Positions 1-64,000 of a DNA stretch of 64,000 nt are shown one piece after another. Position numbers and translations under genes: made by a program. The notes below the pieces were generated by a model, which saw nothing but the letters and a program-made list of their open reading frames with translations, was not told the DNA's origin and did not search any database. How positions within the stretch are numbered: the first letter of the stretch is position 1; the number at the start of each line of letters is the position of its first letter. The stretch is from a bacterium (lineage in GTDB: Bacteria; Latescibacterota; Latescibacteria; Latescibacterales; Latescibacteraceae), in contig JAJFUH010000018.1 of the NCBI GenBank assembly GCA_021372535.1, positions 1-64,000 of the forward strand, given 5' to 3'.

Positions 1-39
1 GCACAAAACTGCAACCATAGCTGCTGTACGATATCCCAT
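1..39 (-). CDS. 5' end of a secreted protein, cut by the window edge
   Basis: Only the first 13 codons are inside the window (MGYRTAAMVAVLC), reading leftwards out of it. A GAGGA ribosome binding site lies 6 bases before the ATG. The start has the arginine-then-hydrophobic character of a signal peptide. It begins 34 bases after the stop of the pectate-lyase-like gene on the same strand, so the two are probably one transcript and this may be another exported carbohydrate-related protein. That last point is inference from position only. Confidence 0.5.
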   Translation of the reverse strand, partial: MGYRTAAMVAVLC

Positions 40-73
40 GTTCTGTCCTCGCTTTGAAAAAAAAGGGCCTTAA

Positions 74-1546
74 TCACTTCTTCACGCTTTTGACATAATC
101 CATGAGTTTTTTCATGTTGCCGATGTACACGCCTGTCTCGATGCCCCGTACGATTGTTCCCGCTCGTCCATCGGCGCAGGGATCGCTGTAATTGGAAATA
201 CGCATATCGGTGATCCATGCTCCGCGCTTGTCGAGGGATTTGATCAGTGTTTCAATCGCGGCGGAATCCGCATCCGGCGCCGTTCTGTTATTCTTCCCCG
301 ACTGCTCAAACTCGGCGCGGGCATTTTCCGGTGTCAGCCCGCACACACGGTCGTATTCCTTTTGTATCGCTTTAACATCGATAGTGGCAATCTGGCCGTA
401 ATGGCAGATAAAATTCCCGAACTCATGATCCTGGTAATAATGGCCGTTCTCGATACCCGTCCCCGAACGGTGTGTATAGAGCGGTTTGTTCGTCCCCAGT
501 TCGTAAACACGGGCGTGGGTATAGTTTTTCGAGGGATCGGTGTTGAGAATGGCGCTTTCGAGCCATTCGACCGCCGCGGGTATGGGATTGAGATATCTTC
601 TGTCTCCGGTGATTTTATAGAAGGTCTCGAGCGCGTTGATATTATTCAGGGTCGAGGTTGACCAGACACCCTCCGGTTCGTATGTCCGCGCATAGGTGGG
701 TTTCATGTCATGCGAATGCTGGGAACTCCATCCCGCCTGCGGTCTGGCATACTGTGAGACGATATAAAAATCCATGCCCCGACGGGCGGCTTCGTAGTAC
801 CGTTCATCGCCGAGCTGCTCATACGCATCGAGGAGAACCATGATGTTGTTGAACATGACCCCGTCATTGAAGGTGTAGAACGACGTATAGTCGGGCTTGC
901 CGTTTTTGACATACTCGTACATCAGGGGATACCGCTGCGGCCAGGCGCCGTTGGGAAACTGGGCTTCGAGCACGAAATTGAGTGCCTTCAGAAGCGGCTC
1001 ATAATATGCGGGATCGAGGGTGACGATATAAAGTTTCATCAAAAACCTGATGGAACTTGTCGTGGTGTCATCATCGAACGTACAGTTACCGTAGTAATGA
1101 TAGTATTCCTCCCATCCCCAGCATTTTGAAGCCACCTCGTCATACCATTTCCGTATCCCCGGCATATCGAAGTCGATGAAATAGTGCCACCCGCCCTCAG
1201 GATGCTGTCCCCAGATCAGCGCATCGGCGACTTTTTTTGCATATTCGAGATAATCCCTGCCCCCGGTGACCGTATAGGCATCGATAAGCATTTCGCCGAC
1301 GCCGTTCGTGGCGCCCTGAACCCATATCTGCGTTCTCCGTGCAGGAACCTCGCCCCACTGCTCGGAAAGGTCCTCTCTGTATTTCCAGACAAAACCGCCA
1401 CGATACGAAACCGTTTTCATCATGAAATCGGTCGCTTTTTTCATCGTATCGAGGGCATTCGTTTCATTCGGAGCGGCATAAGAGTCCGCTGTAACCAGCA
1501 TGGCTGCCTGTAACATACTGCAAAAAAACAGAACAAACCGCATCAT
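74..1546 (-). CDS. secreted pectate lyase-like protein (PL10-like alpha/alpha fold)
   Basis: The 490-aa product has a signal peptide (about residues 1-24, cleaved near DSYA) and then a helical-repeat protein resembling polysaccharide lyase family 10 pectate lyases. Visible PL10-like segments are a GGW motif after an early helical pair, TFDDDTTT near residue 156, FPNGAWPQRYP near 197 and FYTFNDGVMFNN near 223. PL10 enzymes cleave polygalacturonate by beta-elimination in the periplasm or outside the cell. I chose the ATG at 1546 because GGAGG sits 5 bases before it; an upstream in-frame Met at 1576 has no such site. There is no T9SS sorting domain. The exact substrate cannot be read from sequence; related helical (alpha/alpha)n lyases or hydrolases remain possible. 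Confidence 0.75.
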   Translation of the reverse strand: MMRFVLFFCSMLQAAMLVTADSYAAPNETNALDTMKKATDFMMKTVSYRGGFVWKYREDLSEQWGEVPARRTQIWVQGATNGVGEMLIDAYTVTGGRDYLEYAKKVADALIWGQHPEGGWHYFIDFDMPGIRKWYDEVASKCWGWEEYYHYYGNCTFDDDTTTSSIRFLMKLYIVTLDPAYYEPLLKALNFVLEAQFPNGAWPQRYPLMYEYVKNGKPDYTSFYTFNDGVMFNNIMVLLDAYEQLGDERYYEAARRGMDFYIVSQYARPQAGWSSQHSHDMKPTYARTYEPEGVWSTSTLNNINALETFYKITGDRRYLNPIPAAVEWLESAILNTDPSKNYTHARVYELGTNKPLYTHRSGTGIENGHYYQDHEFGNFICHYGQIATIDVKAIQKEYDRVCGLTPENARAEFEQSGKNNRTAPDADSAAIETLIKSLDKRGAWITDMRISNYSDPCADGRAGTIVRGIETGVYIGNMKKLMDYVKSVKK

Positions 1547-1699
1547 GAAAGCCTCCGTGCGATATGAGATGAACACAGTGTCAATTCCGAATTGGAAAAA
1601 CGCAATAGAGATAGTATAGTGTCCTGAAGTTTTTTGTCAATATAATCATGGAAGGATATCGCAGAACTGTTGGGAAAAACAGCAGAATACAGGTCGTTA

Positions 1700-1728
1700 T
1701 TGACATGACCCGTAAAATATGTTATCTT
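1700..1728 (+). promoter_or_regulatory. sigma70-like promoter of tRNA-Thr
   Basis: TTGACA at 1700-1705 and TATCTT at 1723-1728 are separated by 17 bases, placing the likely transcription start about 10 bases before the tRNA. Boxes and spacing match the vegetative promoter consensus; function is inferred. Confidence 0.6.
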
Positions 1729-1743
1729 TGAAAGCCTCAAAAA

Positions 1744-1820
1744 GCCGATGTAGCTCAGTTGGCCAGAGCGTCTCACTTGTAATGAGAGGGTCGGGGGTTC
1801 GAATCCCTCCATCGGCTCCA
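1744..1820 (+). tRNA. tRNA-Thr(TGT), CCA encoded
   Basis: The acceptor stem GCCGATG (1744-1750) pairs with CATCGGC (1810-1816), followed by discriminator T and an encoded CCA (1818-1820). The D arm TAGCTCAGTTGG, the anticodon stem-loop CTCAC-TTGTAA-TGAGAG and the T arm GGGGGTTCGAATCCCTC are all present. The anticodon TGT reads ACA and ACG/ACN threonine codons. The gene stands alone, behind its own promoter, between a minus-strand lyase gene and sprA. Confidence 0.96.
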
Positions 1821-1971
1821 TTGTCTGAACCGCTGATTACACTGATTGAATGATTGGGATGATTGGCTTATTCTGCCCGCATGAATTGTATAAATCCCTT
1901 CTGCCTTCTGCCTTGTGCCTATTTCTTTTACTTTCTTTTTCATCAAGATTCAATGAAAAAATGCCGATCTA

Positions 1972-1987
1972 TGTGATAGATATCACA
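1972..1987. promoter_or_regulatory. CRP/FNR-family-like palindrome upstream of sprA
   Basis: TGTGATAGATATCACA is an exact match to the CRP-type consensus TGTGA-N6-TCACA. It lies 5 bases upstream of a TTGACA box, so a CRP/FNR-family regulator could act on the sprA promoter from here. The match is seen; the regulator is inferred, and none is encoded in this window. Confidence 0.5.
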
Positions 1988-1992
1988 GCATA

Positions 1993-2022
1993 TTGACATG
2001 GATATTTTTTTCTTGCTTAATA
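1993..2022 (+). promoter_or_regulatory. putative sprA promoter
   Basis: TTGACA at 1993-1998 is followed after 18 bases by TTAATA (2017-2022), with TG at 2014-2015 forming an extended -10. It would give a 5' leader of roughly 140 bases before the sprA signal-peptide Met. The leader holds no other gene I can support. Confidence 0.45.
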
Positions 2023-2168
2023 ATTGAGTTTTATATATTTTATGATTGTTATTCACAATTCTGCATTATGTTATTCCCGGAGGACTGCTTATAGCCCAGC
2101 GTGATCGGTGTTTTTTTTGGTTCGATTTCCGCTTGAACAATATCTTGTTTACGATTACCCCGGGCTTG

Positions 2169-5100
2169 ATGTTTATGTATAAGTATGTCCTTTTCTTTTT
2201 AGCTCTTACGGTCTTTCTGGCTGTTACTGTTTCGGCTGAATACTTTAACGGCACATGGCTTGAACGCAAGTCTGAATCCTATGTGAACGGCGAAGACTAT
2301 GACATCAGGCCCGACGAGGAGCTTATCAGGTTCATGAAGGAATCGGCGCCGGAAGAAGCTGACCTCTCTCATTACACCATCGGTATCCGTCCCCCGGATA
2401 AATTCCCCAGGCCGCTTTCAACAGTCAAGGACAGCCTTGAAATAAACGAATCCCGTGTCATGCGCAAGACACAGATTCCCGGAATCCGGATCGAAAAATA
2501 CTATTTTATTCCCCTTGAAAGTTTCAAAGCGGAGAGTATGGAAAATAAATTCGATACTCTCTGGCAGAAAAACGATAGCCGCATATCGAAATGGTCTTCC
2601 GAGGGAAGTACCAAAGGCACGAGTGTCAGCGATCTCAAGTTCGCCCTTCCGGTAGGGGGACGGTTTGAGAAGTTTGTCGGCGGCCAGACCCGTCTGGATA
2701 TCAACGGCTCCCAGAAAATCACCTTTTCGGGGAGAAGCGAATGGACCGAAGGACAGATAGAGACATCGGCCTCGAAAAATTCATCGTTTCCCGCCCTTAC
2801 CATGAAGCAGGAGCCCCGTTTCAGCATCCGCGGAAATGTCGGCGAACGTGTCACCGTCGATATACAGCAGGATGCTTCGAGCCAGTCGTTGTCAAATTTC
2901 GAGGAAAACATCAAGCTCAAGTATCAGGGCGAAAAAGACGAGATCATCCAGGCTGTCGATGCCGGCAATATATCGCTCAACCTCGAAGGAGCCACGTTTG
3001 CGGGCTACCGGGGTTCGCACAAGGGGCTGTTCGGTATCAGGACAGAGGGCAGAGTCGGCCCGCTGCGGTTTACCGCCATCGCCTCCCAGGAAAAGAGCGA
3101 GGCGAATGTCAAGACCTTTCGCGGTTCCGCTGAGGAAAAATCCACCCAGATAAAGGATTACCAGTACAAAACCAATACCTACTTCTTCCTCGACAAGAAT
3201 TACATGGAGCAGTTTCAGAACGCCCGCACATCGCTGGACCAGATCATGTACAGCCCCCGCGACTCGCTTGTGGTCATCGAGGTGTATGTGGACGATGCAA
3301 ACAACAGCAACAACCTCAGCGACAATGCTATCCGCGGTGTTGCGAAACCCATGAGCCTCTATCCCACGAAAAACCAGGTTTATGACGAGACCGGCTTAGA
3401 CGGTTTCTATCACCGGCTCGATCCTCAGCGCGATTACTACGTTGACCGTGGCCTCGGATTTATCGTATTCACCAATCGTGTTCAGGACACATGGACAGTG
3501 GGCGTTTATGTCGAGACAAAGGACGGCAGAAAGTACGGTAAGCTGGCGTATGATCCGAATGACCCGGCCTCGAAAATCGAGCTCAAGCTGATCAAAGCGA
3601 AAAGCCAGCGCCCTTCAAATCAGGACACATGGGACCTCGAATGGAAAAACGTCTACGATCTCGGGCAGCGGAATATCGACCTTGAGGGGCTCGAAATCCG
3701 TATTTACCGCGAGGCCACGGACGGCGTTTCGCGCGACACCCAGGACGGCACTCCTTTTATCCATATTCTCGGTCTCGACAATGCCGATGAATTCGGCAAT
3801 CTCAAGCCCGACAATAAAATCGACCTCAACCGCGGATTTGTCAACCAGTACCGCGGCGAGCTCATTTTTCCGCTCCTGAGGCCGTTCGATTCGGGAACTC
3901 CCCAGGGTGTATCGGTCGAACTGAAGGAAAAAGTGCCGGAGATATATGACACGCAGAACTTCGATGAAAAGGTCGAAAAGTCAAAATACTATATCGAGGT
4001 GCAGACCGCCAACAGGCAGGCGGTCATACAGATCGGCGGGGGTATCGGCGGTATCATGGAGGGTACCGAACAGGTTCTGCTTAACGGGAAAGCGCTGGCA
4101 AACGGCACCGATTACCGCATCAATTACATGACCGGCGAGCTGACACTCCTCAACCAGGAAGCGTTGAGCCCCACAGCCGACCTCGTGATCAAATATGAAG
4201 AGATGAACGCATTCCAGCAGATGCAGAAGTCGCTCCTCGGCGTGCGTACGGAATACGATCTCTGGCAGGATTCGAAAATAGGGGCAACCTTCCTTTTCAA
4301 CAACGAATCGACACGTGACAAACGGGTCAGGATAGGCCAGGAACCATCGCGCATGTTCCTGTTCGATACCGATACCCAGCTTAATTTTCAGCCTAAAGTC
4401 CTTACCACCATGATCGACAAAATCCCTCTCGTTGTCGCCAATGAAGCGTCGAAAATCCAGATAGAGGGCGAAGTGGCAAAGAGCATGCCGAACATGAACA
4501 CTCGCGGTGTCGTGTATGTGGATGATTTCGAGGGTTCGAAAAACCTTCCTCTCAGCATTATCCGGACAGCATGGACAAAGGCATCCCAGCCCGATAACGG
4601 CCGTGATATGGTAAGAGGAAGGTTGAACTGGTATAATCCATGGGACCGCATCGAATCGAGAATAATCTGGCCCAACAAGGATACCACTGCCGGTGAAAAC
4701 ACAGTCCATGTCCTTACACTGGGCTATGGGAAACCCGAGGGAGTCCCGAGTGACAATGCATATGACGGCGTCATGACGGCATTCTACGGCACGGGAGAGG
4801 ATTTATCGAGGTCACGATTTATTGAGGTCTGGGCAAAGGGAAGCAGGGGTGTTCTTAATATTGACATCGGTTCGGTGTCCGAGGACTGGTATGTGGACGA
4901 TTATGTCGATGCGGATGGTGTCAAGAGGAGCGGTAAAAACTTTCTCAACACCGAGGACCGTCCCATACCCGGCCAGGGTCAGGGCGACAATACCCTGACA
5001 AAAGAGGAAGATACCGGTCTCGACGGTGTTTTTGACCGTAACGAAGATGGATATGATTCGAAAAACAACCCCGACCCTTTCGGAGACGACTGGAATTACA

Positions 5101-8100
5101 ACGATAAAAATGACTACAGCCGTATCAACGGAACGGAAGGAAACGCCGTCGATTCGGATCGCGCGGGCATTCCCGATACCGAGGATATCAACCACAACGG
5201 AATACTTGACACCAAGAACTCATATTATGAATATTCAATAACGTTCGAGGATTCCAGCAGGTATTATGTCGATGGTTCTTACAGCAACGGATGGCGTCTC
5301 TACAGAATCCCGCTCTGGAGTAATCCCGATGCGACTGTCGGCGGAACGGAAGCGCCGGATCCCACTAAAATAGAGTTCGCGAGGATGTGGATATCCCAGA
5401 CGGATACCACACTCATTCAGATAGCGGCGATGGAGATCGTTGAAAGCAGCTGGCTCGAATCGGGAATATTCGATGATGAAGGCAACGACATGTTAAAGGA
5501 TACGGAAAGTTCTCCGGGTGACGGCAAACCGGAAGCGCTCAGGGTTACACGGGTGAATACCCACGAAAACAATAACTATTCGCCGCCGCGGGAAGTCAAG
5601 ATCGAGATCGATCCCGAAACCAAAGTCGAACGGATGGAACAGTCCATCGTTCTTGAATTTGAAAATCTCCGGAACAACCATACGGCGTTCATGTACCGGA
5701 CCTTTGAAAAGATGGACTTCACCGATTACACATCCCTCAAGATGTATGTTCACGGCTCCGACAACATGCCCGAAGCGCCGAAGGAAGGACGTGATTTCGA
5801 ACTTGTTTTCAGGTTTGGCGGAGACAAGCAGAACTACTACGAATACCGTTCGCCGGTTTATCGGGGATGGGCGAAAGAGAACTACGTCGATATCGATTTT
5901 GAGTCCTGTACACAGGTCAAATTCAACAGGGACACCCAGAAGGATAACATCACGAAGATGCTCGGAGACCTCCAGGACTCCCTGAATGTATTTACCGATT
6001 CGCTTCTTGCGACCGACAGCTCTCTCGCGATCGTAAAAGAGAGGCTCAAGGCCCGTTTAGATTCGCTCACCATTGTGAGCGGCGATCTCGACAAGCCGGG
6101 TGCTTATGTGGAAAATGACGGCACGAAGGTTTTTACCCTTGCCGGTAATCCCTCGCTCCAGAATATTAAAGTGATATCGATAGGAATCAGAAACAATACG
6201 GGCGAGACCGTTCAATTGGAGGATGTTTGGTTCGATGAGCTCCGAATGGACAAGCTCCGCGATATGGGCGGAACCGCGGCACGGTTTAAGATCAACACCG
6301 ATCTTGCGGGATTTATCAACATTTCGGGCAACGGAACATGGAAAGACGACGATTTCCATGACATGAATACCAAAAAGGGCACGGGTCAGGATGCAAAAGA
6401 CTGGAACTCCTCGATAAAGGTAAATATGGACCGTTTTGCCCCGAAACGATGGAACCTGAACCTTCCCGTCACGGCGAGCATCAGTAAAACGGATGCGACT
6501 CCGCGGCTTAAAAGCGGCTCGGACATCATTCTGGCCGATGACCAGAAGAAAGAATTCCGGTCATGGACTTCCGATAAAAAATATCACATCACATACCGTA
6601 AGGGCGTGGATACGACTAAAAAGGGATTGTCACCGACAAATCTCAACTGGGATGGATTCAAGGGTTCGCTCATCAACTGGGCAACGGAAAAAGTGAACGC
6701 CGATTTCGACTGGGGGCAGCGGATTTCCGATTCTCCCATGTCTGGATACGAAGAAGGGGTCAACAAACAGACGAAAATAACCTATGATGTCAATCCCACC
6801 GGAAGGAAAGTGTCCATTTTAGGGTGGCTGTTGAAAAAAGACGAAGAACCCGAAACCGGAACCGAAACAAAAACCAAAACAACGGTGAAAAGCTCGAAAA
6901 AAACGTTCAAAGACCGGCTGGCAGATATTAAATTCGCGTATACTCCCAATGAACTGAACTATAATTATACCAAAGACGATAACAACCGCTTTAAAACCAA
7001 TATCGACGGTGTTTCGGATTCGACAAGAACAAATAAAGTCAATGAGATTTACAACTTCGGATACCTTCCTATCGAGCAAATTACCTATCGATACCAGCTC
7101 ACGCAGGAAAAAGACCTCACAATTCCAAGAGACAACAAGGTAACCGGCTATAACGAGTCAAACACCATTACATTCAAACCGCCCGGAATACCGAGCATTT
7201 TTACTCATAATTATAATTATAACGCTTCATATAAGGAAGATGACAACCCCCGTTACAGTCTGTCGAGTCAGCTCGGATCGAAAACGATAAACTTCAACAA
7301 GACATTTCAGGCGAGCGGAACCGTAACCTGGTTTAATGTGCTCAAATACATGAAAGCGGAGCTGAAACTTCCCGCAAAAAAAGATGATTCCGGTAAAAAA
7401 GACGCGGAATCACAGGAAAAGAAGCCCGAGGAGAAAAGCCCTCCCGCGCCGGAATCTCAAGGTGCCGATTCAACGCGGAAGGGGGAATCGAAAAAAGAAA
7501 ACGAGCTGAAAGAACCGTTCCGGAACAGGATGATAGACGGGCTGATGAAAACATTCAGTCCCGTAATGCTCGAATACAGAAACACCAACCAGTTTCAGAA
7601 GGCGGGCATTACCGACAGGCCGTCCAGTTTCATCGATCGTTTCAAAGGGAAGATATCGGAACCGGATTCCAATACGGTTGTCACACGTCAGAACACCGAA
7701 GGGTCCATCAAAGGTTACAGCGCCCGGACGGACCTGAAACTTCCCCTCGATGTCGGATTGTCGACCAAGATGAGCTACGGCAAGGAGGAACAGCTCACAT
7801 CGTCCGCCCAGACCCTGAAAGAAACATACAGTTATCCGGATGTAACATTGAACTGGGCGAAGGCGGAAAACATTATGCCCTTTATGAAGAAATATATTTC
7901 AAATACGAATGTAAGCTCAGCATATTCAAAAAATAACGAAAAAAATTACCGTGATTACAGCATAGAGCCACAGTCGGAAAAAACATCGGAAAAGTTCTCT
8001 CCGCTGATCAGTGTTTCGACGGCCATAAAAAAGTTTCAGATAAACTTTTCAATGTCAAAATCGCAGGATAAAGCGACAGAAGTCACCGGGTCAACAGTGA

Positions 8101-8468
8101 ACTATACGACTGATGACAAATCGGATATAAGAACCCGGTTCCAGTACCGTCTCAGCTCCTCAAAGGGGTTGTTCGGCATGAAGCTGAAAAGCGATATCGA
8201 AATGTCGCTCGAATTCTTTATTTCAAACAGCGCCCGATATAAAAAAATCAGCGGCGATACCCCGGTGGTAATTGAGGGCGAAGAGATGACAAATGAGCCT
8301 TCACTCATCAGCAGCACCGATTCATGGGGTATTTCTCCCAATGTACAGTACCGGTTCTCAAAAAATTTCAACGGCGGTGCCAAGCTTGACTTTCAGAACT
8401 CGACAGACATGACCAACAAAGTACGTAAAATCAGAGAGGTTTCCGTATGGGGAGAGCTCACCTTCTAG
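2169..8468 (+). CDS. sprA: SprA-like outer-membrane translocon of type IX secretion
   Basis: SprA (Sov) is the giant beta-barrel through which T9SS cargo crosses the outer membrane. The product, about 2100 aa, is near the family length. It has an N-terminal signal peptide (MYKYVLFFLALTVFLAVTVSA), the family hallmark DDFEGS (near base 4525), an acidic Asp-rich stretch containing EDTGLDG (near 5010-5110), and a C-terminus rich in alternating aromatic strands ending in Phe, as in outer-membrane barrels. A Lys/Glu/Pro-rich insert lies near 7370-7510. The frame stays open from 2046, but the signal peptide places the start at the ATG at 2169 or 2175; neither has a good ribosome binding site. A GGAGG near 2080 has no suitable start codon behind it. 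The last 22 bases overlap the next gene. The cargo-like proteins at 30-34 kb carry matching sorting domains. Confidence 0.9.
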   Translation: MFMYKYVLFFLALTVFLAVTVSAEYFNGTWLERKSESYVNGEDYDIRPDEELIRFMKESAPEEADLSHYTIGIRPPDKFPRPLSTVKDSLEINESRVMRKTQIPGIRIEKYYFIPLESFKAESMENKFDTLWQKNDSRISKWSSEGSTKGTSVSDLKFALPVGGRFEKFVGGQTRLDINGSQKITFSGRSEWTEGQIETSASKNSSFPALTMKQEPRFSIRGNVGERVTVDIQQDASSQSLSNFEENIKLKYQGEKDEIIQAVDAGNISLNLEGATFAGYRGSHKGLFGIRTEGRVGPLRFTAIASQEKSEANVKTFRGSAEEKSTQIKDYQYKTNTYFFLDKNYMEQFQNARTSLDQIMYSPRDSLVVIEVYVDDANNSNNLSDNAIRGVAKPMSLYPTKNQVYDETGLDGFYHRLDPQRDYYVDRGLGFIVFTNRVQDTWTVGVYVETKDGRKYGKLAYDPNDPASKIELKLIKAKSQRPSNQDTWDLEWKNVYDLGQRNIDLEGLEIRIYREATDGVSRDTQDGTPFIHILGLDNADEFGNLKPDNKIDLNRGFVNQYRGELIFPLLRPFDSGTPQGVSVELKEKVPEIYDTQNFDEKVEKSKYYIEVQTANRQAVIQIGGGIGGIMEGTEQVLLNGKALANGTDYRINYMTGELTLLNQEALSPTADLVIKYEEMNAFQQMQKSLLGVRTEYDLWQDSKIGATFLFNNESTRDKRVRIGQEPSRMFLFDTDTQLNFQPKVLTTMIDKIPLVVANEASKIQIEGEVAKSMPNMNTRGVVYVDDFEGSKNLPLSIIRTAWTKASQPDNGRDMVRGRLNWYNPWDRIESRIIWPNKDTTAGENTVHVLTLGYGKPEGVPSDNAYDGVMTAFYGTGEDLSRSRFIEVWAKGSRGVLNIDIGSVSEDWYVDDYVDADGVKRSGKNFLNTEDRPIPGQGQGDNTLTKEEDTGLDGVFDRNEDGYDSKNNPDPFGDDWNYNDKNDYSRINGTEGNAVDSDRAGIPDTEDINHNGILDTKNSYYEYSITFEDSSRYYVDGSYSNGWRLYRIPLWSNPDATVGGTEAPDPTKIEFARMWISQTDTTLIQIAAMEIVESSWLESGIFDDEGNDMLKDTESSPGDGKPEALRVTRVNTHENNNYSPPREVKIEIDPETKVERMEQSIVLEFENLRNNHTAFMYRTFEKMDFTDYTSLKMYVHGSDNMPEAPKEGRDFELVFRFGGDKQNYYEYRSPVYRGWAKENYVDIDFESCTQVKFNRDTQKDNITKMLGDLQDSLNVFTDSLLATDSSLAIVKERLKARLDSLTIVSGDLDKPGAYVENDGTKVFTLAGNPSLQNIKVISIGIRNNTGETVQLEDVWFDELRMDKLRDMGGTAARFKINTDLAGFINISGNGTWKDDDFHDMNTKKGTGQDAKDWNSSIKVNMDRFAPKRWNLNLPVTASISKTDATPRLKSGSDIILADDQKKEFRSWTSDKKYHITYRKGVDTTKKGLSPTNLNWDGFKGSLINWATEKVNADFDWGQRISDSPMSGYEEGVNKQTKITYDVNPTGRKVSILGWLLKKDEEPETGTETKTKTTVKSSKKTFKDRLADIKFAYTPNELNYNYTKDDNNRFKTNIDGVSDSTRTNKVNEIYNFGYLPIEQITYRYQLTQEKDLTIPRDNKVTGYNESNTITFKPPGIPSIFTHNYNYNASYKEDDNPRYSLSSQLGSKTINFNKTFQASGTVTWFNVLKYMKAELKLPAKKDDSGKKDAESQEKKPEEKSPPAPESQGADSTRKGESKKENELKEPFRNRMIDGLMKTFSPVMLEYRNTNQFQKAGITDRPSSFIDRFKGKISEPDSNTVVTRQNTEGSIKGYSARTDLKLPLDVGLSTKMSYGKEEQLTSSAQTLKETYSYPDVTLNWAKAENIMPFMKKYISNTNVSSAYSKNNEKNYRDYSIEPQSEKTSEKFSPLISVSTAIKKFQINFSMSKSQDKATEVTGSTVNYTTDDKSDIRTRFQYRLSSSKGLFGMKLKSDIEMSLEFFISNSARYKKISGDTPVVIEGEEMTNEPSLISSTDSWGISPNVQYRFSKNFNGGAKLDFQNSTDMTNKVRKIREVSVWGELTF

Positions 8469-9349
8469 TCTTTGCCCTGACCATACTGACCGGCGTGTTC
8501 AATGTATCCTCCTGTACCTCCACGGTCATGCCGGAGTATGACGGTACGAAAGCGTACGCCGATCTTGAGCGACAGGTCGCATTCGGACCGAGAGTACCAG
8601 GGTCCGAAGCACATGAAAAAACAAAGAACTGGCTCATCGAAAGCCTTAAATCATGTACTTCTTATGTCGCCGTTCAACCCTTCAGGGATCGTTTTGCCGG
8701 CCAGGATACCGACATGTATAATATCATGGCCTCTTTTTATCCCGACAAGAAACAGCGCATACTGCTCTGCGCTCACTGGGACTGCCGTCCCTATGCCGAC
8801 CAGGACAAGGAGTTGTCGAATCATTCGAAGCCTGTTCCCGGGGCCAATGACAGCGCCAGCGGTGTCGCTGTCCTTCTTGGAATTGCACGGATAATGAAGG
8901 ATAACGAGCCGCCGGTCGGAGTCGATATTGTGTTTTTCGATGGCGAGGACGGCGGCGATTACGGCGACGACGACACATGGACGCTCGGGTCGCGGTTCTT
9001 CGCGAAAACCATGCCGTCATCGTTCAAGCCGCAATATGCGGTTCTGCTGGATATGATAGGCGACAAAGACCTGTCGCTTACACGTGATTATTATTCCGCT
9101 CAGTCCGCCCCGTTAATCATGTCCAGAATCGAGAAAATCTGCGGAAATCTCGGAATATCCATGTCGCCCGGTATGACGGGTATCACCGATGATCATATCC
9201 CGCTCATCGGGCGGGGGATACCATCGGTCGATCTCATCGATTTCGATTATCCTTCCTGGCATACCGTCTCGGACACACCTGACAAGTGTTCGGCGGAAAG
9301 CCTCGGAAAAATCGGCACGCTGGTTCTCACCCTCATTTACGGAGAATAG
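8447..9349 (+). CDS. M28-family glutaminyl-peptide cyclotransferase-like lipoprotein
   Basis: The 300-aa product has a lipoprotein-like signal with Cys near residue 23 and an M28 zinc fold of the glutaminyl cyclase branch. Candidate metal and catalytic segments are CAHWDCRP, PGANDSASG, FFDGED, LLDMIGD and DDHIPLIGRGIPSVD followed by WHTVSDTPDK, the last being characteristic of glutaminyl cyclases. Such enzymes convert N-terminal Gln to pyroglutamate; aminopeptidase activity is the alternative within M28. The gene starts inside the 3' end of sprA (22-base overlap), implying coupled translation. In Bacteroidota, exported proteins often start with Gln after signal peptidase cleavage and are cyclised, so pairing with the T9SS translocon is sensible. 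That functional link is inference. Confidence 0.8.
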   Translation: MGRAHLLVFALTILTGVFNVSSCTSTVMPEYDGTKAYADLERQVAFGPRVPGSEAHEKTKNWLIESLKSCTSYVAVQPFRDRFAGQDTDMYNIMASFYPDKKQRILLCAHWDCRPYADQDKELSNHSKPVPGANDSASGVAVLLGIARIMKDNEPPVGVDIVFFDGEDGGDYGDDDTWTLGSRFFAKTMPSSFKPQYAVLLDMIGDKDLSLTRDYYSAQSAPLIMSRIEKICGNLGISMSPGMTGITDDHIPLIGRGIPSVDLIDFDYPSWHTVSDTPDKCSAESLGKIGTLVLTLIYGE

Positions 9350-9351
9350 CA

Positions 9352-9762
9352 GTGGCGCTTTTCTCACGGCGTGACCGTACCGCAATCGCCATAATAGGGC
9401 TGCTCATCCTCGTCGGCTGGGGAATCCGTTTCGGAACGAGAGCCGATAAAATCCCCGGCGACCTGCAGGTGATTCGTCATGCAGCCGAGCCGCCGCCGCT
9501 CGTACAGAACCCGGATACCCTGCTGTCCGGTGACGGAATCCCTGACGGTGCAGTAAATATCAATACCGCAGGAAAGGAAGAGCTCGAAAAGCTGCCGCTG
9601 ATCGGTCCTTCACGGGCAGCCGCCATCATTGCATACCGTGACGCCCATGGGAGGTTCAGGCGTCCGGAAGACATACGGCGTGTTACGGGAATCGGAGCGG
9701 GTATATATGAAGGTATCAGGAGGTATATAACAGTCACGGACAGTACCGGCAAGGGTGAATAG
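9352..9762 (+). CDS. ComEA-like helix-hairpin-helix protein
   Basis: The 136-aa product has an N-terminal membrane segment (about residues 9-25) and a C-terminal double helix-hairpin-helix region beginning VNINTAGKEELEKLPLIG, the signature of ComEA DNA receptors and related short HhH proteins. ComEA binds incoming DNA during transformation; many short relatives have unknown roles. I chose the GTG at 9352 because GGAG of the preceding stop region lies 7 bases before it. It follows the M28 gene by 2 bases. dprA, another transformation gene, is 10 kb away, and pilus-like genes follow directly. Confidence 0.8.
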   Translation: MALFSRRDRTAIAIIGLLILVGWGIRFGTRADKIPGDLQVIRHAAEPPPLVQNPDTLLSGDGIPDGAVNINTAGKEELEKLPLIGPSRAAAIIAYRDAHGRFRRPEDIRRVTGIGAGIYEGIRRYITVTDSTGKGE

Positions 9763-9907
9763 AAAAACGGTGTGATTATTTCGCCGGTTTACAAAAAAAT
9801 GTATTTAATTACTCTGTTTTATATATATATTGTATTGTATGTTGAATGCACATGGTAACCGGTGAACATGGTCAGCGCATTCATGCGATTACATGGGAGG
9901 ATATAAG

Positions 9908-10834
9908 GTGGCCCAGGGTATCGGAGTTCGATACAGCGAGCAGGGAGTCCGTCTCCTCAGCGTCGTTCGGAGTGACAAAAGCCTGAAGATAACCGGCCTT
10001 GCTGTCGGTCCCCCGGAGGAAACACTGGATTCGTTCATGAATTCAGACATCGTTGCTTCCGGAAATGTGTCGGTAACCATCGGTCTCGCTCCGGGAAATT
10101 TCGTTTCTTCCTCCATGATGAAGGAAGAAGGAATGACCAGCCAGGATATGAAGAAACACCTCAAATGGGAAATTGAAAAAAAGATACTTTCAGGTCTTTC
10201 CGACTACATCCTTGACTATTTTATCACCGACGGTATCGGATGTGTTTTTGCGGGAAGACGCGAGCTCATCGAGAAGGAGAAATCGCTCTTTTCCGGTGTA
10301 CGGCCATCCATCGCGAATATATATACCGATGTCGAGACGGTGGCTCTCTATAACGGGAGCGAAGGCGCCGGCGAGGTCGGAAATGACACCATGATGGTTG
10401 TCTCGGTGGAGGCGGAAGGCATATCGTCTCTTGTCATCGATCGGGGCGCCCTGGTCGGAATGGATTCATTTCCGGTTCAGGAACAGGAGCTGGCGAAAAT
10501 TCTTCCCTGCCTTGACAGCGGGGGAATGAATGCCATGACACAGACTGTGGCAATCCGTCTTTCGGGTTATATCGAGCAATCGCTGCAGAGGCTTACATCG
10601 TATGGTGATTTCAAGGACAAACCGACCCTGAATCAGCTGGTACTTTCGGGGGGCGGAGCATATTGCGGAAATCTTGCCGGGGTTATCAGCCAGAAGACCG
10701 GTATTCCGGTGACTGTTTCCAATCCGCTCAAGGAGCGTTTAACCGAGGTTCCGGAGAGTCAGGAGGAACTTGTGCAGATGAGTGCGGCGTTTACGAGCTG
10801 TTACGGGCTGGCGCTCAGGGCATTGGAGGACTGA
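9908..10834 (+). CDS. PilM-like actin-fold assembly ATPase
   Basis: The 308-aa product resembles PilM/GspL cytoplasmic proteins: an actin-like fold with a phosphate-binding start (GIGVRYSEQGVRLLSV), the segment DMKKHLKWEIEKKI typical of the PilM subdomain that contacts the pilus base, and LSGGGAYCGNLAGVI near the end. PilM binds the N-terminus of PilN in type IV pilus and type II secretion inner-membrane platforms. The GTG at 9908 is preceded by GGGAGG 7 bases upstream; the ATG at 9893 overlaps that site and is less likely. The PilN/O-like gene follows after 4 bases. No pilin, PilQ or motor ATPase gene lies in the window. Confidence 0.75.
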   Translation: MAQGIGVRYSEQGVRLLSVVRSDKSLKITGLAVGPPEETLDSFMNSDIVASGNVSVTIGLAPGNFVSSSMMKEEGMTSQDMKKHLKWEIEKKILSGLSDYILDYFITDGIGCVFAGRRELIEKEKSLFSGVRPSIANIYTDVETVALYNGSEGAGEVGNDTMMVVSVEAEGISSLVIDRGALVGMDSFPVQEQELAKILPCLDSGGMNAMTQTVAIRLSGYIEQSLQRLTSYGDFKDKPTLNQLVLSGGGAYCGNLAGVISQKTGIPVTVSNPLKERLTEVPESQEELVQMSAAFTSCYGLALRALED

Positions 10835-10838
10835 AACC

Positions 10839-11717
10839 ATGATGAAAATCAATTTATCCGGCGAACAGGACAATAAAAAGAACAGCCAGACTACCGTTGC
10901 CCAGTCTCCGGGCGAAGCTGCTCCGCTCAGCCAGCCTCCACCCGTGGAAGAAGAGAAACCCGAAATAATCGTGAAGGAAAGGAAAAAAGTCCCGACCCCT
11001 CTGCTGATTGTTCTCCTGATTGTTCTCGTGGCGGCCGGAGGGTATCTCAAACGTGATTTTATCATGAGCCTGATACCCAAGAAGTCACCGGTAGTGGAAC
11101 CTGTCGCCCCGCCGCCGCCTCCTCCTCCCAAAAAGGAGGTTGTCGAGAAAGAACCCGATCCGACGTTTGTCGTTCTCAACAGGATTGCCGAGGCTGTTCC
11201 GCCCCGTCTCTGGCTGACTTCGGCGGTTATCAAGTCTGACGGAACATACCAGATCAAGGGTTTCTCGTTTTCCTACCAGCCGATGACCGATATGGTCTCC
11301 GCGCTCGAGGGAAAAGGAACGGTGGCTGCAAAGAATATTCCCGCTATGTCAAAGTCATCGGAGACTGTGTACCAGTTCGGTATCGACGGGAATATCGCCG
11401 GAATCAAGACACCTGAAATTCTCGATAACGTTCCAACCGATGATCTTGTCGCCGCCGCAAATACGGTCAAGGGCAGCGAAAAGGAATTCGGCGTCAAATT
11501 TTCACGGCTGCCGAAAAGCGGCCAGACATATACCGACAAGGATGTGCCTTTCACTCTCGAAGGGTCGTACGAAGGTTTGAAGAAAGTCATTTCGGTACTC
11601 TGTCCCGAGGGCGGGAAAACACGTGTTTTCAATCTCATGATAACTCCGTCCGCGCCCGGTGGCTCCTTTGACAGGGTGAAAGCGTCATTTTCCCTCAAAC
11701 AGGTTTCAGCGATCTGA
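10839..11717 (+). CDS. PilN/PilO-like inner-membrane platform protein
   Basis: The 292-aa product has a Pro-rich cytoplasmic N-terminus (about 1-46), one membrane segment (about 47-65), a second proline run (PPPPPPP) and a periplasmic domain. The layout and position directly after the PilM-like gene suggest a PilN- or PilO-like bitopic protein. The N-terminus starts MMKINLSG, like the PilN motif that docks on PilM. A region beginning FVVLNRIAEAVPPRLWLT looks like the PilN Fimbrial-assembly domain, and a later part (near SRLPKSGQTY) is PilO-like. The start at 10839 follows a GGAGGA site. A single protein covering both PilN and PilO roles is inference. Confidence 0.6.
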   Translation: MMKINLSGEQDNKKNSQTTVAQSPGEAAPLSQPPPVEEEKPEIIVKERKKVPTPLLIVLLIVLVAAGGYLKRDFIMSLIPKKSPVVEPVAPPPPPPPKKEVVEKEPDPTFVVLNRIAEAVPPRLWLTSAVIKSDGTYQIKGFSFSYQPMTDMVSALEGKGTVAAKNIPAMSKSSETVYQFGIDGNIAGIKTPEILDNVPTDDLVAAANTVKGSEKEFGVKFSRLPKSGQTYTDKDVPFTLEGSYEGLKKVISVLCPEGGKTRVFNLMITPSAPGGSFDRVKASFSLKQVSAI

Positions 11718-11718
11718 T

Positions 11719-12264
11719 ATGCTCAGAGTGATCGGGGGACAGTTTAGGGGAAGAAAAATCAGGGCTCCTGAAGGGCTTGCCACCCGGCCTGTACTGGGGA
11801 GGGTTCGAGAAGCCCTTTTTAATGTCATCGGGGGAGTTGAAGGTTTCAGGGTTCTCGATCTTTATGCTGGAACAGGGGCTGTCGGCATCGAGGCGCTTTC
11901 ACGGGGGGCGGAATCGGCGGTGTTTGTGGATTCCGGATTCAAACAGTGCCGGATAATAAGCGAAAACCTTACCCTTTTAGGCGTTTCCGCCGAGGTGATT
12001 CATCTTCAGGCTGACCGCGCTATCGGGAAGTTACGGGAAGCGGGCAGCCGATTCGATTTTATCTTTGCTGATCCACCCTACGAACACGGGCTTGGTGTGA
12101 TAACCCTCGATGCGGTGGACAAGGGCGGCATCCTCGCCGTTCATGGCATCATGGCGCTGACCGTTCGCCATAACGAAGAAATTCCCGGTGCATCCGGAGC
12201 TTTAAAACAGATTTTCAACCGCCGTTACGGAGATACCCGTCTTGTCATTTTTACGCCGGAATGA
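11719..12264 (+). CDS. rsmD: 16S rRNA (guanine(966)-N2)-methyltransferase RsmD
   Basis: The 181-aa product opens with the RsmD signature MLRVIGGQFRGRKI and RPVLGRVREALFN, has the SAM-binding motif DLYAGTGAVGIEALSRG and the catalytic FADPPY motif. RsmD methylates G966 of 16S rRNA on the assembled 30S subunit. Length is normal for the family. Its ATG lies one base after the stop of the PilN/O-like gene, so they may be cotranscribed. coaD follows 127 bases downstream, a common rsmD-coaD pairing. Confidence 0.93.
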   Translation: MLRVIGGQFRGRKIRAPEGLATRPVLGRVREALFNVIGGVEGFRVLDLYAGTGAVGIEALSRGAESAVFVDSGFKQCRIISENLTLLGVSAEVIHLQADRAIGKLREAGSRFDFIFADPPYEHGLGVITLDAVDKGGILAVHGIMALTVRHNEEIPGASGALKQIFNRRYGDTRLVIFTPE

Positions 12265-12391
12265 CAGGAAAGAGCGAAGGGGCAAAGAGTCAGAGGGACT
12301 GAGGGACAAAGAGAATTTTTTAAAGAAGATCGTTTGAACCGGTATTCACCGGAGTTTTTTAGTGTATTTTTGACATGGAGGTACCGTCGTC

Positions 12392-12889
12392 GTGAGAATA
12401 GCGTTATATCCGGGGACTTTTGATCCTATTACCAAAGGGCACATGGATGTGGTTTCGCGGGCTGTGCGAATTTTCGACAGGCTTGTGATCGGTGTTGCAT
12501 CCAATCCTTTAAAACAGCCGTTTTTCAGTTTCGAGGAGCGGATCGATCTTGTGAAGCAGGTAATTCATGAAGAATACGATACTGAACACATAGAGGTGAT
12601 CGGCTTCGAATGCCTGACTGTCGATCTTGCCCGGAAAGTGGGAGCGACCGCGCTCATCCGCGGCCTGCGCGCGGTGACGGACTTCGAATACGAGCTCCAG
12701 ATCGCCCTGACCAACCGTAATCTCGCCCGGGATATCGAGAGTGTTTTTCTCATGCCCTCGGTCGAGTACATATACCTTAATTCCTCTGTTGTCAAGGAAG
12801 TCGCCAAACATGGCGGCGATATAAGCGATTTCGTTCATGACATTGTGGGAAAAAAGCTCCGGACATATTTTAACAAAAAGAAATGCTGA
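12392..12889 (+). CDS. coaD: phosphopantetheine adenylyltransferase
   Basis: The 165-aa product is full-length CoaD, which joins ATP and 4'-phosphopantetheine to form dephospho-CoA, the penultimate step of coenzyme A synthesis. Visible motifs are the nucleotidyltransferase PGTFDPITKGHMD, the segment LIRGLRAVTDFEYE and the C-terminal YLNSSVVKEVAKHGG. The start codon is GTG at 12392, with GGAGGT 9 bases before it. Confidence 0.96.
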   Translation: MRIALYPGTFDPITKGHMDVVSRAVRIFDRLVIGVASNPLKQPFFSFEERIDLVKQVIHEEYDTEHIEVIGFECLTVDLARKVGATALIRGLRAVTDFEYELQIALTNRNLARDIESVFLMPSVEYIYLNSSVVKEVAKHGGDISDFVHDIVGKKLRTYFNKKKC

Positions 12890-12925
12890 ACCGGATTCCG
12901 TATCTATTAAGAGATTTAAGAGGGC

Positions 12926-13053
12926 GGTGAAAAAGTGTCTTTTTCCCACGCCCGATAATGAAATGTATTGTTTTGTTGCTGTCAAGGGCATGTAAATCGG
13001 CACTTCGTGCCGACCCTTGACAGCCAAAATTCAGACATGTAGAGTTTTTCACC
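12926..13053. repeat. large imperfect stem-loop in the coaD-glcD gap
   Basis: GGTGAAAAA (12926-12934) can pair with TTTTTCACC (13045-13053). Inside, GCTGTCAAGGG (12978-12988) pairs with CCCTTGACAGC (13014-13024), and TCGGCAC (12997-13003) with GTGCCGA (13007-13013). There is no T-run, so a simple terminator is unlikely. It looks like a mobile or REP-like palindrome. The rest of the 330-base gap contains a short shared repeat and no gene. Confidence 0.5.
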
Positions 13054-13064
13054 ACGCTTTTAAA

Positions 13065-13086
13065 TAGAACGCGGATTTTCGCGGAT
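13065..13086. repeat. dispersed short repeat, copy 1 (AACGCGGATTTTCGCGGAT core)
   Basis: The 22 bases starting TAGAACGCGG recur exactly at 14643-14664, on the other side of the glcD-like gene. Both copies are intergenic. Confidence 0.6.
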
Positions 13087-13218
13087 TAGTTTTTCATAAT
13101 TTTAAAGATGTGGTCGATTAATTGTCACTGAAGGGTAGTATTAATAATATTTTATGTGTCTTTATGGTTAAATAGTATCATGAATAATCCGAATATGTGT
13201 TTTCTTGTGTGAGCCCCG

Positions 13219-14601
13219 ATGATACCAGCCGATGTGATTCAGAAATTACGCAATATTCTCGGGCCGGAACAGGTTGTTACCGATCCCGATGAGCTCATTG
13301 CCTATTCATACGATGCCCAGCCCTCAAAAGCCGTTCCCGATGCGATGGTGCTCGTAACCGGCACGAACGATACGGCATTGGTGGCACAGCTCTGCGCCGA
13401 ACGCTCCATACCCGTGGTTGCCCGCGGAGCGGGTAGCGGTCAGACCGGCGGCTCGATCCCCGTCCGCGGGGGTGTGGTCATCAACACGGAGCGGATGAAC
13501 CGTATCATCCGTATCAGCGAGGAAGACCGCCTCGGTTACCTCGAACCGGGAGTCATAACCGGCGATTTCCAGAAAGCTGCTGCCCGTAAAGGACTATTTT
13601 ATCCGCCAGAACCGGCATCCGCGCATTTTTCGACAATCGGCGGGAATGTCGCCGAATCGGCGGGCGGGCTCGGCTGCGTGAAGTACGGGCTCACGAAGCA
13701 CTTCGTCGCCGGGCTCGTTTTTGTCACGGCTCGGGGAGATATTGTCAGAACCGGCGTCTACACCGACCGTGAGTCGCCGTTCGATGTCGGTGCTACCCTT
13801 ATCGGCTCCGAAGGAACGCTCGGTATCATCACCGAGGTTGCAGTCCGGCTCATCCCGCTGCCCGAAAGCAGGATAACCGTGCTCGCGCTCTACAGGTCGC
13901 TCATGGAAACCGCGCGGGCTTCGAATGCGGCGCTTCTGTCCGGTGTCCGGCCCTCGGTTCTCGAGTTCATGGACAGAAGCTGCATCGACACCGTGCTCGA
14001 ATATGCCGAAATGACAGTGCCCGATGAAACGGGGGCGCTGCTCATTGCCGAACTGGACGGCGACAAGGAGGAGATTGCGCTCGGGCACGAGGTTCTGCTC
14101 GAAGCGCTCGGCCGTTTTAACCCGCTCGATCTGAAGAGCGCAAAAACCTCGAAAGACCGTGAAGCGCTCTGGAAGCTCAGAACATCGCTCTCACCGGCTA
14201 TCGCGAAGATCGCTCCGCTCAAGTTCAACGAGGATATCTGCGTACCCCTGTCGCGAATCCCCGATATGGCTTCGTTTGTCGAGGAACTCGGCAGGAGGAG
14301 AGATGTCAAGGTGGTTACCTTCGGGCATTCGGGCGACGGGAACCTCCATATCAATTTCATGACCCACTGGAAGAAGCCGGACGAGATAGCCCGTGTCGAG
14401 GAAGCGATTGTCGATCTGTTCCGCGAGACAGTCCGTGTAGGCGGGACGCTGTCCGGGGAACACGGTATCGGAATCACCAAGCGCCCCTATCTGGGAATCG
14501 AGCTCGACGAGGCGACCATGGATTTCGAAAAGAGGGTCAAACGTGCCTATGATCCGGACGATATACTGAATCCGGGGAAGATATTCCCGGAATGTCGTTA
14601 A
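13219..14601 (+). CDS. FAD-linked oxidase, GlcD / D-2-hydroxyacid dehydrogenase type
   Basis: The 460-aa product matches the GlcD/D-lactate dehydrogenase family. The FAD-binding (PCMH) half carries VVARGAGSGQTGGSIP, FYPPEPASAHFSTIGGNVAE and LIGSEGTLGIITE. The C-terminal cap half carries VVTFGHSGDGNLHINFM and SGEHGIGITKRPYL. Such enzymes oxidise D-2-hydroxy acids such as glycolate, D-lactate or D-2-hydroxyglutarate. No partner FeS subunit (GlcE/GlcF-like) is adjacent, so substrate and electron acceptor cannot be fixed. It stands alone between repeat-containing gaps. Confidence 0.88.
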   Translation: MIPADVIQKLRNILGPEQVVTDPDELIAYSYDAQPSKAVPDAMVLVTGTNDTALVAQLCAERSIPVVARGAGSGQTGGSIPVRGGVVINTERMNRIIRISEEDRLGYLEPGVITGDFQKAAARKGLFYPPEPASAHFSTIGGNVAESAGGLGCVKYGLTKHFVAGLVFVTARGDIVRTGVYTDRESPFDVGATLIGSEGTLGIITEVAVRLIPLPESRITVLALYRSLMETARASNAALLSGVRPSVLEFMDRSCIDTVLEYAEMTVPDETGALLIAELDGDKEEIALGHEVLLEALGRFNPLDLKSAKTSKDREALWKLRTSLSPAIAKIAPLKFNEDICVPLSRIPDMASFVEELGRRRDVKVVTFGHSGDGNLHINFMTHWKKPDEIARVEEAIVDLFRETVRVGGTLSGEHGIGITKRPYLGIELDEATMDFEKRVKRAYDPDDILNPGKIFPECR

Positions 14602-14642
14602 CATCCCGTATCATACGGAGCCCGATTTCTTTAAAAGATTTA

Positions 14643-14664
14643 TAGAACGCGGATTTTCGCGGAT
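14643..14664. repeat. dispersed short repeat, copy 2
   Basis: Identical over 22 bases to 13065-13086. The same 230-base gap also has a 36-base repeat at 14700-14735 resembling 60911-60946, and CTCCGTGTCTCCGTGGT at 14775-14791, which recurs at 57991-58007 and inverted at 57703-57719. Confidence 0.6.
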
Positions 14665-14835
14665 CGGGCGGATTGACGCGGATTTGTTTTTTTACCAATA
14701 ACTCTCATAACCATCATTGGTCAGAACGAAGGATGAAAAAGCATATTCAAATAAATAACAGCTTTTCTCCGTATCTCCGTGTCTCCGTGGTGAAATTGTT
14801 TAAGACTATTTTCAGATAAATCCGGGGTAATTGTT

Positions 14836-15894
14836 ATGAAAAAATGCATGGTTTTCGGGATACTACTCGTTTCGCTCACCGGATTTGCCTGTTCTCTGAT
14901 GGCAAACGAAGCCCCCGTGCGCGCTGTCGGGAAAACGATACAGCCCCGTGACGATGTTCCGGTACGGCTGGTTTCGGAAAATGTTCGAATAATGCTCAGC
15001 AGCAAAGGGGCTAGTGTACATTGTGAATTCAATCTTTTAAACGAGGGCCCGCCGGATACCGTTCAGGTTGGTTTCCCGCGAGGATGGGAAAGTGATTTTG
15101 ACTATTTCGGCGCCGGAACCTACGGGATGAATTTCAAGGTCACGACGCTGCCGGTTGACCCGAATTTCTCGGAAATCTCCGGCGAAGAAATGCCGTGGTG
15201 GAAAGTGTTCAGCGTGCCCTTCGATTCCACGGGCAAAAAAATTACCGTGTTCAATGACTATGCCATACGGGTCAATCCATTCGGTCTCAGTACCTTTTCG
15301 GACCTCTATTTCAAATATATCGTGAAAACGGGGGCATACTGGAAGGATACCATACAGGATGCCCAGTTCCGGATACGGCTGATAAACATTCCCTTCGACC
15401 AGATCACGAAGATTTCGCCGGAAGGATTCACCCTCGAAGGAGATACCGTTACATGGCATTTTACAGACTTCGAGCCGGTCGCGGACATTGAAATTTTCAT
15501 TATGAACGATGTGCGCTACGAACGCATGGTCGCCGCGAAAAAATTTCTCGAAGACAACCCGAACAGCGCTTTTGGACACTTCCTTCTCGGTACGGCGTAT
15601 TTTACAGAGGACATTCATAATCCCGGTTACGAGATATACGGCGGAGAAAAGTCGGAAAAAGAATTTCTGAAGGCCCTGGAGCTCGATCCTGATAACCTCG
15701 ATGCCCGCTGGTATCTCGCGGCGGTGTATCATATACGAAAACAGGAAGAGAAATCGAAAAAGCTCGTTGAAGAAATCATCGCGAAAAAACCCGATTATTA
15801 CTGTACCGACAAGCTTTATCCGGGGGTATATGATATTATGCCGTTTGGAAGCGCCCAGGGCTGGCTGGAGGAACTGAATAGAATGAATCGCTGA
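14836..15894 (+). CDS. exported DUF4424-like protein with C-terminal TPRs
   Basis: The 352-aa product starts with a signal peptide (about 1-23). Residues from about 40 to 220 have the features of DUF4424-like domains: a region beginning VRLVSENVRIMLSS, a NEGPPDTVQVGFP segment and a long beta-rich stretch. Residues from about 225 to the end are helical with TPR-like spacing (FGHFLLGTAYF, EFLKALELDPDNLDARWYLA). DUF4424 has no assigned activity. The protein is probably periplasmic or surface exposed. Neighbours do not suggest a role. Confidence 0.6.
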   Translation: MKKCMVFGILLVSLTGFACSLMANEAPVRAVGKTIQPRDDVPVRLVSENVRIMLSSKGASVHCEFNLLNEGPPDTVQVGFPRGWESDFDYFGAGTYGMNFKVTTLPVDPNFSEISGEEMPWWKVFSVPFDSTGKKITVFNDYAIRVNPFGLSTFSDLYFKYIVKTGAYWKDTIQDAQFRIRLINIPFDQITKISPEGFTLEGDTVTWHFTDFEPVADIEIFIMNDVRYERMVAAKKFLEDNPNSAFGHFLLGTAYFTEDIHNPGYEIYGGEKSEKEFLKALELDPDNLDARWYLAAVYHIRKQEEKSKKLVEEIIAKKPDYYCTDKLYPGVYDIMPFGSAQGWLEELNRMNR

Positions 15895-15994
15895 TACTGC
15901 TGCACGAATCATATATTATTTTGTATATTATCTAAATTATTATTACTTTTTCTGATATTCATACCTGAAACAGTGCAAACGCATAGGGAAAAGA

Positions 15995-17248
15995 ATGGGA
16001 CTCACACTTGCGGAAAAAATACTGAGCGCGCACGCCGACAACGAGGTTCACGCCGGTGAGCTCGCCATAATTACGGTCGATGTGTGCCTCACACAGGACG
16101 GTACGGGGCCGCTCGCAGTCCGTCAGCTCGAAAAACTCGGCATGATCAGGGCGGCTCATCCCGAAAGCACGGTGCTCTTTATCGATCACTCGGCGCCCGC
16201 GGCGCGCAAGGAGCTCGCGAACGACCACATGCTTCTCAGGGGTTTTGCCGAAAAGACCGGCGCCTGCCTGTCCGACATCGGGGACGGTGTCTGCCACCAG
16301 GTTATCAGCGAGGGCTGGCTCAAGCCGGGAGATGTGCTCATCGGCGCGGATTCGCACACCTGCACGGGCGGCGCGATGGCGGCGTTCTCGACCGGAATGG
16401 GCTCGACCGATGTCGCGGTCGGCATCGCCCTCGGAAAAACGTGGATGAAGGTTCCGGAGAGCATCAGGATCGATGTTTCGGGCTCATTCCCGAAAGGGGT
16501 GTATGCCAAGGACCTCATCCTCTCGCTCATCGGGCAGATCACCGCGGACGGGGCGACCTACAAGGCGCTCGAATTCGGGGGAAGCGCAATCGAGGCCATG
16601 CCGTACCACGAGCGAATGGTGCTCTCGAACATGGCGGTCGAAGCGGGCGCAAAAGCGGGGCTGATCGCCTCGGACTCTGTGACGAAGCGGTTTCTCGAAT
16701 CTCAGGGGCGCAGCGAAGATTATCGCGAGATAAGACCCGACCCCGATGCAGTCTACGAGCGTGTCATCGAAATGGATGTCTCGAACCTTGTCCCCATGGT
16801 GGCATACCCGCACCGTGTGGACAATGTCAGAACCATCGGCGAGGCAAAAGGCGAGAAAATCGACCAGGTTTTCATCGGCACCTGCACCAACGGCCGCCTC
16901 GAAGACCTCAGGATAGCGGCGGAGATTCTCAGGGGCAGAAAACGTCACCCGAAAACCCGTCTCATCGTCGTTCCCGCCTCGCGCACGATCTACGGTCAGG
17001 CGCTCGAAGAGGGGCTGCTTGCGGTTTTCAACGATGCAGGGGCATCCATCAACACACCGGGATGCGGTCCCTGCGTGGGCGTTCACCAGGGCATTCTCGG
17101 TGACGGCGAGAAATGCCTGTCCACGATGAACCGTAATTTCAAGGGACGGATGGGCAACCCGGAAAGCTTTATCTATCTTGCAAGCCCGGCAACCTGCGCT
17201 GCGAGCGCACTCACCGGAGAAATTTCAGATCCGCGGGAGGTTTTGTAA
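15995..17248 (+). CDS. leuC: aconitase-family hydro-lyase, large subunit (LeuC/HacA type)
   Basis: The 417-aa product is the archaeal-type short large subunit of the isopropylmalate isomerase/homoaconitase family. It shows DGTGPLAVRQLEKLG, IDHSAPA, GADSHTCTGGAMAAF and the [4Fe-4S] cysteines in IGTCTNGR and GCGPCVG. It isomerises a 2- or 3-hydroxy tricarboxylate-type substrate together with the small subunit encoded 1 base downstream. The icd gene in the same cluster could mean a role with isocitrate rather than leucine synthesis. No leuA or leuB is nearby, so the symbol marks the family, not a proven substrate. Confidence 0.85.
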   Translation: MGLTLAEKILSAHADNEVHAGELAIITVDVCLTQDGTGPLAVRQLEKLGMIRAAHPESTVLFIDHSAPAARKELANDHMLLRGFAEKTGACLSDIGDGVCHQVISEGWLKPGDVLIGADSHTCTGGAMAAFSTGMGSTDVAVGIALGKTWMKVPESIRIDVSGSFPKGVYAKDLILSLIGQITADGATYKALEFGGSAIEAMPYHERMVLSNMAVEAGAKAGLIASDSVTKRFLESQGRSEDYREIRPDPDAVYERVIEMDVSNLVPMVAYPHRVDNVRTIGEAKGEKIDQVFIGTCTNGRLEDLRIAAEILRGRKRHPKTRLIVVPASRTIYGQALEEGLLAVFNDAGASINTPGCGPCVGVHQGILGDGEKCLSTMNRNFKGRMGNPESFIYLASPATCAASALTGEISDPREVL

Positions 17249-17249
17249 T

Positions 17250-17747
17250 ATGACAATGAATGGAAAAGCATGGACATTCGGCGATAACATCTCGACAGAC
17301 CTCATCGCTCCCGGACGGCTCTTTCATCTCCGTTCAAACCTGCCGGAGCTGGCAAAACATGTGCTCGAGGACGCTGACCCGGAATTCGCCGCGAAGGTGC
17401 AGAAGGGTGATTTTGTCGTCGGAGGGAGCAACTTCGGGCTCGGCTCCTCGCGCGAGCATGCGCCGACTATCATAAAGCTTGCCGGTGTTTCCGCCGTGAT
17501 AGCGCAGTCGTTCGCGCGGATATTCTTCCGCAACGCCATCAATGTCGGGCTTCCGGTCATCCAGTGCGATACATCGGGGATCGAGGCCGGCGACGAGATC
17601 GAGGTCGACCTCGCCGAAGGCACGGTGAAAGACCTGACGAAGGGTTTCACCCTGACATTTCCGCCTCTGCCGGGGATCATGCGGACGATACTCGAGGACG
17701 GCGGTCTTGTGGCGCATCTCCAGAAGCACGGGGATTTTACGCTGTAA
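17250..17747 (+). CDS. leuD: aconitase-family hydro-lyase, small subunit (LeuD type)
   Basis: The 165-aa product is the swivel subunit of the preceding enzyme, with GDNISTDLIAPGR, the GSNFGLGSSREHAP motif that binds substrate, and QSFARIFFRNAINVGLP. The start at 17250 follows GGGAGG by 9 bases and the large-subunit stop by one base. The specificity loop, often Tyr-Leu-Arg-Thr in isopropylmalate isomerase, reads LFHLRS here (about residues 24-29). Substrate is therefore open: isopropylmalate, homocitrate, dimethylmalate or citrate-like acids are all possible. Confidence 0.85.
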   Translation: MTMNGKAWTFGDNISTDLIAPGRLFHLRSNLPELAKHVLEDADPEFAAKVQKGDFVVGGSNFGLGSSREHAPTIIKLAGVSAVIAQSFARIFFRNAINVGLPVIQCDTSGIEAGDEIEVDLAEGTVKDLTKGFTLTFPPLPGIMRTILEDGGLVAHLQKHGDFTL

Positions 17748-17823
17748 ATGAAAGAATATAATACTCAAACACTGTGTGTCGATGCTTATTTTATATTTTA
17801 CAATAACTTAAAGGAGTTTATGA

Positions 17824-19065
17824 GTGGACTACACCAGAATCGAACTTGAAAGCGGAGGAAAAACGATATCGGTCAGAAATGACCGGCTGAATGTTCCGAA
17901 CAATCCCGTAATACCGTTCATCGAGGGAGATGGCATCGGGCCCGATATCTGGAAAGCTTCGAGAAGGGTCCTCGATGCGGCCGTTGAAAAAGCGTATAAC
18001 GGAGAGAATAAAATTGCATGGGTGGAGATTCTGGCGGGCGAAAAAGCGTTTGAAAAAACCGGCGAATGGCTTCCCCGGGAAACGCTCGATGCCATCAGGC
18101 ATTTCGTCGTGGCAATAAAGGGCCCGCTCACTACCCCGGTAGGAGAGGGATTCCGCAGCCTCAACGTTACGATCAGGCAGAAGCTCGACCTTTACGCCTG
18201 TGTCAGGCCGGTACGCTATTTCAAGGGAACGCCGTCCCCCGTATGCGAGCCCGAAAAACTCGATGTGGTCATTTACCGTGAGAATACCGAAGATGTATAT
18301 GCGGGTATCGAGTGGCAGCGGGCTTCGGCGGAAGCGGTAAGCCTGATGGGTTTTCTCAAAAACAAGCTCGGAATCGAAATCAGGCCCGATTCAGGTATCG
18401 GTATAAAGCCAATCAGCGCCACCTGCTCAAAACGGCTGGTCCGGAAGGCGATTGAATACGCCATTGCGAACAAACGCGAATCGGTGACACTCGTCCACAA
18501 GGGTAACATCATGAAATACACCGAGGGCGCTTTCCGTGAATGGGGTTACGAGCTTGCCCGGGACGAATTTCCCCATGAGACCATAACCGAAGCCGAGGTA
18601 TATGAAAAATATGACGGTAAAACTCCCGAAGGCCGGATTCTGATAAAAGACCGTATCGCCGACTCCATGTTTCAGCAGATACTGTTACGGCCTGCCGAAT
18701 ACGATGTCATTGCGACGACCAATCTGAACGGCGATTACCTCTCCGACGCATGCGCCGCACAGGTTGGAGGTATCGGCATGGCGCCCGGAGCAAATATCGG
18801 GGATTCCATCGGAGTCTTCGAGGCAACCCACGGAACGGCGCCGAAATACCGCGGCAAGAACGCCGCCAATCCCTCTTCGCTGATCCTGTCCGGATGCCTG
18901 CTGCTCGAGTACATCGGCTGGCAGGCTGCCTCCGATCTCATATACAGGGCGCTCGAACAAGCCATCATACATAAAACGGTCACCTATGATCTCGAACGGC
19001 TCGTAAAAGGCGCGACAAAACTGTCGACCAGCGAATTCGCCGATGCCGTTATCGATGGAATGTAA
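17824..19065 (+). CDS. icd: isocitrate dehydrogenase, probably NADP-dependent
   Basis: The 413-aa product is a full-length homodimeric isocitrate dehydrogenase of the E. coli type. It shows [13 protein letters not shown], the substrate loop [20 protein letters not shown] with the regulatory-type Ser, [27 protein letters not shown], and [20 protein letters not shown]. It oxidises isocitrate to 2-oxoglutarate and CO2. The start is GTG at 17824 with AAGGAG 7 bases upstream; an ATG at 17820 is out of frame. It follows the leuC-leuD-like pair by 76 bases and precedes obg by 3. Confidence 0.93.
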
Positions 19066-20064
<999 letters not shown>

Positions 20065-20094
20065 TAGCAGGAACAGCAGGCGGTTTTTGAATTT

Positions 20095-21198
20095 ATGGAA
20101 GAAGAACAGGAGGATATTCTTGCGCTTTTCGGCGTACCCGGAGTCGGCGCCAAGACATATGCCCGTCTCGTTCTGCGGTTCGGTACGCCTTCGGGAGTGT
20201 TCGGCGCTTCCGATAAAGAGCTGCTCGATATGGAGGGCGTCGGGCCGAAGCTCGTACACGCCATCCGCACATATGACCGTAAAACCTTCGTGAGCGGGCA
20301 GAAACAGCTCATGGAAAAGTGCGGTGCACAGCTCCTGACCAGAATCTCGAAGGATTATCCCCCTCTTCTCAACAAGTTTACATCCGCACCGCCGGTTCTT
20401 TTTGTCCGCGGCGATGTGTCGGTGCTGTCCGAACAGTCTCTGGCGTTTGTCGGTACGCGGAGACCATCCGATTACGGCATCATCATGACCCGGAACCTCA
20501 CGGGCGGAGCGGTGAACGCCGGCCTGTGCGTTGTCAGCGGCATGGCGGCGGGGATAGACGCAACCGCTCATCGTACAGCGCTTGATCATGGCGGAAAGAC
20601 CGCCGCGGTTTTCGGCTGCGGCGTCGATATCCTGTATCCCCATGAAAACCGTAAACTCGCGCAGGATATACTTCAGAAGGGATGTCTGGTCAGCCATTTT
20701 CCCATGGGTATCGAGCCGCTGCGGGGAAATTTTCCTGCCCGCAATGCGGTGATTGTCGGTCTTTCCCTCGGCACTGTCGTCGTGGAAGCCCCGGTTAAAA
20801 GCGGGGCGCTCATAACCGCCGATCTGACGATGAGGGCCGGAAGGAAGCTTTTTGCCGTTCCGGGTAACGCTACATCCCGCACGAGCGAGGGAAGCAACGG
20901 GCTGCTTACGAAGGGCGCGCATCCGGTTACGAATATCGCCCATATCCTCCCGCTCATCGGGAAGACTGCACCGAACTCTCCGAACGGTATTTCATCAGCG
21001 CCACCCGTGATGCAGCGGCCCTTGCCGCCCGGAGCAGGAGGGGAAATACTGAAAATCATCGAAAAAGGCCCGCTTCATATCGATGATATCTGTGTGCGGC
21101 TCGGAAAGCCGGTTCCGGAGGTGCTCTACGAGCTTACCAGTCTCGAGCTCGAAGGGTATGTGAAACAGAATCCCGGAAAGATATTCGAGAGAATGTGA
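20095..21198 (+). CDS. dprA: DNA-processing protein DprA
   Basis: The 367-aa product has an N-terminal HhH/SAM-like region (GVPGVGAKTYARLVLRFG), the Rossmann-like DprA core with FVGTRRPSDYG, SGMAAGIDATAHRTAL, VFGCGVDILYPHEN and SKSGALITADLTM-like sequence (read here as VKSGALITADLTMRAGR), and a C-terminal winged helix. DprA loads RecA onto incoming single-stranded DNA in transformation. A strong AT-rich change starts right after its stop. Confidence 0.93.
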   Translation: MEEEQEDILALFGVPGVGAKTYARLVLRFGTPSGVFGASDKELLDMEGVGPKLVHAIRTYDRKTFVSGQKQLMEKCGAQLLTRISKDYPPLLNKFTSAPPVLFVRGDVSVLSEQSLAFVGTRRPSDYGIIMTRNLTGGAVNAGLCVVSGMAAGIDATAHRTALDHGGKTAAVFGCGVDILYPHENRKLAQDILQKGCLVSHFPMGIEPLRGNFPARNAVIVGLSLGTVVVEAPVKSGALITADLTMRAGRKLFAVPGNATSRTSEGSNGLLTKGAHPVTNIAHILPLIGKTAPNSPNGISSAPPVMQRPLPPGAGGEILKIIEKGPLHIDDICVRLGKPVPEVLYELTSLELEGYVKQNPGKIFERM

Positions 21199-21487
21199 GG
21201 TATATTGGGAAAAGAAATTTGTATTAAGAAAGTCATGGAAAGAAATAAACTGCAGATAAATAAAAAAGGTTAAAATTGAATTATTGGCATAAACAATAGC
21301 GTTTGAGATTTTAATGATTGGCAGAGACTTTTATAAAATTAATCATCGAAGTTGGTAGTAAATTAGGTATTAAAAAAATAAAAGCGAGGATACTATTGAA
21401 AGAATTCAAAAAAGGCTAAATCTAAACGCACATTTAACATACAGAACATTAAGGTAGTTAACAACATAAAAGATAAACAGAATAATA
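21199..21487. other. AT-rich gap at the left edge of the first island
   Basis: Composition drops sharply in GC directly after dprA. I see no gene, RNA or clear repeat in this stretch. It ends at the stop of the minus-strand 186-aa gene. Confidence 0.5.
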
Positions 21488-22048
21488 TTATACTGGGAGG
21501 CCTATTCTATTAAGATAATCTGCAAATCTTTGTGATAATCTTTCTCTATAAATTTCATTAACGGTTCCTAAATAATAATTAATATAATGGATTAGAGTAT
21601 AATCAAATGATACAGTGTAATATAATTTAAAATCAATAATCAATTCTGGTATTTGGTAATCCTTATAACTTGGTAAAAAATGATATCTTGTTTCGTTTTG
21701 CTTTTTAATCCTATCTATTTTGCTAGAATTTAGTCGTTCCTGTTTTATTTTATAGATACCAATTAAATGTTCGCCTTCTTTAATAATATCCAACGGGAAG
21801 GCAGGAATAAATAATATACTTGGTACAAATTGATTAAAGAATTCATTCTCATCTGTATTATTTTTTTTCTCAAAATAACTTTTTAGATCACAATCTTGTG
21901 TAATTATAATAATATAATTATAAAAACCTTTAATTACTTCATTTGTTGAATTAATATAATAGAAAGAGAAATCTCTCAATATATCACCTTGACATATTCT
22001 CTCTCTGTCATGAAATACATAAGGTTTTTCAATTTTACTCTTGAACAT
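21488..22048 (-). CDS. 186-aa protein of unknown function, third gene of the island module
   Basis: I do not recognise a named family. The product has ICQGDILRDFSF near residue 18 and a strongly hydrophobic IIIITQDCDL near residue 47, both of which look like conserved motif material, and an alpha/beta pattern with no signal peptide or clear membrane span. Its ATG lies inside the 59-codon gene (14-base overlap), so translation is probably coupled. Base composition is far more AT-rich than the flanking chromosome, which suggests transfer. The order TIGR04255-like, small gene, this gene looks like a functional unit. Confidence 0.65.
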   Translation of the reverse strand: MFKSKIEKPYVFHDRERICQGDILRDFSFYYINSTNEVIKGFYNYIIIITQDCDLKSYFEKKNNTDENEFFNQFVPSILFIPAFPLDIIKEGEHLIGIYKIKQERLNSSKIDRIKKQNETRYHFLPSYKDYQIPELIIDFKLYYTVSFDYTLIHYINYYLGTVNEIYRERLSQRFADYLNRIGLPV

Positions 22049-22214
22049 GACCTATTATCTTAGATTTTGCTCTTATTTTCCTGTATCTGCTAGAATCACT
22101 AGAATCAATTATTGAATCATAATGTTTGTCATTATCAATAGAAACATCTTCATTTCCGTATGAAAATGATTCTGGTGAATGTTTATCTTTTTCATCAAGA
22201 TATTTGTGATTCAT
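22035..22214 (-). CDS. 59-aa acidic/polar small protein linking the island genes
   Basis: A 59-codon frame starts MNHKYLDEKDKHSPESF and ends KSKIIGHVQE. It overlaps the upstream TIGR04255-like gene by 20 bases and the downstream 186-aa gene by 14, the geometry of a coupled operon. An AGG-rich sequence lies just before the ATG (GGAGG at about 22221-22225 on the minus strand). It is Ser/Asp-rich (IIDSSDSSRYRKIR) and probably poorly structured. Small size makes this uncertain, but the double overlap and ribosome binding site support a real gene. Confidence 0.5.
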   Translation of the reverse strand: MNHKYLDEKDKHSPESFSYGNEDVSIDNDKHYDSIIDSSDSSRYRKIRAKSKIIGHVQE

Positions 22215-22959
22215 TGTTAACCTCCATTAGGCTTCTCAAATCTTTTTTAATGCTTTTTTCAAATAATAATTTGGCTTCTTTTCTCGCTTTATCCAGAAAC
22301 TCAATCACTCTATTTTCATCATAATCATGGGAATAACAATCAATATCAATAATAAATTCTTTTCTTGATATTTTTGCTGGGTATTCTGGATTGTATATAC
22401 CACAAATATAGTTAATACTTAAATCCTCTTTATTAATAGTTGAAGTTGTCATGATTCTCGACAATGTATCTTTATCATTGAAAAAATCTATTGGAGAAAT
22501 TAATTTGGTGTTTATATAATTATTCCATTCTAATGGATTACCAGTCCTAATAATTATTTCATTAATGTATCTTAGACCAATTCTTTTAATGTTCAAAGGT
22601 CGATAAATAACAGAAAATACATCATATAAATTTTTAACATCATTTTTAAAATCATGAAAATTTATATATTTTTGATTTTCAAGTGATACAAAATTATATT
22701 GGATTAAAATAGTCTTGTTTTTCTTGGGATTGTATATTCTATGAATATTATGAATACCTGGTCGTTCAAGTTTTATTTCACCATCAGGTAATTTCGTTGT
22801 TTGTATTAAATTTTCTATTTTGTTATTATATTCTGGAAATTCCATTCTGACTTTTTCTTGTAATTCAATGGGTAATTCAGTGTCGATTTTTAGAATTGGT
22901 GAGAAATCTATTCTAAAAATTACATTGGTTAAGAAATTTTTTGCGTAACTCTTTGACAT
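22195..22959 (-). CDS. TIGR04255-like family protein
   Basis: The 254-aa product resembles the sporadically distributed TIGR04255 family: a start with YAKNFLTNVIFRIDF, a central beta-rich part, and the hallmark RIGLRYINEI near residue 126, ending with a helical C-terminus (VIEFLDKARKEAKLLFEKSI). Family function is unknown. It is the first gene of a three-gene minus-strand set in an AT-rich island between dprA and rplM. The sporadic family distribution and island position would fit an accessory or defence-like module, which is inference only. Confidence 0.7.
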   Translation of the reverse strand: MSKSYAKNFLTNVIFRIDFSPILKIDTELPIELQEKVRMEFPEYNNKIENLIQTTKLPDGEIKLERPGIHNIHRIYNPKKNKTILIQYNFVSLENQKYINFHDFKNDVKNLYDVFSVIYRPLNIKRIGLRYINEIIIRTGNPLEWNNYINTKLISPIDFFNDKDTLSRIMTTSTINKEDLSINYICGIYNPEYPAKISRKEFIIDIDCYSHDYDENRVIEFLDKARKEAKLLFEKSIKKDLRSLMEVNNESQIS

Positions 22960-23216
22960 AAAAAACTCATTTGTTGTAAAATTGCGTTCTAGTTAAAAAG
23001 ATTTATATATTATCCTTGTTTGCATGTCAAGTGAAATTTTACTACTTTTTATACTATATCATTGGTAATAAGTTTCATTGTTCTATTATATTTTTAACAT
23101 AAAGAAGTTTAGTTATTGAAAAAAAACGAATCTCTCAGTCAGCATTACGACACTTCAAAATAATTAGGATCATTAATTATTACGGGAAAGAAATAGGTAA
23201 TCTTTATTGAAGAAGC
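22960..23216. other. AT-rich gap between the island and the rplM promoter
   Basis: No coding sequence or structured RNA is evident. It must contain the promoter of the leftward island genes; a clear box pair was not found. Confidence 0.4.
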
Positions 23217-23245
23217 TTGACATTATTTTTTCTTTTCATTATATT
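23217..23245 (+). promoter_or_regulatory. sigma70-like promoter of the rplM operon
   Basis: TTGACA (23217-23222) and TATATT (23240-23245) with 17-base spacing, about 65 bases before the rplM start. A strong consensus match fits a ribosomal protein operon. Confidence 0.7.
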
Positions 23246-23310
23246 TGTAAACTCTGTATCATGGAATATTATGGAGTTCAGAGCGATAGACCGAAAAGGA
23301 GTAATCGGGC

Positions 23311-23739
23311 ATGAAAACCTATGTAACAAAACCTGATGATGTCGAACGTAAATGGTATGTCGTCGACGCTGAGGGTAAAGTGCTGGGAAGGCTTGCCACG
23401 GAGGTTGCCACAATCCTGCGGGGAAAGAAAAAGCCGATTTTCCAGCCGAATATGGATGCCGGGGATTATGTCATTATCATCAATGCCGACAAGGTAGTAT
23501 TGACCGGCCTGAAAGAGGATAAGAAAAAGTATTTTATCCAGAGCCGTTATGCCGGGCATTCCGGGCATGTCACATTGAGGAAGCTGCGTGAAAACAATCC
23601 CGGCCGTATAGTCGAGAAAGCCATCAAGGGCATGCTCCCTCACAATGCTCTCGGCCGTCAGATGTACCGTAAACTGCATGTTTACACGGGACCGAGTCAC
23701 CGGCATGCGGCGCAGAAACCTGTACCGTTCGAGATATAA
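23311..23739 (+). CDS. rplM: 50S ribosomal protein L13
   Basis: The 142-aa product is full-length L13, with KWYVVDAEGKVLGRLATEVA, NMDAGDYVIIINADK and GMLPHNALGRQMYRKLHVY. L13 is an early assembly protein of the 50S subunit. AAAGGAG precedes the ATG by 10 bases or so. It begins the rplM-rpsI-rpsB-tsf-pyrH-frr run. Confidence 0.97.
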   Translation: MKTYVTKPDDVERKWYVVDAEGKVLGRLATEVATILRGKKKPIFQPNMDAGDYVIIINADKVVLTGLKEDKKKYFIQSRYAGHSGHVTLRKLRENNPGRIVEKAIKGMLPHNALGRQMYRKLHVYTGPSHRHAAQKPVPFEI

Positions 23740-23847
23740 TCCGTTACTCGGCGAAGTATTTATTAAGCGATATGCGTAATAAAAAGACAGTAAAAACAGC
23801 TCCGATGATTTACGATAGTATTATACAGCCTGAAAGGAGGATATCTC

Positions 23848-24240
23848 TTGGCTGAAACCTTTTATATGGCTACAGGGAAGCGTAAAAACGCAATAGCCCG
23901 TATCCGGCTCAAGTCAGGTACCGGTAAAATTCTCGTCAACGGACAGGGAGTGAAAGAGTACTTCCGCCGTGAGTCTGCACTTCCCTTTATTGAACAGCCG
24001 CTTGAACTGACCGAGCAGCTCGGCAAGGTCGATGTTCTGGCAAATATCAGAGGCGGCGGATTGAGCGGGCAGGCAGGCGCGCTGAGGCACGGCATATCGA
24101 GAGCGTTGATCGAAATGAACCCCGAGTTGAGGCAGGTTCTGAAACGTGCCGGGCTCATTACCCGTGACCCGCGGGTCAAAGAGCGCAAAAAGTACGGTTT
24201 GGCTGGCGCCCGAAGAGCATACCAGTTCTCCAAACGGTAA
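23848..24240 (+). CDS. rpsI: 30S ribosomal protein S9
   Basis: The 130-aa product has the S9 features [33 protein letters not shown] and the conserved C-terminal tail ending YQFSKR, which reaches the P-site tRNA. The start is TTG at 23848 with AAAGGAGG 7 bases upstream. Confidence 0.97.
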
Positions 24241-24351
24241 TGTGTTGTATCAAATTCACACGTTCCGGGACGACAGGGTTGTTGCCGCCCAGCGGTTGCC
24301 CGTCGAATGATCGGAACGGAGGCATAAACAGTTTAAAAAGAGGATTCAACC

Positions 24352-25341
24352 GTGTCGGAAGTGACTATCCAGGAACTTCTTGAGGCCGGTGTGCATTTCG
24401 GTCACCAGACCAGGCGCTGGAACCCCAAGATGAAAAAGTTCATTTTTACCGAACGCAACAACATCTACATAATTGACCTCCAGAAAACCCAGCAGATGCT
24501 CAAAAACGCCTGTGATGCCGTCCGTGAGACAGCAGCAAAAGGCGAATCAATACTTTTTGTCGGAACGAAACCCCAGGCCGCAACGATCATCAAAGATGAA
24601 GCGATCAAGAGTAACCAGTTTTTCGTGACCAATCGCTGGCTCGGCGGCATGCTTACCAATTTCAGGACAATCAGACAGAGTGTCAAGCGGCTGGAACATC
24701 TCGAAAAAATGGCTGGCGACGGGACCTACGAGCATCTCACCAAAAAAGAGGTGCTGACTCATGAAAAACACCGTGACCGTCTGACCCAGGTGCTCGATGG
24801 CATCCGTAACATGAACAGGATTCCCGGTCTGCTTATTATTGTTGACACGAAAAAGGAAAAAATTGCGGTCAACGAGGCAAACCGTCTCGGTATACCTATC
24901 TGTGCGATTCTCGATACAAACTGCGATCCTGATCCCATAACATTCCCGATTCCCGGAAATGATGATGCGATTCGTTCGATACAGCTTCTCCTCTCGAAAA
25001 TCACCGCATCCATTCTCGAGGGTCTGCAGTTGCGTGTCGATGAAGCCGCTCTGGCCGAAAAGGAAGAACTCGCCGAAGAAGCCGCGCGGGAGGAAGCACG
25101 GGCAAAACGTCGTCTGGCAGCCGCTAAGGAACCCAAAGAGCTCGTCGGCGACGAGGATGAAGTCATTGAAGAACCTGACGATGTGCTCAAGGAATCCAAA
25201 AAACCCATCCGTAAGAGACCGAAACCGGTCGAGGATGAAGAGGATAAAGGCGCTGCCCGTCATCGATCCAGACCCAGGCGGCCTCAGAAGAAGGTCGATG
25301 CCGAAGGAAAAGAAATAATTAGCAAGGAAGCAGCCGGCTGA
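24352..25341 (+). CDS. rpsB: 30S ribosomal protein S2 with long charged C-terminal tail
   Basis: Residues 1 to about 230 are a standard S2 (LLEAGVHFGHQTRRWNPKM, FVTNRWLGGMLTNFRTI, PIPGNDDAIRSIQLL). S2 completes the 30S platform and binds S1. After this comes an added tail of about 95 residues rich in Glu, Lys and Arg (helical EEAAREEARAKRRLAAAKE, then RHRSRPRRPQKK), giving 329 aa against the usual 230-260. The start is GTG at 24352. Confidence 0.95.
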   Translation: MSEVTIQELLEAGVHFGHQTRRWNPKMKKFIFTERNNIYIIDLQKTQQMLKNACDAVRETAAKGESILFVGTKPQAATIIKDEAIKSNQFFVTNRWLGGMLTNFRTIRQSVKRLEHLEKMAGDGTYEHLTKKEVLTHEKHRDRLTQVLDGIRNMNRIPGLLIIVDTKKEKIAVNEANRLGIPICAILDTNCDPDPITFPIPGNDDAIRSIQLLLSKITASILEGLQLRVDEAALAEKEELAEEAAREEARAKRRLAAAKEPKELVGDEDEVIEEPDDVLKESKKPIRKRPKPVEDEEDKGAARHRSRPRRPQKKVDAEGKEIISKEAAG

Positions 25342-25424
25342 GAAAAGAGAATTGAGAACAGGGAAGTGGCAGGAATTACTGCCGAATTTTTCCTTTTTCA
25401 TATAGTATGAAAGGAATTGTACCT

Positions 25425-26024
25425 ATGGATGTTTCCTCAAAAGATGTCATGGCTCTCCGTGAGAAAACCGGAGCGGGCATGATGGACTGTAAAAAGGCGA
25501 TCATCGAAGCCAATGGCAACATGGAGAAAGCGGCGGATATTCTCCGTGAGAAAGGCATTGCTTCAGCCCAGAAACGTTCAGGCCGCGAGACAAAACACGG
25601 ATACATAGCGGTGTATGTACATCATGGTTCAAGGCTTGCCACCATGGTTGAGGTGGACTGCGAAACCGATTTTGTATCCCGGAATGAAGAATTTCAGACT
25701 TTTGCCCAGAATGTTGCGATGCATATTGCCGCAGCGGCGCCGCTTGCCATATCCTCCGAGGATCTCGATCCGGCGGTTGTGGCGAAGGAACGCGAGATTT
25801 ATAAAGCCCAGGCGCTGAACGAGGGTAAAAAACCGGAATTTGTCGATAAAATCGTTGACGGCCGCATCAAAAAATTCTATTCCGAAGCCTGTCTTTTGGA
25901 TCAGATATATATCCGCGACGAGACCAAGAAGAAGACGGTCAAGGACCTGCTCAGCGAACTGACCGGCAAGATCGGGGAAAACATCGTCATCAAGCAGTTT
26001 GCCCGTTTCCAGGTCGGGGCATAA
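25425..26024 (+). CDS. tsf: elongation factor Ts, short form
   Basis: The 199-aa product has the EF-Ts signatures LREKTGAGMMDCKKAI and the second motif region VEVDCETDFVSRNEEF. EF-Ts exchanges GDP for GTP on EF-Tu. It is the short form with one core subdomain, as in Thermus and cyanobacteria, rather than the E. coli 283-aa form. AAGGA lies 9 bases before the ATG at 25425, so I prefer it to the ATG at 25407. Confidence 0.94.
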   Translation: MDVSSKDVMALREKTGAGMMDCKKAIIEANGNMEKAADILREKGIASAQKRSGRETKHGYIAVYVHHGSRLATMVEVDCETDFVSRNEEFQTFAQNVAMHIAAAAPLAISSEDLDPAVVAKEREIYKAQALNEGKKPEFVDKIVDGRIKKFYSEACLLDQIYIRDETKKKTVKDLLSELTGKIGENIVIKQFARFQVGA

Positions 26025-26028
26025 GTAC

Positions 26029-26751
26029 ATGGAACCCTACAGGAGGATACTGCTCAAGCTTTCCGGCGAGGCTCTCTCCGGGAAGCTCGGGTACGGGTTT
26101 GACTCCGCAGCCATGACGAGCTTCTGCAGCCAGATAAGGGCTGTCCATGACACGGGAGTCGAAATCGCCATCGTTATCGGCGGAGGAAACATTTTCCGCG
26201 GGCTCAAGGCTTCCTCGAAGGGAATGGACCGCAGCACCGCGGACAGCATGGGCATGCTTGCGACCATGATCAACGGCCTTGCGCTCCGCGATGCGCTCGA
26301 ACAGCAGGGGCTCACCGCAAGCCACATGTCCTCGCTCCCCGTGACCGGGCTTGTGGAGCCGTTTGTCCGCAAAAAGGCTGTCAGCTACCTGTCCAAGGGC
26401 CATACGGTTATCTTTTCGGGCGGCACCGGCAATCCCTATTTTTCCACCGATACCGCCGCATCGCTCAGGGCTGCCCAGATCGACGCCGATGTCATACTCA
26501 AGGGCACCAAGGTCGACGGGGTTTACGAGGGCGATCCCGTGCTCGATCCGTCACTGAAAAAGTTCGACGTTATTTCCTATACCGAGGTTCTCAAACGGAA
26601 TCTCGGAGTTATGGATGCAACCGCGATTGCAATGTGCAGAGAAAATCATATTCCCATCATTGTGTTCAACCTCACCAGAGAGGGCGCTCTTCTCAGGGTT
26701 GTACGGGGTGAACAGGTCGGAACGATTGTAAAGGAGGTAGAGCATGGATAA
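26029..26751 (+). CDS. pyrH: uridylate kinase
   Basis: The 240-aa product is full-length UMP kinase, with RILLKLSGEAL, VIGGGNIFRG, DRSTADSMGMLAT, FSGGTGNPYFSTDTAA and KGTKVDGVY. It phosphorylates UMP to UDP. The ATG at 26029 follows the tsf stop by 4 bases. The last 8 bases overlap frr. Confidence 0.96.
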   Translation: MEPYRRILLKLSGEALSGKLGYGFDSAAMTSFCSQIRAVHDTGVEIAIVIGGGNIFRGLKASSKGMDRSTADSMGMLATMINGLALRDALEQQGLTASHMSSLPVTGLVEPFVRKKAVSYLSKGHTVIFSGGTGNPYFSTDTAASLRAAQIDADVILKGTKVDGVYEGDPVLDPSLKKFDVISYTEVLKRNLGVMDATAIAMCRENHIPIIVFNLTREGALLRVVRGEQVGTIVKEVEHG

Positions 26752-27301
26752 GGACTTGCGTGCTGTTACGGTCGAACATATGAAAAAAGCCGTCGAACAC
26801 CTCAGCCATGAACTGTCAACGATACGAACCGGCAGAGCTTCCGCCTCCCTGCTCGATACGATCAAGGTGAATTATTACGGGACGCCGACTCCGCTGAACC
26901 ATGTGGCGAATATTTCGGTTCCGGATTCGAAAACGATCATGATCCAGCCGTTCCAGCAGAACCTCATTGGCGATGTCGAGAAGGCGATTCAGGCGAGCGA
27001 TCTCGGCCTCACTCCGAACAGCGACGGCCATGTGATACGTCTGCCCATTCCGCAGCTCACCGAGGAACGCCGCAAGGACATTCTCAAGCTTGTAAAGAAA
27101 CTGGGCGAGGACACCAAGGTCGCAATCCGCAACATCCGCCGTGACGCCATCGAAAAGATGCGGGTGATGAAAAAGGACAGCAAGATCACCGAGGATGACC
27201 TCCACCGGGGCGAAAAGGAAGCCCAGGAGATCACCGACAAACATATTACCGAAGTCGACCAGGTGATCGCTGTGAAGGAAAAAGAGGTCATGACGGTGTA
27301 A
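26744..27301 (+). CDS. frr: ribosome recycling factor
   Basis: The 185-aa product is full-length RRF, with HELSTIRTGRASASLLD, YYGTPTPLNHVANI and RNIRRDAIEKMRVMKKD. With EF-G it splits post-termination ribosomes. The start lies inside pyrH (ATGGATAA overlap), as in many genomes, with AAAGGAGG just upstream. A terminator follows. Confidence 0.96.
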   Translation: MDKDLRAVTVEHMKKAVEHLSHELSTIRTGRASASLLDTIKVNYYGTPTPLNHVANISVPDSKTIMIQPFQQNLIGDVEKAIQASDLGLTPNSDGHVIRLPIPQLTEERRKDILKLVKKLGEDTKVAIRNIRRDAIEKMRVMKKDSKITEDDLHRGEKEAQEITDKHITEVDQVIAVKEKEVMTV

Positions 27302-27332
27302 GTGTTCATTGGCGATAGAGATAAAAATGTAT

Positions 27333-27366
27333 AAAAAAGGCACTCCGGAGCGGGGTGCCTTTTTTT
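27333..27366 (+). terminator. rho-independent terminator after frr
   Basis: AAAAAAGGCACTCC pairs with GGGGTGCCTTTTTTT around a short loop. It ends the ribosomal-protein/translation-factor operon. Confidence 0.85.
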
Positions 27367-27385
27367 GGATAATTTTCATTATGGA

Positions 27386-27407
27386 GGGGCAATTCATGAA
27401 TTGCCCC
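27386..27407. repeat. 22-bp perfect palindrome (GGGGCAATTCATGAATTGCCCC)
   Basis: A self-complementary 22-mer spans 27386-27407 just after the frr terminator. It resembles widespread short REP-like sequences. The rest of the gap to 27645 is AT-rich and holds nothing I can support. Confidence 0.55.
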
Positions 27408-27645
27408 TACGGATAAATTAATGGCTATACTAACCGAAAGTATAGCCCTCTTCATGTCCTTTGAATATACTTCCTTTGTATGGTGCAGGATTACACTGGA
27501 GCAGCGAAACAACTTCCTTTTGTACTTGCTGAGGAAAAAGGACTGAAGGGGAAGGGGGGTGAATTTAAATATTTATATATACACTGTTGTAATTCATTCA
27601 AATGTATAATTGTGATATAGATGCGTTTATAAAATTTAATTTTTA

Positions 27646-28440
27646 TTAACAATTATTCATTATTTTTTGTTTAGTCGAAATGAAAAGATTAGGTTCTATC
27701 TGTTGAGCGGCCTGTATTTTACCTAAAATTGATTTTTTCAATTGAAGAGAGGCGTTTATATTATAAGCGTTTAAATCATCTACTATTTTTTTCCTTAGTC
27801 TATTCGGAACCTTTAAATCATTATCAGGGGAAATCATACATCCTGTAACAATTTTATATCTTTTTTTAGAAAAAAACTTTGTTTTTTCCTCTTTCATTGA
27901 ATGTCCATTTCTTTTAAGTTCTTTTCCTATTTGATAAGACAATGTTTTTGAAATTGATTTATCAGAAGAAAAAGTAATATCGTCTACAAAAACACTAAAT
28001 ATTAAACCATTTGTATGGGCATATTTATTCATTTTATCGAACATGTCTTTGTAAGCCCAAAATGCTACTATTTGACTTGTTGGACTTCCAGTCGGTAAAT
28101 AGTCATTATATACAACCAAATCTGTTAAAAACCAGGCAACATCTTCACACATAAGATATTTATAACGAAATAATTTAAATATATATTCCCGTTTGCAATT
28201 TGGATAGAATGATTTTATATCTATGTTTATAAGATTATTTGCGTTAATATGAAACTTTGCATTATCTACATAACAAAAGCCTTTTTTACCTGAGAATAAA
28301 TAATATGGTAATTCTATGCGAGAAATAAGAATTTGTAACCTTTTTTGTATTTTCTTTATTTTATCAACTGGTTCACAAATTGTTCTTTCTTTACCTTTTT
28401 TATCTTTTTTAAGGTAAATTTTATAATGCTTTTTTTTCAA
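27646..28440 (-). CDS. retron-type reverse transcriptase, main body (N-terminus out of frame)
   Basis: The 264-aa stretch is a retron RT. It shows DKKGKERTICEP (near residue 13), the retron signature NAKFH (NAxxH, 60-64), NIDIKSFYP (72-80), LPTGSPTSQ (115-123), the catalytic box FVDD (151-154, in place of the common YADD) and the retron VTG motif (198-200). RTs of this kind copy part of their own ncRNA into multicopy single-stranded DNA. The frame opens only after a TGA and the first usable codon is TTG at 28440. The missing N-terminus is encoded just upstream in another frame (28437-28553); joined they give about 302 aa, the usual length. So the gene carries one frameshift, natural or from the assembly. 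Strongly AT-rich. Group II intron maturase is excluded by the NAxxH and VTG motifs and the absence of further domains. Confidence 0.9.
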   Translation of the reverse strand: MKKKHYKIYLKKDKKGKERTICEPVDKIKKIQKRLQILISRIELPYYLFSGKKGFCYVDNAKFHINANNLINIDIKSFYPNCKREYIFKLFRYKYLMCEDVAWFLTDLVVYNDYLPTGSPTSQIVAFWAYKDMFDKMNKYAHTNGLIFSVFVDDITFSSDKSISKTLSYQIGKELKRNGHSMKEEKTKFFSKKRYKIVTGCMISPDNDLKVPNRLRKKIVDDLNAYNINASLQLKKSILGKIQAAQQIEPNLFISTKQKIMNNC

Positions 28441-28553
28441 TATAATTTTACTTCAGATAATGACGTCCCTAATAATGTGCATAGCTTTCTTTTATTTGAA
28501 ATATGATATAAGGGACTTTGTTCGAGCTTATATGTTTTAATAGTATTGCCCAT
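28437..28553 (-). pseudogene. frameshifted N-terminal piece of the retron RT
   Basis: A 38-codon frame starts at ATG 28553 and reads through SPLYHISNKRKLCTLLG to a TGA at 28437-28439. That text is typical of the first helices of retron RTs. The ATG overlaps the end of the HTH gene by 17 bases, implying coupled translation. One added base (for instance in the AAAA of GTAAAATTA, near 28446-28450) would fuse it to the main RT frame. A programmed -1 shift is possible, but I see no classical slippery heptamer. Confidence 0.7.
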
Positions 28554-28848
28554 TTTCTATACCTTGAAGAAGGGATATAATTTTTTTTCTTGTAGTTTTT
28601 TTAATTTTTGTTTTAAATTTTTCTTTTATTTCTTGATTTAAATTATCAAATTGTTCAGAAAAAAATAATATTGTCGAGGGCTTTACTTTAAAAACCTCCG
28701 AATATTTTTTAATTAGTTCAAGTGAAGGTGTTTTTTTATTGTTTTCAATTTCAGATAGATAGCTTTGTGAGATTGATAATTTTTTTGCCAACTCATTAGC
28801 CTTTAAATCATGAAATACTCTTAATAATCGTAAAGCTTCATTTATCAT
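28537..28848 (-). CDS. XRE-type HTH regulator of the retron locus
   Basis: The 103-aa product has an XRE/Cro-C1 helix-turn-helix at about residues 5-60 (LKANELAKKLSISQSYLSEIENNKKTPSLELIKKY) split here into KANELAKKLSISQSYLSEIE and the following NNKKTPSLELIKKY. A charged helical tail follows (KIKKTTRKKIISLLQGIE). I chose the ATG at 28848 because GGAG lies 6 bases upstream; the ATG at 28860 overlaps this site. Its stop overlaps the RT start. It lies between the ncRNA and the RT, an arrangement known from some HTH-associated retrons (type VI is a candidate, not proven). It probably binds the inverted repeats around the locus promoter, and could also be the effector or antitoxin-like partner. Confidence 0.8.
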   Translation of the reverse strand: MINEALRLLRVFHDLKANELAKKLSISQSYLSEIENNKKTPSLELIKKYSEVFKVKPSTILFFSEQFDNLNQEIKEKFKTKIKKTTRKKIISLLQGIENGQYY

Positions 28849-28939
28849 AATTATCTCCATAAGAATTTAAGTAAAATTGTGAGTAAGTTAATAATCATTA
28901 AACAATTCAATAAATTTAATGATTATTTGGATAATGATT

Positions 28940-28959
28940 TTTCTATGTTTCCATAGAAA
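28940..28959 (-). terminator. hairpin between the retron ncRNA and the HTH gene
   Basis: TTTCTATG and CATAGAAA form an 8-bp stem around a GAAA tetraloop in the minus-strand RNA, followed by AAATC rather than a T-run. It could limit readthrough, or stabilise or process the ncRNA 3' end. It lies about 30 bases past the candidate a2. Confidence 0.4.
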
Positions 28960-28987
28960 TTTCAGAACCCATTTAACGAGAAATGAT

Positions 28988-29274
28988 ACTTGGTTTCTCA
29001 TTTCTTTTAACCTTTCTACCTGCCAATCATGGTTATTTCCATGAATGTTGACAGATCGCCGCTTAGAAAGGTTAGGTTATCATTTCTTTTGTCCTCACAA
29101 TTTTATTTGAAGCAGCAGTATCGCCAAGCTGCTTTGAGTGACATCGAAAAGAGGAGGAGAAAAACCATCCTACACCTTATCGATGCCCCAAAATTTTGAG
29201 TTGTTGTAACAACTCTCAAGCAGTTTTACTGCTCACATAAAAAATGCGGCATAGACCATATATAGGACCAAGTG
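28988..29274 (-). ncRNA. candidate retron ncRNA (msr-msd)
   Basis: In the minus-strand transcript, ACTTGGT at the 5' end (29273-29267) can pair with ACCAAGT at the 3' end (28994-28988), as a1/a2 do. Next come short msr-like hairpins: AGCAGT/ACTGCT (29219-29233) and GAGTTGTT/AACAACTC (29198-29215); then TCGATG/CATCGA (29180-29185 with 29142-29147) and AAGCAGC/GCTGCTT (29128-29134 with 29110-29116). The msd-like part is a long stem, AACCTTTCTA with TAGAAAGGTT (29064-29073 with 29009-29018), enclosing TCATGG/CCATGA. An outer GAAATGATA/TATCATTTC pairing is also possible. The size, about 287 nt, is plausible. The branching G is not identified. The consensus-like promoter and HTH-RT genes downstream support the call. 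Confidence 0.65.
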
Positions 29275-29280
29275 ATACAT

Positions 29281-29308
29281 AATATACAATATTTAGCGAA
29301 TATGTCAA
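29281..29308 (-). promoter_or_regulatory. promoter of the retron operon
   Basis: On the minus strand, TTGACA (29308-29303) is followed after 16 bases by TATATT (29286-29281), or after 18 by TATTAT (29284-29279). The start point would fall near 29274, at the 5' edge of the candidate a1. Confidence 0.7.
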
Positions 29309-29329
29309 CGTTTATTTCGCTAATAGCGA
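29293..29329. promoter_or_regulatory. inverted-repeat operator around the retron -35 box
   Basis: TTAGCGAA (29293-29300) and TTCGCTAA (29316-29323) form an inverted repeat that brackets the TTGACA box, and TAGCGA (29324-29329) adds a further half-site abutting the second. A repressor bound here would block RNA polymerase. The XRE-type protein of the locus is the obvious candidate, by inference. Confidence 0.6.
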
Positions 29330-29390
29330 TATTTTTTATAGGTATAATTATTTTTACATATTGAAATAGTATTACATAATATAATTATAA

Positions 29391-29430
29391 AACACAGAAA
29401 GGCCCATGAAACCGGGCCTTTCTGTGTTTA
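29391..29430. terminator. strong stem-loop after the orphan sorting-domain fragment
   Basis: AACACAGAAAGGCCC pairs with GGGCCTTTCTGTGTT. A nearly identical hairpin at 32249-32280 follows the full-length paralogue, so gene end and terminator were duplicated together. Confidence 0.8.
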
Positions 29431-29452
29431 ACATGCTTAAAAGGGGGGGAAA

Positions 29453-29719
29453 TTACTTAAGCAGTGTCATCTTCATTGTTTTTGAAACGTAGCCGGCTTT
29501 TACGGTATAGAAGTAAACGCCTGCCGAAAAACCGGATGCATCCCATGTCACGGAATGGTTTCCGGCGCTCATGAAACCATCGGCAACGGCGGCAACCTTC
29601 TGGCCTGCAGCGTTGTAGATATCGATGGTGACGTTTCCTGGCTGAGGAATCGTAAAGCTGACTGTCGTAGACGGGTTGAAGGGATTGGGAGCGCCCTGCC
29701 CACATCGGCTTTGCCGCAT
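29453..29719 (-). pseudogene. orphan T9SS C-terminal sorting domain, gene remnant
   Basis: The frame contains only a T9SS type A sorting domain (GAPNPFNPSTTVSFTIPQPG, then AGQKVAAVADGF, WDASGFSAGVYFYTVKAG, ending MKMTLLK). It has no signal peptide, no ribosome binding site and no passenger domain. Over the domain and the terminator it is close to the end of the gene at 32307-34058, with only scattered base differences. Upstream of about 29700 the similarity stops abruptly. It is most likely the 3' remnant of a deleted or recombined cargo gene. Confidence 0.75.
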
Positions 29720-30006
29720 CGTGCCACGCTGTGTTCATTGCAGCGGATGAACTCCGGTGCGGTGGCAGGGGCAGGGGGGAACTGGCGCGAAGACTCATAC
29801 GGGCAGGATTTTCATCCGGAAATATTTTTCGGGAGAGTTTTTCAACACGAGATTGGCCTCACAAGAAAAACACTTGACTTTTGGATATTAAAATATTTTT
29901 TATTAAAACATCCATATTATACATAGTGCTCGGAAAATTCCGCATAGATTATATAAAACTAATATTAACAATATAATATAGAAAGGGGGGCTTCGGTTCG
30001 GAGTAA

Positions 30007-30054
30007 ATTTAACTATGGTTAGATGTATGAATTTGGCTATGGTTGGATGTATAA
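30007..30054 (+). repeat. two 24-bp tandem repeats in the leader of the first T9SS cargo gene
   Basis: Units at 30007-30030 and 30031-30054 share ATTT--CTATGGTT-GATGTAT and differ at about 4 positions. They lie 18 bases upstream of the start codon of the following gene. Confidence 0.6.
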
Positions 30055-30071
30055 AGCACAAGGGAGGAATC

Positions 30072-31871
30072 ATGAAAAAGTGGTTTTTATTTGTTGTGCT
30101 GATGACAGTTTCTGCAACGGTTTTTGCCACAGAATTTGCTCCTACACCGATGAAAATTTCTTCGCCTGCTGTCGTACCGTACGACTTTACGGGCGAAACA
30201 CTGACAATTCCGGTCACTATCACCGGGACGCCTTCGAGCACGTATCTGATAATCAACACTCAAGATCGGGCTGCGAAAATCAGTAAAGTCCAGAATGGAT
30301 ATCTTGGCTGGCATTATGTCAACAAGATCGATACCTGCGTCTATGCATCTGAGGCTATACAGCTCGATGTGGGAAAGAATGAAATCACCTGGAGCGGTAA
30401 GGACAACGACGGCAAGATGGTGCCATCGGGTGAATACACTTACTACATCTGGGGATTTGACAATATCAGCGCAAAAATCCCGATGACAAAACAGATCAAT
30501 GCCACGCGATGGGGCCGTGTCTTCATCATGACAAAGGACCAGGAAGGCAATCAGCTCAACAACCCCATCCTCTGGACAGGCGGCGCGTCGCGTCCGGGGG
30601 GAACAACCCTGACAGCGCACACCAATAAGAAGTGGGTGGTCGGCGGGGATCCGTACGATGCGACCCTTGTCGAAACCTGCAAGACCATGGAAATATGCGA
30701 TTGCGGCCATCCCGCTTTCGATCCCGCCGATTATACGATGTTTTTCAAGGGAGGCCTCACCAACAACGGCATGAAGACCTATTGGAAATTCAAATGGGTG
30801 CCGAATGGCGATGCAATCCTCCAGAATGACTGGGGCGATAACGGCGAATTCAAGTTCTCCTCCGATGCTCCGGAAAAATGGGATTACGGGCCGGGTATCG
30901 TCAGCGATGGCGGCGATTATCTTGTCTGTACCAACGCCGAAACATCCGGCATAACGCAAACGTCCGAGATAGTCTATGTCGACAGAATCACCGGCTCCGA
31001 AGTCAAGCGGCTCGATCTGACCGACTGGTTTACCGATCTCGATGACGCCGAAAAGGGCGGCCAGACCACGGGCGGCCCGACCGAAATCATGTTTCTGGGT
31101 TCGACAATGATCATGGGCTATCATGGAACCTGTATAAACATGCTTGCCGAGTCGGCGTACGAGGACGAGTATGAAGCGGTTCTCTGGGTCAATCAGAACG
31201 GCGACTATACCGGCGACCACAACTTTGCCGCGGATTCACAACGTCCATGGGTATGCAACGACTACAATGTCGGCCCATATAAGTACAATATCACAATCGA
31301 AAAGAATGGTTTCTCTTACTTCACTGCGTACGATATGGGCGCCGTATCGTTCGGACTCTATGCACCGGACGGCACCGGTCTCGGTTACCAGGCGCTCGCG
31401 GGTGAAACCGCCACCCAGAAGTACGATAACATGAATATTTCCTGCGGTTCGGCGTATGACGGTATGCTGGTGTCGAATCAGTCGGCGATTCCGGCTTCCG
31501 GCGCAACCGACCAGCAGAAAGCGGATGCCGTCGGCTGGTTCTGGGTGGGTTCGGATTCGTTCAAAGGAAGGTTGACCGCCAGCTCGGTGGGTGTCGAGGA
31601 AGCTCCCGCCGCCTTCGCGGTAGCGCAGAACTCCCCGAACCCGTTCAACCCCACCACCACTATCGGCTTTACGATTCCCGAAGCCGGCACTGTCTCGGTC
31701 GATGTGTTCAACGTCGCGGGCCAGAAAGTTGCCACGGTGGCGAACGAATTCATGAGCGCGGGCAGCCACTCGGTTGCCTGGGACGCCACCGGCTTCTCCG
31801 CCGGGGTCTATTTCTATACAGTTAAGGCGGGCGATTTCTCCAGGACCATGAAGATGACGCTTCTCAAGTAG
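30072..31871 (+). CDS. T9SS cargo protein with FlgD-like Ig and sorting domain
   Basis: The 599-aa product has a signal peptide (MKKWFLFVVLMTVSATVFA), a FlgD-like Ig element (NEITWSGKDNDGKMVPSGEY), a long middle region with no family I can name, and a C-terminal T9SS type A sorting domain (NSPNPFNPTTTIGFTIPEAG to MKMTLLK). It should pass the outer membrane through an SprA-type channel and be surface-attached or released. The start at 30072 follows GGGAGG. It is a paralogue of the protein at 32307-34058; both share NGYLGWHYVNKIDTC, a GDYxGDHN motif and LYAPDGTG. Function is unknown; the middle may be a beta-propeller-like fold. Confidence 0.85.
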   Translation: MKKWFLFVVLMTVSATVFATEFAPTPMKISSPAVVPYDFTGETLTIPVTITGTPSSTYLIINTQDRAAKISKVQNGYLGWHYVNKIDTCVYASEAIQLDVGKNEITWSGKDNDGKMVPSGEYTYYIWGFDNISAKIPMTKQINATRWGRVFIMTKDQEGNQLNNPILWTGGASRPGGTTLTAHTNKKWVVGGDPYDATLVETCKTMEICDCGHPAFDPADYTMFFKGGLTNNGMKTYWKFKWVPNGDAILQNDWGDNGEFKFSSDAPEKWDYGPGIVSDGGDYLVCTNAETSGITQTSEIVYVDRITGSEVKRLDLTDWFTDLDDAEKGGQTTGGPTEIMFLGSTMIMGYHGTCINMLAESAYEDEYEAVLWVNQNGDYTGDHNFAADSQRPWVCNDYNVGPYKYNITIEKNGFSYFTAYDMGAVSFGLYAPDGTGLGYQALAGETATQKYDNMNISCGSAYDGMLVSNQSAIPASGATDQQKADAVGWFWVGSDSFKGRLTASSVGVEEAPAAFAVAQNSPNPFNPTTTIGFTIPEAGTVSVDVFNVAGQKVATVANEFMSAGSHSVAWDATGFSAGVYFYTVKAGDFSRTMKMTLLK

Positions 31872-31895
31872 TTTTTTGTCGTTATACGATTTTCA

Positions 31896-31926
31896 AACCC
31901 CCGGAGCGATCTTCCGGGGGTTTTTT
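31896..31926 (+). terminator. rho-independent terminator of the first T9SS cargo gene
   Basis: AAACCCCCGG pairs with CCGGGGGTTT, followed by a T-run, 25 bases after the stop. Confidence 0.85.
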
Positions 31927-31965
31927 ATCTCCGGCGACTCATCCCAAATCTCCTGTGGATTCTCA

Positions 31966-32024
31966 TTATTGTTCCGGCGAATAAATAATGATACCAATAG
32001 TAGGAATAGATGCCGAAGCAATAA
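31966..32024. repeat. internally deleted copy of the 105-bp palindromic element
   Basis: The left end (TTATTGTTCCGGCGAATAAA) and interior through ATGCCGAA match the copies at 60.7-61.4 kb, then it jumps to GCAATAA. The deletion joins two GCCGAA repeats in the full element. The remainder of the gap to 32249 has a 15-base direct repeat (32042-32056 and 32194-32208) around a C/G-rich shared repeat, and no gene. Confidence 0.6.
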
Positions 32025-32248
32025 TCAAAAGAATTCCCGACGCTTGCTTCAGGGTAAAAAGCCCCCTTCCGTCACTTCGTGACACCTTCCCCCGTATCGG
32101 GGGCAGGTAACTACCGGAGTCGCATCGACTTCCCTTGCCCCCTTTCAGAGGGAAAGGGATTAAGGGTTAGGGGGCCTGATCTGATACCTCGCAGCTTGCT
32201 TCAGGGTAGTTCATTAATAGCCCTTATTTTCCTTTATTATACAAATAA

Positions 32249-32280
32249 ACAGAAAGGCCCGTGAAACCGGGCCTTTCTGC
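32249..32280 (-). terminator. terminator of the second T9SS cargo gene
   Basis: CAGAAAGGCCC pairs with GGGCCTTTCTG, and the minus-strand copy is followed by TTTATTT. The stem is shared with the copy at 29391-29430. Confidence 0.75.
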
Positions 32281-32306
32281 AATAACATGCTTAAAAGGGG
32301 GGGAAA

Positions 32307-34058
32307 TTACTTAAGCAATGTCATCTTCATGGTTTTTGAAACTGAGCCGGCTTTTACGGTGTAGAAGTAAACGCCTGCCGAAAAACCGGATGCATCCCAT
32401 GTCACGGAATGGTTTCCAGCGCTCATGAATCCATCTGCAACGGCGGCAATCTTCTGCCCGGCAACGTTATAGATATCGACGGTTACGTTCCCTGCCTGAG
32501 GTATAGTAAAGCTGATCGTTGTTGATGGATTGAAGGGATTGGGAATGTTCTGCGCGACAGCGAATGATGCAGGCGTTTCTTCACCGACTGCAACAGGGGT
32601 GTTTGTAATAGAACCCTTGAGGGAATCGTGGGCGATATACCAGAGACCGGTCTTCGTGTTTTCGTCACCGGTGGAGTTGTTATCCGTATAGATTCCGTCA
32701 TACGCCGATCCGGAGTCGCAGAAGAAATCACCCCTCTTGATACCGGCAGTTTCGCCGGCATACGATAAATATCCGATTCCTGTGCCATCAGGTGCATAAA
32801 GAGCGAAAGAAACCGCTCCCATATCGTATGCGGGTGTCATGCTGAATTGAGTATTATCCGAGGCAAGTGTATAGGTATAGGGCGCCACGTTGAAATCGAA
32901 GCATATCCATGGTTTGGCAGCGTCCGCTTCGGAATTATGATCACCGACATAATCTCCGTCCGTATTATGCCATACCCAGAAATCATCTGATTCATCGAGA
33001 CCTTTCATGGGATTCGCAACCGATTCGAGGCAGGAGGTATGTGAATTCAGGTAAACCAGGCCGTCTCTCACCCATATATTGTTCGGACCTCCGGTCAACT
33101 GGCCGCCCGCTTCGAGATCGGAAGGACTCGCCCACCAGTCGGTTATGTCGACCTCTTTCGCAATGGAACCATCGAAATCGATATAATAAAAGTTAACAAT
33201 TGCCTCTGTCCTGTTACAGTGAGACACATAGAGATAGTTTCTGTCGGTGGCAACACCCGAAAACCAGTTGTTTGAGTTACCACCATTTGCGGAGACAGGG
33301 AGAACACAGGCGCCGTCCGTACCCCATGTGGTAACATGAACGGCATCCCCGTTGGGAACCCACTGGAATTTCCAGACACCGAGATAACCGGTATCATCAT
33401 TGCCGATTTCATAATAGAAGTAATTATGATCGGTGGGGTGCATCTGCATTCTTTCTTTTTCTCCGTATCCCTCAGGCAGAACGAGACTTGTAGTTTCCTC
33501 AAGGGAGCCGTCCACAGGATCATTTCCTATTGTCCACTTTGAGCCCCACATGATATAAAACGGGTTGACAAGGGGCTTTCCATCAGTACCGTACTCCTCA
33601 AAATATCCGGCGCGGCCCGGCACAAGATTCCATACCGTATACACTTTGGTTTTTGCATTCACATTGTCGTATGCCCACAAATAATATGTGTAGTCACCGG
33701 CAGGTACGGTTTTACCGTCCGAATCTTTACCATTCCATGTTATTTTATTGCTGCCTTTGTCGAGAGGTATGAGCTGTGAATTATAGATACAGGTATCAAT
33801 TTTATTCACATAATGCCAGCCAAGATAACCGTTCCGGACCGCTTTGACCTGATCTCCCTTTTCCTTGGTGAACACGCAGAAAATAACGCCAGCCGCTGTT
33901 CCGCTCACTGTAACGGGTATCTCAAGAGTTTTCCCATCGAAACCATACTGGACTGCTGCAGGAGCTGAAAGCTTAAGGAGCGTGGGGCTGAAGCTGGCAG
34001 CAAAAACAGCGGAAGTCATGAACACCGATACAACCATGAACAAACATAGCTTTTTCAT
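32307..34058 (-). CDS. T9SS cargo protein, paralogue of the 30072 gene
   Basis: The 583-aa product has a signal peptide (MKKLCLFMVVSVFMTSAVFA), a FlgD-like Ig element (KITWNGKDSDGKTVPAGDY), an uncharacterised middle with GDYVGDHN and LYAPDGTGIGY, and a T9SS type A sorting domain ending MKMTLLK. GGGAGG lies 6 bases before the ATG at 34058. It runs convergently with its paralogue, each with its own terminator, and downstream of the divergent-looking sensor-regulator at 34395. A role in binding or degrading polysaccharide would fit that neighbour but is not shown by sequence. Confidence 0.85.
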   Translation of the reverse strand: MKKLCLFMVVSVFMTSAVFAASFSPTLLKLSAPAAVQYGFDGKTLEIPVTVSGTAAGVIFCVFTKEKGDQVKAVRNGYLGWHYVNKIDTCIYNSQLIPLDKGSNKITWNGKDSDGKTVPAGDYTYYLWAYDNVNAKTKVYTVWNLVPGRAGYFEEYGTDGKPLVNPFYIMWGSKWTIGNDPVDGSLEETTSLVLPEGYGEKERMQMHPTDHNYFYYEIGNDDTGYLGVWKFQWVPNGDAVHVTTWGTDGACVLPVSANGGNSNNWFSGVATDRNYLYVSHCNRTEAIVNFYYIDFDGSIAKEVDITDWWASPSDLEAGGQLTGGPNNIWVRDGLVYLNSHTSCLESVANPMKGLDESDDFWVWHNTDGDYVGDHNSEADAAKPWICFDFNVAPYTYTLASDNTQFSMTPAYDMGAVSFALYAPDGTGIGYLSYAGETAGIKRGDFFCDSGSAYDGIYTDNNSTGDENTKTGLWYIAHDSLKGSITNTPVAVGEETPASFAVAQNIPNPFNPSTTISFTIPQAGNVTVDIYNVAGQKIAAVADGFMSAGNHSVTWDASGFSAGVYFYTVKAGSVSKTMKMTLLK

Positions 34059-34394
34059 TCTCAACCTCCCTGAGTGTGAAATGATGATGTGATTATCAAA
34101 GAAAAAGTATTAACTACTCGACCATGAAAACACCTCCTTTTGTGAATACTGTCCGATTTCGACATTCCGAGTGTTTTATGCAGATTTAACCATGTAACCC
34201 GGTCTCATGCTGAAACCCGAAACCATGTTATCGGGCGTACTGCCACCCTGCATGTTTTCGCACGACAGCACAATATCTGTTCAGATACTTTTTTTATTGA
34301 AAGGGAATGAAAGGAATTTTATTAAGAAAATATAGTATTGGAATAGTAATTTATTCTATAAACAAAAGGATAATTATTTGACTATTGAGGGACA
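34059..34394. other. leader region upstream of the second T9SS cargo gene
   Basis: On the minus strand a very strong AAAGGAGGTG site precedes a 3-codon frame ATG-GTC-GAG-TAG (start at 34125). It may be a chance or a leader element. No other gene or clear promoter stands out in the 336 bases. Confidence 0.3.
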
Positions 34395-35933
34395 CTATTT
34401 GTGAATTTGTGTCATAGAGCGGTACTGTCGCGGGGAAGTGTTTTCGAAATGGTTAAAAACGTGAGTATAATGTGACTGGCTGCTGAATCCGACATCGAAC
34501 GCTATCTCGGCGATATTTTTCATGGTGGACGACAAAAGAAGTTTTGATTTATCTATCCGTACTTTATTGACATATTCCCTGAAATGACACCCCGTTTCCC
34601 TGGTAAACAGTTTCCCGAAATAGCTCGGTGTCAGGCCAATGAACTGAGCGACCTGGTCTCTGGACAGTTCTTCTTCACCGTAGTGTTCCTCAATATAGGT
34701 TTTGGCCTTTATGATAAATTCGTTTTCAATCGCGCAGGAATCGTGTTTTTTCCCGGCATATTTTCTGATAAAAATAAATCCGATAATAAGAACGATACAT
34801 CCGGTGATGACATACATAAGCACATTCTTTTTCGAGTGTATATTTGTACGTACAAGAACAATATTACCCCATTCGCTCGTATTCTTACAATTCGATGCGG
34901 ATGTGTTCCAGCCCGAGTAGATATAGTTCCCGTCGGGGTATTCTTTGTCGCTATTCCAGATTTCGAGACCCATGGACACATTTTGGTGAGGTTCGATACC
35001 CAGCTCGCTCCAGGGTATCGCGATTTCAAAGCTGTAATACTTGTCTTCATCCGAGTTATCGTTCATCGTGCCTTCGATATGAACGACGGAAACTATTCGC
35101 GGATGGTATTCATCAGAGGTAATAAAATCATGCGGGTAGTATTTAACCTCATACACCATACCGGCAGGCGCGAACAGGAAATGCCTGTCGGGATATGCGA
35201 TTATTTCAGAATGGTTATGATCGATATCAAGATATATCTCGATATCATCCTCGGTAGGCATTCCTGTAACTATAGTGTTTCCCGGCCCGAAGGTACTGAT
35301 AATGTTTTTATCGTTTACCCTGACCCCGAAATACAGATTTTTTTCATCCCACAATGAATTGACCATGATTTTATTATCGGCATTGGTGAAAACGATGGTT
35401 TCGGTTGGAGGCCATTCATCGAGATTGCCGTCGATGATAACAGGTCGATCCATATGGTCGGATAAAATCTGTCTGGTGTTAAGCGAGGGATTTCTGTCGA
35501 GGACAACATTCGTGCCATAGGACAGTATCAATTCTTCACCGGCAGCCGTGCCCTTTTTGTAATGAACATAGCATTTAAGACTTAATTTCCCAAAATTCTG
35601 GTCGGGTATCTGAGAACAATCCCAGATGATTTCATAAGGAGGCTTCGTGACCTCACCAATTTTCTGTTCATCATTGAATCCTATGTAATTATAATACTTT
35701 GCCGAAAAGATGATTTTTTCAATGTCATTTTTGCGCACATCATTGGAAACATCAACTGCAAGCCGGATTGTATTGGTTGTGTTGACCGAAAATTCCTCCG
35801 GTGAAATCCATGTTAACGGTGGCGGCGCTGTGGTTTCCCCTTGAGGATAAATATCAGATACCAATATGAGGAGAAGAATGAAGGTCATCAGCACAGCAGA
35901 CAGTATGGTATCATTCTTGTTTCGGTATTTCAT
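34395..35933 (-). CDS. membrane-bound CBM9-like sensor fused to AraC-type regulator
   Basis: The 512-aa product has, in order, an N-terminal membrane anchor or signal (about 11-29), an Ig-like region with IRLAVDVSNDVRK (about 40-148), a CBM9-like domain starting IDGNLDEW (about 163-355), one membrane span (about 371-390) and a C-terminal AraC domain (about 402-512) with two HTH units (SRDQVAQFIGLTPSYFGKLF and NIAEIAFDVGFSSQSHYTHV). The outer part faces the periplasm and could bind carbohydrate, passing a signal through the membrane to the DNA-binding part. It lies next to T9SS cargo genes, its probable targets, by inference. AraC proteins with an extracytoplasmic ligand domain are rare compared with soluble ones. 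Confidence 0.8.
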   Translation of the reverse strand: MKYRNKNDTILSAVLMTFILLLILVSDIYPQGETTAPPPLTWISPEEFSVNTTNTIRLAVDVSNDVRKNDIEKIIFSAKYYNYIGFNDEQKIGEVTKPPYEIIWDCSQIPDQNFGKLSLKCYVHYKKGTAAGEELILSYGTNVVLDRNPSLNTRQILSDHMDRPVIIDGNLDEWPPTETIVFTNADNKIMVNSLWDEKNLYFGVRVNDKNIISTFGPGNTIVTGMPTEDDIEIYLDIDHNHSEIIAYPDRHFLFAPAGMVYEVKYYPHDFITSDEYHPRIVSVVHIEGTMNDNSDEDKYYSFEIAIPWSELGIEPHQNVSMGLEIWNSDKEYPDGNYIYSGWNTSASNCKNTSEWGNIVLVRTNIHSKKNVLMYVITGCIVLIIGFIFIRKYAGKKHDSCAIENEFIIKAKTYIEEHYGEEELSRDQVAQFIGLTPSYFGKLFTRETGCHFREYVNKVRIDKSKLLLSSTMKNIAEIAFDVGFSSQSHYTHVFNHFENTSPRQYRSMTQIHK

Positions 35934-36281
35934 AGAGTGAAATCCATTCAGGGGGAAAAAAAGATTTTTTTTACAAAAATAGAGTGATCAATGTCCTGAA
36001 AATAATAAAATATTTCCTATTGTGATAAAATAATACCATAAATATTATATTTTTTTCATAAAATAATCAATCAAAAATATTTATTATTCATAAACAAATA
36101 TACCGGATTTCCGCCGAACCTTATTGTTTGCTGAATATTAGTGTATAAAATGGTATTTTTATTCCACGACGGACAGTATCTTATTGATGAGAACGATCAT
36201 ACTGGTTCAACGATGCTTTACCGGATTGATTCATTTCCGCGTGTACGCTTTATTCAGCCACAGCGGTATACAGGAGCTTAT

Positions 36282-36980
36282 ATGATATTTACACAACCCC
36301 TCGTGCCGGGGATACTCGTCCGGCGGTATAAACGGTTTCTTGCGGATGTGGAACTCCCGGACGGCAGTGTGGTGACCGCCCACTGCGCCAACACGGGTTC
36401 AATGAAACAGGTTTCCGATCCCGGAAGCCCCGTCATGCTCACCACGGCAGACAACCCTGACCGCAAGACCAAATGGGACTGGCAGCTCATCATGGTCAAC
36501 GGACTCTGGGCAGGCATCAATACTTCGGTACCGAACATGCTCCTCCGCGAAGGATTCGAAACGGGACGTATCGACGTGTTCAGGGGATATGTTACTATCT
36601 CCATGGAAGTGAAATACGGGGAGCGGAATTCACGAGCGGACGCGGTGCTCAGCGGTCCGCACGACAAGCTTTTCGTCGAGGCGAAAAATGTGACGCTTGT
36701 GGAAAACCGCCGCGCGCTGTTTCCCGATGCGGTCACCGCGCGCGGGGCGAAACATCTCGAGGAGCTCGCCGCCATGGTCCGCCGGGGACACCGCGCCGCC
36801 ATGTTTTTCCTCTCACAGCGTATGGATTCCGACAGTATCGGTATCGCGGCAGATATCGACCGTGAATATGCGCGGGGAATCGAGCGAGCGATTGCCGGGG
36901 GAGTCGAGGTCATTGCCTGGCGGGCGAAGGTGACGGTAGAAGGAATAGAACTCGACAGCGAGTTGCCGTTTATTCTGTGA
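36282..36980 (+). CDS. sfsA: sugar fermentation stimulation protein homologue SfsA
   Basis: The 232-aa product has the SfsA pattern: VRRYKRFLADVELPDG, VTAHCANTGSM, SVPNMLLREGFETG, and the nuclease-like core SRADAVLSG with LFVEAKNVTLVE and FPDAVTARGAKHLEEL. E. coli SfsA is 234 aa. It carries a PD-(D/E)XK-like nuclease fold; its role is not well established. GGAG lies 5 bases before the ATG at 36282, and the longer upstream frame from 36141 lacks similarity to the family. Confidence 0.92.
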   Translation: MIFTQPLVPGILVRRYKRFLADVELPDGSVVTAHCANTGSMKQVSDPGSPVMLTTADNPDRKTKWDWQLIMVNGLWAGINTSVPNMLLREGFETGRIDVFRGYVTISMEVKYGERNSRADAVLSGPHDKLFVEAKNVTLVENRRALFPDAVTARGAKHLEELAAMVRRGHRAAMFFLSQRMDSDSIGIAADIDREYARGIERAIAGGVEVIAWRAKVTVEGIELDSELPFIL

Positions 36981-37003
36981 GCGTGTTAATAAAATGAATC
37001 CGG

Positions 37004-37190
37004 TTATTCAATGAGTGCATAAACATTAATTGATCGTACGAGTATTGTCATTCCCAAGAACGAAGTGAATTGGGAATCCAGTATTAACATCGCTCTATCA
37101 TGAGCATTAGATAATGGATTCCCGTTTTCACGGGAATGACACTTTAACGTGAAAAATCTGATTCGAAAGTTTTATGCACTCATTGAATAA
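37004..37190. mobile_element. 187-bp MITE-like element, copy 1
   Basis: Perfect 20-bp terminal inverted repeats (TTATTCAATGAGTGCATAAA) bound a non-coding body containing two internal hairpins (ATTCCCGT/ACGGGAAT and GGATTCCC/GGGAATCC-type arms). A diverged copy in the opposite orientation lies at 57776-57963. The structure fits a miniature inverted-repeat element or palindromic REP-like unit. No target-site duplication is clear. Confidence 0.75.
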
Positions 37191-37373
37191 TCAGATAAAA
37201 GAATTTTTTGCAGCTGCTGTGGGATATTTACTATTTCAACGAGGATTGCAGCCATAAATCAGAGAATAATAAAGAATTAAAAATCCTGCTGAAGTAATGA
37301 AACCGTAATCTCTCAGAGACGTTTAAAAAAAGCGATTCTTTGTGAAAAGTCTCTTGATTCCGTGGAGGTGCTT

Positions 37374-37961
37374 ATGAAAAAGAAAACAATAGCCATTATA
37401 AAGGTAATTGCGCAGGTAACTGTTTTAGCAGTGCTTATACTGTCGTTTCCGTATGCAGTCAAGTTATATGAAAAACACACGATTTATGATTTTCTCGTGA
37501 ACGATGCGCACGGAAAGGAAGTAAAGCTCGAACAATACCGGGGCGATGTCCTGCTGATAGTCAATGTGGCCACAGGATGCGGCCTGACTCCCCAGTTCCT
37601 CCAGCTTCAGAAGATATATGACACATACAGGGATAAGGGATTTTTTATTCTGGGCTTTCCCTCAAATTCTTTTAATCAGGAGCCGAGGACAAACGAACAG
37701 ATCCTGCTGTTCTGTTCCGATAATTTCCTGGTGAAATTTCCCATTTTCGAGCGGATCGACATAAAAGGGGAATTCCAGGCCCCCCTCTATAAATTTCTGA
37801 CGGAGAAAGAATCCGATCCGGAATTTTACGGGCCGATCCGGTGGAATTTCGATAAATTCCTGATCGGAAGAACGGGGAAGATACTGGCGCGTTTTGAACC
37901 CGCAAAAAAACCGGATGATCCCGAAATAATCGCCGCGATAGAAAAGGCGCTTGAGCAATAA
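37374..37961 (+). CDS. glutathione peroxidase-like protein, membrane-anchored or periplasmic
   Basis: The 195-aa product has an N-terminal hydrophobic segment (about 5-27) and a GPx domain: VNVATGCGLTPQF with the peroxidatic Cys at residue 69 (a Cys, not selenocysteine), FPSNSFNQEPRTNEQI and WNFDKFLIGRTG. It should reduce hydroperoxides with thioredoxin or glutathione. The start at 37374 follows GGAGG by 5 bases. Most GPx homologues are cytoplasmic, so the anchor is notable. No partner reductase is adjacent. Confidence 0.85.
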   Translation: MKKKTIAIIKVIAQVTVLAVLILSFPYAVKLYEKHTIYDFLVNDAHGKEVKLEQYRGDVLLIVNVATGCGLTPQFLQLQKIYDTYRDKGFFILGFPSNSFNQEPRTNEQILLFCSDNFLVKFPIFERIDIKGEFQAPLYKFLTEKESDPEFYGPIRWNFDKFLIGRTGKILARFEPAKKPDDPEIIAAIEKALEQ

Positions 37962-38005
37962 TCCGTATTATTCCGGATTCCTGATAAAACCTGAAAAATA
38001 CGGTA

Positions 38006-39247
38006 TCAGGACAACGGTTCTTCTCTCGGAACAAGCACATAGACATTGTCTCCCTCACGGACTTTTCCGGGGGTTTCAAGGCCGATCACGCTTCCCCGCG
38101 GAGCGGCCGTAACGGGAGTATCGTCTTCCGTCCTCAGTGAGGAGGCTCTGAACTCGACAACCCCCGTTGTGGGCCCCGTGATGAGCACCGTTTCACCCTG
38201 TTCCATGCCCCGCGCTTCGAGCCCGATATCTGCGGCGCCGGCTTTCGGATAGTAATTCAGCACTTTCCCCGTATAGGCCTTGACGACAGTGGCGAGATTG
38301 CCCTCTTCGCGGGCGATGTCTTCATCGGGGCGTTTCAGATAAAATCCGCTTGAGAAACCGCGGTGGAACACCCTCGCAAGCCTCTCTTTCAGATGTCCGG
38401 CAAGACGGCTGTCATACGAGCCGGCCAGCACGGCATCACGGGCTTCACGGTAGCACTCGACCGTGGTTTTGACATAGAGGGCATCACGCATTCTGCCCTC
38501 GATTTTAAAAGCGTTCACTCCCGCAGCCATGAGACGGTCAATAATATCGATAGCGCAGAGATCGCGGGCGCTCATGACAGTATGGCCGTCAAGCTCGAGT
38601 TCATGGCCATTCCGCTCGTCCACAACACGGTACCCTCTCCTGCATGGCTGGATGCAGTCGCCGCGGTTGGCGCTCCTCCCGTAAAGGAACTGGCTGGTCA
38701 GACACCTCCCGCTTACCGCGACACAGAGAGCGCCATGAACGAAACATTCGAATTCCATTCCCGATCCCTGCGAACGCACGGAGGATATGGTCATCCCGAT
38801 CTGTTCGAGGGACAACTCCCGGGCGAGCACGATACGACGGACACCCTGATCACCGTACCATCGCACAGCCCTTGAATTGGAAACCGAGGCCTGGGTGGAA
38901 AGATGCACGTTCAGCCCGCGTTCCAGCGCCATGCCCAGAACCGCCATATCCCACAGGATGACCGCATCCACACCGGCATCCGCGGTGCTGTCCAGAATGC
39001 TGCCGACATCATCGAGTTCATCATCGAACACGATTGTATTGAGAGCGCAGTAGAGTTTCACTCCGGCATCATGAGCCTGTCCGGTCATCTCTCTCAGCGC
39101 GGTCATGTCAATCCGTTCTGCTCCCGCGCGCATGTTGAAACCCTCGGCGCCCATATATACGGCATCGGCTCCGGCGGAAAGAGCCGCGGCAAAGCACTCC
39201 CTGCTTCCCGCAGGGGCAGCTATTTCGGGTTTTAAAGCCGTATTCAT
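38006..39247 (-). CDS. U32-family protein (peptidase U32 / RNA hydroxylation type)
   Basis: The 413-aa product shows EIAAPAGSRECFAAALSAGA, YMGAEGFNMRAGAE and the Cys-rich center ECFVHGALCVAVSGRCLTSQ with GDCIQPCR, whose four or so Cys probably hold an Fe-S cluster as in TrhP/RlhA/UbiU relatives. U32 proteins include tRNA and rRNA hydroxylation factors and proteins annotated as collagenases. Which branch this is cannot be decided here. AAAGGG precedes the ATG at 39247. Confidence 0.85.
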   Translation of the reverse strand: MNTALKPEIAAPAGSRECFAAALSAGADAVYMGAEGFNMRAGAERIDMTALREMTGQAHDAGVKLYCALNTIVFDDELDDVGSILDSTADAGVDAVILWDMAVLGMALERGLNVHLSTQASVSNSRAVRWYGDQGVRRIVLARELSLEQIGMTISSVRSQGSGMEFECFVHGALCVAVSGRCLTSQFLYGRSANRGDCIQPCRRGYRVVDERNGHELELDGHTVMSARDLCAIDIIDRLMAAGVNAFKIEGRMRDALYVKTTVECYREARDAVLAGSYDSRLAGHLKERLARVFHRGFSSGFYLKRPDEDIAREEGNLATVVKAYTGKVLNYYPKAGAADIGLEARGMEQGETVLITGPTTGVVEFRASSLRTEDDTPVTAAPRGSVIGLETPGKVREGDNVYVLVPREEPLS

Positions 39248-40008
39248 TGTCAGACCCTTTCGATTACCTTCTGTTTTCCACGGGTGTACAATTAACCTTT
39301 CATGGCAGGATACCGCAAGTATAAACTGCATTGTGTATTCGCATGTAATCAGCCCGATATGTTCGCGGATTTGTTTATATATTTTTTTATATCAGCCTTA
39401 CAGTGGTCAACCACGGGGGGGTGCTCCAACAATAAAAAATGCGTGAACCCATATTTCGTCTTGAATGATAGTCCGTTATGTGTTTGTGTATTTGTGATGA
39501 AATATCATCACGAATAATCCGGGTTTGAGATAATGCTGTTCACTTAAGAGCAATCTTTTATTAAAGTTAGAGGGGAAATATCCCCCTCGGCTTCGCCGTA
39601 GTCCAAAGGACAAGGGGGATATTATTTGAAGTTATACTGATTTCACTTAAGTGAACCGTATTGGGGTTTGAGAAGCCGGTGGAGATAACATTTTTCTTAC
39701 GGTACAGCACAGGTTGAGACATCTCTTTTAAGGGGTGCCGATTACATCCGATGAAAAAAACGGACAGGTCATGATTACCCTTGACAGCCGGAAACATTTT
39801 ACGTTTAATAATGTTTAAGAAAGGTCGCTTGACGAATCATCGGGCGCTAAAGCACGGTGATGGTCATTCGGGTACTGGTTTGAGGGCACGGTACGATAAG
39901 TAACGAGAAAAACTCTGGCCCGGTTTTGAACCGGAACAGAAAGGAGGTTTCTGGGTAACGCTTCACATGGGGCTTTTCATGTAGTACCAACATTGTGGAG
40001 GAATGCAG
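39248..40008. other. 760-base gap with shared repeats
   Basis: Contains a C/G-rich stem-loop (TATCCCCCTC near 39579 with AGGGGGATAT near 39613), the flanking CACTTAAG direct repeats at 39541 and 39647, and a strong AAAGGAGG site near 39940 not followed closely by a gene. No coding sequence is supported. It presumably holds the promoter of the MFS gene. Confidence 0.4.
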
Positions 40009-41277
40009 ATGGCTATTCAGAGTTTGAAAGAGTATTACAAGTACGATGTTTTTGCGTTTTTCAACGGTTTCGGGGGACCGTCCTGGGGAGGGCTGACATA
40101 CTTTATCGGTATCCCGGTTGCATACCTGACTTTTCTCGGTGCAAGCAAGATGCAGATCGGCCTCATCACCGCCATTTTCTGGGCAGGATTTGCGATACCC
40201 CAGGTATGGGCAGCCTACGCATCCGAGACAAAGCCCATCAAAAAGACGTTCATGGCCAAGGTGCTCATTTTCGGCGGATTGGCATGGCTTGTTCTGGGGA
40301 TAAACACATTCATCACAAAAGGAGCGAATCCTTCGTTATCGATCTGGCTGTTTCTCCTGTTGTTTGCCTGGTCATGTTCGCTTGCCGGCATGTTCATGCC
40401 CCCGAACTTCACACTGCTCTTTAAAATAATTCCGACCGAGCGGCTTGGTCAGCTCATTGGAATCGTCTTCGCAATTCAGTTCGGCGGAGTTGTTGCTGCA
40501 GGGCCGGTCATCACAAAAATCGGTACTGTTTACGGCGAACCGATAAACTATGCAATCCTGTTCTTTTTGACTTTTGCTGTCTCTGTCCTCATTGGAATAA
40601 TACTCCTTTCCATCAACGAACCGGAGGGCGAAAAGGTTGAGGGTTCACCTTCTCTCGGAGCGTATCTGGGCAAATGCATCAATGTATTCAAAACCGACAA
40701 GACACTCGCCAGGTTCCTTGTCGGAAAATGGATCATGAGCGGACACTATGTCATGATGGCTTTTCTGCTCGCATACCTTATTTCGGAACGCGGATTCGAT
40801 CCGATCAAGGCGGGCTGGTTCACCTCGCTCAACGCCCTGGGTCTCTTCATCGGCGGATTTACCATTACCAAGATCGCCGATATCTACGGCCCGAAATACA
40901 TGCTCCTGGTCTCTCATATCATCGCGATAATTTATACGGTTCTTGCGTGGCTCGTACCCTCGGGCGGTGCGGGGATCATCCTGGTCGCTTTTGTCATATC
41001 CGGTCTGGCCCAGATTTCCGATAATGTGGGCTATACCAACATGTGCCTGTTGTGCTGCCCGACGGTGGACAAATCGACCTATGTGGCAGTCACCAATGTC
41101 GGGGTCAACTTATTCACCGTTCCGCTCCCCATCATTCTCGGTCTTTTGATGGACAAGGGCATTCTGAACTACAACAGCACATTTACCATTGTTCTGGTCA
41201 TGATGGTTGCGGCGATTATTTTTATTCTTACCGTCATGAGAAATCCCAAGGCTTTTATCGATATGAAAGCCGGGGCA
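40009..41277 (+). CDS. MFS transporter
   Basis: The product, about 423 aa, has roughly 12 hydrophobic spans and an MFS layout of two six-helix halves with a loop (EPEGEKVEGSPSLG) between. It begins with a soluble stretch (IQSLKEYYKYDVFAFFN). I see no motif that tells the substrate. GGAGG lies 7 bases before the ATG at 40009; the ATG at 40003 is too near that site. It stands alone, closed by a terminator. Confidence 0.85.
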
Positions 41278-41304
41278 TAATACTCGATAAAAACGCTCAG
41301 TCAA

Positions 41305-41343
41305 TAAAAAACGGCTCCCGAATCAGCGGAGCCGTTTTTTTTT
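41305..41343 (+). terminator. terminator after the MFS gene
   Basis: AAAAAACGGCTCC and GGAGCCGTTTTTT form a stem with T-runs on both strands, so it may serve the minus-strand gene at 41369 too. Confidence 0.85.
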
Positions 41344-41368
41344 AGAGAATTTCCCGGTGTGCGGTATA

Positions 41369-42265
41369 TTACCGTCCGCCTCTGAGCAGGTATTCGAAAA
41401 ACTGCTGGGCTTTCCCGCCCGAGGGCCCGTTCATGAGAAGGTAGAGCCAGTCGCCGTTTTCCGCGATATAATTTTCCGACCGGTCGGCGTCGATGACGGT
41501 ATAATACGGGAGCGATTCGCCCGGCATGATAACCGGCTGGTTTTTGTGGCTGTTGATGTAGGAATTGACCGCGGAGAGTGTCTGGCTTCTCCCCACATAT
41601 CTCACCATTACAAAAATAACCGTGTCTCCATCGACCAGATACTCTGCGGCATCTCCCTCGACAGCGCCTCCGAGCTGCAGCTCATTGGCGAGCTCCGATG
41701 AAAACCCGAGGCTGAACGATTTTGGTCCGGCAAAATAAAACTCGGAATCCTTAACCCGTTGTGTTGTCGGAAGGACCTCGTATACATCGGGTTTTATCGT
41801 TTCGCCGGGCACCAGCCGCTCGATCCGTCTGGCAAGTTCTTGCGCACCGTCGATGCTGCTTCCCGACAAAGGCTGTATCAGCACGAGATACTTTCCTTTA
41901 TAAAATTCAATCGCTTTGTCGCTTTTACGGCCTGCATAACCGAGAGAAACCGGCTGGGAATCGGGAATATCGCTGCTCAGATAGGCTCCCATCGCCCCTT
42001 TCGATTTCGAAAAGGAGACCATCTCGACGTTGAACGTTTCCCCGTTTCCTTTAAACTCTGCAACCATGCAGGAATCGCAGGCGAATTCCACATAAATCGA
42101 GGCCAGGTCCGGTATGATATCGCCGATTCCGGTGGCGTCACATTCCCGCTCCACAGTGACCGTATAGTCGCTGACCGAATTGGCGACGGTCCTCATGCTT
42201 ACCGCGGCGGGGAAAAGACATCCGGCGATAAGAGGCAGGATTAATAAAAATATTATTTTTTTCAT
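41369..42265 (-). CDS. DUF6599-like lipoprotein
   Basis: The 298-aa product has a lipoprotein signal (LILPLIAGC) and a mixed alpha/beta body. Segments such as AMGAYLSSDIPDSQPVSLGYAG, read here as GAMGAYLSSDIPDS, and YFAGPKSFSLGF resemble DUF6599 proteins, whose activity is unknown. It has GAGGAGG just before the ATG. It probably faces the periplasm. Its neighbours are unrelated and oppositely oriented. Confidence 0.6.
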   Translation of the reverse strand: MKKIIFLLILPLIAGCLFPAAVSMRTVANSVSDYTVTVERECDATGIGDIIPDLASIYVEFACDSCMVAEFKGNGETFNVEMVSFSKSKGAMGAYLSSDIPDSQPVSLGYAGRKSDKAIEFYKGKYLVLIQPLSGSSIDGAQELARRIERLVPGETIKPDVYEVLPTTQRVKDSEFYFAGPKSFSLGFSSELANELQLGGAVEGDAAEYLVDGDTVIFVMVRYVGRSQTLSAVNSYINSHKNQPVIMPGESLPYYTVIDADRSENYIAENGDWLYLLMNGPSGGKAQQFFEYLLRGGR

Positions 42266-42404
42266 GGCGTTTCCTCCTCATTTTTTTCTGTTCAAAATGC
42301 GTCTGCTGTATTAATATAATAATATGACGCTCCAATACAACAAACGGTTAGTATCAATTATAACAAAAAATAACTACACTTATTGGTGAGGACTCATACA
42401 GGCT

Positions 42405-42818
42405 ATGGAATTGAGCAACAGGCAAAAATGGGTAATCGCAACCGGTATGGTGCTTGTTATTGTATTTATGATATGGACCGGCATTCAAAGACCACGGTCC
42501 GATCTTCCGAAACTCGACCCGTACAATTACCAGTCCGTCGGGCTTCATTTCACCTATGAAACCGGCGCCATTGTCAGACGGCTGGGGAAAATCGAGCGCC
42601 ATGAAGTCGTCGGGGACGGCGGGGGATCAGGCAGAGTCTCCTTTAACGTTTACAAGCTCTACGGAACCGAAAACATAGGAGTCTGTGAATTTACCCTCAG
42701 CAGACAAAAAGATGACACGTGGGTGGCCACCGATGCGCTCCTCACGATAAAGGGCATGGAATACAGGATTCCTATGAAAGGTCTGAAGGCCAGGAAAGTA
42801 TTAAAGATTTTCAAGTAA
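42405..42818 (+). CDS. small membrane-anchored protein of unknown function
   Basis: The 137-aa product has an N-terminal membrane segment (about 9-26, WVIATGMVLVIVFMIWTG) and a mainly beta-rich outer part with HFTYETGAIVRRLGKIE. I do not recognise a family. The start is ATG at 42405 with a weak upstream AGG-containing site. It lies between a DUF6599-like lipoprotein and the PtsN-like gene. Confidence 0.55.
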   Translation: MELSNRQKWVIATGMVLVIVFMIWTGIQRPRSDLPKLDPYNYQSVGLHFTYETGAIVRRLGKIERHEVVGDGGGSGRVSFNVYKLYGTENIGVCEFTLSRQKDDTWVATDALLTIKGMEYRIPMKGLKARKVLKIFK

Positions 42819-42963
42819 CTCTCTGCTGCCCGGCTTATCATAAGTGAGCCGCATACCCATACCGTCCTGAAACGGAAACGATCGTAGTTTTTACCCATAA
42901 TTATAACGGAGAAATCCGTCATAATAGGCAGATATATTCATTTTTTCGTGTGAGTGGTTGTGA

Positions 42964-43419
42964 ATGAAACGTATTGCCGAAATACTGGATGCCAGTCGAA
43001 TTCGCGATATCAAAGCCTCCACCAAGGACGAGGCGATTGTGGAACTCTGCGGCATGCTCAGGAATGCTCCCGAGGTGACCAATCTCGATAAATTTATTAC
43101 CGCCATTAAGTACCGTGAGGCAATCATGTCCACCGGTATAGGAATGGGGATTGCGATACCCCATTCCAAAACATCGGCGCTTCAGGATTTTGTCGCTGCG
43201 GTCGGACGGTCGAAGCAGGGGATCGATTTCGATGCCCTGGATGGTCTTCCTGTGCACATTATTATTCTCGTCGGATCATCCGATTCGCAGGCCGAGGAAT
43301 TTCTCAAGGTACTCGCCGAAATCGGCGCCTTTTTCAGCAATCCTGATAACAAGGACAGGTTTCTGAGTGCGCGGACACGGAAGAAGATGTTCGATGTGAT
43401 TGCAGGTGAAGAAGCCTGA
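42964..43419 (+). CDS. PtsN-like PTS EIIA domain protein
   Basis: The 151-aa product is a stand-alone EIIA of the fructose/nitrogen type, with TGIGMGIAIPHSKT containing the phosphorylatable His at residue 67. EIIA-Ntr proteins regulate nitrogen, potassium or metal responses. No HPr, EI or permease gene is nearby, so the phosphodonor is unknown. Confidence 0.88.
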   Translation: MKRIAEILDASRIRDIKASTKDEAIVELCGMLRNAPEVTNLDKFITAIKYREAIMSTGIGMGIAIPHSKTSALQDFVAAVGRSKQGIDFDALDGLPVHIIILVGSSDSQAEEFLKVLAEIGAFFSNPDNKDRFLSARTRKKMFDVIAGEEA

Positions 43420-43748
43420 ATCGGGATTTTCATGATTAAAGAAATCCGGGTAGTCCATTTCAATCGATCTGCATTCAGGCGCCCCGTAAAAAGCGTTGAA
43501 CCATGATTTTCATGATTTTTGGGATGGCCATGATTAAAGGAGGCCGGGCGACCTGTTTCAGTTCCGGTCATCCCGGTCTGATTTCCGCATAGTATGCTTT
43601 GATGCAGTTGAGTCTCTGCGCAGGGAGGACTGCATATTTATGATTGACTTCACCGCCACATACATATTTATTATGTAGTGTAAGTATTTGAGCCGTATTA
43701 CGGGTGTCAGGTTTATAATAATACTGCAGACCTGAGGGGGCGAGTCCA
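43420..43748. other. gap with imperfect repeat of a Fe/AT motif
   Basis: GATTTTCATGATTAAAG at 43428-43444 is echoed by similar text near 43503-43541 (ATTTTCATGATT, CCATGATTAAAGG). No gene is supported. The next gene has a weak GGGGG site before its GTG. Confidence 0.4.
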
Positions 43749-46130
43749 GTGAAACAACCGGAAGAAATCCTGAAAAATAATCCGGGCTCTATTATTTTTG
43801 CCCGTTATGCCGATTGGCTGGTGGGGGAGTTGAGAGGCGAAGAGGCGGTGGAAATTCTCAAGAAGGGAATCGAAGCCAATCCGTCATACGCTTTAGGGCA
43901 TTCCATGCTTGCACAGATACTTCATAAAAGAGAATTGTATGAAAAGGCTGCAAAGGAATGGGGAAAATCGCTCGATCTCGATCCCCAGAATCCCTCTGAT
44001 TTGCTTTGCCTGGGAAAGTACTATCTTCAAATAAATCAGCCGCAAAAAGCTAAAAAATATCTTACAGCCGCCGCCCGGTTCGAACCATCGGATGAAGAGG
44101 TTATCCAGATGCTCGAGCAGGCGGTTTCCAATTCCGGGGATGTCGATGATTTCGGGCTTTCCATGGAGACAGCCGGGGCATTATCGGTGGTTTTGGGTGA
44201 AAATGAAGCGATACCCGAAACCCTGACAATGGATACGGATGAAGCCTTTATGAACCAGGTTGAAGATGAACCGGTCGATATGGAAACCCTGATTCAGGAG
44301 ATGGCTGACACCGGAACTGAGCAGTCGACCGAAGAAGCCGGAGAAATCGATATACTGCCCCCGGAAGCTGCCGATCTGGCGGAATCCCCGGAAACGGCCG
44401 GTGATTTTCTGGCTGAGGATTTCGGAGTCGGCGGGTCCGGTTCGGAAACGCTTATGGCTGCAGGGCATGAAGACCTTGATATCGGCATGGAGGAGACCGA
44501 GAGCGAAGCTGTTGAATCCCTTCTGACCATTTCTTCGCATAAGGATGCGGTGACGGATACCTTTGAGGAAGAGGAGACGGAGGAACTCGCCCCGGAGGAT
44601 GAACTTGAAGAGCTTGAGCTTGAGGGCAGTGATATATTCGGGACAGGAACAGAGAAGGATGAGGAAAAAGCGGCCGCTGAGACTGCCGAAACCGTGAGCG
44701 ATGATTTTGAGTCCCTGCTCGGTTCTTTTTCCGGTGATGATATTGTCATAGAAGCTCCTGATGAGCCGGAGGACAGTGGAGAAAAGGCTGCGGAAGAAAA
44801 ACCCGCTTTTATCGAGGTGGATGAGGCGGAGGAAGAAGACATTGAATCTCTCGTCGAATCGTTTTCGAAAGAGGATATCGAAATAGAATCTCCCGAGGCT
44901 CCGGCTCCGGAAGCCGTGGATGATAGTCCCATGGGAAGACTGGAAGATTTCGGCGGCATCGAGATAGTGGATGAATCCGGAGAGGGGCTTTCGGAAAACC
45001 TGGAAACCGGCTCCGGTATCGTTCTCGATTTAGATGATACCGAAGAATATACTTCTTCGGTATTAAAAGCACTTGACGACGAGACGGTGGAACCGGTGCT
45101 CACCGCGGAAGAGCGCGCCGAACTGCTGGCGCTGGAGAAAACAACCGCGGAAGAAAGCGCGGATGAAATCGGTGCGGAAAAGGAAGAGATCGCCAGGGAC
45201 GCCGACTGGGATTCTCCTCTCAAGACACTGCTCGATGAGTATGAATCCTCCGATGAGACTGTGGAAGCCGATGAGGTGATTCCGACAGGTTTCTATGGAG
45301 AGCTGAGCAAGGAAGAAATCGATATTCTCAGCGAAAACGGGGTCGAAACCGAAGGAGTAAACAAGCTCGAGCTTGAAACCCGTGAAGGAATCGATTACTC
45401 GGATGTACTCGCCGAGGCTGCGGGGAAGACGGTTCCCGATATGGAGGCTGTTCTCGATGAAATCTATATCGAGGAAGACGCCGGAATCGGAGAGGATGAG
45501 GGAGCGACAGCCGGTGAGAAAGGCGCTCCGGGGATGATACTCGATATGACTCAGGTCGAGGCGACGGATACGATTCTGCTCGATGCATCCGATTTTCCGC
45601 TCGATGAAGAGCTTGTGATTTCGGAAGAGGAGCTTGCCGCCGAATCTCCCGACGAGGCAGACGAAACGGCGTCCTCGGCCATGATACCCGAAGAGCCTGC
45701 CGAAGCGGAAGACGAGGACTTCAAACGTGTCGAAGCCATTATTAAAAATATTCCCGACTTTGAAATACCGCTCGATGTTGAAGACGAGGAAGAATACGAT
45801 GTGAGCAGGTATTCCCTCGACACCCTGATGAATGAGTATAGGGAAACCCTCCAGGATACCGAACCATCGAGTACAGAGCCGGTAATGACGAAACCTGAAA
45901 ACGAGGGGAATTTTCCGGAAGATTACGATACTCCGGGCGAGTCCGGTAGCACTGTGGTGGAAAACGATGCAACCGCGACCATGGCTGAGATTTATGTTTC
46001 CCAGGGATTCATCAGCCGGGCTGTCGATATCTATAAAATCCTCGTTTCCGCACAGCCTGATAATGAACGTTTCAGGAAACGTCTGGAAGAATTGAACGAA
46101 ATGAGCGATCAACAGTCTGCCGATTCATGA
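43749..46130 (+). CDS. highly acidic TPR protein
   Basis: The 793-aa product has TPRs in its first 130 residues (YALGHSMLAQILHKRELYEK, NPSDLLCLGKYYLQINQPQK), a central stretch of about 600 residues rich in Glu, Asp, Ser and Ala of low complexity, and a C-terminal TPR-like helix pair (AEIYVSQGFISRAVDIYKIL). It has no signal peptide and is probably a cytoplasmic scaffold. FimV-like layout is a loose analogy. The start is GTG at 43749. The stop overlaps the next gene (ATGA). Confidence 0.7.
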   Translation: MKQPEEILKNNPGSIIFARYADWLVGELRGEEAVEILKKGIEANPSYALGHSMLAQILHKRELYEKAAKEWGKSLDLDPQNPSDLLCLGKYYLQINQPQKAKKYLTAAARFEPSDEEVIQMLEQAVSNSGDVDDFGLSMETAGALSVVLGENEAIPETLTMDTDEAFMNQVEDEPVDMETLIQEMADTGTEQSTEEAGEIDILPPEAADLAESPETAGDFLAEDFGVGGSGSETLMAAGHEDLDIGMEETESEAVESLLTISSHKDAVTDTFEEEETEELAPEDELEELELEGSDIFGTGTEKDEEKAAAETAETVSDDFESLLGSFSGDDIVIEAPDEPEDSGEKAAEEKPAFIEVDEAEEEDIESLVESFSKEDIEIESPEAPAPEAVDDSPMGRLEDFGGIEIVDESGEGLSENLETGSGIVLDLDDTEEYTSSVLKALDDETVEPVLTAEERAELLALEKTTAEESADEIGAEKEEIARDADWDSPLKTLLDEYESSDETVEADEVIPTGFYGELSKEEIDILSENGVETEGVNKLELETREGIDYSDVLAEAAGKTVPDMEAVLDEIYIEEDAGIGEDEGATAGEKGAPGMILDMTQVEATDTILLDASDFPLDEELVISEEELAAESPDEADETASSAMIPEEPAEAEDEDFKRVEAIIKNIPDFEIPLDVEDEEEYDVSRYSLDTLMNEYRETLQDTEPSSTEPVMTKPENEGNFPEDYDTPGESGSTVVENDATATMAEIYVSQGFISRAVDIYKILVSAQPDNERFRKRLEELNEMSDQQSADS

Positions 46131-47200
46131 AAAAAAAGGGTTTGCACCAGATACGGGAAAAGATGGGCAAATCAGGTCTCGATTCGCTCATCATTACCGA
46201 TACATCCAATATTCGTTATCTCACCGGTTACCGGGGTGATTACGGATATATTCTCCTGAGCCCTTCACGGGCTTTATTTTTTACTAATTCACTGTATATA
46301 GAAGATGCCCGCGGGTCTGTGGACGGCAGCTTTGAAATAATCGAAGTGAAAGAGGATATCTTCAAAACCTTCGGTGACTTCGACCGGACCGTTTGGGGTA
46401 AAAGAACAGGGTATGAGGCCGGAAAAATAACCTGTTCGGTCTTCAGGAAGCTCGGAAACAGTCTTCCCGGCATACAATTCGAGGAGATAAAAGATATTGT
46501 CGAGGAACTCCGCGAAACAAAGCTCCCCCATGAAATCGAGGCCATAAAGCATGCCCAGTCGATTGCGGAAGATGTCCTGGAGCAGGTTTTAACGCTTGTT
46601 AAAGATGGCGTGGAGGAACGCGATCTCGCCATTGAGATCGATTATCAGTTCCGGAAGCACGGCGGGGAACGGCCGTCTTTTGAAACCATTGTAGCCTCCG
46701 GCCCCAATACTTCAAAACCTCATGCTGTCCCGACAGCGCGGAAGCTCGAGCTCGGCGACCTGGTACTTTTTGACATGGGAACTGTCCGGGAGGGTTATGC
46801 GTCTGATATGACGAGAACCGTCGTGCTCGGGAAAGCGGACAGGGAACAGAAGAAGGTATATTCCGCGGTACGCGATGCGCTGAAAGCCGCGCTGGATAAA
46901 ATTCATTCCGGTATGCTCTGTTCGGAAGCCGACAGGGTTGCCCGGACGGTTCTGGAGAAAGCCGGATACGGCGAACGATTCGTCCATTCTCTCGGGCACG
47001 GTGTCGGACTCGATGTACATGAAAATCCGTTTCTTTCCCGGCGGTCGGAGCATTATCTTCAAACGAATGCCGTCGTTACCGTCGAACCCGGAATCTATAT
47101 ACCCGGATGGGGCGGCGTACGGATCGAGGATATGGTTGTTGTTTCGGATGACGGGTGTAAGAACCTGACCGGGTTTACGAAAAATCTCCTTCAACTCTGA
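46127..47200 (+). CDS. M24-family Xaa-Pro peptidase
   Basis: The 357-aa product has an N-terminal creatinase-like half (SNIRYLTGYRGDYG) and the pita-bread metallopeptidase half. Five metal ligands are visible: FDMGTV (D), ASDMTRT (D), HSLGHGVGLD (H), TVEPGIY (E) and RIEDM (E). It should remove N-terminal residues before proline, or cut Xaa-Pro dipeptides. It is translationally coupled to the acidic TPR gene (4-base overlap). Confidence 0.92.
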   Translation: MKKKGLHQIREKMGKSGLDSLIITDTSNIRYLTGYRGDYGYILLSPSRALFFTNSLYIEDARGSVDGSFEIIEVKEDIFKTFGDFDRTVWGKRTGYEAGKITCSVFRKLGNSLPGIQFEEIKDIVEELRETKLPHEIEAIKHAQSIAEDVLEQVLTLVKDGVEERDLAIEIDYQFRKHGGERPSFETIVASGPNTSKPHAVPTARKLELGDLVLFDMGTVREGYASDMTRTVVLGKADREQKKVYSAVRDALKAALDKIHSGMLCSEADRVARTVLEKAGYGERFVHSLGHGVGLDVHENPFLSRRSEHYLQTNAVVTVEPGIYIPGWGGVRIEDMVVVSDDGCKNLTGFTKNLLQL

Positions 47201-47203
47201 CAT

Positions 47204-48751
47204 ATGGAAAGTACTCATATGAAACACACGTTTTTTCTCAGGGGTATCTTTATAGTTATAATCGGATTGATCGCGCTCGTGAAACCGGTCATCGCCCAGG
47301 AGAAACCGGTCATGCTCTATTACTTCTCCGAGGACTGCGAGGAGTGCCATAATGTAAAAGCCGAATTTCTGCCCGAATTTCTGAAAAAATATCAGGAGTA
47401 TTTCACTTTTACCGAACTCTCGGTTTCGCTGCCCGCCAACATCGACTCCCTGTATGCCATGGAGTCGAGGGTCAAGGTTCCCGAACAGGACAAGGCATAC
47501 CCGGCGGTTTATTTCATGGGCGTGATGATCGAAGGCGAAATACCGGTCAAGCTCCGTCTCGAATCGCTCGTAAAGGCGTATCTGGCCAATCCGGACTCCA
47601 TGCGGGCGCTCGACCGTGAAGTCATGGCGCGGATTCCAGAGCTTTTTACACCCGATACCGTTCGAGCCGCCAAACCGGTCCACATGGCCTATTTCTATAA
47701 ACAGAACTGCAAAGAATGCAGCCGGGCGCTCGAAATCGTGGAATGGCTCGAGAAGAACCATGGCAATGTCACCGTTCACCGGTTCGACATAGCCGGGAAA
47801 AAGAGTAAAATACTCGCGGCGGCGCTCGGGTTGAAAACCGGCGTTCCCGAGCAGAAAATCATGAGCACGCCGGTATTCTTTATCGGGAGAGATTTTGTCC
47901 TGGCGCACGACATCAGCCGTGAAAAACTCTCCGGGCTCGTGAAAACCTATTCCGCACAAGGCTCCGGCGCGGTATGGGAGCAGTTTGACGAGCAGGAACT
48001 GAAACATGCCGAAGGGATCATCAAGGAGCGGTTCCGGTCGTTCGGCATTCTGGCGGTTGCGCTTGCGGGTCTCGGCGACGGGATCAACCCCTGCGCGTTC
48101 GCGACTATCCTGTTTTTCGTATCATACCTCGGCATGATCGGACGTAAAGGCAGGGATATTCTCATCGTGGGATTTTCGTTCGCTTTTGCCGTTTTCATCA
48201 CCTACTTCCTCGTGGGGCTGGGATTCTTCTATGTGCTGAGAAGCATCGTGAATATCGCCATTCTCGCCAAAATCATCTTCGGGGGGACTGCCGTGCTCTG
48301 TATCGTTTTCGGATTTCTCAGCATCGCCGATTATTTTAAAGCGCGCGCTGGAAACACCGCCGGTATGAGCCTCCAGCTTCCCACATTCCTGAAAAAGCGT
48401 ATTCACGCCACCATCCGTGACAAGGTGCGGATGAAAAGCATGGTTGCGGGAGCGATTATTGTCGGTTTTCTCGTTTCGATTCTTGAATTCGCCTGTACGG
48501 GGCAGGTCTACTTGCCGACCATTTCCTTCATGGTCAGCATGGAAGGATTCCAAATCCGGGCGATATTTCTTCTTCTCATGTATAATCTGTTCTTTATCGC
48601 GCCGCTCCTGGCGGTATTCGGTATTGTCTATAAGGGTGTTTCATCCCAGTCAATAGCAAAAATCATGGAGACCAGGGTCGGGACGGTCAAACTGATGCTT
48701 GCGGCGGTGTTTTTTGTCGTAGCGGCGCTCATGATATGGTCCATCGTGTAA
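47204..48751 (+). CDS. double-thioredoxin DsbD/CcdA-like membrane protein
   Basis: The 515-aa product has a signal or anchor (about 11-31), a first thioredoxin-like domain with CEEC (45-48), a second with CKEC (169-172), and from about 285 a CcdA/DsbD-like membrane domain of about 6 helices with the paired Cys motifs GINPCAFAT and EFACTGQVYLP. It would carry electrons from cytoplasmic thioredoxin outwards. Having both thioredoxin domains N-terminal is unusual compared with DsbD. ATG at 47204 or 47219 may be the start. It follows the M24 gene by 3 bases. Confidence 0.85.
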   Translation: MESTHMKHTFFLRGIFIVIIGLIALVKPVIAQEKPVMLYYFSEDCEECHNVKAEFLPEFLKKYQEYFTFTELSVSLPANIDSLYAMESRVKVPEQDKAYPAVYFMGVMIEGEIPVKLRLESLVKAYLANPDSMRALDREVMARIPELFTPDTVRAAKPVHMAYFYKQNCKECSRALEIVEWLEKNHGNVTVHRFDIAGKKSKILAAALGLKTGVPEQKIMSTPVFFIGRDFVLAHDISREKLSGLVKTYSAQGSGAVWEQFDEQELKHAEGIIKERFRSFGILAVALAGLGDGINPCAFATILFFVSYLGMIGRKGRDILIVGFSFAFAVFITYFLVGLGFFYVLRSIVNIAILAKIIFGGTAVLCIVFGFLSIADYFKARAGNTAGMSLQLPTFLKKRIHATIRDKVRMKSMVAGAIIVGFLVSILEFACTGQVYLPTISFMVSMEGFQIRAIFLLLMYNLFFIAPLLAVFGIVYKGVSSQSIAKIMETRVGTVKLMLAAVFFVVAALMIWSIV

Positions 48752-48785
48752 CGAACGATGGTTCTCCTTCCCGGGAGGGACTCCG

Positions 48786-49622
48786 ATGAGACAGGTTATA
48801 TCCGCTTCACGGCGGACAGATATACCGGCCTGGTATCTTGACCGTCTGATCGGTTTTATTGAGTGTGGTTACGTCGAAACACCCAACCCGTACTCGGGGA
48901 AGGCTGTCAGAGTCGATCTGAGACCCGGCAGTGTCCACACCCTCGTTCTCTGGTCGAAGAACTTCGGGCCGTTTCTGAAGAAAACCGGATTTTTTAAAGA
49001 TTATAATCTCTATTTCCTGTTCACTGTCAACGACATGCCCGGTCTGGAGTCCGCGGCGCCGCCGCTCGCGGAACGGTTCCGGCAGGTACGCGAACTTGCC
49101 GCGCTTTATGGGCCCGACCGTATCGGCTGGCGGTACGACCCGGTGATTTTCGACGAAAACGGCCCGGTATCGGCCATCGAATCATATACGAGGATCGGCT
49201 CGGTCATGGTGGAAGCGGGAGTACGGCGCTCGATTTTTTCGTTCCTCGACATGTACGGTAAAGTCGTGGACAGGAACAGGCGGTTCGATCTGAAGCTCGT
49301 CGATCCCCCGGAGGAAGTCAAGGCACAGTATGCCCGTGAGCTTGTCCGCGCCGCGGAAAGTCTCGGACTTACGCTCGAAAGCTGTTCGGAAACCGTGACA
49401 ATGGCCGATGGAATAAAGTCTTCCGCCTGCATAGACGGCCGCCTGCTTTCGCGTCTTGCCGGGGAGCCGGCCTCGCTGTCGAAGGATCAGGGACAGCGTC
49501 CCGCCTGCAACTGTACGGTCAGCCGCGACATAGGCTCCTACCGTGAGATGCCCTGTCCCGGCGGCTGCCTGTACTGTTACGCCAACCCGGTTGTCCCCGT
49601 ACCCGAAAGGGAAGAAGCATGA
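48786..49622 (+). CDS. DUF1848 family protein
   Basis: The 278-aa product matches DUF1848: start VISASRRTDIPAWYLDRLIG, middle LVLWSKNFGPFLKK and WRYDPVIFDE, and the Cys-rich end CNCTVSRDIGSY with CPGGCLYCYANP, a likely Fe-S or metal site. Function is unproven; the family is linked to radical-SAM-like DNA repair proteins by some annotations. Four bases overlap the next gene. Confidence 0.88.
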   Translation: MRQVISASRRTDIPAWYLDRLIGFIECGYVETPNPYSGKAVRVDLRPGSVHTLVLWSKNFGPFLKKTGFFKDYNLYFLFTVNDMPGLESAAPPLAERFRQVRELAALYGPDRIGWRYDPVIFDENGPVSAIESYTRIGSVMVEAGVRRSIFSFLDMYGKVVDRNRRFDLKLVDPPEEVKAQYARELVRAAESLGLTLESCSETVTMADGIKSSACIDGRLLSRLAGEPASLSKDQGQRPACNCTVSRDIGSYREMPCPGGCLYCYANPVVPVPEREEA

Positions 49623-52024
49623 AGAGAATTTTTGTCCCCGTTTCGATAGCGCTTCTTGGAGTTTTTATGTCCTGCGGCAGCCGGAATGAGGGGAAATCCG
49701 TTCCTTCGCCGCACGCTTCCGTAACGTTTGCGGTATTCGGGAATACGGGCAGGGTAACCGATGACGGGGCTGTGTTCCGTGAGCTTTCCGCGGAGTTGAA
49801 GGACCGGGACGTGGATTTTGCCGTGGACCTCGGCAACAGGGTGCCTGTGGGTGTTCCCCCCTCGGGAGTCGGCGCAATGCTCATGGCTGTTCAGGAGAGT
49901 TTAAAGACAGCTCCGGTTCCGGTATACCCTGTTGCCGGCCCGGACGATGTTTTCGACTATACGAGCGATGTCGCATACAGTACGCTGTATGGCCCCGCCT
50001 GGTATTCGTTCGAGCGCGGAGGGGCGCTGTTCATCGTTCTCGATACGGAGGACGAGTCGTACCGCTCCGGATTCGGTGTCACTCCGAAAGTCAGCAGTGA
50101 ACAGCTCGCCTGGCTTTCGGGAACCCTTGCGAATATCCCAGGAGACAGGGCTGTTGTCGTTTTCATGAACCGTCCCCTGTGGAAGGAGGCTCCCGGCCTC
50201 TGGAATGACGAGGTGCTGCCGGTATTGAAGAGCGGGGATACCGATCTCATTGTCTCGTGTTATGAACAGGGGCTCTGCGACTGGGGCGAGGTCAACGGTA
50301 TCAGGACGATATCGACCGGATGTACCGGCCCTGTTTCACGGAAAGGCGTCGGCCTGTTTCCCCATATCGTGATGGTGACCATGGACGGTGAAAACAGCTC
50401 ATTCCGGATACTGACTCCCGGCGGGACGGTTACGGAGGGAACGGGAGCCGACCTGAAAACGTACGATGAGGTCGGGAATCTCGTACGGGCGCTCACACCG
50501 CCTGTCCTGAAAACGGAAAGGTCATGGACTGTCAGCGAGACTGTCGATTTCACCATTACCAATCCGTTCGATAGTACGGTTTCGGGCGGCCTGTCGCTGA
50601 CTGTCTTTGATAAAACCGACTGGACGATCGACCCGGCATCGTTCGAGTTCACGCTCAACAGGGGTGAAATCAGCACATTTCACATGCTGATAAGGGGAAA
50701 AGACCCCGAACTTTCACCGGTTCCCGAATTCCATGCATGGCTCAGGACAGGCGACCGTGACGTTGCCGATTTCAGGGGCATGCTCCTGCGGCAGATTCCC
50801 AAGCCCCGCACCGGCGAAACGATTCCGATTGCCGCCCATATAGCCGACAGGGTGCCGTATTCATTCGACAGGAAACCGCTCAGAATCCCGGTGGAAATAG
50901 AAGGCCCCGATTTAAGCGGACGGCTGATCATCTACCGTGATGATGGCACGGAAATGCCCGTATGCGTTCACATCTCGAACCTCCGCGATTTCAGGATCGG
51001 GCTCAACGAATTCACATGGAATGGCACTGATCTGGAAGGCCGGCCGGGTACCGCCGATTCCCTGAGCTATTATATCGTCGCATACAACAAGGCGGCGCCG
51101 CCGACATGGGTTGGTGAAGGACCCCCGTCATATTACGGCGCTTTCACTGTCGAGCGGGGGCTGTCCGGTATCGCTGCGAAAACGCACACCGACGATTCCC
51201 TCGTCACATACCGTATCCCCGGGCAGCTCGTTGCTCCGGAGCCGGAAAAGCCGTTGTCCGTCGCCCAGCTTCTCGATGGTCTTCCGATTACAGGATATAC
51301 ATCCGGCGATAAGGAAAAAATCTATGTGACCACATCCGCAGGCCTGGTGTGTGCGTTTGTGAGCGGCGGCGTGGTCAGACCCGATGTATCGTTCGGAGAT
51401 CAGGGGTATGTCTCGTTCACCGGATTCAGGGGGCGCACGGTGGGAAATCCGTCTTTCAACGGCGGGATGGTATATGTCGGGACAGGCGGCGGAAACGGCT
51501 CATCGCCCGCCGTGCTGGCAATCAACGGTGAAAACGGCGAGATCGTCAAGGTCATTCCGCTCGGTGACTATTTCGGCGAGGAGGCGGCTCCCCCCGCGGT
51601 TACCGCAACGGAGCGGGGGATTTATGCGGCACATCCCGACTGCGATTATGTGCTGCTGATGAACAACGGCGGCGAGATACTGTGGGTGAATGAGCCCGGC
51701 GACCTCGGCGGCGATAAAGATGCGGACGGTCGAAGCTTCACATACGGCATTGGTTCCGACCAGTATGGCTTTTCGTATGTCAATACGCCGGGAACTTCCG
51801 CAAGATGCGCCGTACTGGGGCCGGACGGCCGGACGCTGTTCCGCGTGATTCTCGTTGTTCTGCCAGGACTACGGGTGAGCGGCGTCACCCCGATGATCGA
51901 GGAGAAAAATACCGACGGGCTCTATTTTGTGACCCGCGGCGCCGATAAACCGTATGTTTTTCATGTGCCGTATACCATCAAAGCGGGAACGATTGTCGAT
52001 GAGAATACGGTCATGAAAAAGTAA
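49619..52024 (+). CDS. large lipoprotein with metallophosphatase-like and beta-propeller-like parts
   Basis: The 801-aa product has a lipoprotein signal with SCGS near residue 19. Residues about 35-280 resemble a calcineurin-like phosphoesterase (VTFAVFGNTGRV, DFAVDLGNRVP, YPVAGPDDVFD), but the usual metal ligands (GD, GNH) are replaced, so it is probably inactive. A middle part has Ig-like and FlgD-like elements (FTWNGTDLEGRPG). Residues from about 540 contain short repeats with VYVGTGGGNGSSPAVLAING, like PQQ propellers. Role unknown, probably cell surface. The start overlaps the DUF1848 gene by 4 bases. Confidence 0.65.
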   Translation: MKRIFVPVSIALLGVFMSCGSRNEGKSVPSPHASVTFAVFGNTGRVTDDGAVFRELSAELKDRDVDFAVDLGNRVPVGVPPSGVGAMLMAVQESLKTAPVPVYPVAGPDDVFDYTSDVAYSTLYGPAWYSFERGGALFIVLDTEDESYRSGFGVTPKVSSEQLAWLSGTLANIPGDRAVVVFMNRPLWKEAPGLWNDEVLPVLKSGDTDLIVSCYEQGLCDWGEVNGIRTISTGCTGPVSRKGVGLFPHIVMVTMDGENSSFRILTPGGTVTEGTGADLKTYDEVGNLVRALTPPVLKTERSWTVSETVDFTITNPFDSTVSGGLSLTVFDKTDWTIDPASFEFTLNRGEISTFHMLIRGKDPELSPVPEFHAWLRTGDRDVADFRGMLLRQIPKPRTGETIPIAAHIADRVPYSFDRKPLRIPVEIEGPDLSGRLIIYRDDGTEMPVCVHISNLRDFRIGLNEFTWNGTDLEGRPGTADSLSYYIVAYNKAAPPTWVGEGPPSYYGAFTVERGLSGIAAKTHTDDSLVTYRIPGQLVAPEPEKPLSVAQLLDGLPITGYTSGDKEKIYVTTSAGLVCAFVSGGVVRPDVSFGDQGYVSFTGFRGRTVGNPSFNGGMVYVGTGGGNGSSPAVLAINGENGEIVKVIPLGDYFGEEAAPPAVTATERGIYAAHPDCDYVLLMNNGGEILWVNEPGDLGGDKDADGRSFTYGIGSDQYGFSYVNTPGTSARCAVLGPDGRTLFRVILVVLPGLRVSGVTPMIEEKNTDGLYFVTRGADKPYVFHVPYTIKAGTIVDENTVMKK

Positions 52025-52342
52025 ATAATTTTTGGGGATCGTATATCGGAATCGAATGAAAATAATGAGTTTACGTGTGTATTATTATATCCGGACTGAC
52101 AATCCGGTTTTTTTTGACCGCAGTATTCCGGACACGGGGAAGAATATCCCATGTTTTTATTGGGGAAGCACATGTTTTAAAAGGTTACGAAGATCCCCCG
52201 TCGCTTTCAGCGACGCCCCCCTTATCGAAGAGGGGACAAGAAATGCGCATTTATTCTACGTCTGATTAAAGCATGATGTCAATGAATATTCGCCGGAGCA
52301 ATAATAATGGTAATTCACTGAAAAAATGTTATATTACCGAAT
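52025..52342. repeat. gap with a half copy of the 105-bp palindrome and a C-rich repeat
   Basis: 52271-52304 matches the right half of the element found at 60.7 kb (ATTCGCCGGAGCAATAAT). Near 52193-52240 is a C-rich stem (CCCCCGTCGCTTTCAGCGACGC) of the kind seen near 32.07 and 39.58 kb. No gene. Confidence 0.5.
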
Positions 52343-52852
52343 ATGAAACCGAAAATTCCCGATTATCGCTTCTGCCCCATGTGCGGAGCCGATATACACA
52401 CAAAGTATCACGAAGGCCGTGACCGTCATGTCTGCCCACGGTGCGGGCATGTCATTTACATAAACCCGATACCGGCGACAACGCTCGTGTTGCTCGACAC
52501 CGGCAGGGTATTGCTGACACTCAGGGCGCAGGAACCATACAAAGGCATGTGGTGCCTTCCGGGAGGGTTCGTCGAATGGGGTGAGACCCCCGAAGAAGGG
52601 GCAAAACGTGAGCTTCTCGAAGAAACCGGCCTCCACGGGGAACAACTGAGCATGGTTGGAGTATACAACAGCATGGCGAATCTCCATGCAATTCTTATAG
52701 GATTTATCGTAACGCGCTGGAGCGGGGAGATAACTCCCGGCGACGATGCCGCCGAAGTCAGGTGGTTTGATTTGGATTCACGGCCGCAGCTGGCTTTCAG
52801 AGCCCATGAAACCCTTCTTGCGGATGCTCTTGAAAGCGGGGAGGCCCGATGA
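52343..52852 (+). CDS. Nudix hydrolase with zinc ribbon
   Basis: The 169-aa product starts with a zinc ribbon (Cys 11, 14, 31, 34) and then a Nudix domain whose box GGFVEWGETPEEGAKRE continues LLEETG. It hydrolyses a nucleoside diphosphate linked to another group; NudC-type NADH pyrophosphatases have a similar ribbon but are longer. It overlaps ruvX by 4 bases. Confidence 0.9.
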   Translation: MKPKIPDYRFCPMCGADIHTKYHEGRDRHVCPRCGHVIYINPIPATTLVLLDTGRVLLTLRAQEPYKGMWCLPGGFVEWGETPEEGAKRELLEETGLHGEQLSMVGVYNSMANLHAILIGFIVTRWSGEITPGDDAAEVRWFDLDSRPQLAFRAHETLLADALESGEAR

Positions 52853-53259
52853 GGATTCTGGCGGTCGATTACGGCGAGCGGCGGACGGGGCTCGCGGTTA
52901 CCGATGAACTGGGAATAACGGCCCAGGGACTCGACACGCTCGTATGTGATGATGAGAAGCGTTTACACCTCGATGTGGCGCGGGTCGCCGCCGAGGTCAA
53001 GGCGGAAAGAATCGTTGTGGGGCTTCCGCTCAACATGAACGGCTCCGAAAGCGAGAAGAGCGCCAAAGTGCGGGTATTCGCCGGCTTGCTCGCGAGCGAA
53101 AGCGCTCTCCCTGTCATTTTCTGGGATGAGCGCATGACCACCATGCAGGCGCATCGTGTCATGAAGGAGCTCGGTATGAAAAACCGCGGCAGGAAAAACG
53201 ACATAGACCGGATATCCGCAACATTGATACTTCAGGAGTATTTGAAAACCCTCTCATGA
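52849..53259 (+). CDS. ruvX: putative Holliday junction resolvase / pre-16S rRNA nuclease YqgF
   Basis: The 136-aa product shows the RNase H-like YqgF/RuvX core: LAVDYGERRTGLAVTDE, IVVGLPLNMNGSES, FWDERMTT and a C-terminal DRISATLILQEYL with the last acidic residue. In E. coli YqgF processes the 5' end of 16S rRNA. ATGA overlaps on both sides couple it to the Nudix gene and mltG. Confidence 0.92.
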   Translation: MRILAVDYGERRTGLAVTDELGITAQGLDTLVCDDEKRLHLDVARVAAEVKAERIVVGLPLNMNGSESEKSAKVRVFAGLLASESALPVIFWDERMTTMQAHRVMKELGMKNRGRKNDIDRISATLILQEYLKTLS

Positions 53260-54281
53260 AAGGTCTCACACGTAAAATCGTGCTTGCAGGCATGGTGGGC
53301 ATCCTGCTCGTCGTGATTGTTATAGCCGGAGGGTGGGTGTGCCTGTCGAACCGTCCCCCGGGCGCGTGCGGGCCCGTTACGGTCGAGGTAAAAAAGGGAA
53401 TGACCGCGAGCCGGATAGCGTTTATGCTCCATGAAAAAGAGCTTATCAGAAGCGCGGCATGTTTTAAACTGTTATCGAGAGTCAGGGGGTATTCGCGAAC
53501 ATTCAAAGCCGGACAATGGAGACTCGATGGCACTCTGAGCGCCATGGAAACCGCCTGGCTGCTTACTCTCAATCCGCCGGTTCCGCCCGACATCAGGGTT
53601 ACCGTGTTCGAGGGACTGTCTATCCGCGAGACAGCGTCCCTTCTTGCAAAAGAGGCGAAAATCGATTCCGCCGCCTTTACGGGCTGTGCAACGGATTCCG
53701 GTATTGCCCGGCAGCTTGGTATTGACAACGGCAGCCTCGAAGGCTACCTTTATCCCGATACCTATTTCGTCCGGGTCGGTACGACACCGAAAGAGATGAT
53801 CGAGCGCATGGTTTCACGATTCAACCGGGTTTTTTCAGATTCCCTCAGGGCGAGGGCGGATTCACTGAAAATGTCTGTTCGCGACGTTGTCACCCTTGCG
53901 TCGATCATCGAATGCGAGACAGGACTCGACGAAGAGCGTCCCCTGATATCGGCTGTATACCGGAGAAGGCTCAAGTCGGGAGTTCCTCTCCAGGCGTGTC
54001 CGACGGTTCAGTATGTTCTGGGGTCGAAACGACGGCTCCTCGACGAAGACCTGAAAATTGAGTCGCCCTATAATACCTATTTACACCCGGGACTGCCTCC
54101 CGGACCCATTGCCAGTCCCGGCATGAAGTCTCTTCATGCGGCGTTGTATCCGGCGGATTCAACGTACCTTTACTTTGTTTCGGACGGTAAAGGGGGAAAT
54201 ATTTTTTCGCGCACCCTTTCGGAACACAACCGGGCGGTGCGGCTTTTTAAAAAACAGAGAAAACAATCATCTATGCGTTGA
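53256..54281 (+). CDS. mltG: endolytic murein transglycosylase MltG
   Basis: The 341-aa product has one N-terminal membrane anchor (about 8-28), a LysM-like region (VEVKKGMTASRIAFMLHEKE) and the YceG catalytic core with VTLASIIECETGLDEERPLI, whose Glu is catalytic, then PTVQYVLG and SPYNTYLHPGLPPGPIASPG. MltG cuts nascent glycan strands and sets their length. ruvX-mltG order is common. Confidence 0.95.
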   Translation: MKGLTRKIVLAGMVGILLVVIVIAGGWVCLSNRPPGACGPVTVEVKKGMTASRIAFMLHEKELIRSAACFKLLSRVRGYSRTFKAGQWRLDGTLSAMETAWLLTLNPPVPPDIRVTVFEGLSIRETASLLAKEAKIDSAAFTGCATDSGIARQLGIDNGSLEGYLYPDTYFVRVGTTPKEMIERMVSRFNRVFSDSLRARADSLKMSVRDVVTLASIIECETGLDEERPLISAVYRRRLKSGVPLQACPTVQYVLGSKRRLLDEDLKIESPYNTYLHPGLPPGPIASPGMKSLHAALYPADSTYLYFVSDGKGGNIFSRTLSEHNRAVRLFKKQRKQSSMR

Positions 54282-54304
54282 CCTATCCCAAGGAGGGATG
54301 TGCC

Positions 54305-55459
54305 ATGAAACGAGTGATTTTCACGGCTGCACTGCTCCTCTTCGTTACGGTGTCAGTAACGGCTGCCCAGCAGTCGACCGCACCTGACACGCTTGATATC
54401 GGTAACGTTCCGGAACAATATATTGTGCAGAAGGGTGATACCCTGTGGGATATTTCGGAACGGTTTCTCGGCAATCCGCTCAACTGGCCCGATGTCTGGA
54501 AAAAGAATCCTTTTATCAAGGACCCTCACTGGATTTACCCGGGTCAGACTCTTATGCTGAAGGCTATGATCGAGAAAGCCCTTGAAATAACGCCTGCCCC
54601 GAAGGTCGAATCGGTCGAGGAGAAATATGAACCCAAACCGGTCGAAAAACCGGAGCCTCTTTTTCTTGCAACCGCTCCGAGAATCCCTGATTCGCTCGAA
54701 GTCAGCCTGACCAGTCCCGGCAAATCCGCCTCCAGTGAAACCGGTATCCTGCAGAAACTCCGGAGCCCCCGTCCGGTATATACCGAAAAGAATTTTCTGC
54801 GGACAGGTTTTATCACACAGCGGTCAGAGCTTCCGAAAGGGGAAATCATCGCTATCGAGGAGGGTAAGTCGAGCGCCACAAAGTTCGATGTGGTTGCAAT
54901 CGATGTGGGCAGCGATGACGGTGTCAAAAACGGCGATATCTTTGCGGCGATCAAGGTGGGAGATGCGGTCAAGCACCCGGAAACGGGCAGAAACCTCGGT
55001 GTTGTCGTCCGTGTCAAGGGAGTTCTGAAAGTGATTTCAACCGGTCCGAAACAGGCGCGATGCCAGATCACCGAGAATTTCGACCCCATCCTGAAGGGCG
55101 ATCTCTACATGCCTTACCGTATCAGCAGCGGCCCGAAATTTGATGCATGGGTCAAGCCGAACGTGTCAATCACCGGAATGATCCTCGCCATCCACGAATC
55201 CATGCTGAGCGTTCATATCAACGATATTCTGTATATAGACAAGGGATCGGTTGACGGTGTCAGACCGGGAGACCGTTTTGTAATTTACCCCCGGAGTAAC
55301 ACGGGAGGAGGCGCCGGACATGCAACCGTTCTCGGTGAGCTCGAAGCGATCAACGTAATGACCAACGATACGGCGGTTATTGTTGTTTCACTCAAGGGAG
55401 AGCAAATCGAAATCGGCGACAAGGTGGATTTGAGCGCCCGCTGCAGGCTATTATACTGA
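54305..55459 (+). CDS. LysM-domain exported protein
   Basis: The 384-aa product has a signal peptide (about 1-22) and a LysM domain at about 36-85 (YIVQKGDTLWDISERFLG, ending IYPGQTLML). Residues beyond about 170 form beta-rich repeats with DVVAIDVGSDDGVKNGD and YIDKGSVDGVRPGDRF, resembling FlgA/SAF-like or other beta modules. It probably binds peptidoglycan in the periplasm. The start at 54305 follows AAGGAGGG by 7 bases. After cleavage at the likely AA-QQ site it would start with Gln. Confidence 0.8.
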   Translation: MKRVIFTAALLLFVTVSVTAAQQSTAPDTLDIGNVPEQYIVQKGDTLWDISERFLGNPLNWPDVWKKNPFIKDPHWIYPGQTLMLKAMIEKALEITPAPKVESVEEKYEPKPVEKPEPLFLATAPRIPDSLEVSLTSPGKSASSETGILQKLRSPRPVYTEKNFLRTGFITQRSELPKGEIIAIEEGKSSATKFDVVAIDVGSDDGVKNGDIFAAIKVGDAVKHPETGRNLGVVVRVKGVLKVISTGPKQARCQITENFDPILKGDLYMPYRISSGPKFDAWVKPNVSITGMILAIHESMLSVHINDILYIDKGSVDGVRPGDRFVIYPRSNTGGGAGHATVLGELEAINVMTNDTAVIVVSLKGEQIEIGDKVDLSARCRLLY

Positions 55460-55496
55460 CAGGTTGCAACCTGTCCCTTCGTAAGGATGTAATGAA

Positions 55497-57686
55497 CTGA
55501 ACCGGATACTGGATTTACAAGCGCTCAACCCCGAGCAACGGGAAGCTGTGGAGCATGTTGCCGGACCGACACTGGTGCTTGCCGGCGCCGGAAGCGGTAA
55601 AACGCGTGTACTGACCTATAAAATCGCCCACCTTGTCTCGCAGGGAGTCAAACCCTGGCGTATTCTCGCGGTTACCTTTACCAACAAGGCTGCCCGCGAG
55701 ATGGTCGAGCGGGTGGAACATCTACTCGAAATACCTTCCCGTGACCTCTGGATCGGCACATTCCACGGCATCTGTGTGCGCATCATCCGCCGTGAAGCCG
55801 ACCGGTGGGGATTCCGCCGCGATTTCACCATCTACGACCGTGACGATCAGGCCTCGGTGGTAAAAAAAGTGCTCAGGGAAATGGGGCTGAAAGCCGAGGG
55901 CCCCTACACCCCTTCACGGATTATCGGCGTTATTGGCAAGGCCAAGAACGGCGGCGTCTCGCCGGATACGTTCCTCGAATTTGTCACCGGGCCGGATGCG
56001 CCGTTCCTTGAAAAAGTCTACCGCCGGTATGAAGCGCTGCTGCGTGAAGCGGGGGCGTTCGATTTCGACGATCTCCTCCTTGTCCCCGTGGATAAGTTCG
56101 GGAAAGACCCGGGATGTCTCGCCGAATGGCAGAACCGCTTCAGCTATATCCTCGTGGACGAGTACCAGGATACGAATATTGTCCAGTACCGCCTTATGAA
56201 GCTCCTCTCCGGTAATGCGGGCAATGTGACCGTGGTGGGCGACGATGACCAGTCGATATACAGTTGGCGCGGCGCCGATATCCGTAACATCCTCGAATTT
56301 GAACGGGAGTTCCGGAATGTAAAAACCGTGCGTCTCGAAAAAAATTACCGTTCCACCGCAACCATTCTCAACGCCGCAAACGCCGTGGTCGCCCATAACG
56401 AGTCGCGGATGAGCAAACGTCTGTGGACAGACGGGCCCGAGGGTCAGAAGGTCATGCTCTTCGAATGCCCCGATGACCGTGAGGAGGCCAACAGGGTAAT
56501 CTCTTCGATCGAGCACGAACGTACCGAAAACGGCTTCAGGCTCAGGGATTTTGTGATCCTCTACCGTACCAATGCCCAGTCGCGCCTGTTCGAGGATGTT
56601 CTCCGGCGGCGCGGCCTGCCCTATGTGATTGTCGGGGGTACGCGGTTTTACGAGCGGATGGAGATCAAGGATATCCTCGCCTATCTCCGTATCGTCGCCA
56701 ATCCCGGCGACTCGGTCAGTTTCGAGCGGGCGATCACCACGCCGCGCCGCGGTATCGGCCCGAAAACCATCGAGATGATCGAACAATTCGCCGCCCGTAA
56801 CCATGTCACGCTTCTCGATGCACTCGCCCGCGCCGGCGAATATCTCGGCGGAGTGACGGGGAAAAAAACCTCCGAGTTTTACGCGATTCTGCAAACGGCT
56901 GCCGAAATGCGGGCGGAGAAGAAAAAGCTCGATGAAATAGCCCAGGCAATCATCGAGCGGACGGGATACGAGCTTTACCTGAGAGAAGAGTATCAGGAAA
57001 ATGCGGATGACCGGGTCGAAAACATAAACGAACTTGTCACCGCAATGGGCGAATTTGTGTGCGAGACGGGCGAGGATCCGCTTTCGAGCTACCTCGCGGA
57101 GGTTTCCCTTGTTGCGGATGTCGACACATGGGACGAGAACAGCGAAGCGGTAACGCTCATGACCCTGCATTCCGCAAAGGGACTCGAATTCTCATCGGTG
57201 TACATCGCCGGAGTCGAGTATGGCCTGTTTCCGCTTTCGAGAGCTTTGGAGAGCGACGCCGAGCTGGAAGAGGAGCGCCGTCTCTTTTATGTGGGCATTA
57301 CGAGGGCGAAAAAGCTTCTCCATGTAAGCTACGCGCAAAACCGTCTCAGGTATGGTTCGTTCGGCGGGGGAGCATCCCTTTTTATCGATGAGCTGCCGAA
57401 GGAACTCATCGATTTCGAGCTGGTGCGGTCTTTTCATGCACCGCCGAAACAGCGGGCGGAGAAACCCCGTAAGAAGATATGGGACTTCGAGGATTATTCC
57501 CAGGAAATTCCCGAACACGCCGAGGAAGGCGCTTTCGGCGTGGGCGACTTCGTCCTTCATCCCAGCTTCGGCAGGGGCAGGATAACCGAAGCGAGCGGCT
57601 CCGGGGATGCGCTTATACTGACCATACTTTTCGGGGCAAAAAAGAAAAAGATCATGGCGAAATTCGCGAAACTGAAACGAGCATGA
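55497..57686 (+). CDS. pcrA: UvrD/PcrA-type ATP-dependent DNA helicase
   Basis: The product is about 730 aa. Helicase motifs are visible: Q motif (LNPEQREAV), Walker A LVLAGAGSGKT, VTFTNKAAREM, DEYQDTN, GDDDQSIYSWRGA, YRSTATIL, VTLMTLHSAKGLEF, and ITRAKKLLHVSYA, with a PcrA-like C-terminal segment FVLHPSFGRGRI. It unwinds DNA 3' to 5' in repair and removes RecA. Translation from the first ATG/GTG in frame (GTG 55548) would drop the conserved Q motif. The frame extends back to 55485. The only codon with a suitable ribosome binding site (AAGGA at 55483) is a CTG at 55497, so the start is non-canonical or there is a small indel. Confidence 0.9.
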   Translation: MNRILDLQALNPEQREAVEHVAGPTLVLAGAGSGKTRVLTYKIAHLVSQGVKPWRILAVTFTNKAAREMVERVEHLLEIPSRDLWIGTFHGICVRIIRREADRWGFRRDFTIYDRDDQASVVKKVLREMGLKAEGPYTPSRIIGVIGKAKNGGVSPDTFLEFVTGPDAPFLEKVYRRYEALLREAGAFDFDDLLLVPVDKFGKDPGCLAEWQNRFSYILVDEYQDTNIVQYRLMKLLSGNAGNVTVVGDDDQSIYSWRGADIRNILEFEREFRNVKTVRLEKNYRSTATILNAANAVVAHNESRMSKRLWTDGPEGQKVMLFECPDDREEANRVISSIEHERTENGFRLRDFVILYRTNAQSRLFEDVLRRRGLPYVIVGGTRFYERMEIKDILAYLRIVANPGDSVSFERAITTPRRGIGPKTIEMIEQFAARNHVTLLDALARAGEYLGGVTGKKTSEFYAILQTAAEMRAEKKKLDEIAQAIIERTGYELYLREEYQENADDRVENINELVTAMGEFVCETGEDPLSSYLAEVSLVADVDTWDENSEAVTLMTLHSAKGLEFSSVYIAGVEYGLFPLSRALESDAELEEERRLFYVGITRAKKLLHVSYAQNRLRYGSFGGGASLFIDELPKELIDFELVRSFHAPPKQRAEKPRKKIWDFEDYSQEIPEHAEEGAFGVGDFVLHPSFGRGRITEASGSGDALILTILFGAKKKKIMAKFAKLKRA

Positions 57687-57702
57687 AATTTTTTTTTGAT
57701 GA

Positions 57703-58017
57703 ACCACGGAGACACGGAGAATATTAAGAGATAACGATGCTTAATGCAGAAGATTTAACAGAAAAGATAATCGGGTTATTCAATTGGTGCATAAAACTTA
57801 CGAATGTGATTTTTACGCGTTAAAGTGTCATTCCCGTGAAAACGGGAATCCATCATCTATTGTTAATGACATAACGATGTTAATACTGGATTCCCAATTC
57901 ACTTCGTTCTTGGGAATGACAATACTCTTAAAATAAATTGGTGATTATGCGCTAATTGAATAACCAGATATTATATTTTTACTCCGTGTTCTCCGTGTCT
58001 CCGTGGTTAATTATATG
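57703..58017. repeat. shared 17-bp repeats flanking the second MITE-like copy
   Basis: ACCACGGAGACACGGAG (57703-57719) and its inverse CTCCGTGTCTCCGTGGT (57991-58007) flank the 187-bp-type element. A direct copy of the latter lies at 14775-14791. Nested position suggests the element inserted between the two arms. Confidence 0.55.
57776..57963. mobile_element. 188-bp MITE-like element, copy 2 (inverted)
   Basis: Ends TTATTCAATTGGTGCATAA and TTATGCGCTAATTGAATAA are inverted repeats with 2 mismatches in 19. The body matches the reverse complement of 37004-37190 closely, including GTCATTCCCGTGAAAACGGG and ACTTCGTTCTTGGGAATGAC. Confidence 0.75.
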
Positions 58018-58080
58018 TATTTTTCAGTTATATGGCAAATTGTGAACGGAAATCATACATTCATGTAACAAGGAGTTACG

Positions 58081-58368
58081 ATGGCGGTAACGAAAAAAGA
58101 TGTGGACACTGTCGCCTCGCTTGCCCGTCTCAGCTTTACCGATAAAGAAAAAGAAGATCTCCTGGGCACGCTCAACAGCATACTCGAGTATTTTGACAAA
58201 CTCTCCGAGCTCGATACCGCGAATGTCGAACCGCTGACCCACATTCTTCCCATTCAGAACGTGATGCGCGAGGACGAGGTTCAGCCTTCCCTCGGCCAGG
58301 AAACGGCGCTTATGAACGCTCCGAAACATGCCCGCGGGCATTTTGTCATCCCGAAGGTGATCGAATAA
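58081..58368 (+). CDS. gatC: Asp/Glu-tRNA amidotransferase subunit C
   Basis: The 95-aa product is GatC: DTVASLARLSFTDKE, LNSILEYFDKLSELDTANVE and a C-terminal FVIPKVIE. It holds GatA and GatB together in the complex that converts Glu-tRNA-Gln or Asp-tRNA-Asn. gatA and gatB are not in this window, so the operon is split here. AAGGAG precedes the ATG. Confidence 0.92.
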   Translation: MAVTKKDVDTVASLARLSFTDKEKEDLLGTLNSILEYFDKLSELDTANVEPLTHILPIQNVMREDEVQPSLGQETALMNAPKHARGHFVIPKVIE

Positions 58369-58481
58369 TCGAAACGGAAACGGCGAGCAGGTGATAACCG
58401 GATTTTTATTTGCTTCCCGGATACAGTATATATTTTCATTACGATTCCCATATTCCAGAAAAAAACCGGAGGAGAAACGAT

Positions 58482-58865
58482 ATGGACAATAAAAAAGCGG
58501 TGAGAACGGACGCTGCACCGGCGCCTGTAGGTCCCTATTCACAGGCGGTTGTAGCCGGGGAGCTCGTGTTCTGCTCCGGTCAGCTGGCGTTCGATCCCGT
58601 GACGGGAACTCTCGAAACCGGCGACATCGAACGTGAAACATCACGGGTCATGGAAAACCTGAAAGCGGTGCTCGATGCGGCGGGATGTTCGTTCGACAAC
58701 GTTGTGAAAACGACGATTTTTCTGCGGTCGATGGATGATTTCGGTAAGGTGAACGGTGTCTACGGGAGGTATTTCAAGGATGTTCCCCCGGCGCGGTCCA
58801 CGGTGCAGGTTGGCCGTCTCCCAAAGGATGCGAATGTCGAAATCGAGTGTATAGCCGTCAAATAA
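58482..58865 (+). CDS. ridA: RidA family deaminase
   Basis: The 127-aa product is a RidA/YjgF protein with GPYSQAVVAGELVFCSGQ, MENLKAVLDAAGC and PARSTVQVGRLPKDANVEIE containing the catalytic Arg. It hydrolyses reactive 2-aminoacrylate-type enamines and imines. The start at 58482 follows GGAGGAG. Confidence 0.93.
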   Translation: MDNKKAVRTDAAPAPVGPYSQAVVAGELVFCSGQLAFDPVTGTLETGDIERETSRVMENLKAVLDAAGCSFDNVVKTTIFLRSMDDFGKVNGVYGRYFKDVPPARSTVQVGRLPKDANVEIECIAVK

Positions 58866-58905
58866 TAGTATCCACTTTTCGGCGGTCGGTGGGAAAGTAT
58901 ATCGT

Positions 58906-60627
58906 ATGAAAGTTCGACTGGCAGACAGTGCGGGTTTCTGCATGGGAGTCCGCAAGGCCATGGATACCGTGCTCGATGAAGCCCGCGGGAAAACGGTCAC
59001 TTACACGCTCGGCCCGCTTATCCATAATCCCCAGGCGCTGGAAATGCTCGAATCGCGCCATGTATTCATTACGGACAGGATTGACGGCTCTCTCAGGGGA
59101 AAGACCGTGGTCATCCGCGCTCATGGTGTCCCTCCGTCGTCGTACAAACAGCTCAGGGATGTCGGCGCATTCATCGTCGATGCAACCTGTCCGAAAGTCC
59201 TCCGCAGCCAGAAAACCATCGAGAAATACTACGCGCGGGGGTATTCCATCGTTATTGTCGGCGACCGCGGACATGCAGAAATCGATGCGCTCGTCGGAAT
59301 TACCGACAACAACGCCGTGGTTGTGGAAAACCTCGACGAGGCACAAAAACTCCCCCATATGGAAAAAGTCTGCATCGTGGCGCAGACAACCATCAATATC
59401 CCGCTCTATAAGGAAGTCTCCGAAGAAATCTGCCGTCACGCCGACGAGTGCCATGTCGCCAATACGGTCTGTTCTTCGACAGAACGCCGTCAGGCGGACG
59501 TCCGTAAACTCGCCGAACATACCGATGCCACGGTCGTGGTCGGCGGGAGAAACAGCGCCAACACCAAGCGGCTCGCGGAAATATCACAGGAACTCGGTCA
59601 GCCGACCTACCTTATCGAGGACGCTTTAGAGCTCGACATGGAGGAGCTCTCGCAGTTCAACGAGATCGGTGTCACCGCCGGGGCGTCGACTCCGAACTGG
59701 GTAATCCAGCAGGTCGTCGATACCATCACCGGGTACTCTCCCGTACCGCGTAAGAGCATCGTGGGATTCTTCATGAGTCTCGCCTACCTTCTCATCGAGG
59801 GTAATTTTATCCTCTGCGCCGGGGCGGCGGTGCTCACTTTTGCAATGAGTCTTTTCATGGCTATCCCGCTCTATCCGCATTTCATACTGATGTCGTTCTT
59901 TTACCTCTTCCCGCTCCATGCGGTGAACAAGTACCTTGAGATCAACTGGAAACATATCGCTATGACCAGCCGCGCGCCTGTTCTCAGGCTGTACTGGCGG
60001 ATTTTTCTCGGTATCGCCATCGCCTCAGCCCTGATATCGCTCGGCATCGCCCGTTATGCGGGGGCATTCATATTTATCATCGTTGCGGTTTCATACCTTC
60101 TTGGCGGTCTGTACAGTGTCAGGGTGATCCCTGCGGAATGGAAATTCAGGTTCAAATCCCTCCGCGACATACCCGGATCGAAAGACACCATGATTGCGAC
60201 CGCATGGACCTTCGCCACAATAGTGCTGCCCATCATATACCACGGTGTATTTCCGGGACTGTCCGCCATCGTGGGGGGGATATTCGCGTTTGTCCTCGTT
60301 TTCAGCCGCGCCACCATGCTTGCTATCGGGGGCATCGAATCTGACAAGGTAGTGGGGCTCGAAACTATACCGATCCTCATCGGGCGGTCGGCAAGCCTGA
60401 AACTTCTGTACGCGGTCAACAGCCTGCTTGCGCTCGGAATAGTCATCTGCGCCGTTACGGGTCTCCTGCCGGCGCATTCTGTGGCAATGATCGTACCGGT
60501 CGTCTATGTGATTTCACTCATACGGCCGGTCAGCAGAAAGGGGCATTTTTTCAGGCTCTATCACCAGGTGGCGATTGACACCGCCTTTTTTCTCACCGGT
60601 ATCGTGGCATTCCTCTTCCTGAGGTAA
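58906..60627 (+). CDS. ispH: IspH fused to a UbiA-like membrane domain
   Basis: Residues 1 to about 280 are IspH (LytB): Cys 12 (FCMGV), Cys 95 (TCPKV) and Cys 189 (VCSST) hold the [4Fe-4S] cluster, with ASTPNW near the end. IspH forms IPP and DMAPP in the final MEP step. Residues about 285-573 are a hydrophobic domain of about 8-9 helices resembling UbiA prenyltransferases. A PGSKDTMIATAW segment fits the second UbiA motif. The first Asp-rich NDxxDxxxD motif is replaced by VNKYLEIN, so prenyl transfer may be changed or lost. The fusion is continuous, with no stop between the halves. Confidence 0.9.
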   Translation: MKVRLADSAGFCMGVRKAMDTVLDEARGKTVTYTLGPLIHNPQALEMLESRHVFITDRIDGSLRGKTVVIRAHGVPPSSYKQLRDVGAFIVDATCPKVLRSQKTIEKYYARGYSIVIVGDRGHAEIDALVGITDNNAVVVENLDEAQKLPHMEKVCIVAQTTINIPLYKEVSEEICRHADECHVANTVCSSTERRQADVRKLAEHTDATVVVGGRNSANTKRLAEISQELGQPTYLIEDALELDMEELSQFNEIGVTAGASTPNWVIQQVVDTITGYSPVPRKSIVGFFMSLAYLLIEGNFILCAGAAVLTFAMSLFMAIPLYPHFILMSFFYLFPLHAVNKYLEINWKHIAMTSRAPVLRLYWRIFLGIAIASALISLGIARYAGAFIFIIVAVSYLLGGLYSVRVIPAEWKFRFKSLRDIPGSKDTMIATAWTFATIVLPIIYHGVFPGLSAIVGGIFAFVLVFSRATMLAIGGIESDKVVGLETIPILIGRSASLKLLYAVNSLLALGIVICAVTGLLPAHSVAMIVPVVYVISLIRPVSRKGHFFRLYHQVAIDTAFFLTGIVAFLFLR

Positions 60628-60676
60628 CAGACAATTATCAAACGATTTTCCTCTGTATCAAATTTTCCCCCTTTTA

Positions 60677-60781
60677 TTATTGCTCCGGCGAATAAATATC
60701 GATCCTAATATTAAAAATAGATGCCGAATCAAGTTCGGCATGACGTCATCCGATGTCACTGTTTATTCACCGGAGCAATAA
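60677..60781. repeat. 105-bp palindromic dispersed element, copy A
   Basis: Ends TTATTGCTCCGGCGAATAAA and TTTATTCACCGGAGCAATAA are inverted repeats differing at one base. The middle has GCCGAATCAAGTTCGGC hairpin. It is non-coding. Confidence 0.7.
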
Positions 60782-60910
60782 CAGAACACAGATTTTCGAG
60801 AGTTTTATTTTTTTTATCTTTTTGGGCGTTAACATTTAATAATTACTAAAGATAGTACAAATAATATGTTATATAAATTTGTGTCTTTGTGGTTAAATAT
60901 TTTCATGAAT

Positions 60911-60946
60911 AACTCCCATGACCATCCATGGTCACAACGTAGGATG
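60911..60946. repeat. 36-bp repeat shared with 14700-14735
   Basis: AACTCCCATGACCATCCATG and following bases match AACTCTCATAACCATCATTG at 14700 with a few changes. Both lie in repeat-rich gaps. Confidence 0.5.
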
Positions 60947-61075
60947 GTAAATGAATGCAGGCTGCATATGGATTCCCGATTAATGATTCGGGAATGACGG
61001 CGTTACAAGAACTCCCGGCACGAGGACGGAGCAACAGCACCGGGAACCGTAGATGTATTTTCAGATAAATCCGGG

Positions 61076-61180
61076 TTATTGCTCCGGCGAATAAATAATG
61101 ATATTAATATCTGGAAAAGATGCTGAAACAAGTTCGGCATGACACAATCCGATGTCACTCTTTAACCGCCGAAGCAATAA
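61076..61180. repeat. 105-bp palindromic dispersed element, copy B
   Basis: Same left end TTATTGCTCCGGCGAATAAA; right end GCCGAAGCAATAA. Includes AAGTTCGGCATGACACAATC. Lies 295 bases from copy A. Confidence 0.7.
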
Positions 61181-61309
61181 TAAATCCCACTCTTTTAAAG
61201 CTTGACATTTACCCGGGACAACAATAATTTCAAAGTACTGTACATTATGCTATGATTTTCAGATACCATAATAACGGGTTCCTCTAATAATTCATTATTG
61301 GTGAGCGTA

Positions 61310-61413
61310 TTATTGCTCCGGCGGATAAATAATGATACCAATAGCAGGAATAGATGCCGAAACAAGTTCGGCATGACGTCATCCGATATCACTGTTTAAT
61401 CGCCGAAGCAATA
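61310..61413. repeat. 105-bp palindromic dispersed element, copy C
   Basis: TTATTGCTCCGGCGGATAAA to CGCCGAAGCAATA. Includes AAGTTCGGCATGACGTCATC. It ends about 47 bases before the next gene. Confidence 0.7.
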
Positions 61414-61460
61414 TAATAAGTTACTTTTTTCTTAAAGCCCCCTTCCGGCAGAATGTTCGA

Positions 61461-62174
61461 ATGCTGACCTCTGTTTTCAGAACCACAGGCCTCGTTATCG
61501 TGGCAGGCATTCTTTTCGGTTTCCTGCTTCGTTCCCATTTTACCGGCGAATCCGACGGACATCACATAATCAAGACATGCACCGGACATTTTACCGGTCA
61601 GGGAGACCATAACAGCATCATCCTTTTTGCGCCTGTCAAAGGAACAACCGACAGTAACTACATCGCCGTCTTCCGCGGTGAGGGCAGAAACCGTGCCCTT
61701 CTCTGGAAAAGCCCGCCCGCACCGGTATGGGATATCTTCCTCAGCGATATCGACAGCGACGGGTGTGATGAGCTGGCGCTGTGCCTCTATAAATCGGAAC
61801 CGCACGATCCGCACAAGGACAACCGTCTCCAGATTTACTCCTGGGAACAGGATGGTGTCCATGCACTGTGGCGGGGAACATACCTGAGCAAACCCTTTGT
61901 GTTTGTAACATTCGGGGATGTCAGCGGCGACGATACACAGGAGCTGATCTCCGTTGAACGGGGCCGTCAGCACCCCGATAAACTATTCCTGTCCGTCTAT
62001 CGCTGGAACGGTTTCGGATTCGACCTTATCTCGGATACCGGGCTGCCGGGGATGCCGGATACGGTACGGGTTTTCCGCTGCAATGGTGACAGTCGGCCCG
62101 AGATAGAGCTGACCATACAGAAATCGACCGAACGATATTATCTTATTGATACATTCCTGAAAAAAAGGGGATAA
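61461..62174 (+). CDS. membrane-anchored protein with FG-GAP/VCBS-like repeats
   Basis: The 237-aa product has an N-terminal membrane segment (about 8-24) and then beta-rich repeats with acidic turns (FLSDIDSDGCDELALCLY, TFGDVSGDDTQELISVE, FRCNGDSRPEIELTI), the pattern of FG-GAP/VCBS propeller blades that bind calcium. Likely periplasmic or surface located. It overlaps no gene and ends one base before the TolB/DUF3160 gene, probably cotranscribed. Confidence 0.6.
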   Translation: MLTSVFRTTGLVIVAGILFGFLLRSHFTGESDGHHIIKTCTGHFTGQGDHNSIILFAPVKGTTDSNYIAVFRGEGRNRALLWKSPPAPVWDIFLSDIDSDGCDELALCLYKSEPHDPHKDNRLQIYSWEQDGVHALWRGTYLSKPFVFVTFGDVSGDDTQELISVERGRQHPDKLFLSVYRWNGFGFDLISDTGLPGMPDTVRVFRCNGDSRPEIELTIQKSTERYYLIDTFLKKRG

Positions 62175-62175
62175 C

Positions 62176-64000
62176 ATGAAAAAATGGCTGATAACGATCT
62201 CCGTATTTTTCGCCTGCGCCGCGCTGGGCTGGTGGCTTCATGCGTATATAACCGGGCCACATGAAACGGAGACGGTCACATCCGGAGCCGAGGTCAAGGA
62301 ACCCGAATCACTGTCTGCCCCGGAAACGTCTTTGCCAACTGAAAAACAGAATACTGAGATCGAGGGAGTGAAAGCCGGAGATACGGAAGCCCGGAATGCA
62401 TCGCCGGAACTCACATCACGGATGGCGTATGCATCGATAGCCCTCAGCCCGTTCAGGCACCGGTTTTCCATCGAGCCTGTATCGGAAAAAATCCTCGATG
62501 CCACTGCACGGCTGTCCGGCCTTTCCTCGCCGCAGGTTTCCCCGGACGGGAAGCGGATCGTTTTCGCCTCCGGCAGTGAAGGAAGCCACGATATCTGGCT
62601 CATCGACCTATCGGGTGAAAACCTGACGCAGATTACCCGGAGCCCGGCGGACGAGATCGATCCCTCCTGGATGAGTGACGGGAAAAGAATCGTCTATTCC
62701 TCGAACGAAACGGGGACTTATGAGCTCCGGATCATGAACGCCGACGGTTCCGGCAGCCATCAGATCACATCCGATGAAACGTACAGGAAATCCCATCCGC
62801 GCTGCTCTCCGATCATCTGGGGGAATTACCTCCCACATAAAATGTATAAGGAAAACACCATTCTTTACAATGCAGAGAATGATGGAACAAGCGGCATATG
62901 GATTGTTGGCGAGGACGGCGCCTTACCCACTCCTGTAATGGCTGATACGGTGGACGGTGAAAACTATGCATATGCCGAGTGGTCGCCTCATGGACTCACC
63001 TGCGTCTACACCGGCGAGCAAAACGGGAGAACAAGAATCTGCCAGGGGTGGAAGGGCGAAGATTACGGCTGGAAAAGGAGCGGCTTTCAGGCGATGGATA
63101 TTGAAAGCGGTGCATGCTGCCCCGCGTTTATCCCGAACGGGACAAAACTGACCTTTCTCAATCCGGAAAAAGATGGCCAATCGGTTTTTTACTGTTCGGT
63201 GGACGGCTCCGATGCCGGTATAATCACCCTTAAACATACAGTAAGAGGCAATATTGCATGGTCTCCGGACGGCACCCGTTTCGTCCATGTAACCACGGTA
63301 AACGGGAGGGAATGTCTTGCCGTTCAGCAGGTGTACTATCCCCTCCAGGATGTGACCAACCTGTGGCAGTACAGTGATTATTCGCCGCGGATGATAGACC
63401 TCCTCGAAAAGAACCGGTTCGCCGTCACCGCAAAAGAGCACGCGTTTTTCCACGACATGTATGAAATGTACAGCCGCTATTACTCGTTTCTCCTCACCTA
63501 CGGACTCCCCGTATTTATAACGACGGATACGACGCTCGAACTCTTTCATCTGTTCTTCGATTATACGCTCAGAACGCTCGAACAGGATACATTCTCCCCT
63601 CTCCTTATCCGACTGGTCGAAGGATGCCGGATTGAAACGGGGAAACTGCTGAAGAAGAGCGCATCTCCTGAGATGAAAGAGGACCTGTCGTTTCTCGAAA
63701 ACTATTTTTCGGTGGCCCGGGAACTCCTCTCGGAATCCCGTGGGAATACGAACAGCGCCGTTGCGGAAGAGCTTTCGCTCATAGAGCGCGGCGATGGAAC
63801 CGCCACATCGCCCGTGCTCGGCAGTACCATCGATTATACCCAGTTCACCGTACGGGGGCACTACACGAAAAACGAATCCCTGGGAAGGTACTTCCGGGCG
63901 CTCATGTGGCTCGGCACCGCACCGTTCAGAACACAGACGCCGGGCGATCCCCGGCAGGCCCGGCGCGAGACACGGCGGGCGCTTGTCATGACCCGCATAC
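62176..64000 (+). CDS. TolB-like propeller plus DUF3160 exported protein (3' end outside)
   Basis: The frame starts at ATG 62176 (AAGGGG upstream) and stays open to the window edge, giving 608 codons. An N-terminal anchor (about 4-27) is followed by a TolB-like beta-propeller (about 105-390), with SPQVSPDGKRIVFASG, IDPSWMSDGKRIVYSS and IAWSPDGTRFVH blades. From about residue 400 it enters a DUF3160 domain (FAVTAKEHAFFHDMYEMYSR, LPVFITTDTTLELFHLFFDY). DUF3160 has no established activity and often occurs in exported proteins. The full C-terminus is outside the window. Confidence 0.8.
   Translation, partial: MKKWLITISVFFACAALGWWLHAYITGPHETETVTSGAEVKEPESLSAPETSLPTEKQNTEIEGVKAGDTEARNASPELTSRMAYASIALSPFRHRFSIEPVSEKILDATARLSGLSSPQVSPDGKRIVFASGSEGSHDIWLIDLSGENLTQITRSPADEIDPSWMSDGKRIVYSSNETGTYELRIMNADGSGSHQITSDETYRKSHPRCSPIIWGNYLPHKMYKENTILYNAENDGTSGIWIVGEDGALPTPVMADTVDGENYAYAEWSPHGLTCVYTGEQNGRTRICQGWKGEDYGWKRSGFQAMDIESGACCPAFIPNGTKLTFLNPEKDGQSVFYCSVDGSDAGIITLKHTVRGNIAWSPDGTRFVHVTTVNGRECLAVQQVYYPLQDVTNLWQYSDYSPRMIDLLEKNRFAVTAKEHAFFHDMYEMYSRYYSFLLTYGLPVFITTDTTLELFHLFFDYTLRTLEQDTFSPLLIRLVEGCRIETGKLLKKSASPEMKEDLSFLENYFSVARELLSESRGNTNSAVAEELSLIERGDGTATSPVLGSTIDYTQFTVRGHYTKNESLGRYFRALMWLGTAPFRTQTPGDPRQARRETRRALVMTRI

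Follow-up and report, generated by a model that had tools for sequence, protein, structure and literature searches.

The AT-rich island found in a stretch of Latescibacterota DNA (64,000 nt, hereafter the window) raises two questions, namely what kind of element it is and, should it be a retron, what its template RNA is for. A sequence-only reading had described it as a probable complete retron, repressed by its own HTH protein and forming a discrete insertion. The G+C profile of the window confirms the compositional part of that description: the island, which is encoded on the minus strand, has 24%–27% G+C versus 49%–60% in the flanking DNA. It lies between frr (26744–27301, plus strand) and a fragment with a T9SS sorting domain, and its order along the minus strand, on which all coordinates below lie unless stated otherwise, is promoter, structured RNA, XRE-type gene and reverse transcriptase (RT).

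The PADLOC profiles assign the RT to RT_VI (8.3e-82, with the next best retron type at 4.3e-39) and its partner to HTH_VI (3.2e-31). The motifs FVDD, with the catalytic DD, NAKFH (of the NAxxH type) and VTG, from which a retron had first been proposed, are found in the frame at 27646–28452, where they align with invariant columns. Among solved structures, the type VI RT profile is most closely related to the retron RTs Ec86, Ec67 and Kva2, and in a tree of 58 RTs that of the window sits among type VI RTs, apart from the other retron RTs and not with group II introns or DRTs. The nearest rows in this tree are loci of Melainabacteria and of a gut alphaproteobacterial MAG (support 83/91), next to which stand members from Actinomycetota, Fusobacteriota and Bacillota. 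That the enzyme belongs instead to a group II intron, Abi or DRT system, as the merely generic RVT_1 match of the RT in Pfam (HTH_3 being the other Pfam match at the locus) might allow, is refuted by the PADLOC profiles, by the structural relatives and by the membership of the ncRNA in the type VI family, recognized with an independently built model, and can be dismissed. With near certainty, the island carries a type VI retron, as the earlier reading had cautiously suggested; retrons are elements of phage defence built around an RT.

Known type VI retrons (PADLOC components RT_VI, HTH_VI and SP_VI), for example those of Peduovirus P22H1, Klebsiella phage ST147-VIM1phi7.1 and Shewanella phage MuM16-1, share with the window an RT, an HTH gene overlapping the RT start, an upstream small protein gene and a structured ncRNA; the window differs from them in its new host phylum, in a small protein without SP_VI match and in a frameshifted RT. 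Retrons had been thought to be little documented in this lineage, and the RT_VI is indeed the single one in its genome and among 64 genomes of its phylum. Other retron-like RTs occur in 2 of these 64 genomes; two such RTs from the phylum (L128 and L129) have open frames of 588 and 650 aa and are possibly fused to an effector domain. A search of viral contigs with the window RT as the single query found nothing.

The HTH gene (28537–28848, the start at 28848, preceded by GGAG at 28858–28855, being preferred and one at 28860 possible) overlaps the N-terminal ORF of the RT, whose ATG is at 28553, by 17 nt. Upstream of the RNA, a sigma-70-type promoter, TTGACA-16-TATATT, is recognized by its consensus match (29308–29281; 11 of 12 positions), and a perfect 8-bp inverted repeat (29293–29323), with arms TTAGCGAA at 29293–29300 and TTCGCTAA at 29316–29323, flanks the −35 box. 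The overlap, the promoter and the repeat had all been noticed before. To judge from its position, the repeat is a candidate operator through which the HTH protein may repress the operon.

In two relatives of the same family (73% and 69% identity) frr is intact and followed by different genes, with no retron there, which fits a variable site; flanking or target-site repeats that would mark an insertion end were not found at the island. Horizontal acquisition of the type VI retron, with the island as a discrete insertion, is plausible. Downstream of the RT there is a terminator-like hairpin (27423–27447), a pattern match of which 2 were found versus 1.3 expected. On the other side, a perfect 16-bp hairpin (29390–29429; AAACACAGAAAGGCCC / GGGCCTTTCTGTGTTT) that separates the T9SS fragment from the retron promoter is probably a terminator. 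The fragment itself (29453–29719) is an orphan T9SS C-terminal sorting domain of 88 aa; it resembles the C-terminal ends encoded by the two T9SS cargo genes beside it, 30015–31871 (plus strand) and 32307–34064 (minus strand), and looks like a truncated paralogue. A second AT-rich island (21200–23200, about 23%–27% G+C) holds two minus-strand genes, one of which (22195–22959) encodes a TIGR04255-family protein (E 5.6e-37) and the other a protein of 186 aa that matches no family convincingly; it looks like another horizontally acquired module.

As the earlier reading had held, strong folding characterizes the region upstream of the HTH gene (z = −6.85 and −7.75 against shuffles, none of which folds as well); the conserved ncRNA spans 29142–28866 instead of the 28988–29274 then assigned to it. 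It begins with a hairpin carrying a GGCGA loop (29110–29134; GGCGA at 29125–29121), which lies just 5′ of the a1 arm (29094–29111) and is conserved in many type VI ncRNAs. The msr hairpin (29009–29073) follows, with an outer stem formed by 29073–29064 and 29018–29009, a GGCGA bulge at 29060–29056 and an inner hairpin. In the place of msd lies a gene for a small peptide (SP; 28888–29001; MRNQVSFLVKWVLKFLWKHRKIIIQIIIKFIELFNDY, 37 aa), a candidate toxin, and the a2 arm (28866–28883) starts 4 nt past its stop codon. The two arms pair over 18 nt with 89% complementarity (p 0.007 against shuffles), and the core recognized by covariance models (29001–29142) extends from the GGCGA hairpin through a1 and the msr hairpin to the peptide start codon. 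In the predicted fold, the 3′ strand of the msr hairpin holds the Shine-Dalgarno sequence of the peptide (29017–29011) with a pairing probability of 1.0. The earlier reading of the locus missed this peptide gene inside the ncRNA. The stretch after a1 (29072–29095; AAAAGAAATGATAACC) repeats the peptide start region (28990–29013; AAAAGAAATGAGAAACC), and the predicted fold pairs a portion of this stretch with the beginning of the peptide gene. Rfam has no family for the type VI RNA and gave sub-threshold chance matches only. A hydrophobic 21-aa ORF in the 5′ leader (29165–29103; MVFLLLFSMSLKAAWRYCCFK) was dropped as a toxin candidate because no counterpart was seen in relatives.

The window SP, preceded by a Shine-Dalgarno sequence, is basic and strongly hydrophobic, and its 37 aa compare with 42 and 33 in the sister loci L020 and L023. 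It has no match in Pfam, NCBIfam, PHROG or PADLOC, hence none in Pfam, NCBIfam or PADLOC to a type I toxin family, and the Pfam, NCBIfam and PHROG searches revealed no resemblance to known toxin families. The gene nevertheless has counterparts across the type. We surveyed 98 HTH–RT loci from plasmids, genomes and viral contigs, 76 of them with distinct upstream sequence, for an ORF of 36–90 codons that starts with ATG behind a Shine-Dalgarno sequence, ends 20–85 nt before the HTH gene and encodes a hydrophobic or amphipathic C-terminus. Such an ORF was present in 69 of the 76 distinct loci, versus 0.62 expected from first-order shuffles and none in the reverse complement; the seven misses include three Flavobacteria loci with a 78-codon ORF matched by SP_VI, L023, which falls below the length cut-off, and L056, which has an in-frame stop. 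The ORFs have a median of 52 codons and encode peptides with a median net charge of +6 (range +1 to +14); their indels are multiples of three, so that the frame is kept, and a pooled pN/pS of 0.38 over 101 related pairs indicates purifying selection.

PADLOC has a model for the small protein of type VI, SP_VI (PDLC02970), so that the protein as such was already known, and ‘small auxiliary proteins’ of type VI retrons were mentioned in a 2021 phage paper (PMC8541194). The model matched the Flavobacteria ORF and neither the window peptide nor seven of the eight others tested; the window peptide is a counterpart of the SP_VI component by position and physicochemical character. In the literature searched, through which the original classification is known to us second-hand, we found no description of the universality of SP, its physical character or its place inside the ncRNA. 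Loci L003–L008 belong to other retron types and were rejected. Nine RT_VI-like loci (L040, L043, L048, L049, L050, L084, L086, L090 and L091) are without a recognizable type VI HTH gene; in most of them, a small hydrophobic ORF either immediately precedes the RT or overlaps it. Three loci of marine Alteromonadales (L063, L068 and L076) possibly represent a sister subtype: ahead of the RT they encode a hydrophobic small protein (about 60 aa) and then a divergent protein that is HTH-like.

Conservation of the RNA was assessed with covariance models seeded on 10 Enterobacteria loci and extended to 19 and then 25 loci, with the window excluded. The models were grown stepwise from one clade because MAFFT and RNAalifold, applied to all clades together, gave no structure; a descriptor combining GGCGA with a stem and ranked by folding energy was discarded, since that ranking tracks G+C. 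All 19 matches of the first search and all 25 of the second fell at the expected place, and in the 523 kb searched nothing besides the expected ncRNA matches reached E 1. In the window, the best match of model R2 with filters off lies at 29142–29001 (24.2 bits; E 6e-6 in 4 kb and 1e-4 in 64 kb), and model R3 matched the same positions with 28.7 bits (E 4.2e-5). A second R3 match (43135–43263, plus strand; E 1e-3) is taken to be false, being inside a PTS EIIA-like gene, so that the E-values are optimistic and should be read with a tenfold margin; genome-wide, where the first-look filter scored only 150 candidates, R2 gave no match at E ≤ 1e-3, the window included. Two phage loci outside the models scored 68 and 90 bits, with matches ending exactly at the start codon of the small ORF, and seven loci of other retron types gave no match. 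The genes are thus adjoined by an ncRNA of type VI as defined by our own covariance models, not by a published type VI model.

In 20 loci checked by hand, a first hairpin, whose loop is often GGCGA, is followed in order by a1, the msr hairpin, the peptide gene, a2 and the HTH gene, with the peptide Shine-Dalgarno sequence on the 3′ strand of the msr hairpin. In a set of 47 diverse loci, the ORF tends to be enclosed by the best long-range stem (Fisher p 8e-5), and the a1 end lies 60–116 nt before the ORF in 30 of them versus 14.5 expected, in a range picked after the data had been seen; convincing a1/a2 arms were not found in about a third of the loci. The Shine-Dalgarno sequence is paired at 0.82, versus 0.57 in shuffles (p 2e-7). 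Covariation is present in homologous ncRNAs: in the Enterobacteria clade the msr hairpin shows 14 cells changed on both sides, a number reached by none of 500 shuffles, and the a1/a2 helix of a different clade reaches 96.7% pairing versus 36%–54% when slid, with few double changes. Type VI retrons of many phyla thus share an SP gene located between a1 and a2, with its ribosome-binding site, as these folds predict, tied up by base pairing in the msr hairpin.

As is established for known retrons, cDNA synthesis by the RT is primed from a G at the end of a1, and the RNA is read from the position immediately ahead of a2. If the type VI RT follows this scheme, the msd would be the SP gene, the ends of the cDNA being placed by the position of a1 and a2; given that the peptide gene ends just before a2, the cDNA would be expected to run antisense to the message for SP. 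This suggests that, by copying it, type VI retrons silence the message of their own toxin. In the explanation that we favour, if only slightly better than evenly, SP would be a toxic effector, probably membrane-acting, kept silent by the combination of copying by the RT, RNase H removal of the template and sequestration in the hairpin, with the HTH protein repressing its own operon. A phage disturbing the RT, RNase H, the cDNA or the repressor would then allow SP to be translated, and the infected cell would stop. A more tentative proposal, to which we lean somewhat less than evenly, is that the type VI ‘non-coding’ RNA is a toxin mRNA, the msd a toxin gene and the RT an antitoxin acting through antisense single-stranded DNA, with the toxin freed when reverse transcription is blocked during infection. 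Overall, we have moderate confidence in the mechanism; the frameshifted RT of the window, the scarcity of compensatory a1/a2 changes within one clade, the roughly one third of loci in which no convincing a1/a2 pair was found and the dissimilarity of SP to known toxin families speak against it.

A position upstream of the HTH gene, in a structured leader and with the Shine-Dalgarno sequence in a hairpin, would suit a leader peptide, the translation of which opens or closes the RNA and tunes HTH–RT expression or reverse transcription, leaving the HTH protein alone as effector or regulator. However, related RTs with no recognizable HTH gene keep a small hydrophobic ORF, and the conserved hydrophobic C-terminus, the charge of +1 to +14 and the pN/pS of 0.38 argue for selection on the peptide itself, which makes a purely regulatory role distinctly improbable. 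Unlikely, too, is an ordinary tripartite retron, in which SP (or the HTH protein) would be an effector held as a protein by RT–msDNA and the overlap of SP with msd would reflect compact packing with no silencing of the message. Effectors of known retrons are held in RT–ncRNA–RT-DNA complexes (PMC12548924; PMC13405049), and SP, being basic, could bind nucleic acid, but the placement of SP between a1 and a2 together with the burial of its Shine-Dalgarno sequence in msr in most loci exceeds what packing needs.

Silencing of SP by copying of its message would have parallels in, and differences from, several known systems. Like SP, the toxins of type I toxin–antitoxin systems (Fst/Ldr, TisB, Hok) are short, hydrophobic or amphipathic basic peptides whose Shine-Dalgarno sequence is sequestered in mRNA structure; SP has no sequence match to them, and their silencer is an antisense RNA, whereas here it would be reverse transcription of the message. 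DRT2 builds a toxic gene by reverse transcription of an ncRNA (PMC12039810; PMC11100668). There, too, the template in the ncRNA of a reverse transcriptase is tied to a peptide, but it is the cDNA that creates the gene, whereas here the RNA encodes the peptide directly and the cDNA would be antisense. The retrons Ec86, Ec67 and Kva2 have a homologous RT and different effectors, and no peptide has been reported to be encoded in their msd.

Whether the copy in the window is functional is a separate matter. The main RT frame (27646–28452; RT_VI by PADLOC) has an intact catalytic domain, and the initial 38 codons of the RT (MGNTIKTYKLEQSPLYHISNKRKLCTLLGTSLSEVKLY) are in a different frame, which opens with the ATG at 28553 and stops at 28437; the break amounts to one base, near 28440. 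The RT thus departs from the single continuous reading frame of a retron, which lowers the claim of activity, not that of descent, and means that this copy may be dead. The retron that had been called complete does retain its ncRNA, SP, HTH gene and catalytic motifs, but the frameshift renders its completeness doubtful. A one-base deletion that split the RT into two frames (28553–28437 and 28452–27646) and left the ncRNA, SP and HTH unused is a reading to which we give nearly even weight. The RT frame is intact in 95 of the 98 related loci and disrupted in only two, identical to each other, of the 97 others; an identical pair of type VI retrons with a disrupted RT (L087 and L088) comes from one Xenorhabdus hominickii genome. 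Against decay stand the intact catalytic motifs, ncRNA structure, SP and HTH, and the intact frames of the neighbouring rpsB, tsf, pyrH and frr. In addition, the break adjoins A-runs in a draft genome of 236 contigs, so that an assembly error or ribosomal slippage is possible. From its sequence, the copy may be inactive, misassembled or recoded. Decay of this copy, at the same nearly even weight, is compatible with the silencing of SP by reverse transcription, since the latter concerns how type VI retrons work.

To our knowledge, type VI retrons have so far had no clear effector. The HTH protein leaves cell death unexplained, and SP, whose gene occurs in nearly every type VI locus, is a candidate effector that annotation often misses because it is too short, diverse and placed inside an ncRNA. 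The RNA models described here find at least the proteobacterial and window-like members of the type. With SP inside the template RNA and its start site locked in msr, a simple and testable mechanism emerges for the family, whereby the synthesis of cDNA would itself be the antitoxin act.
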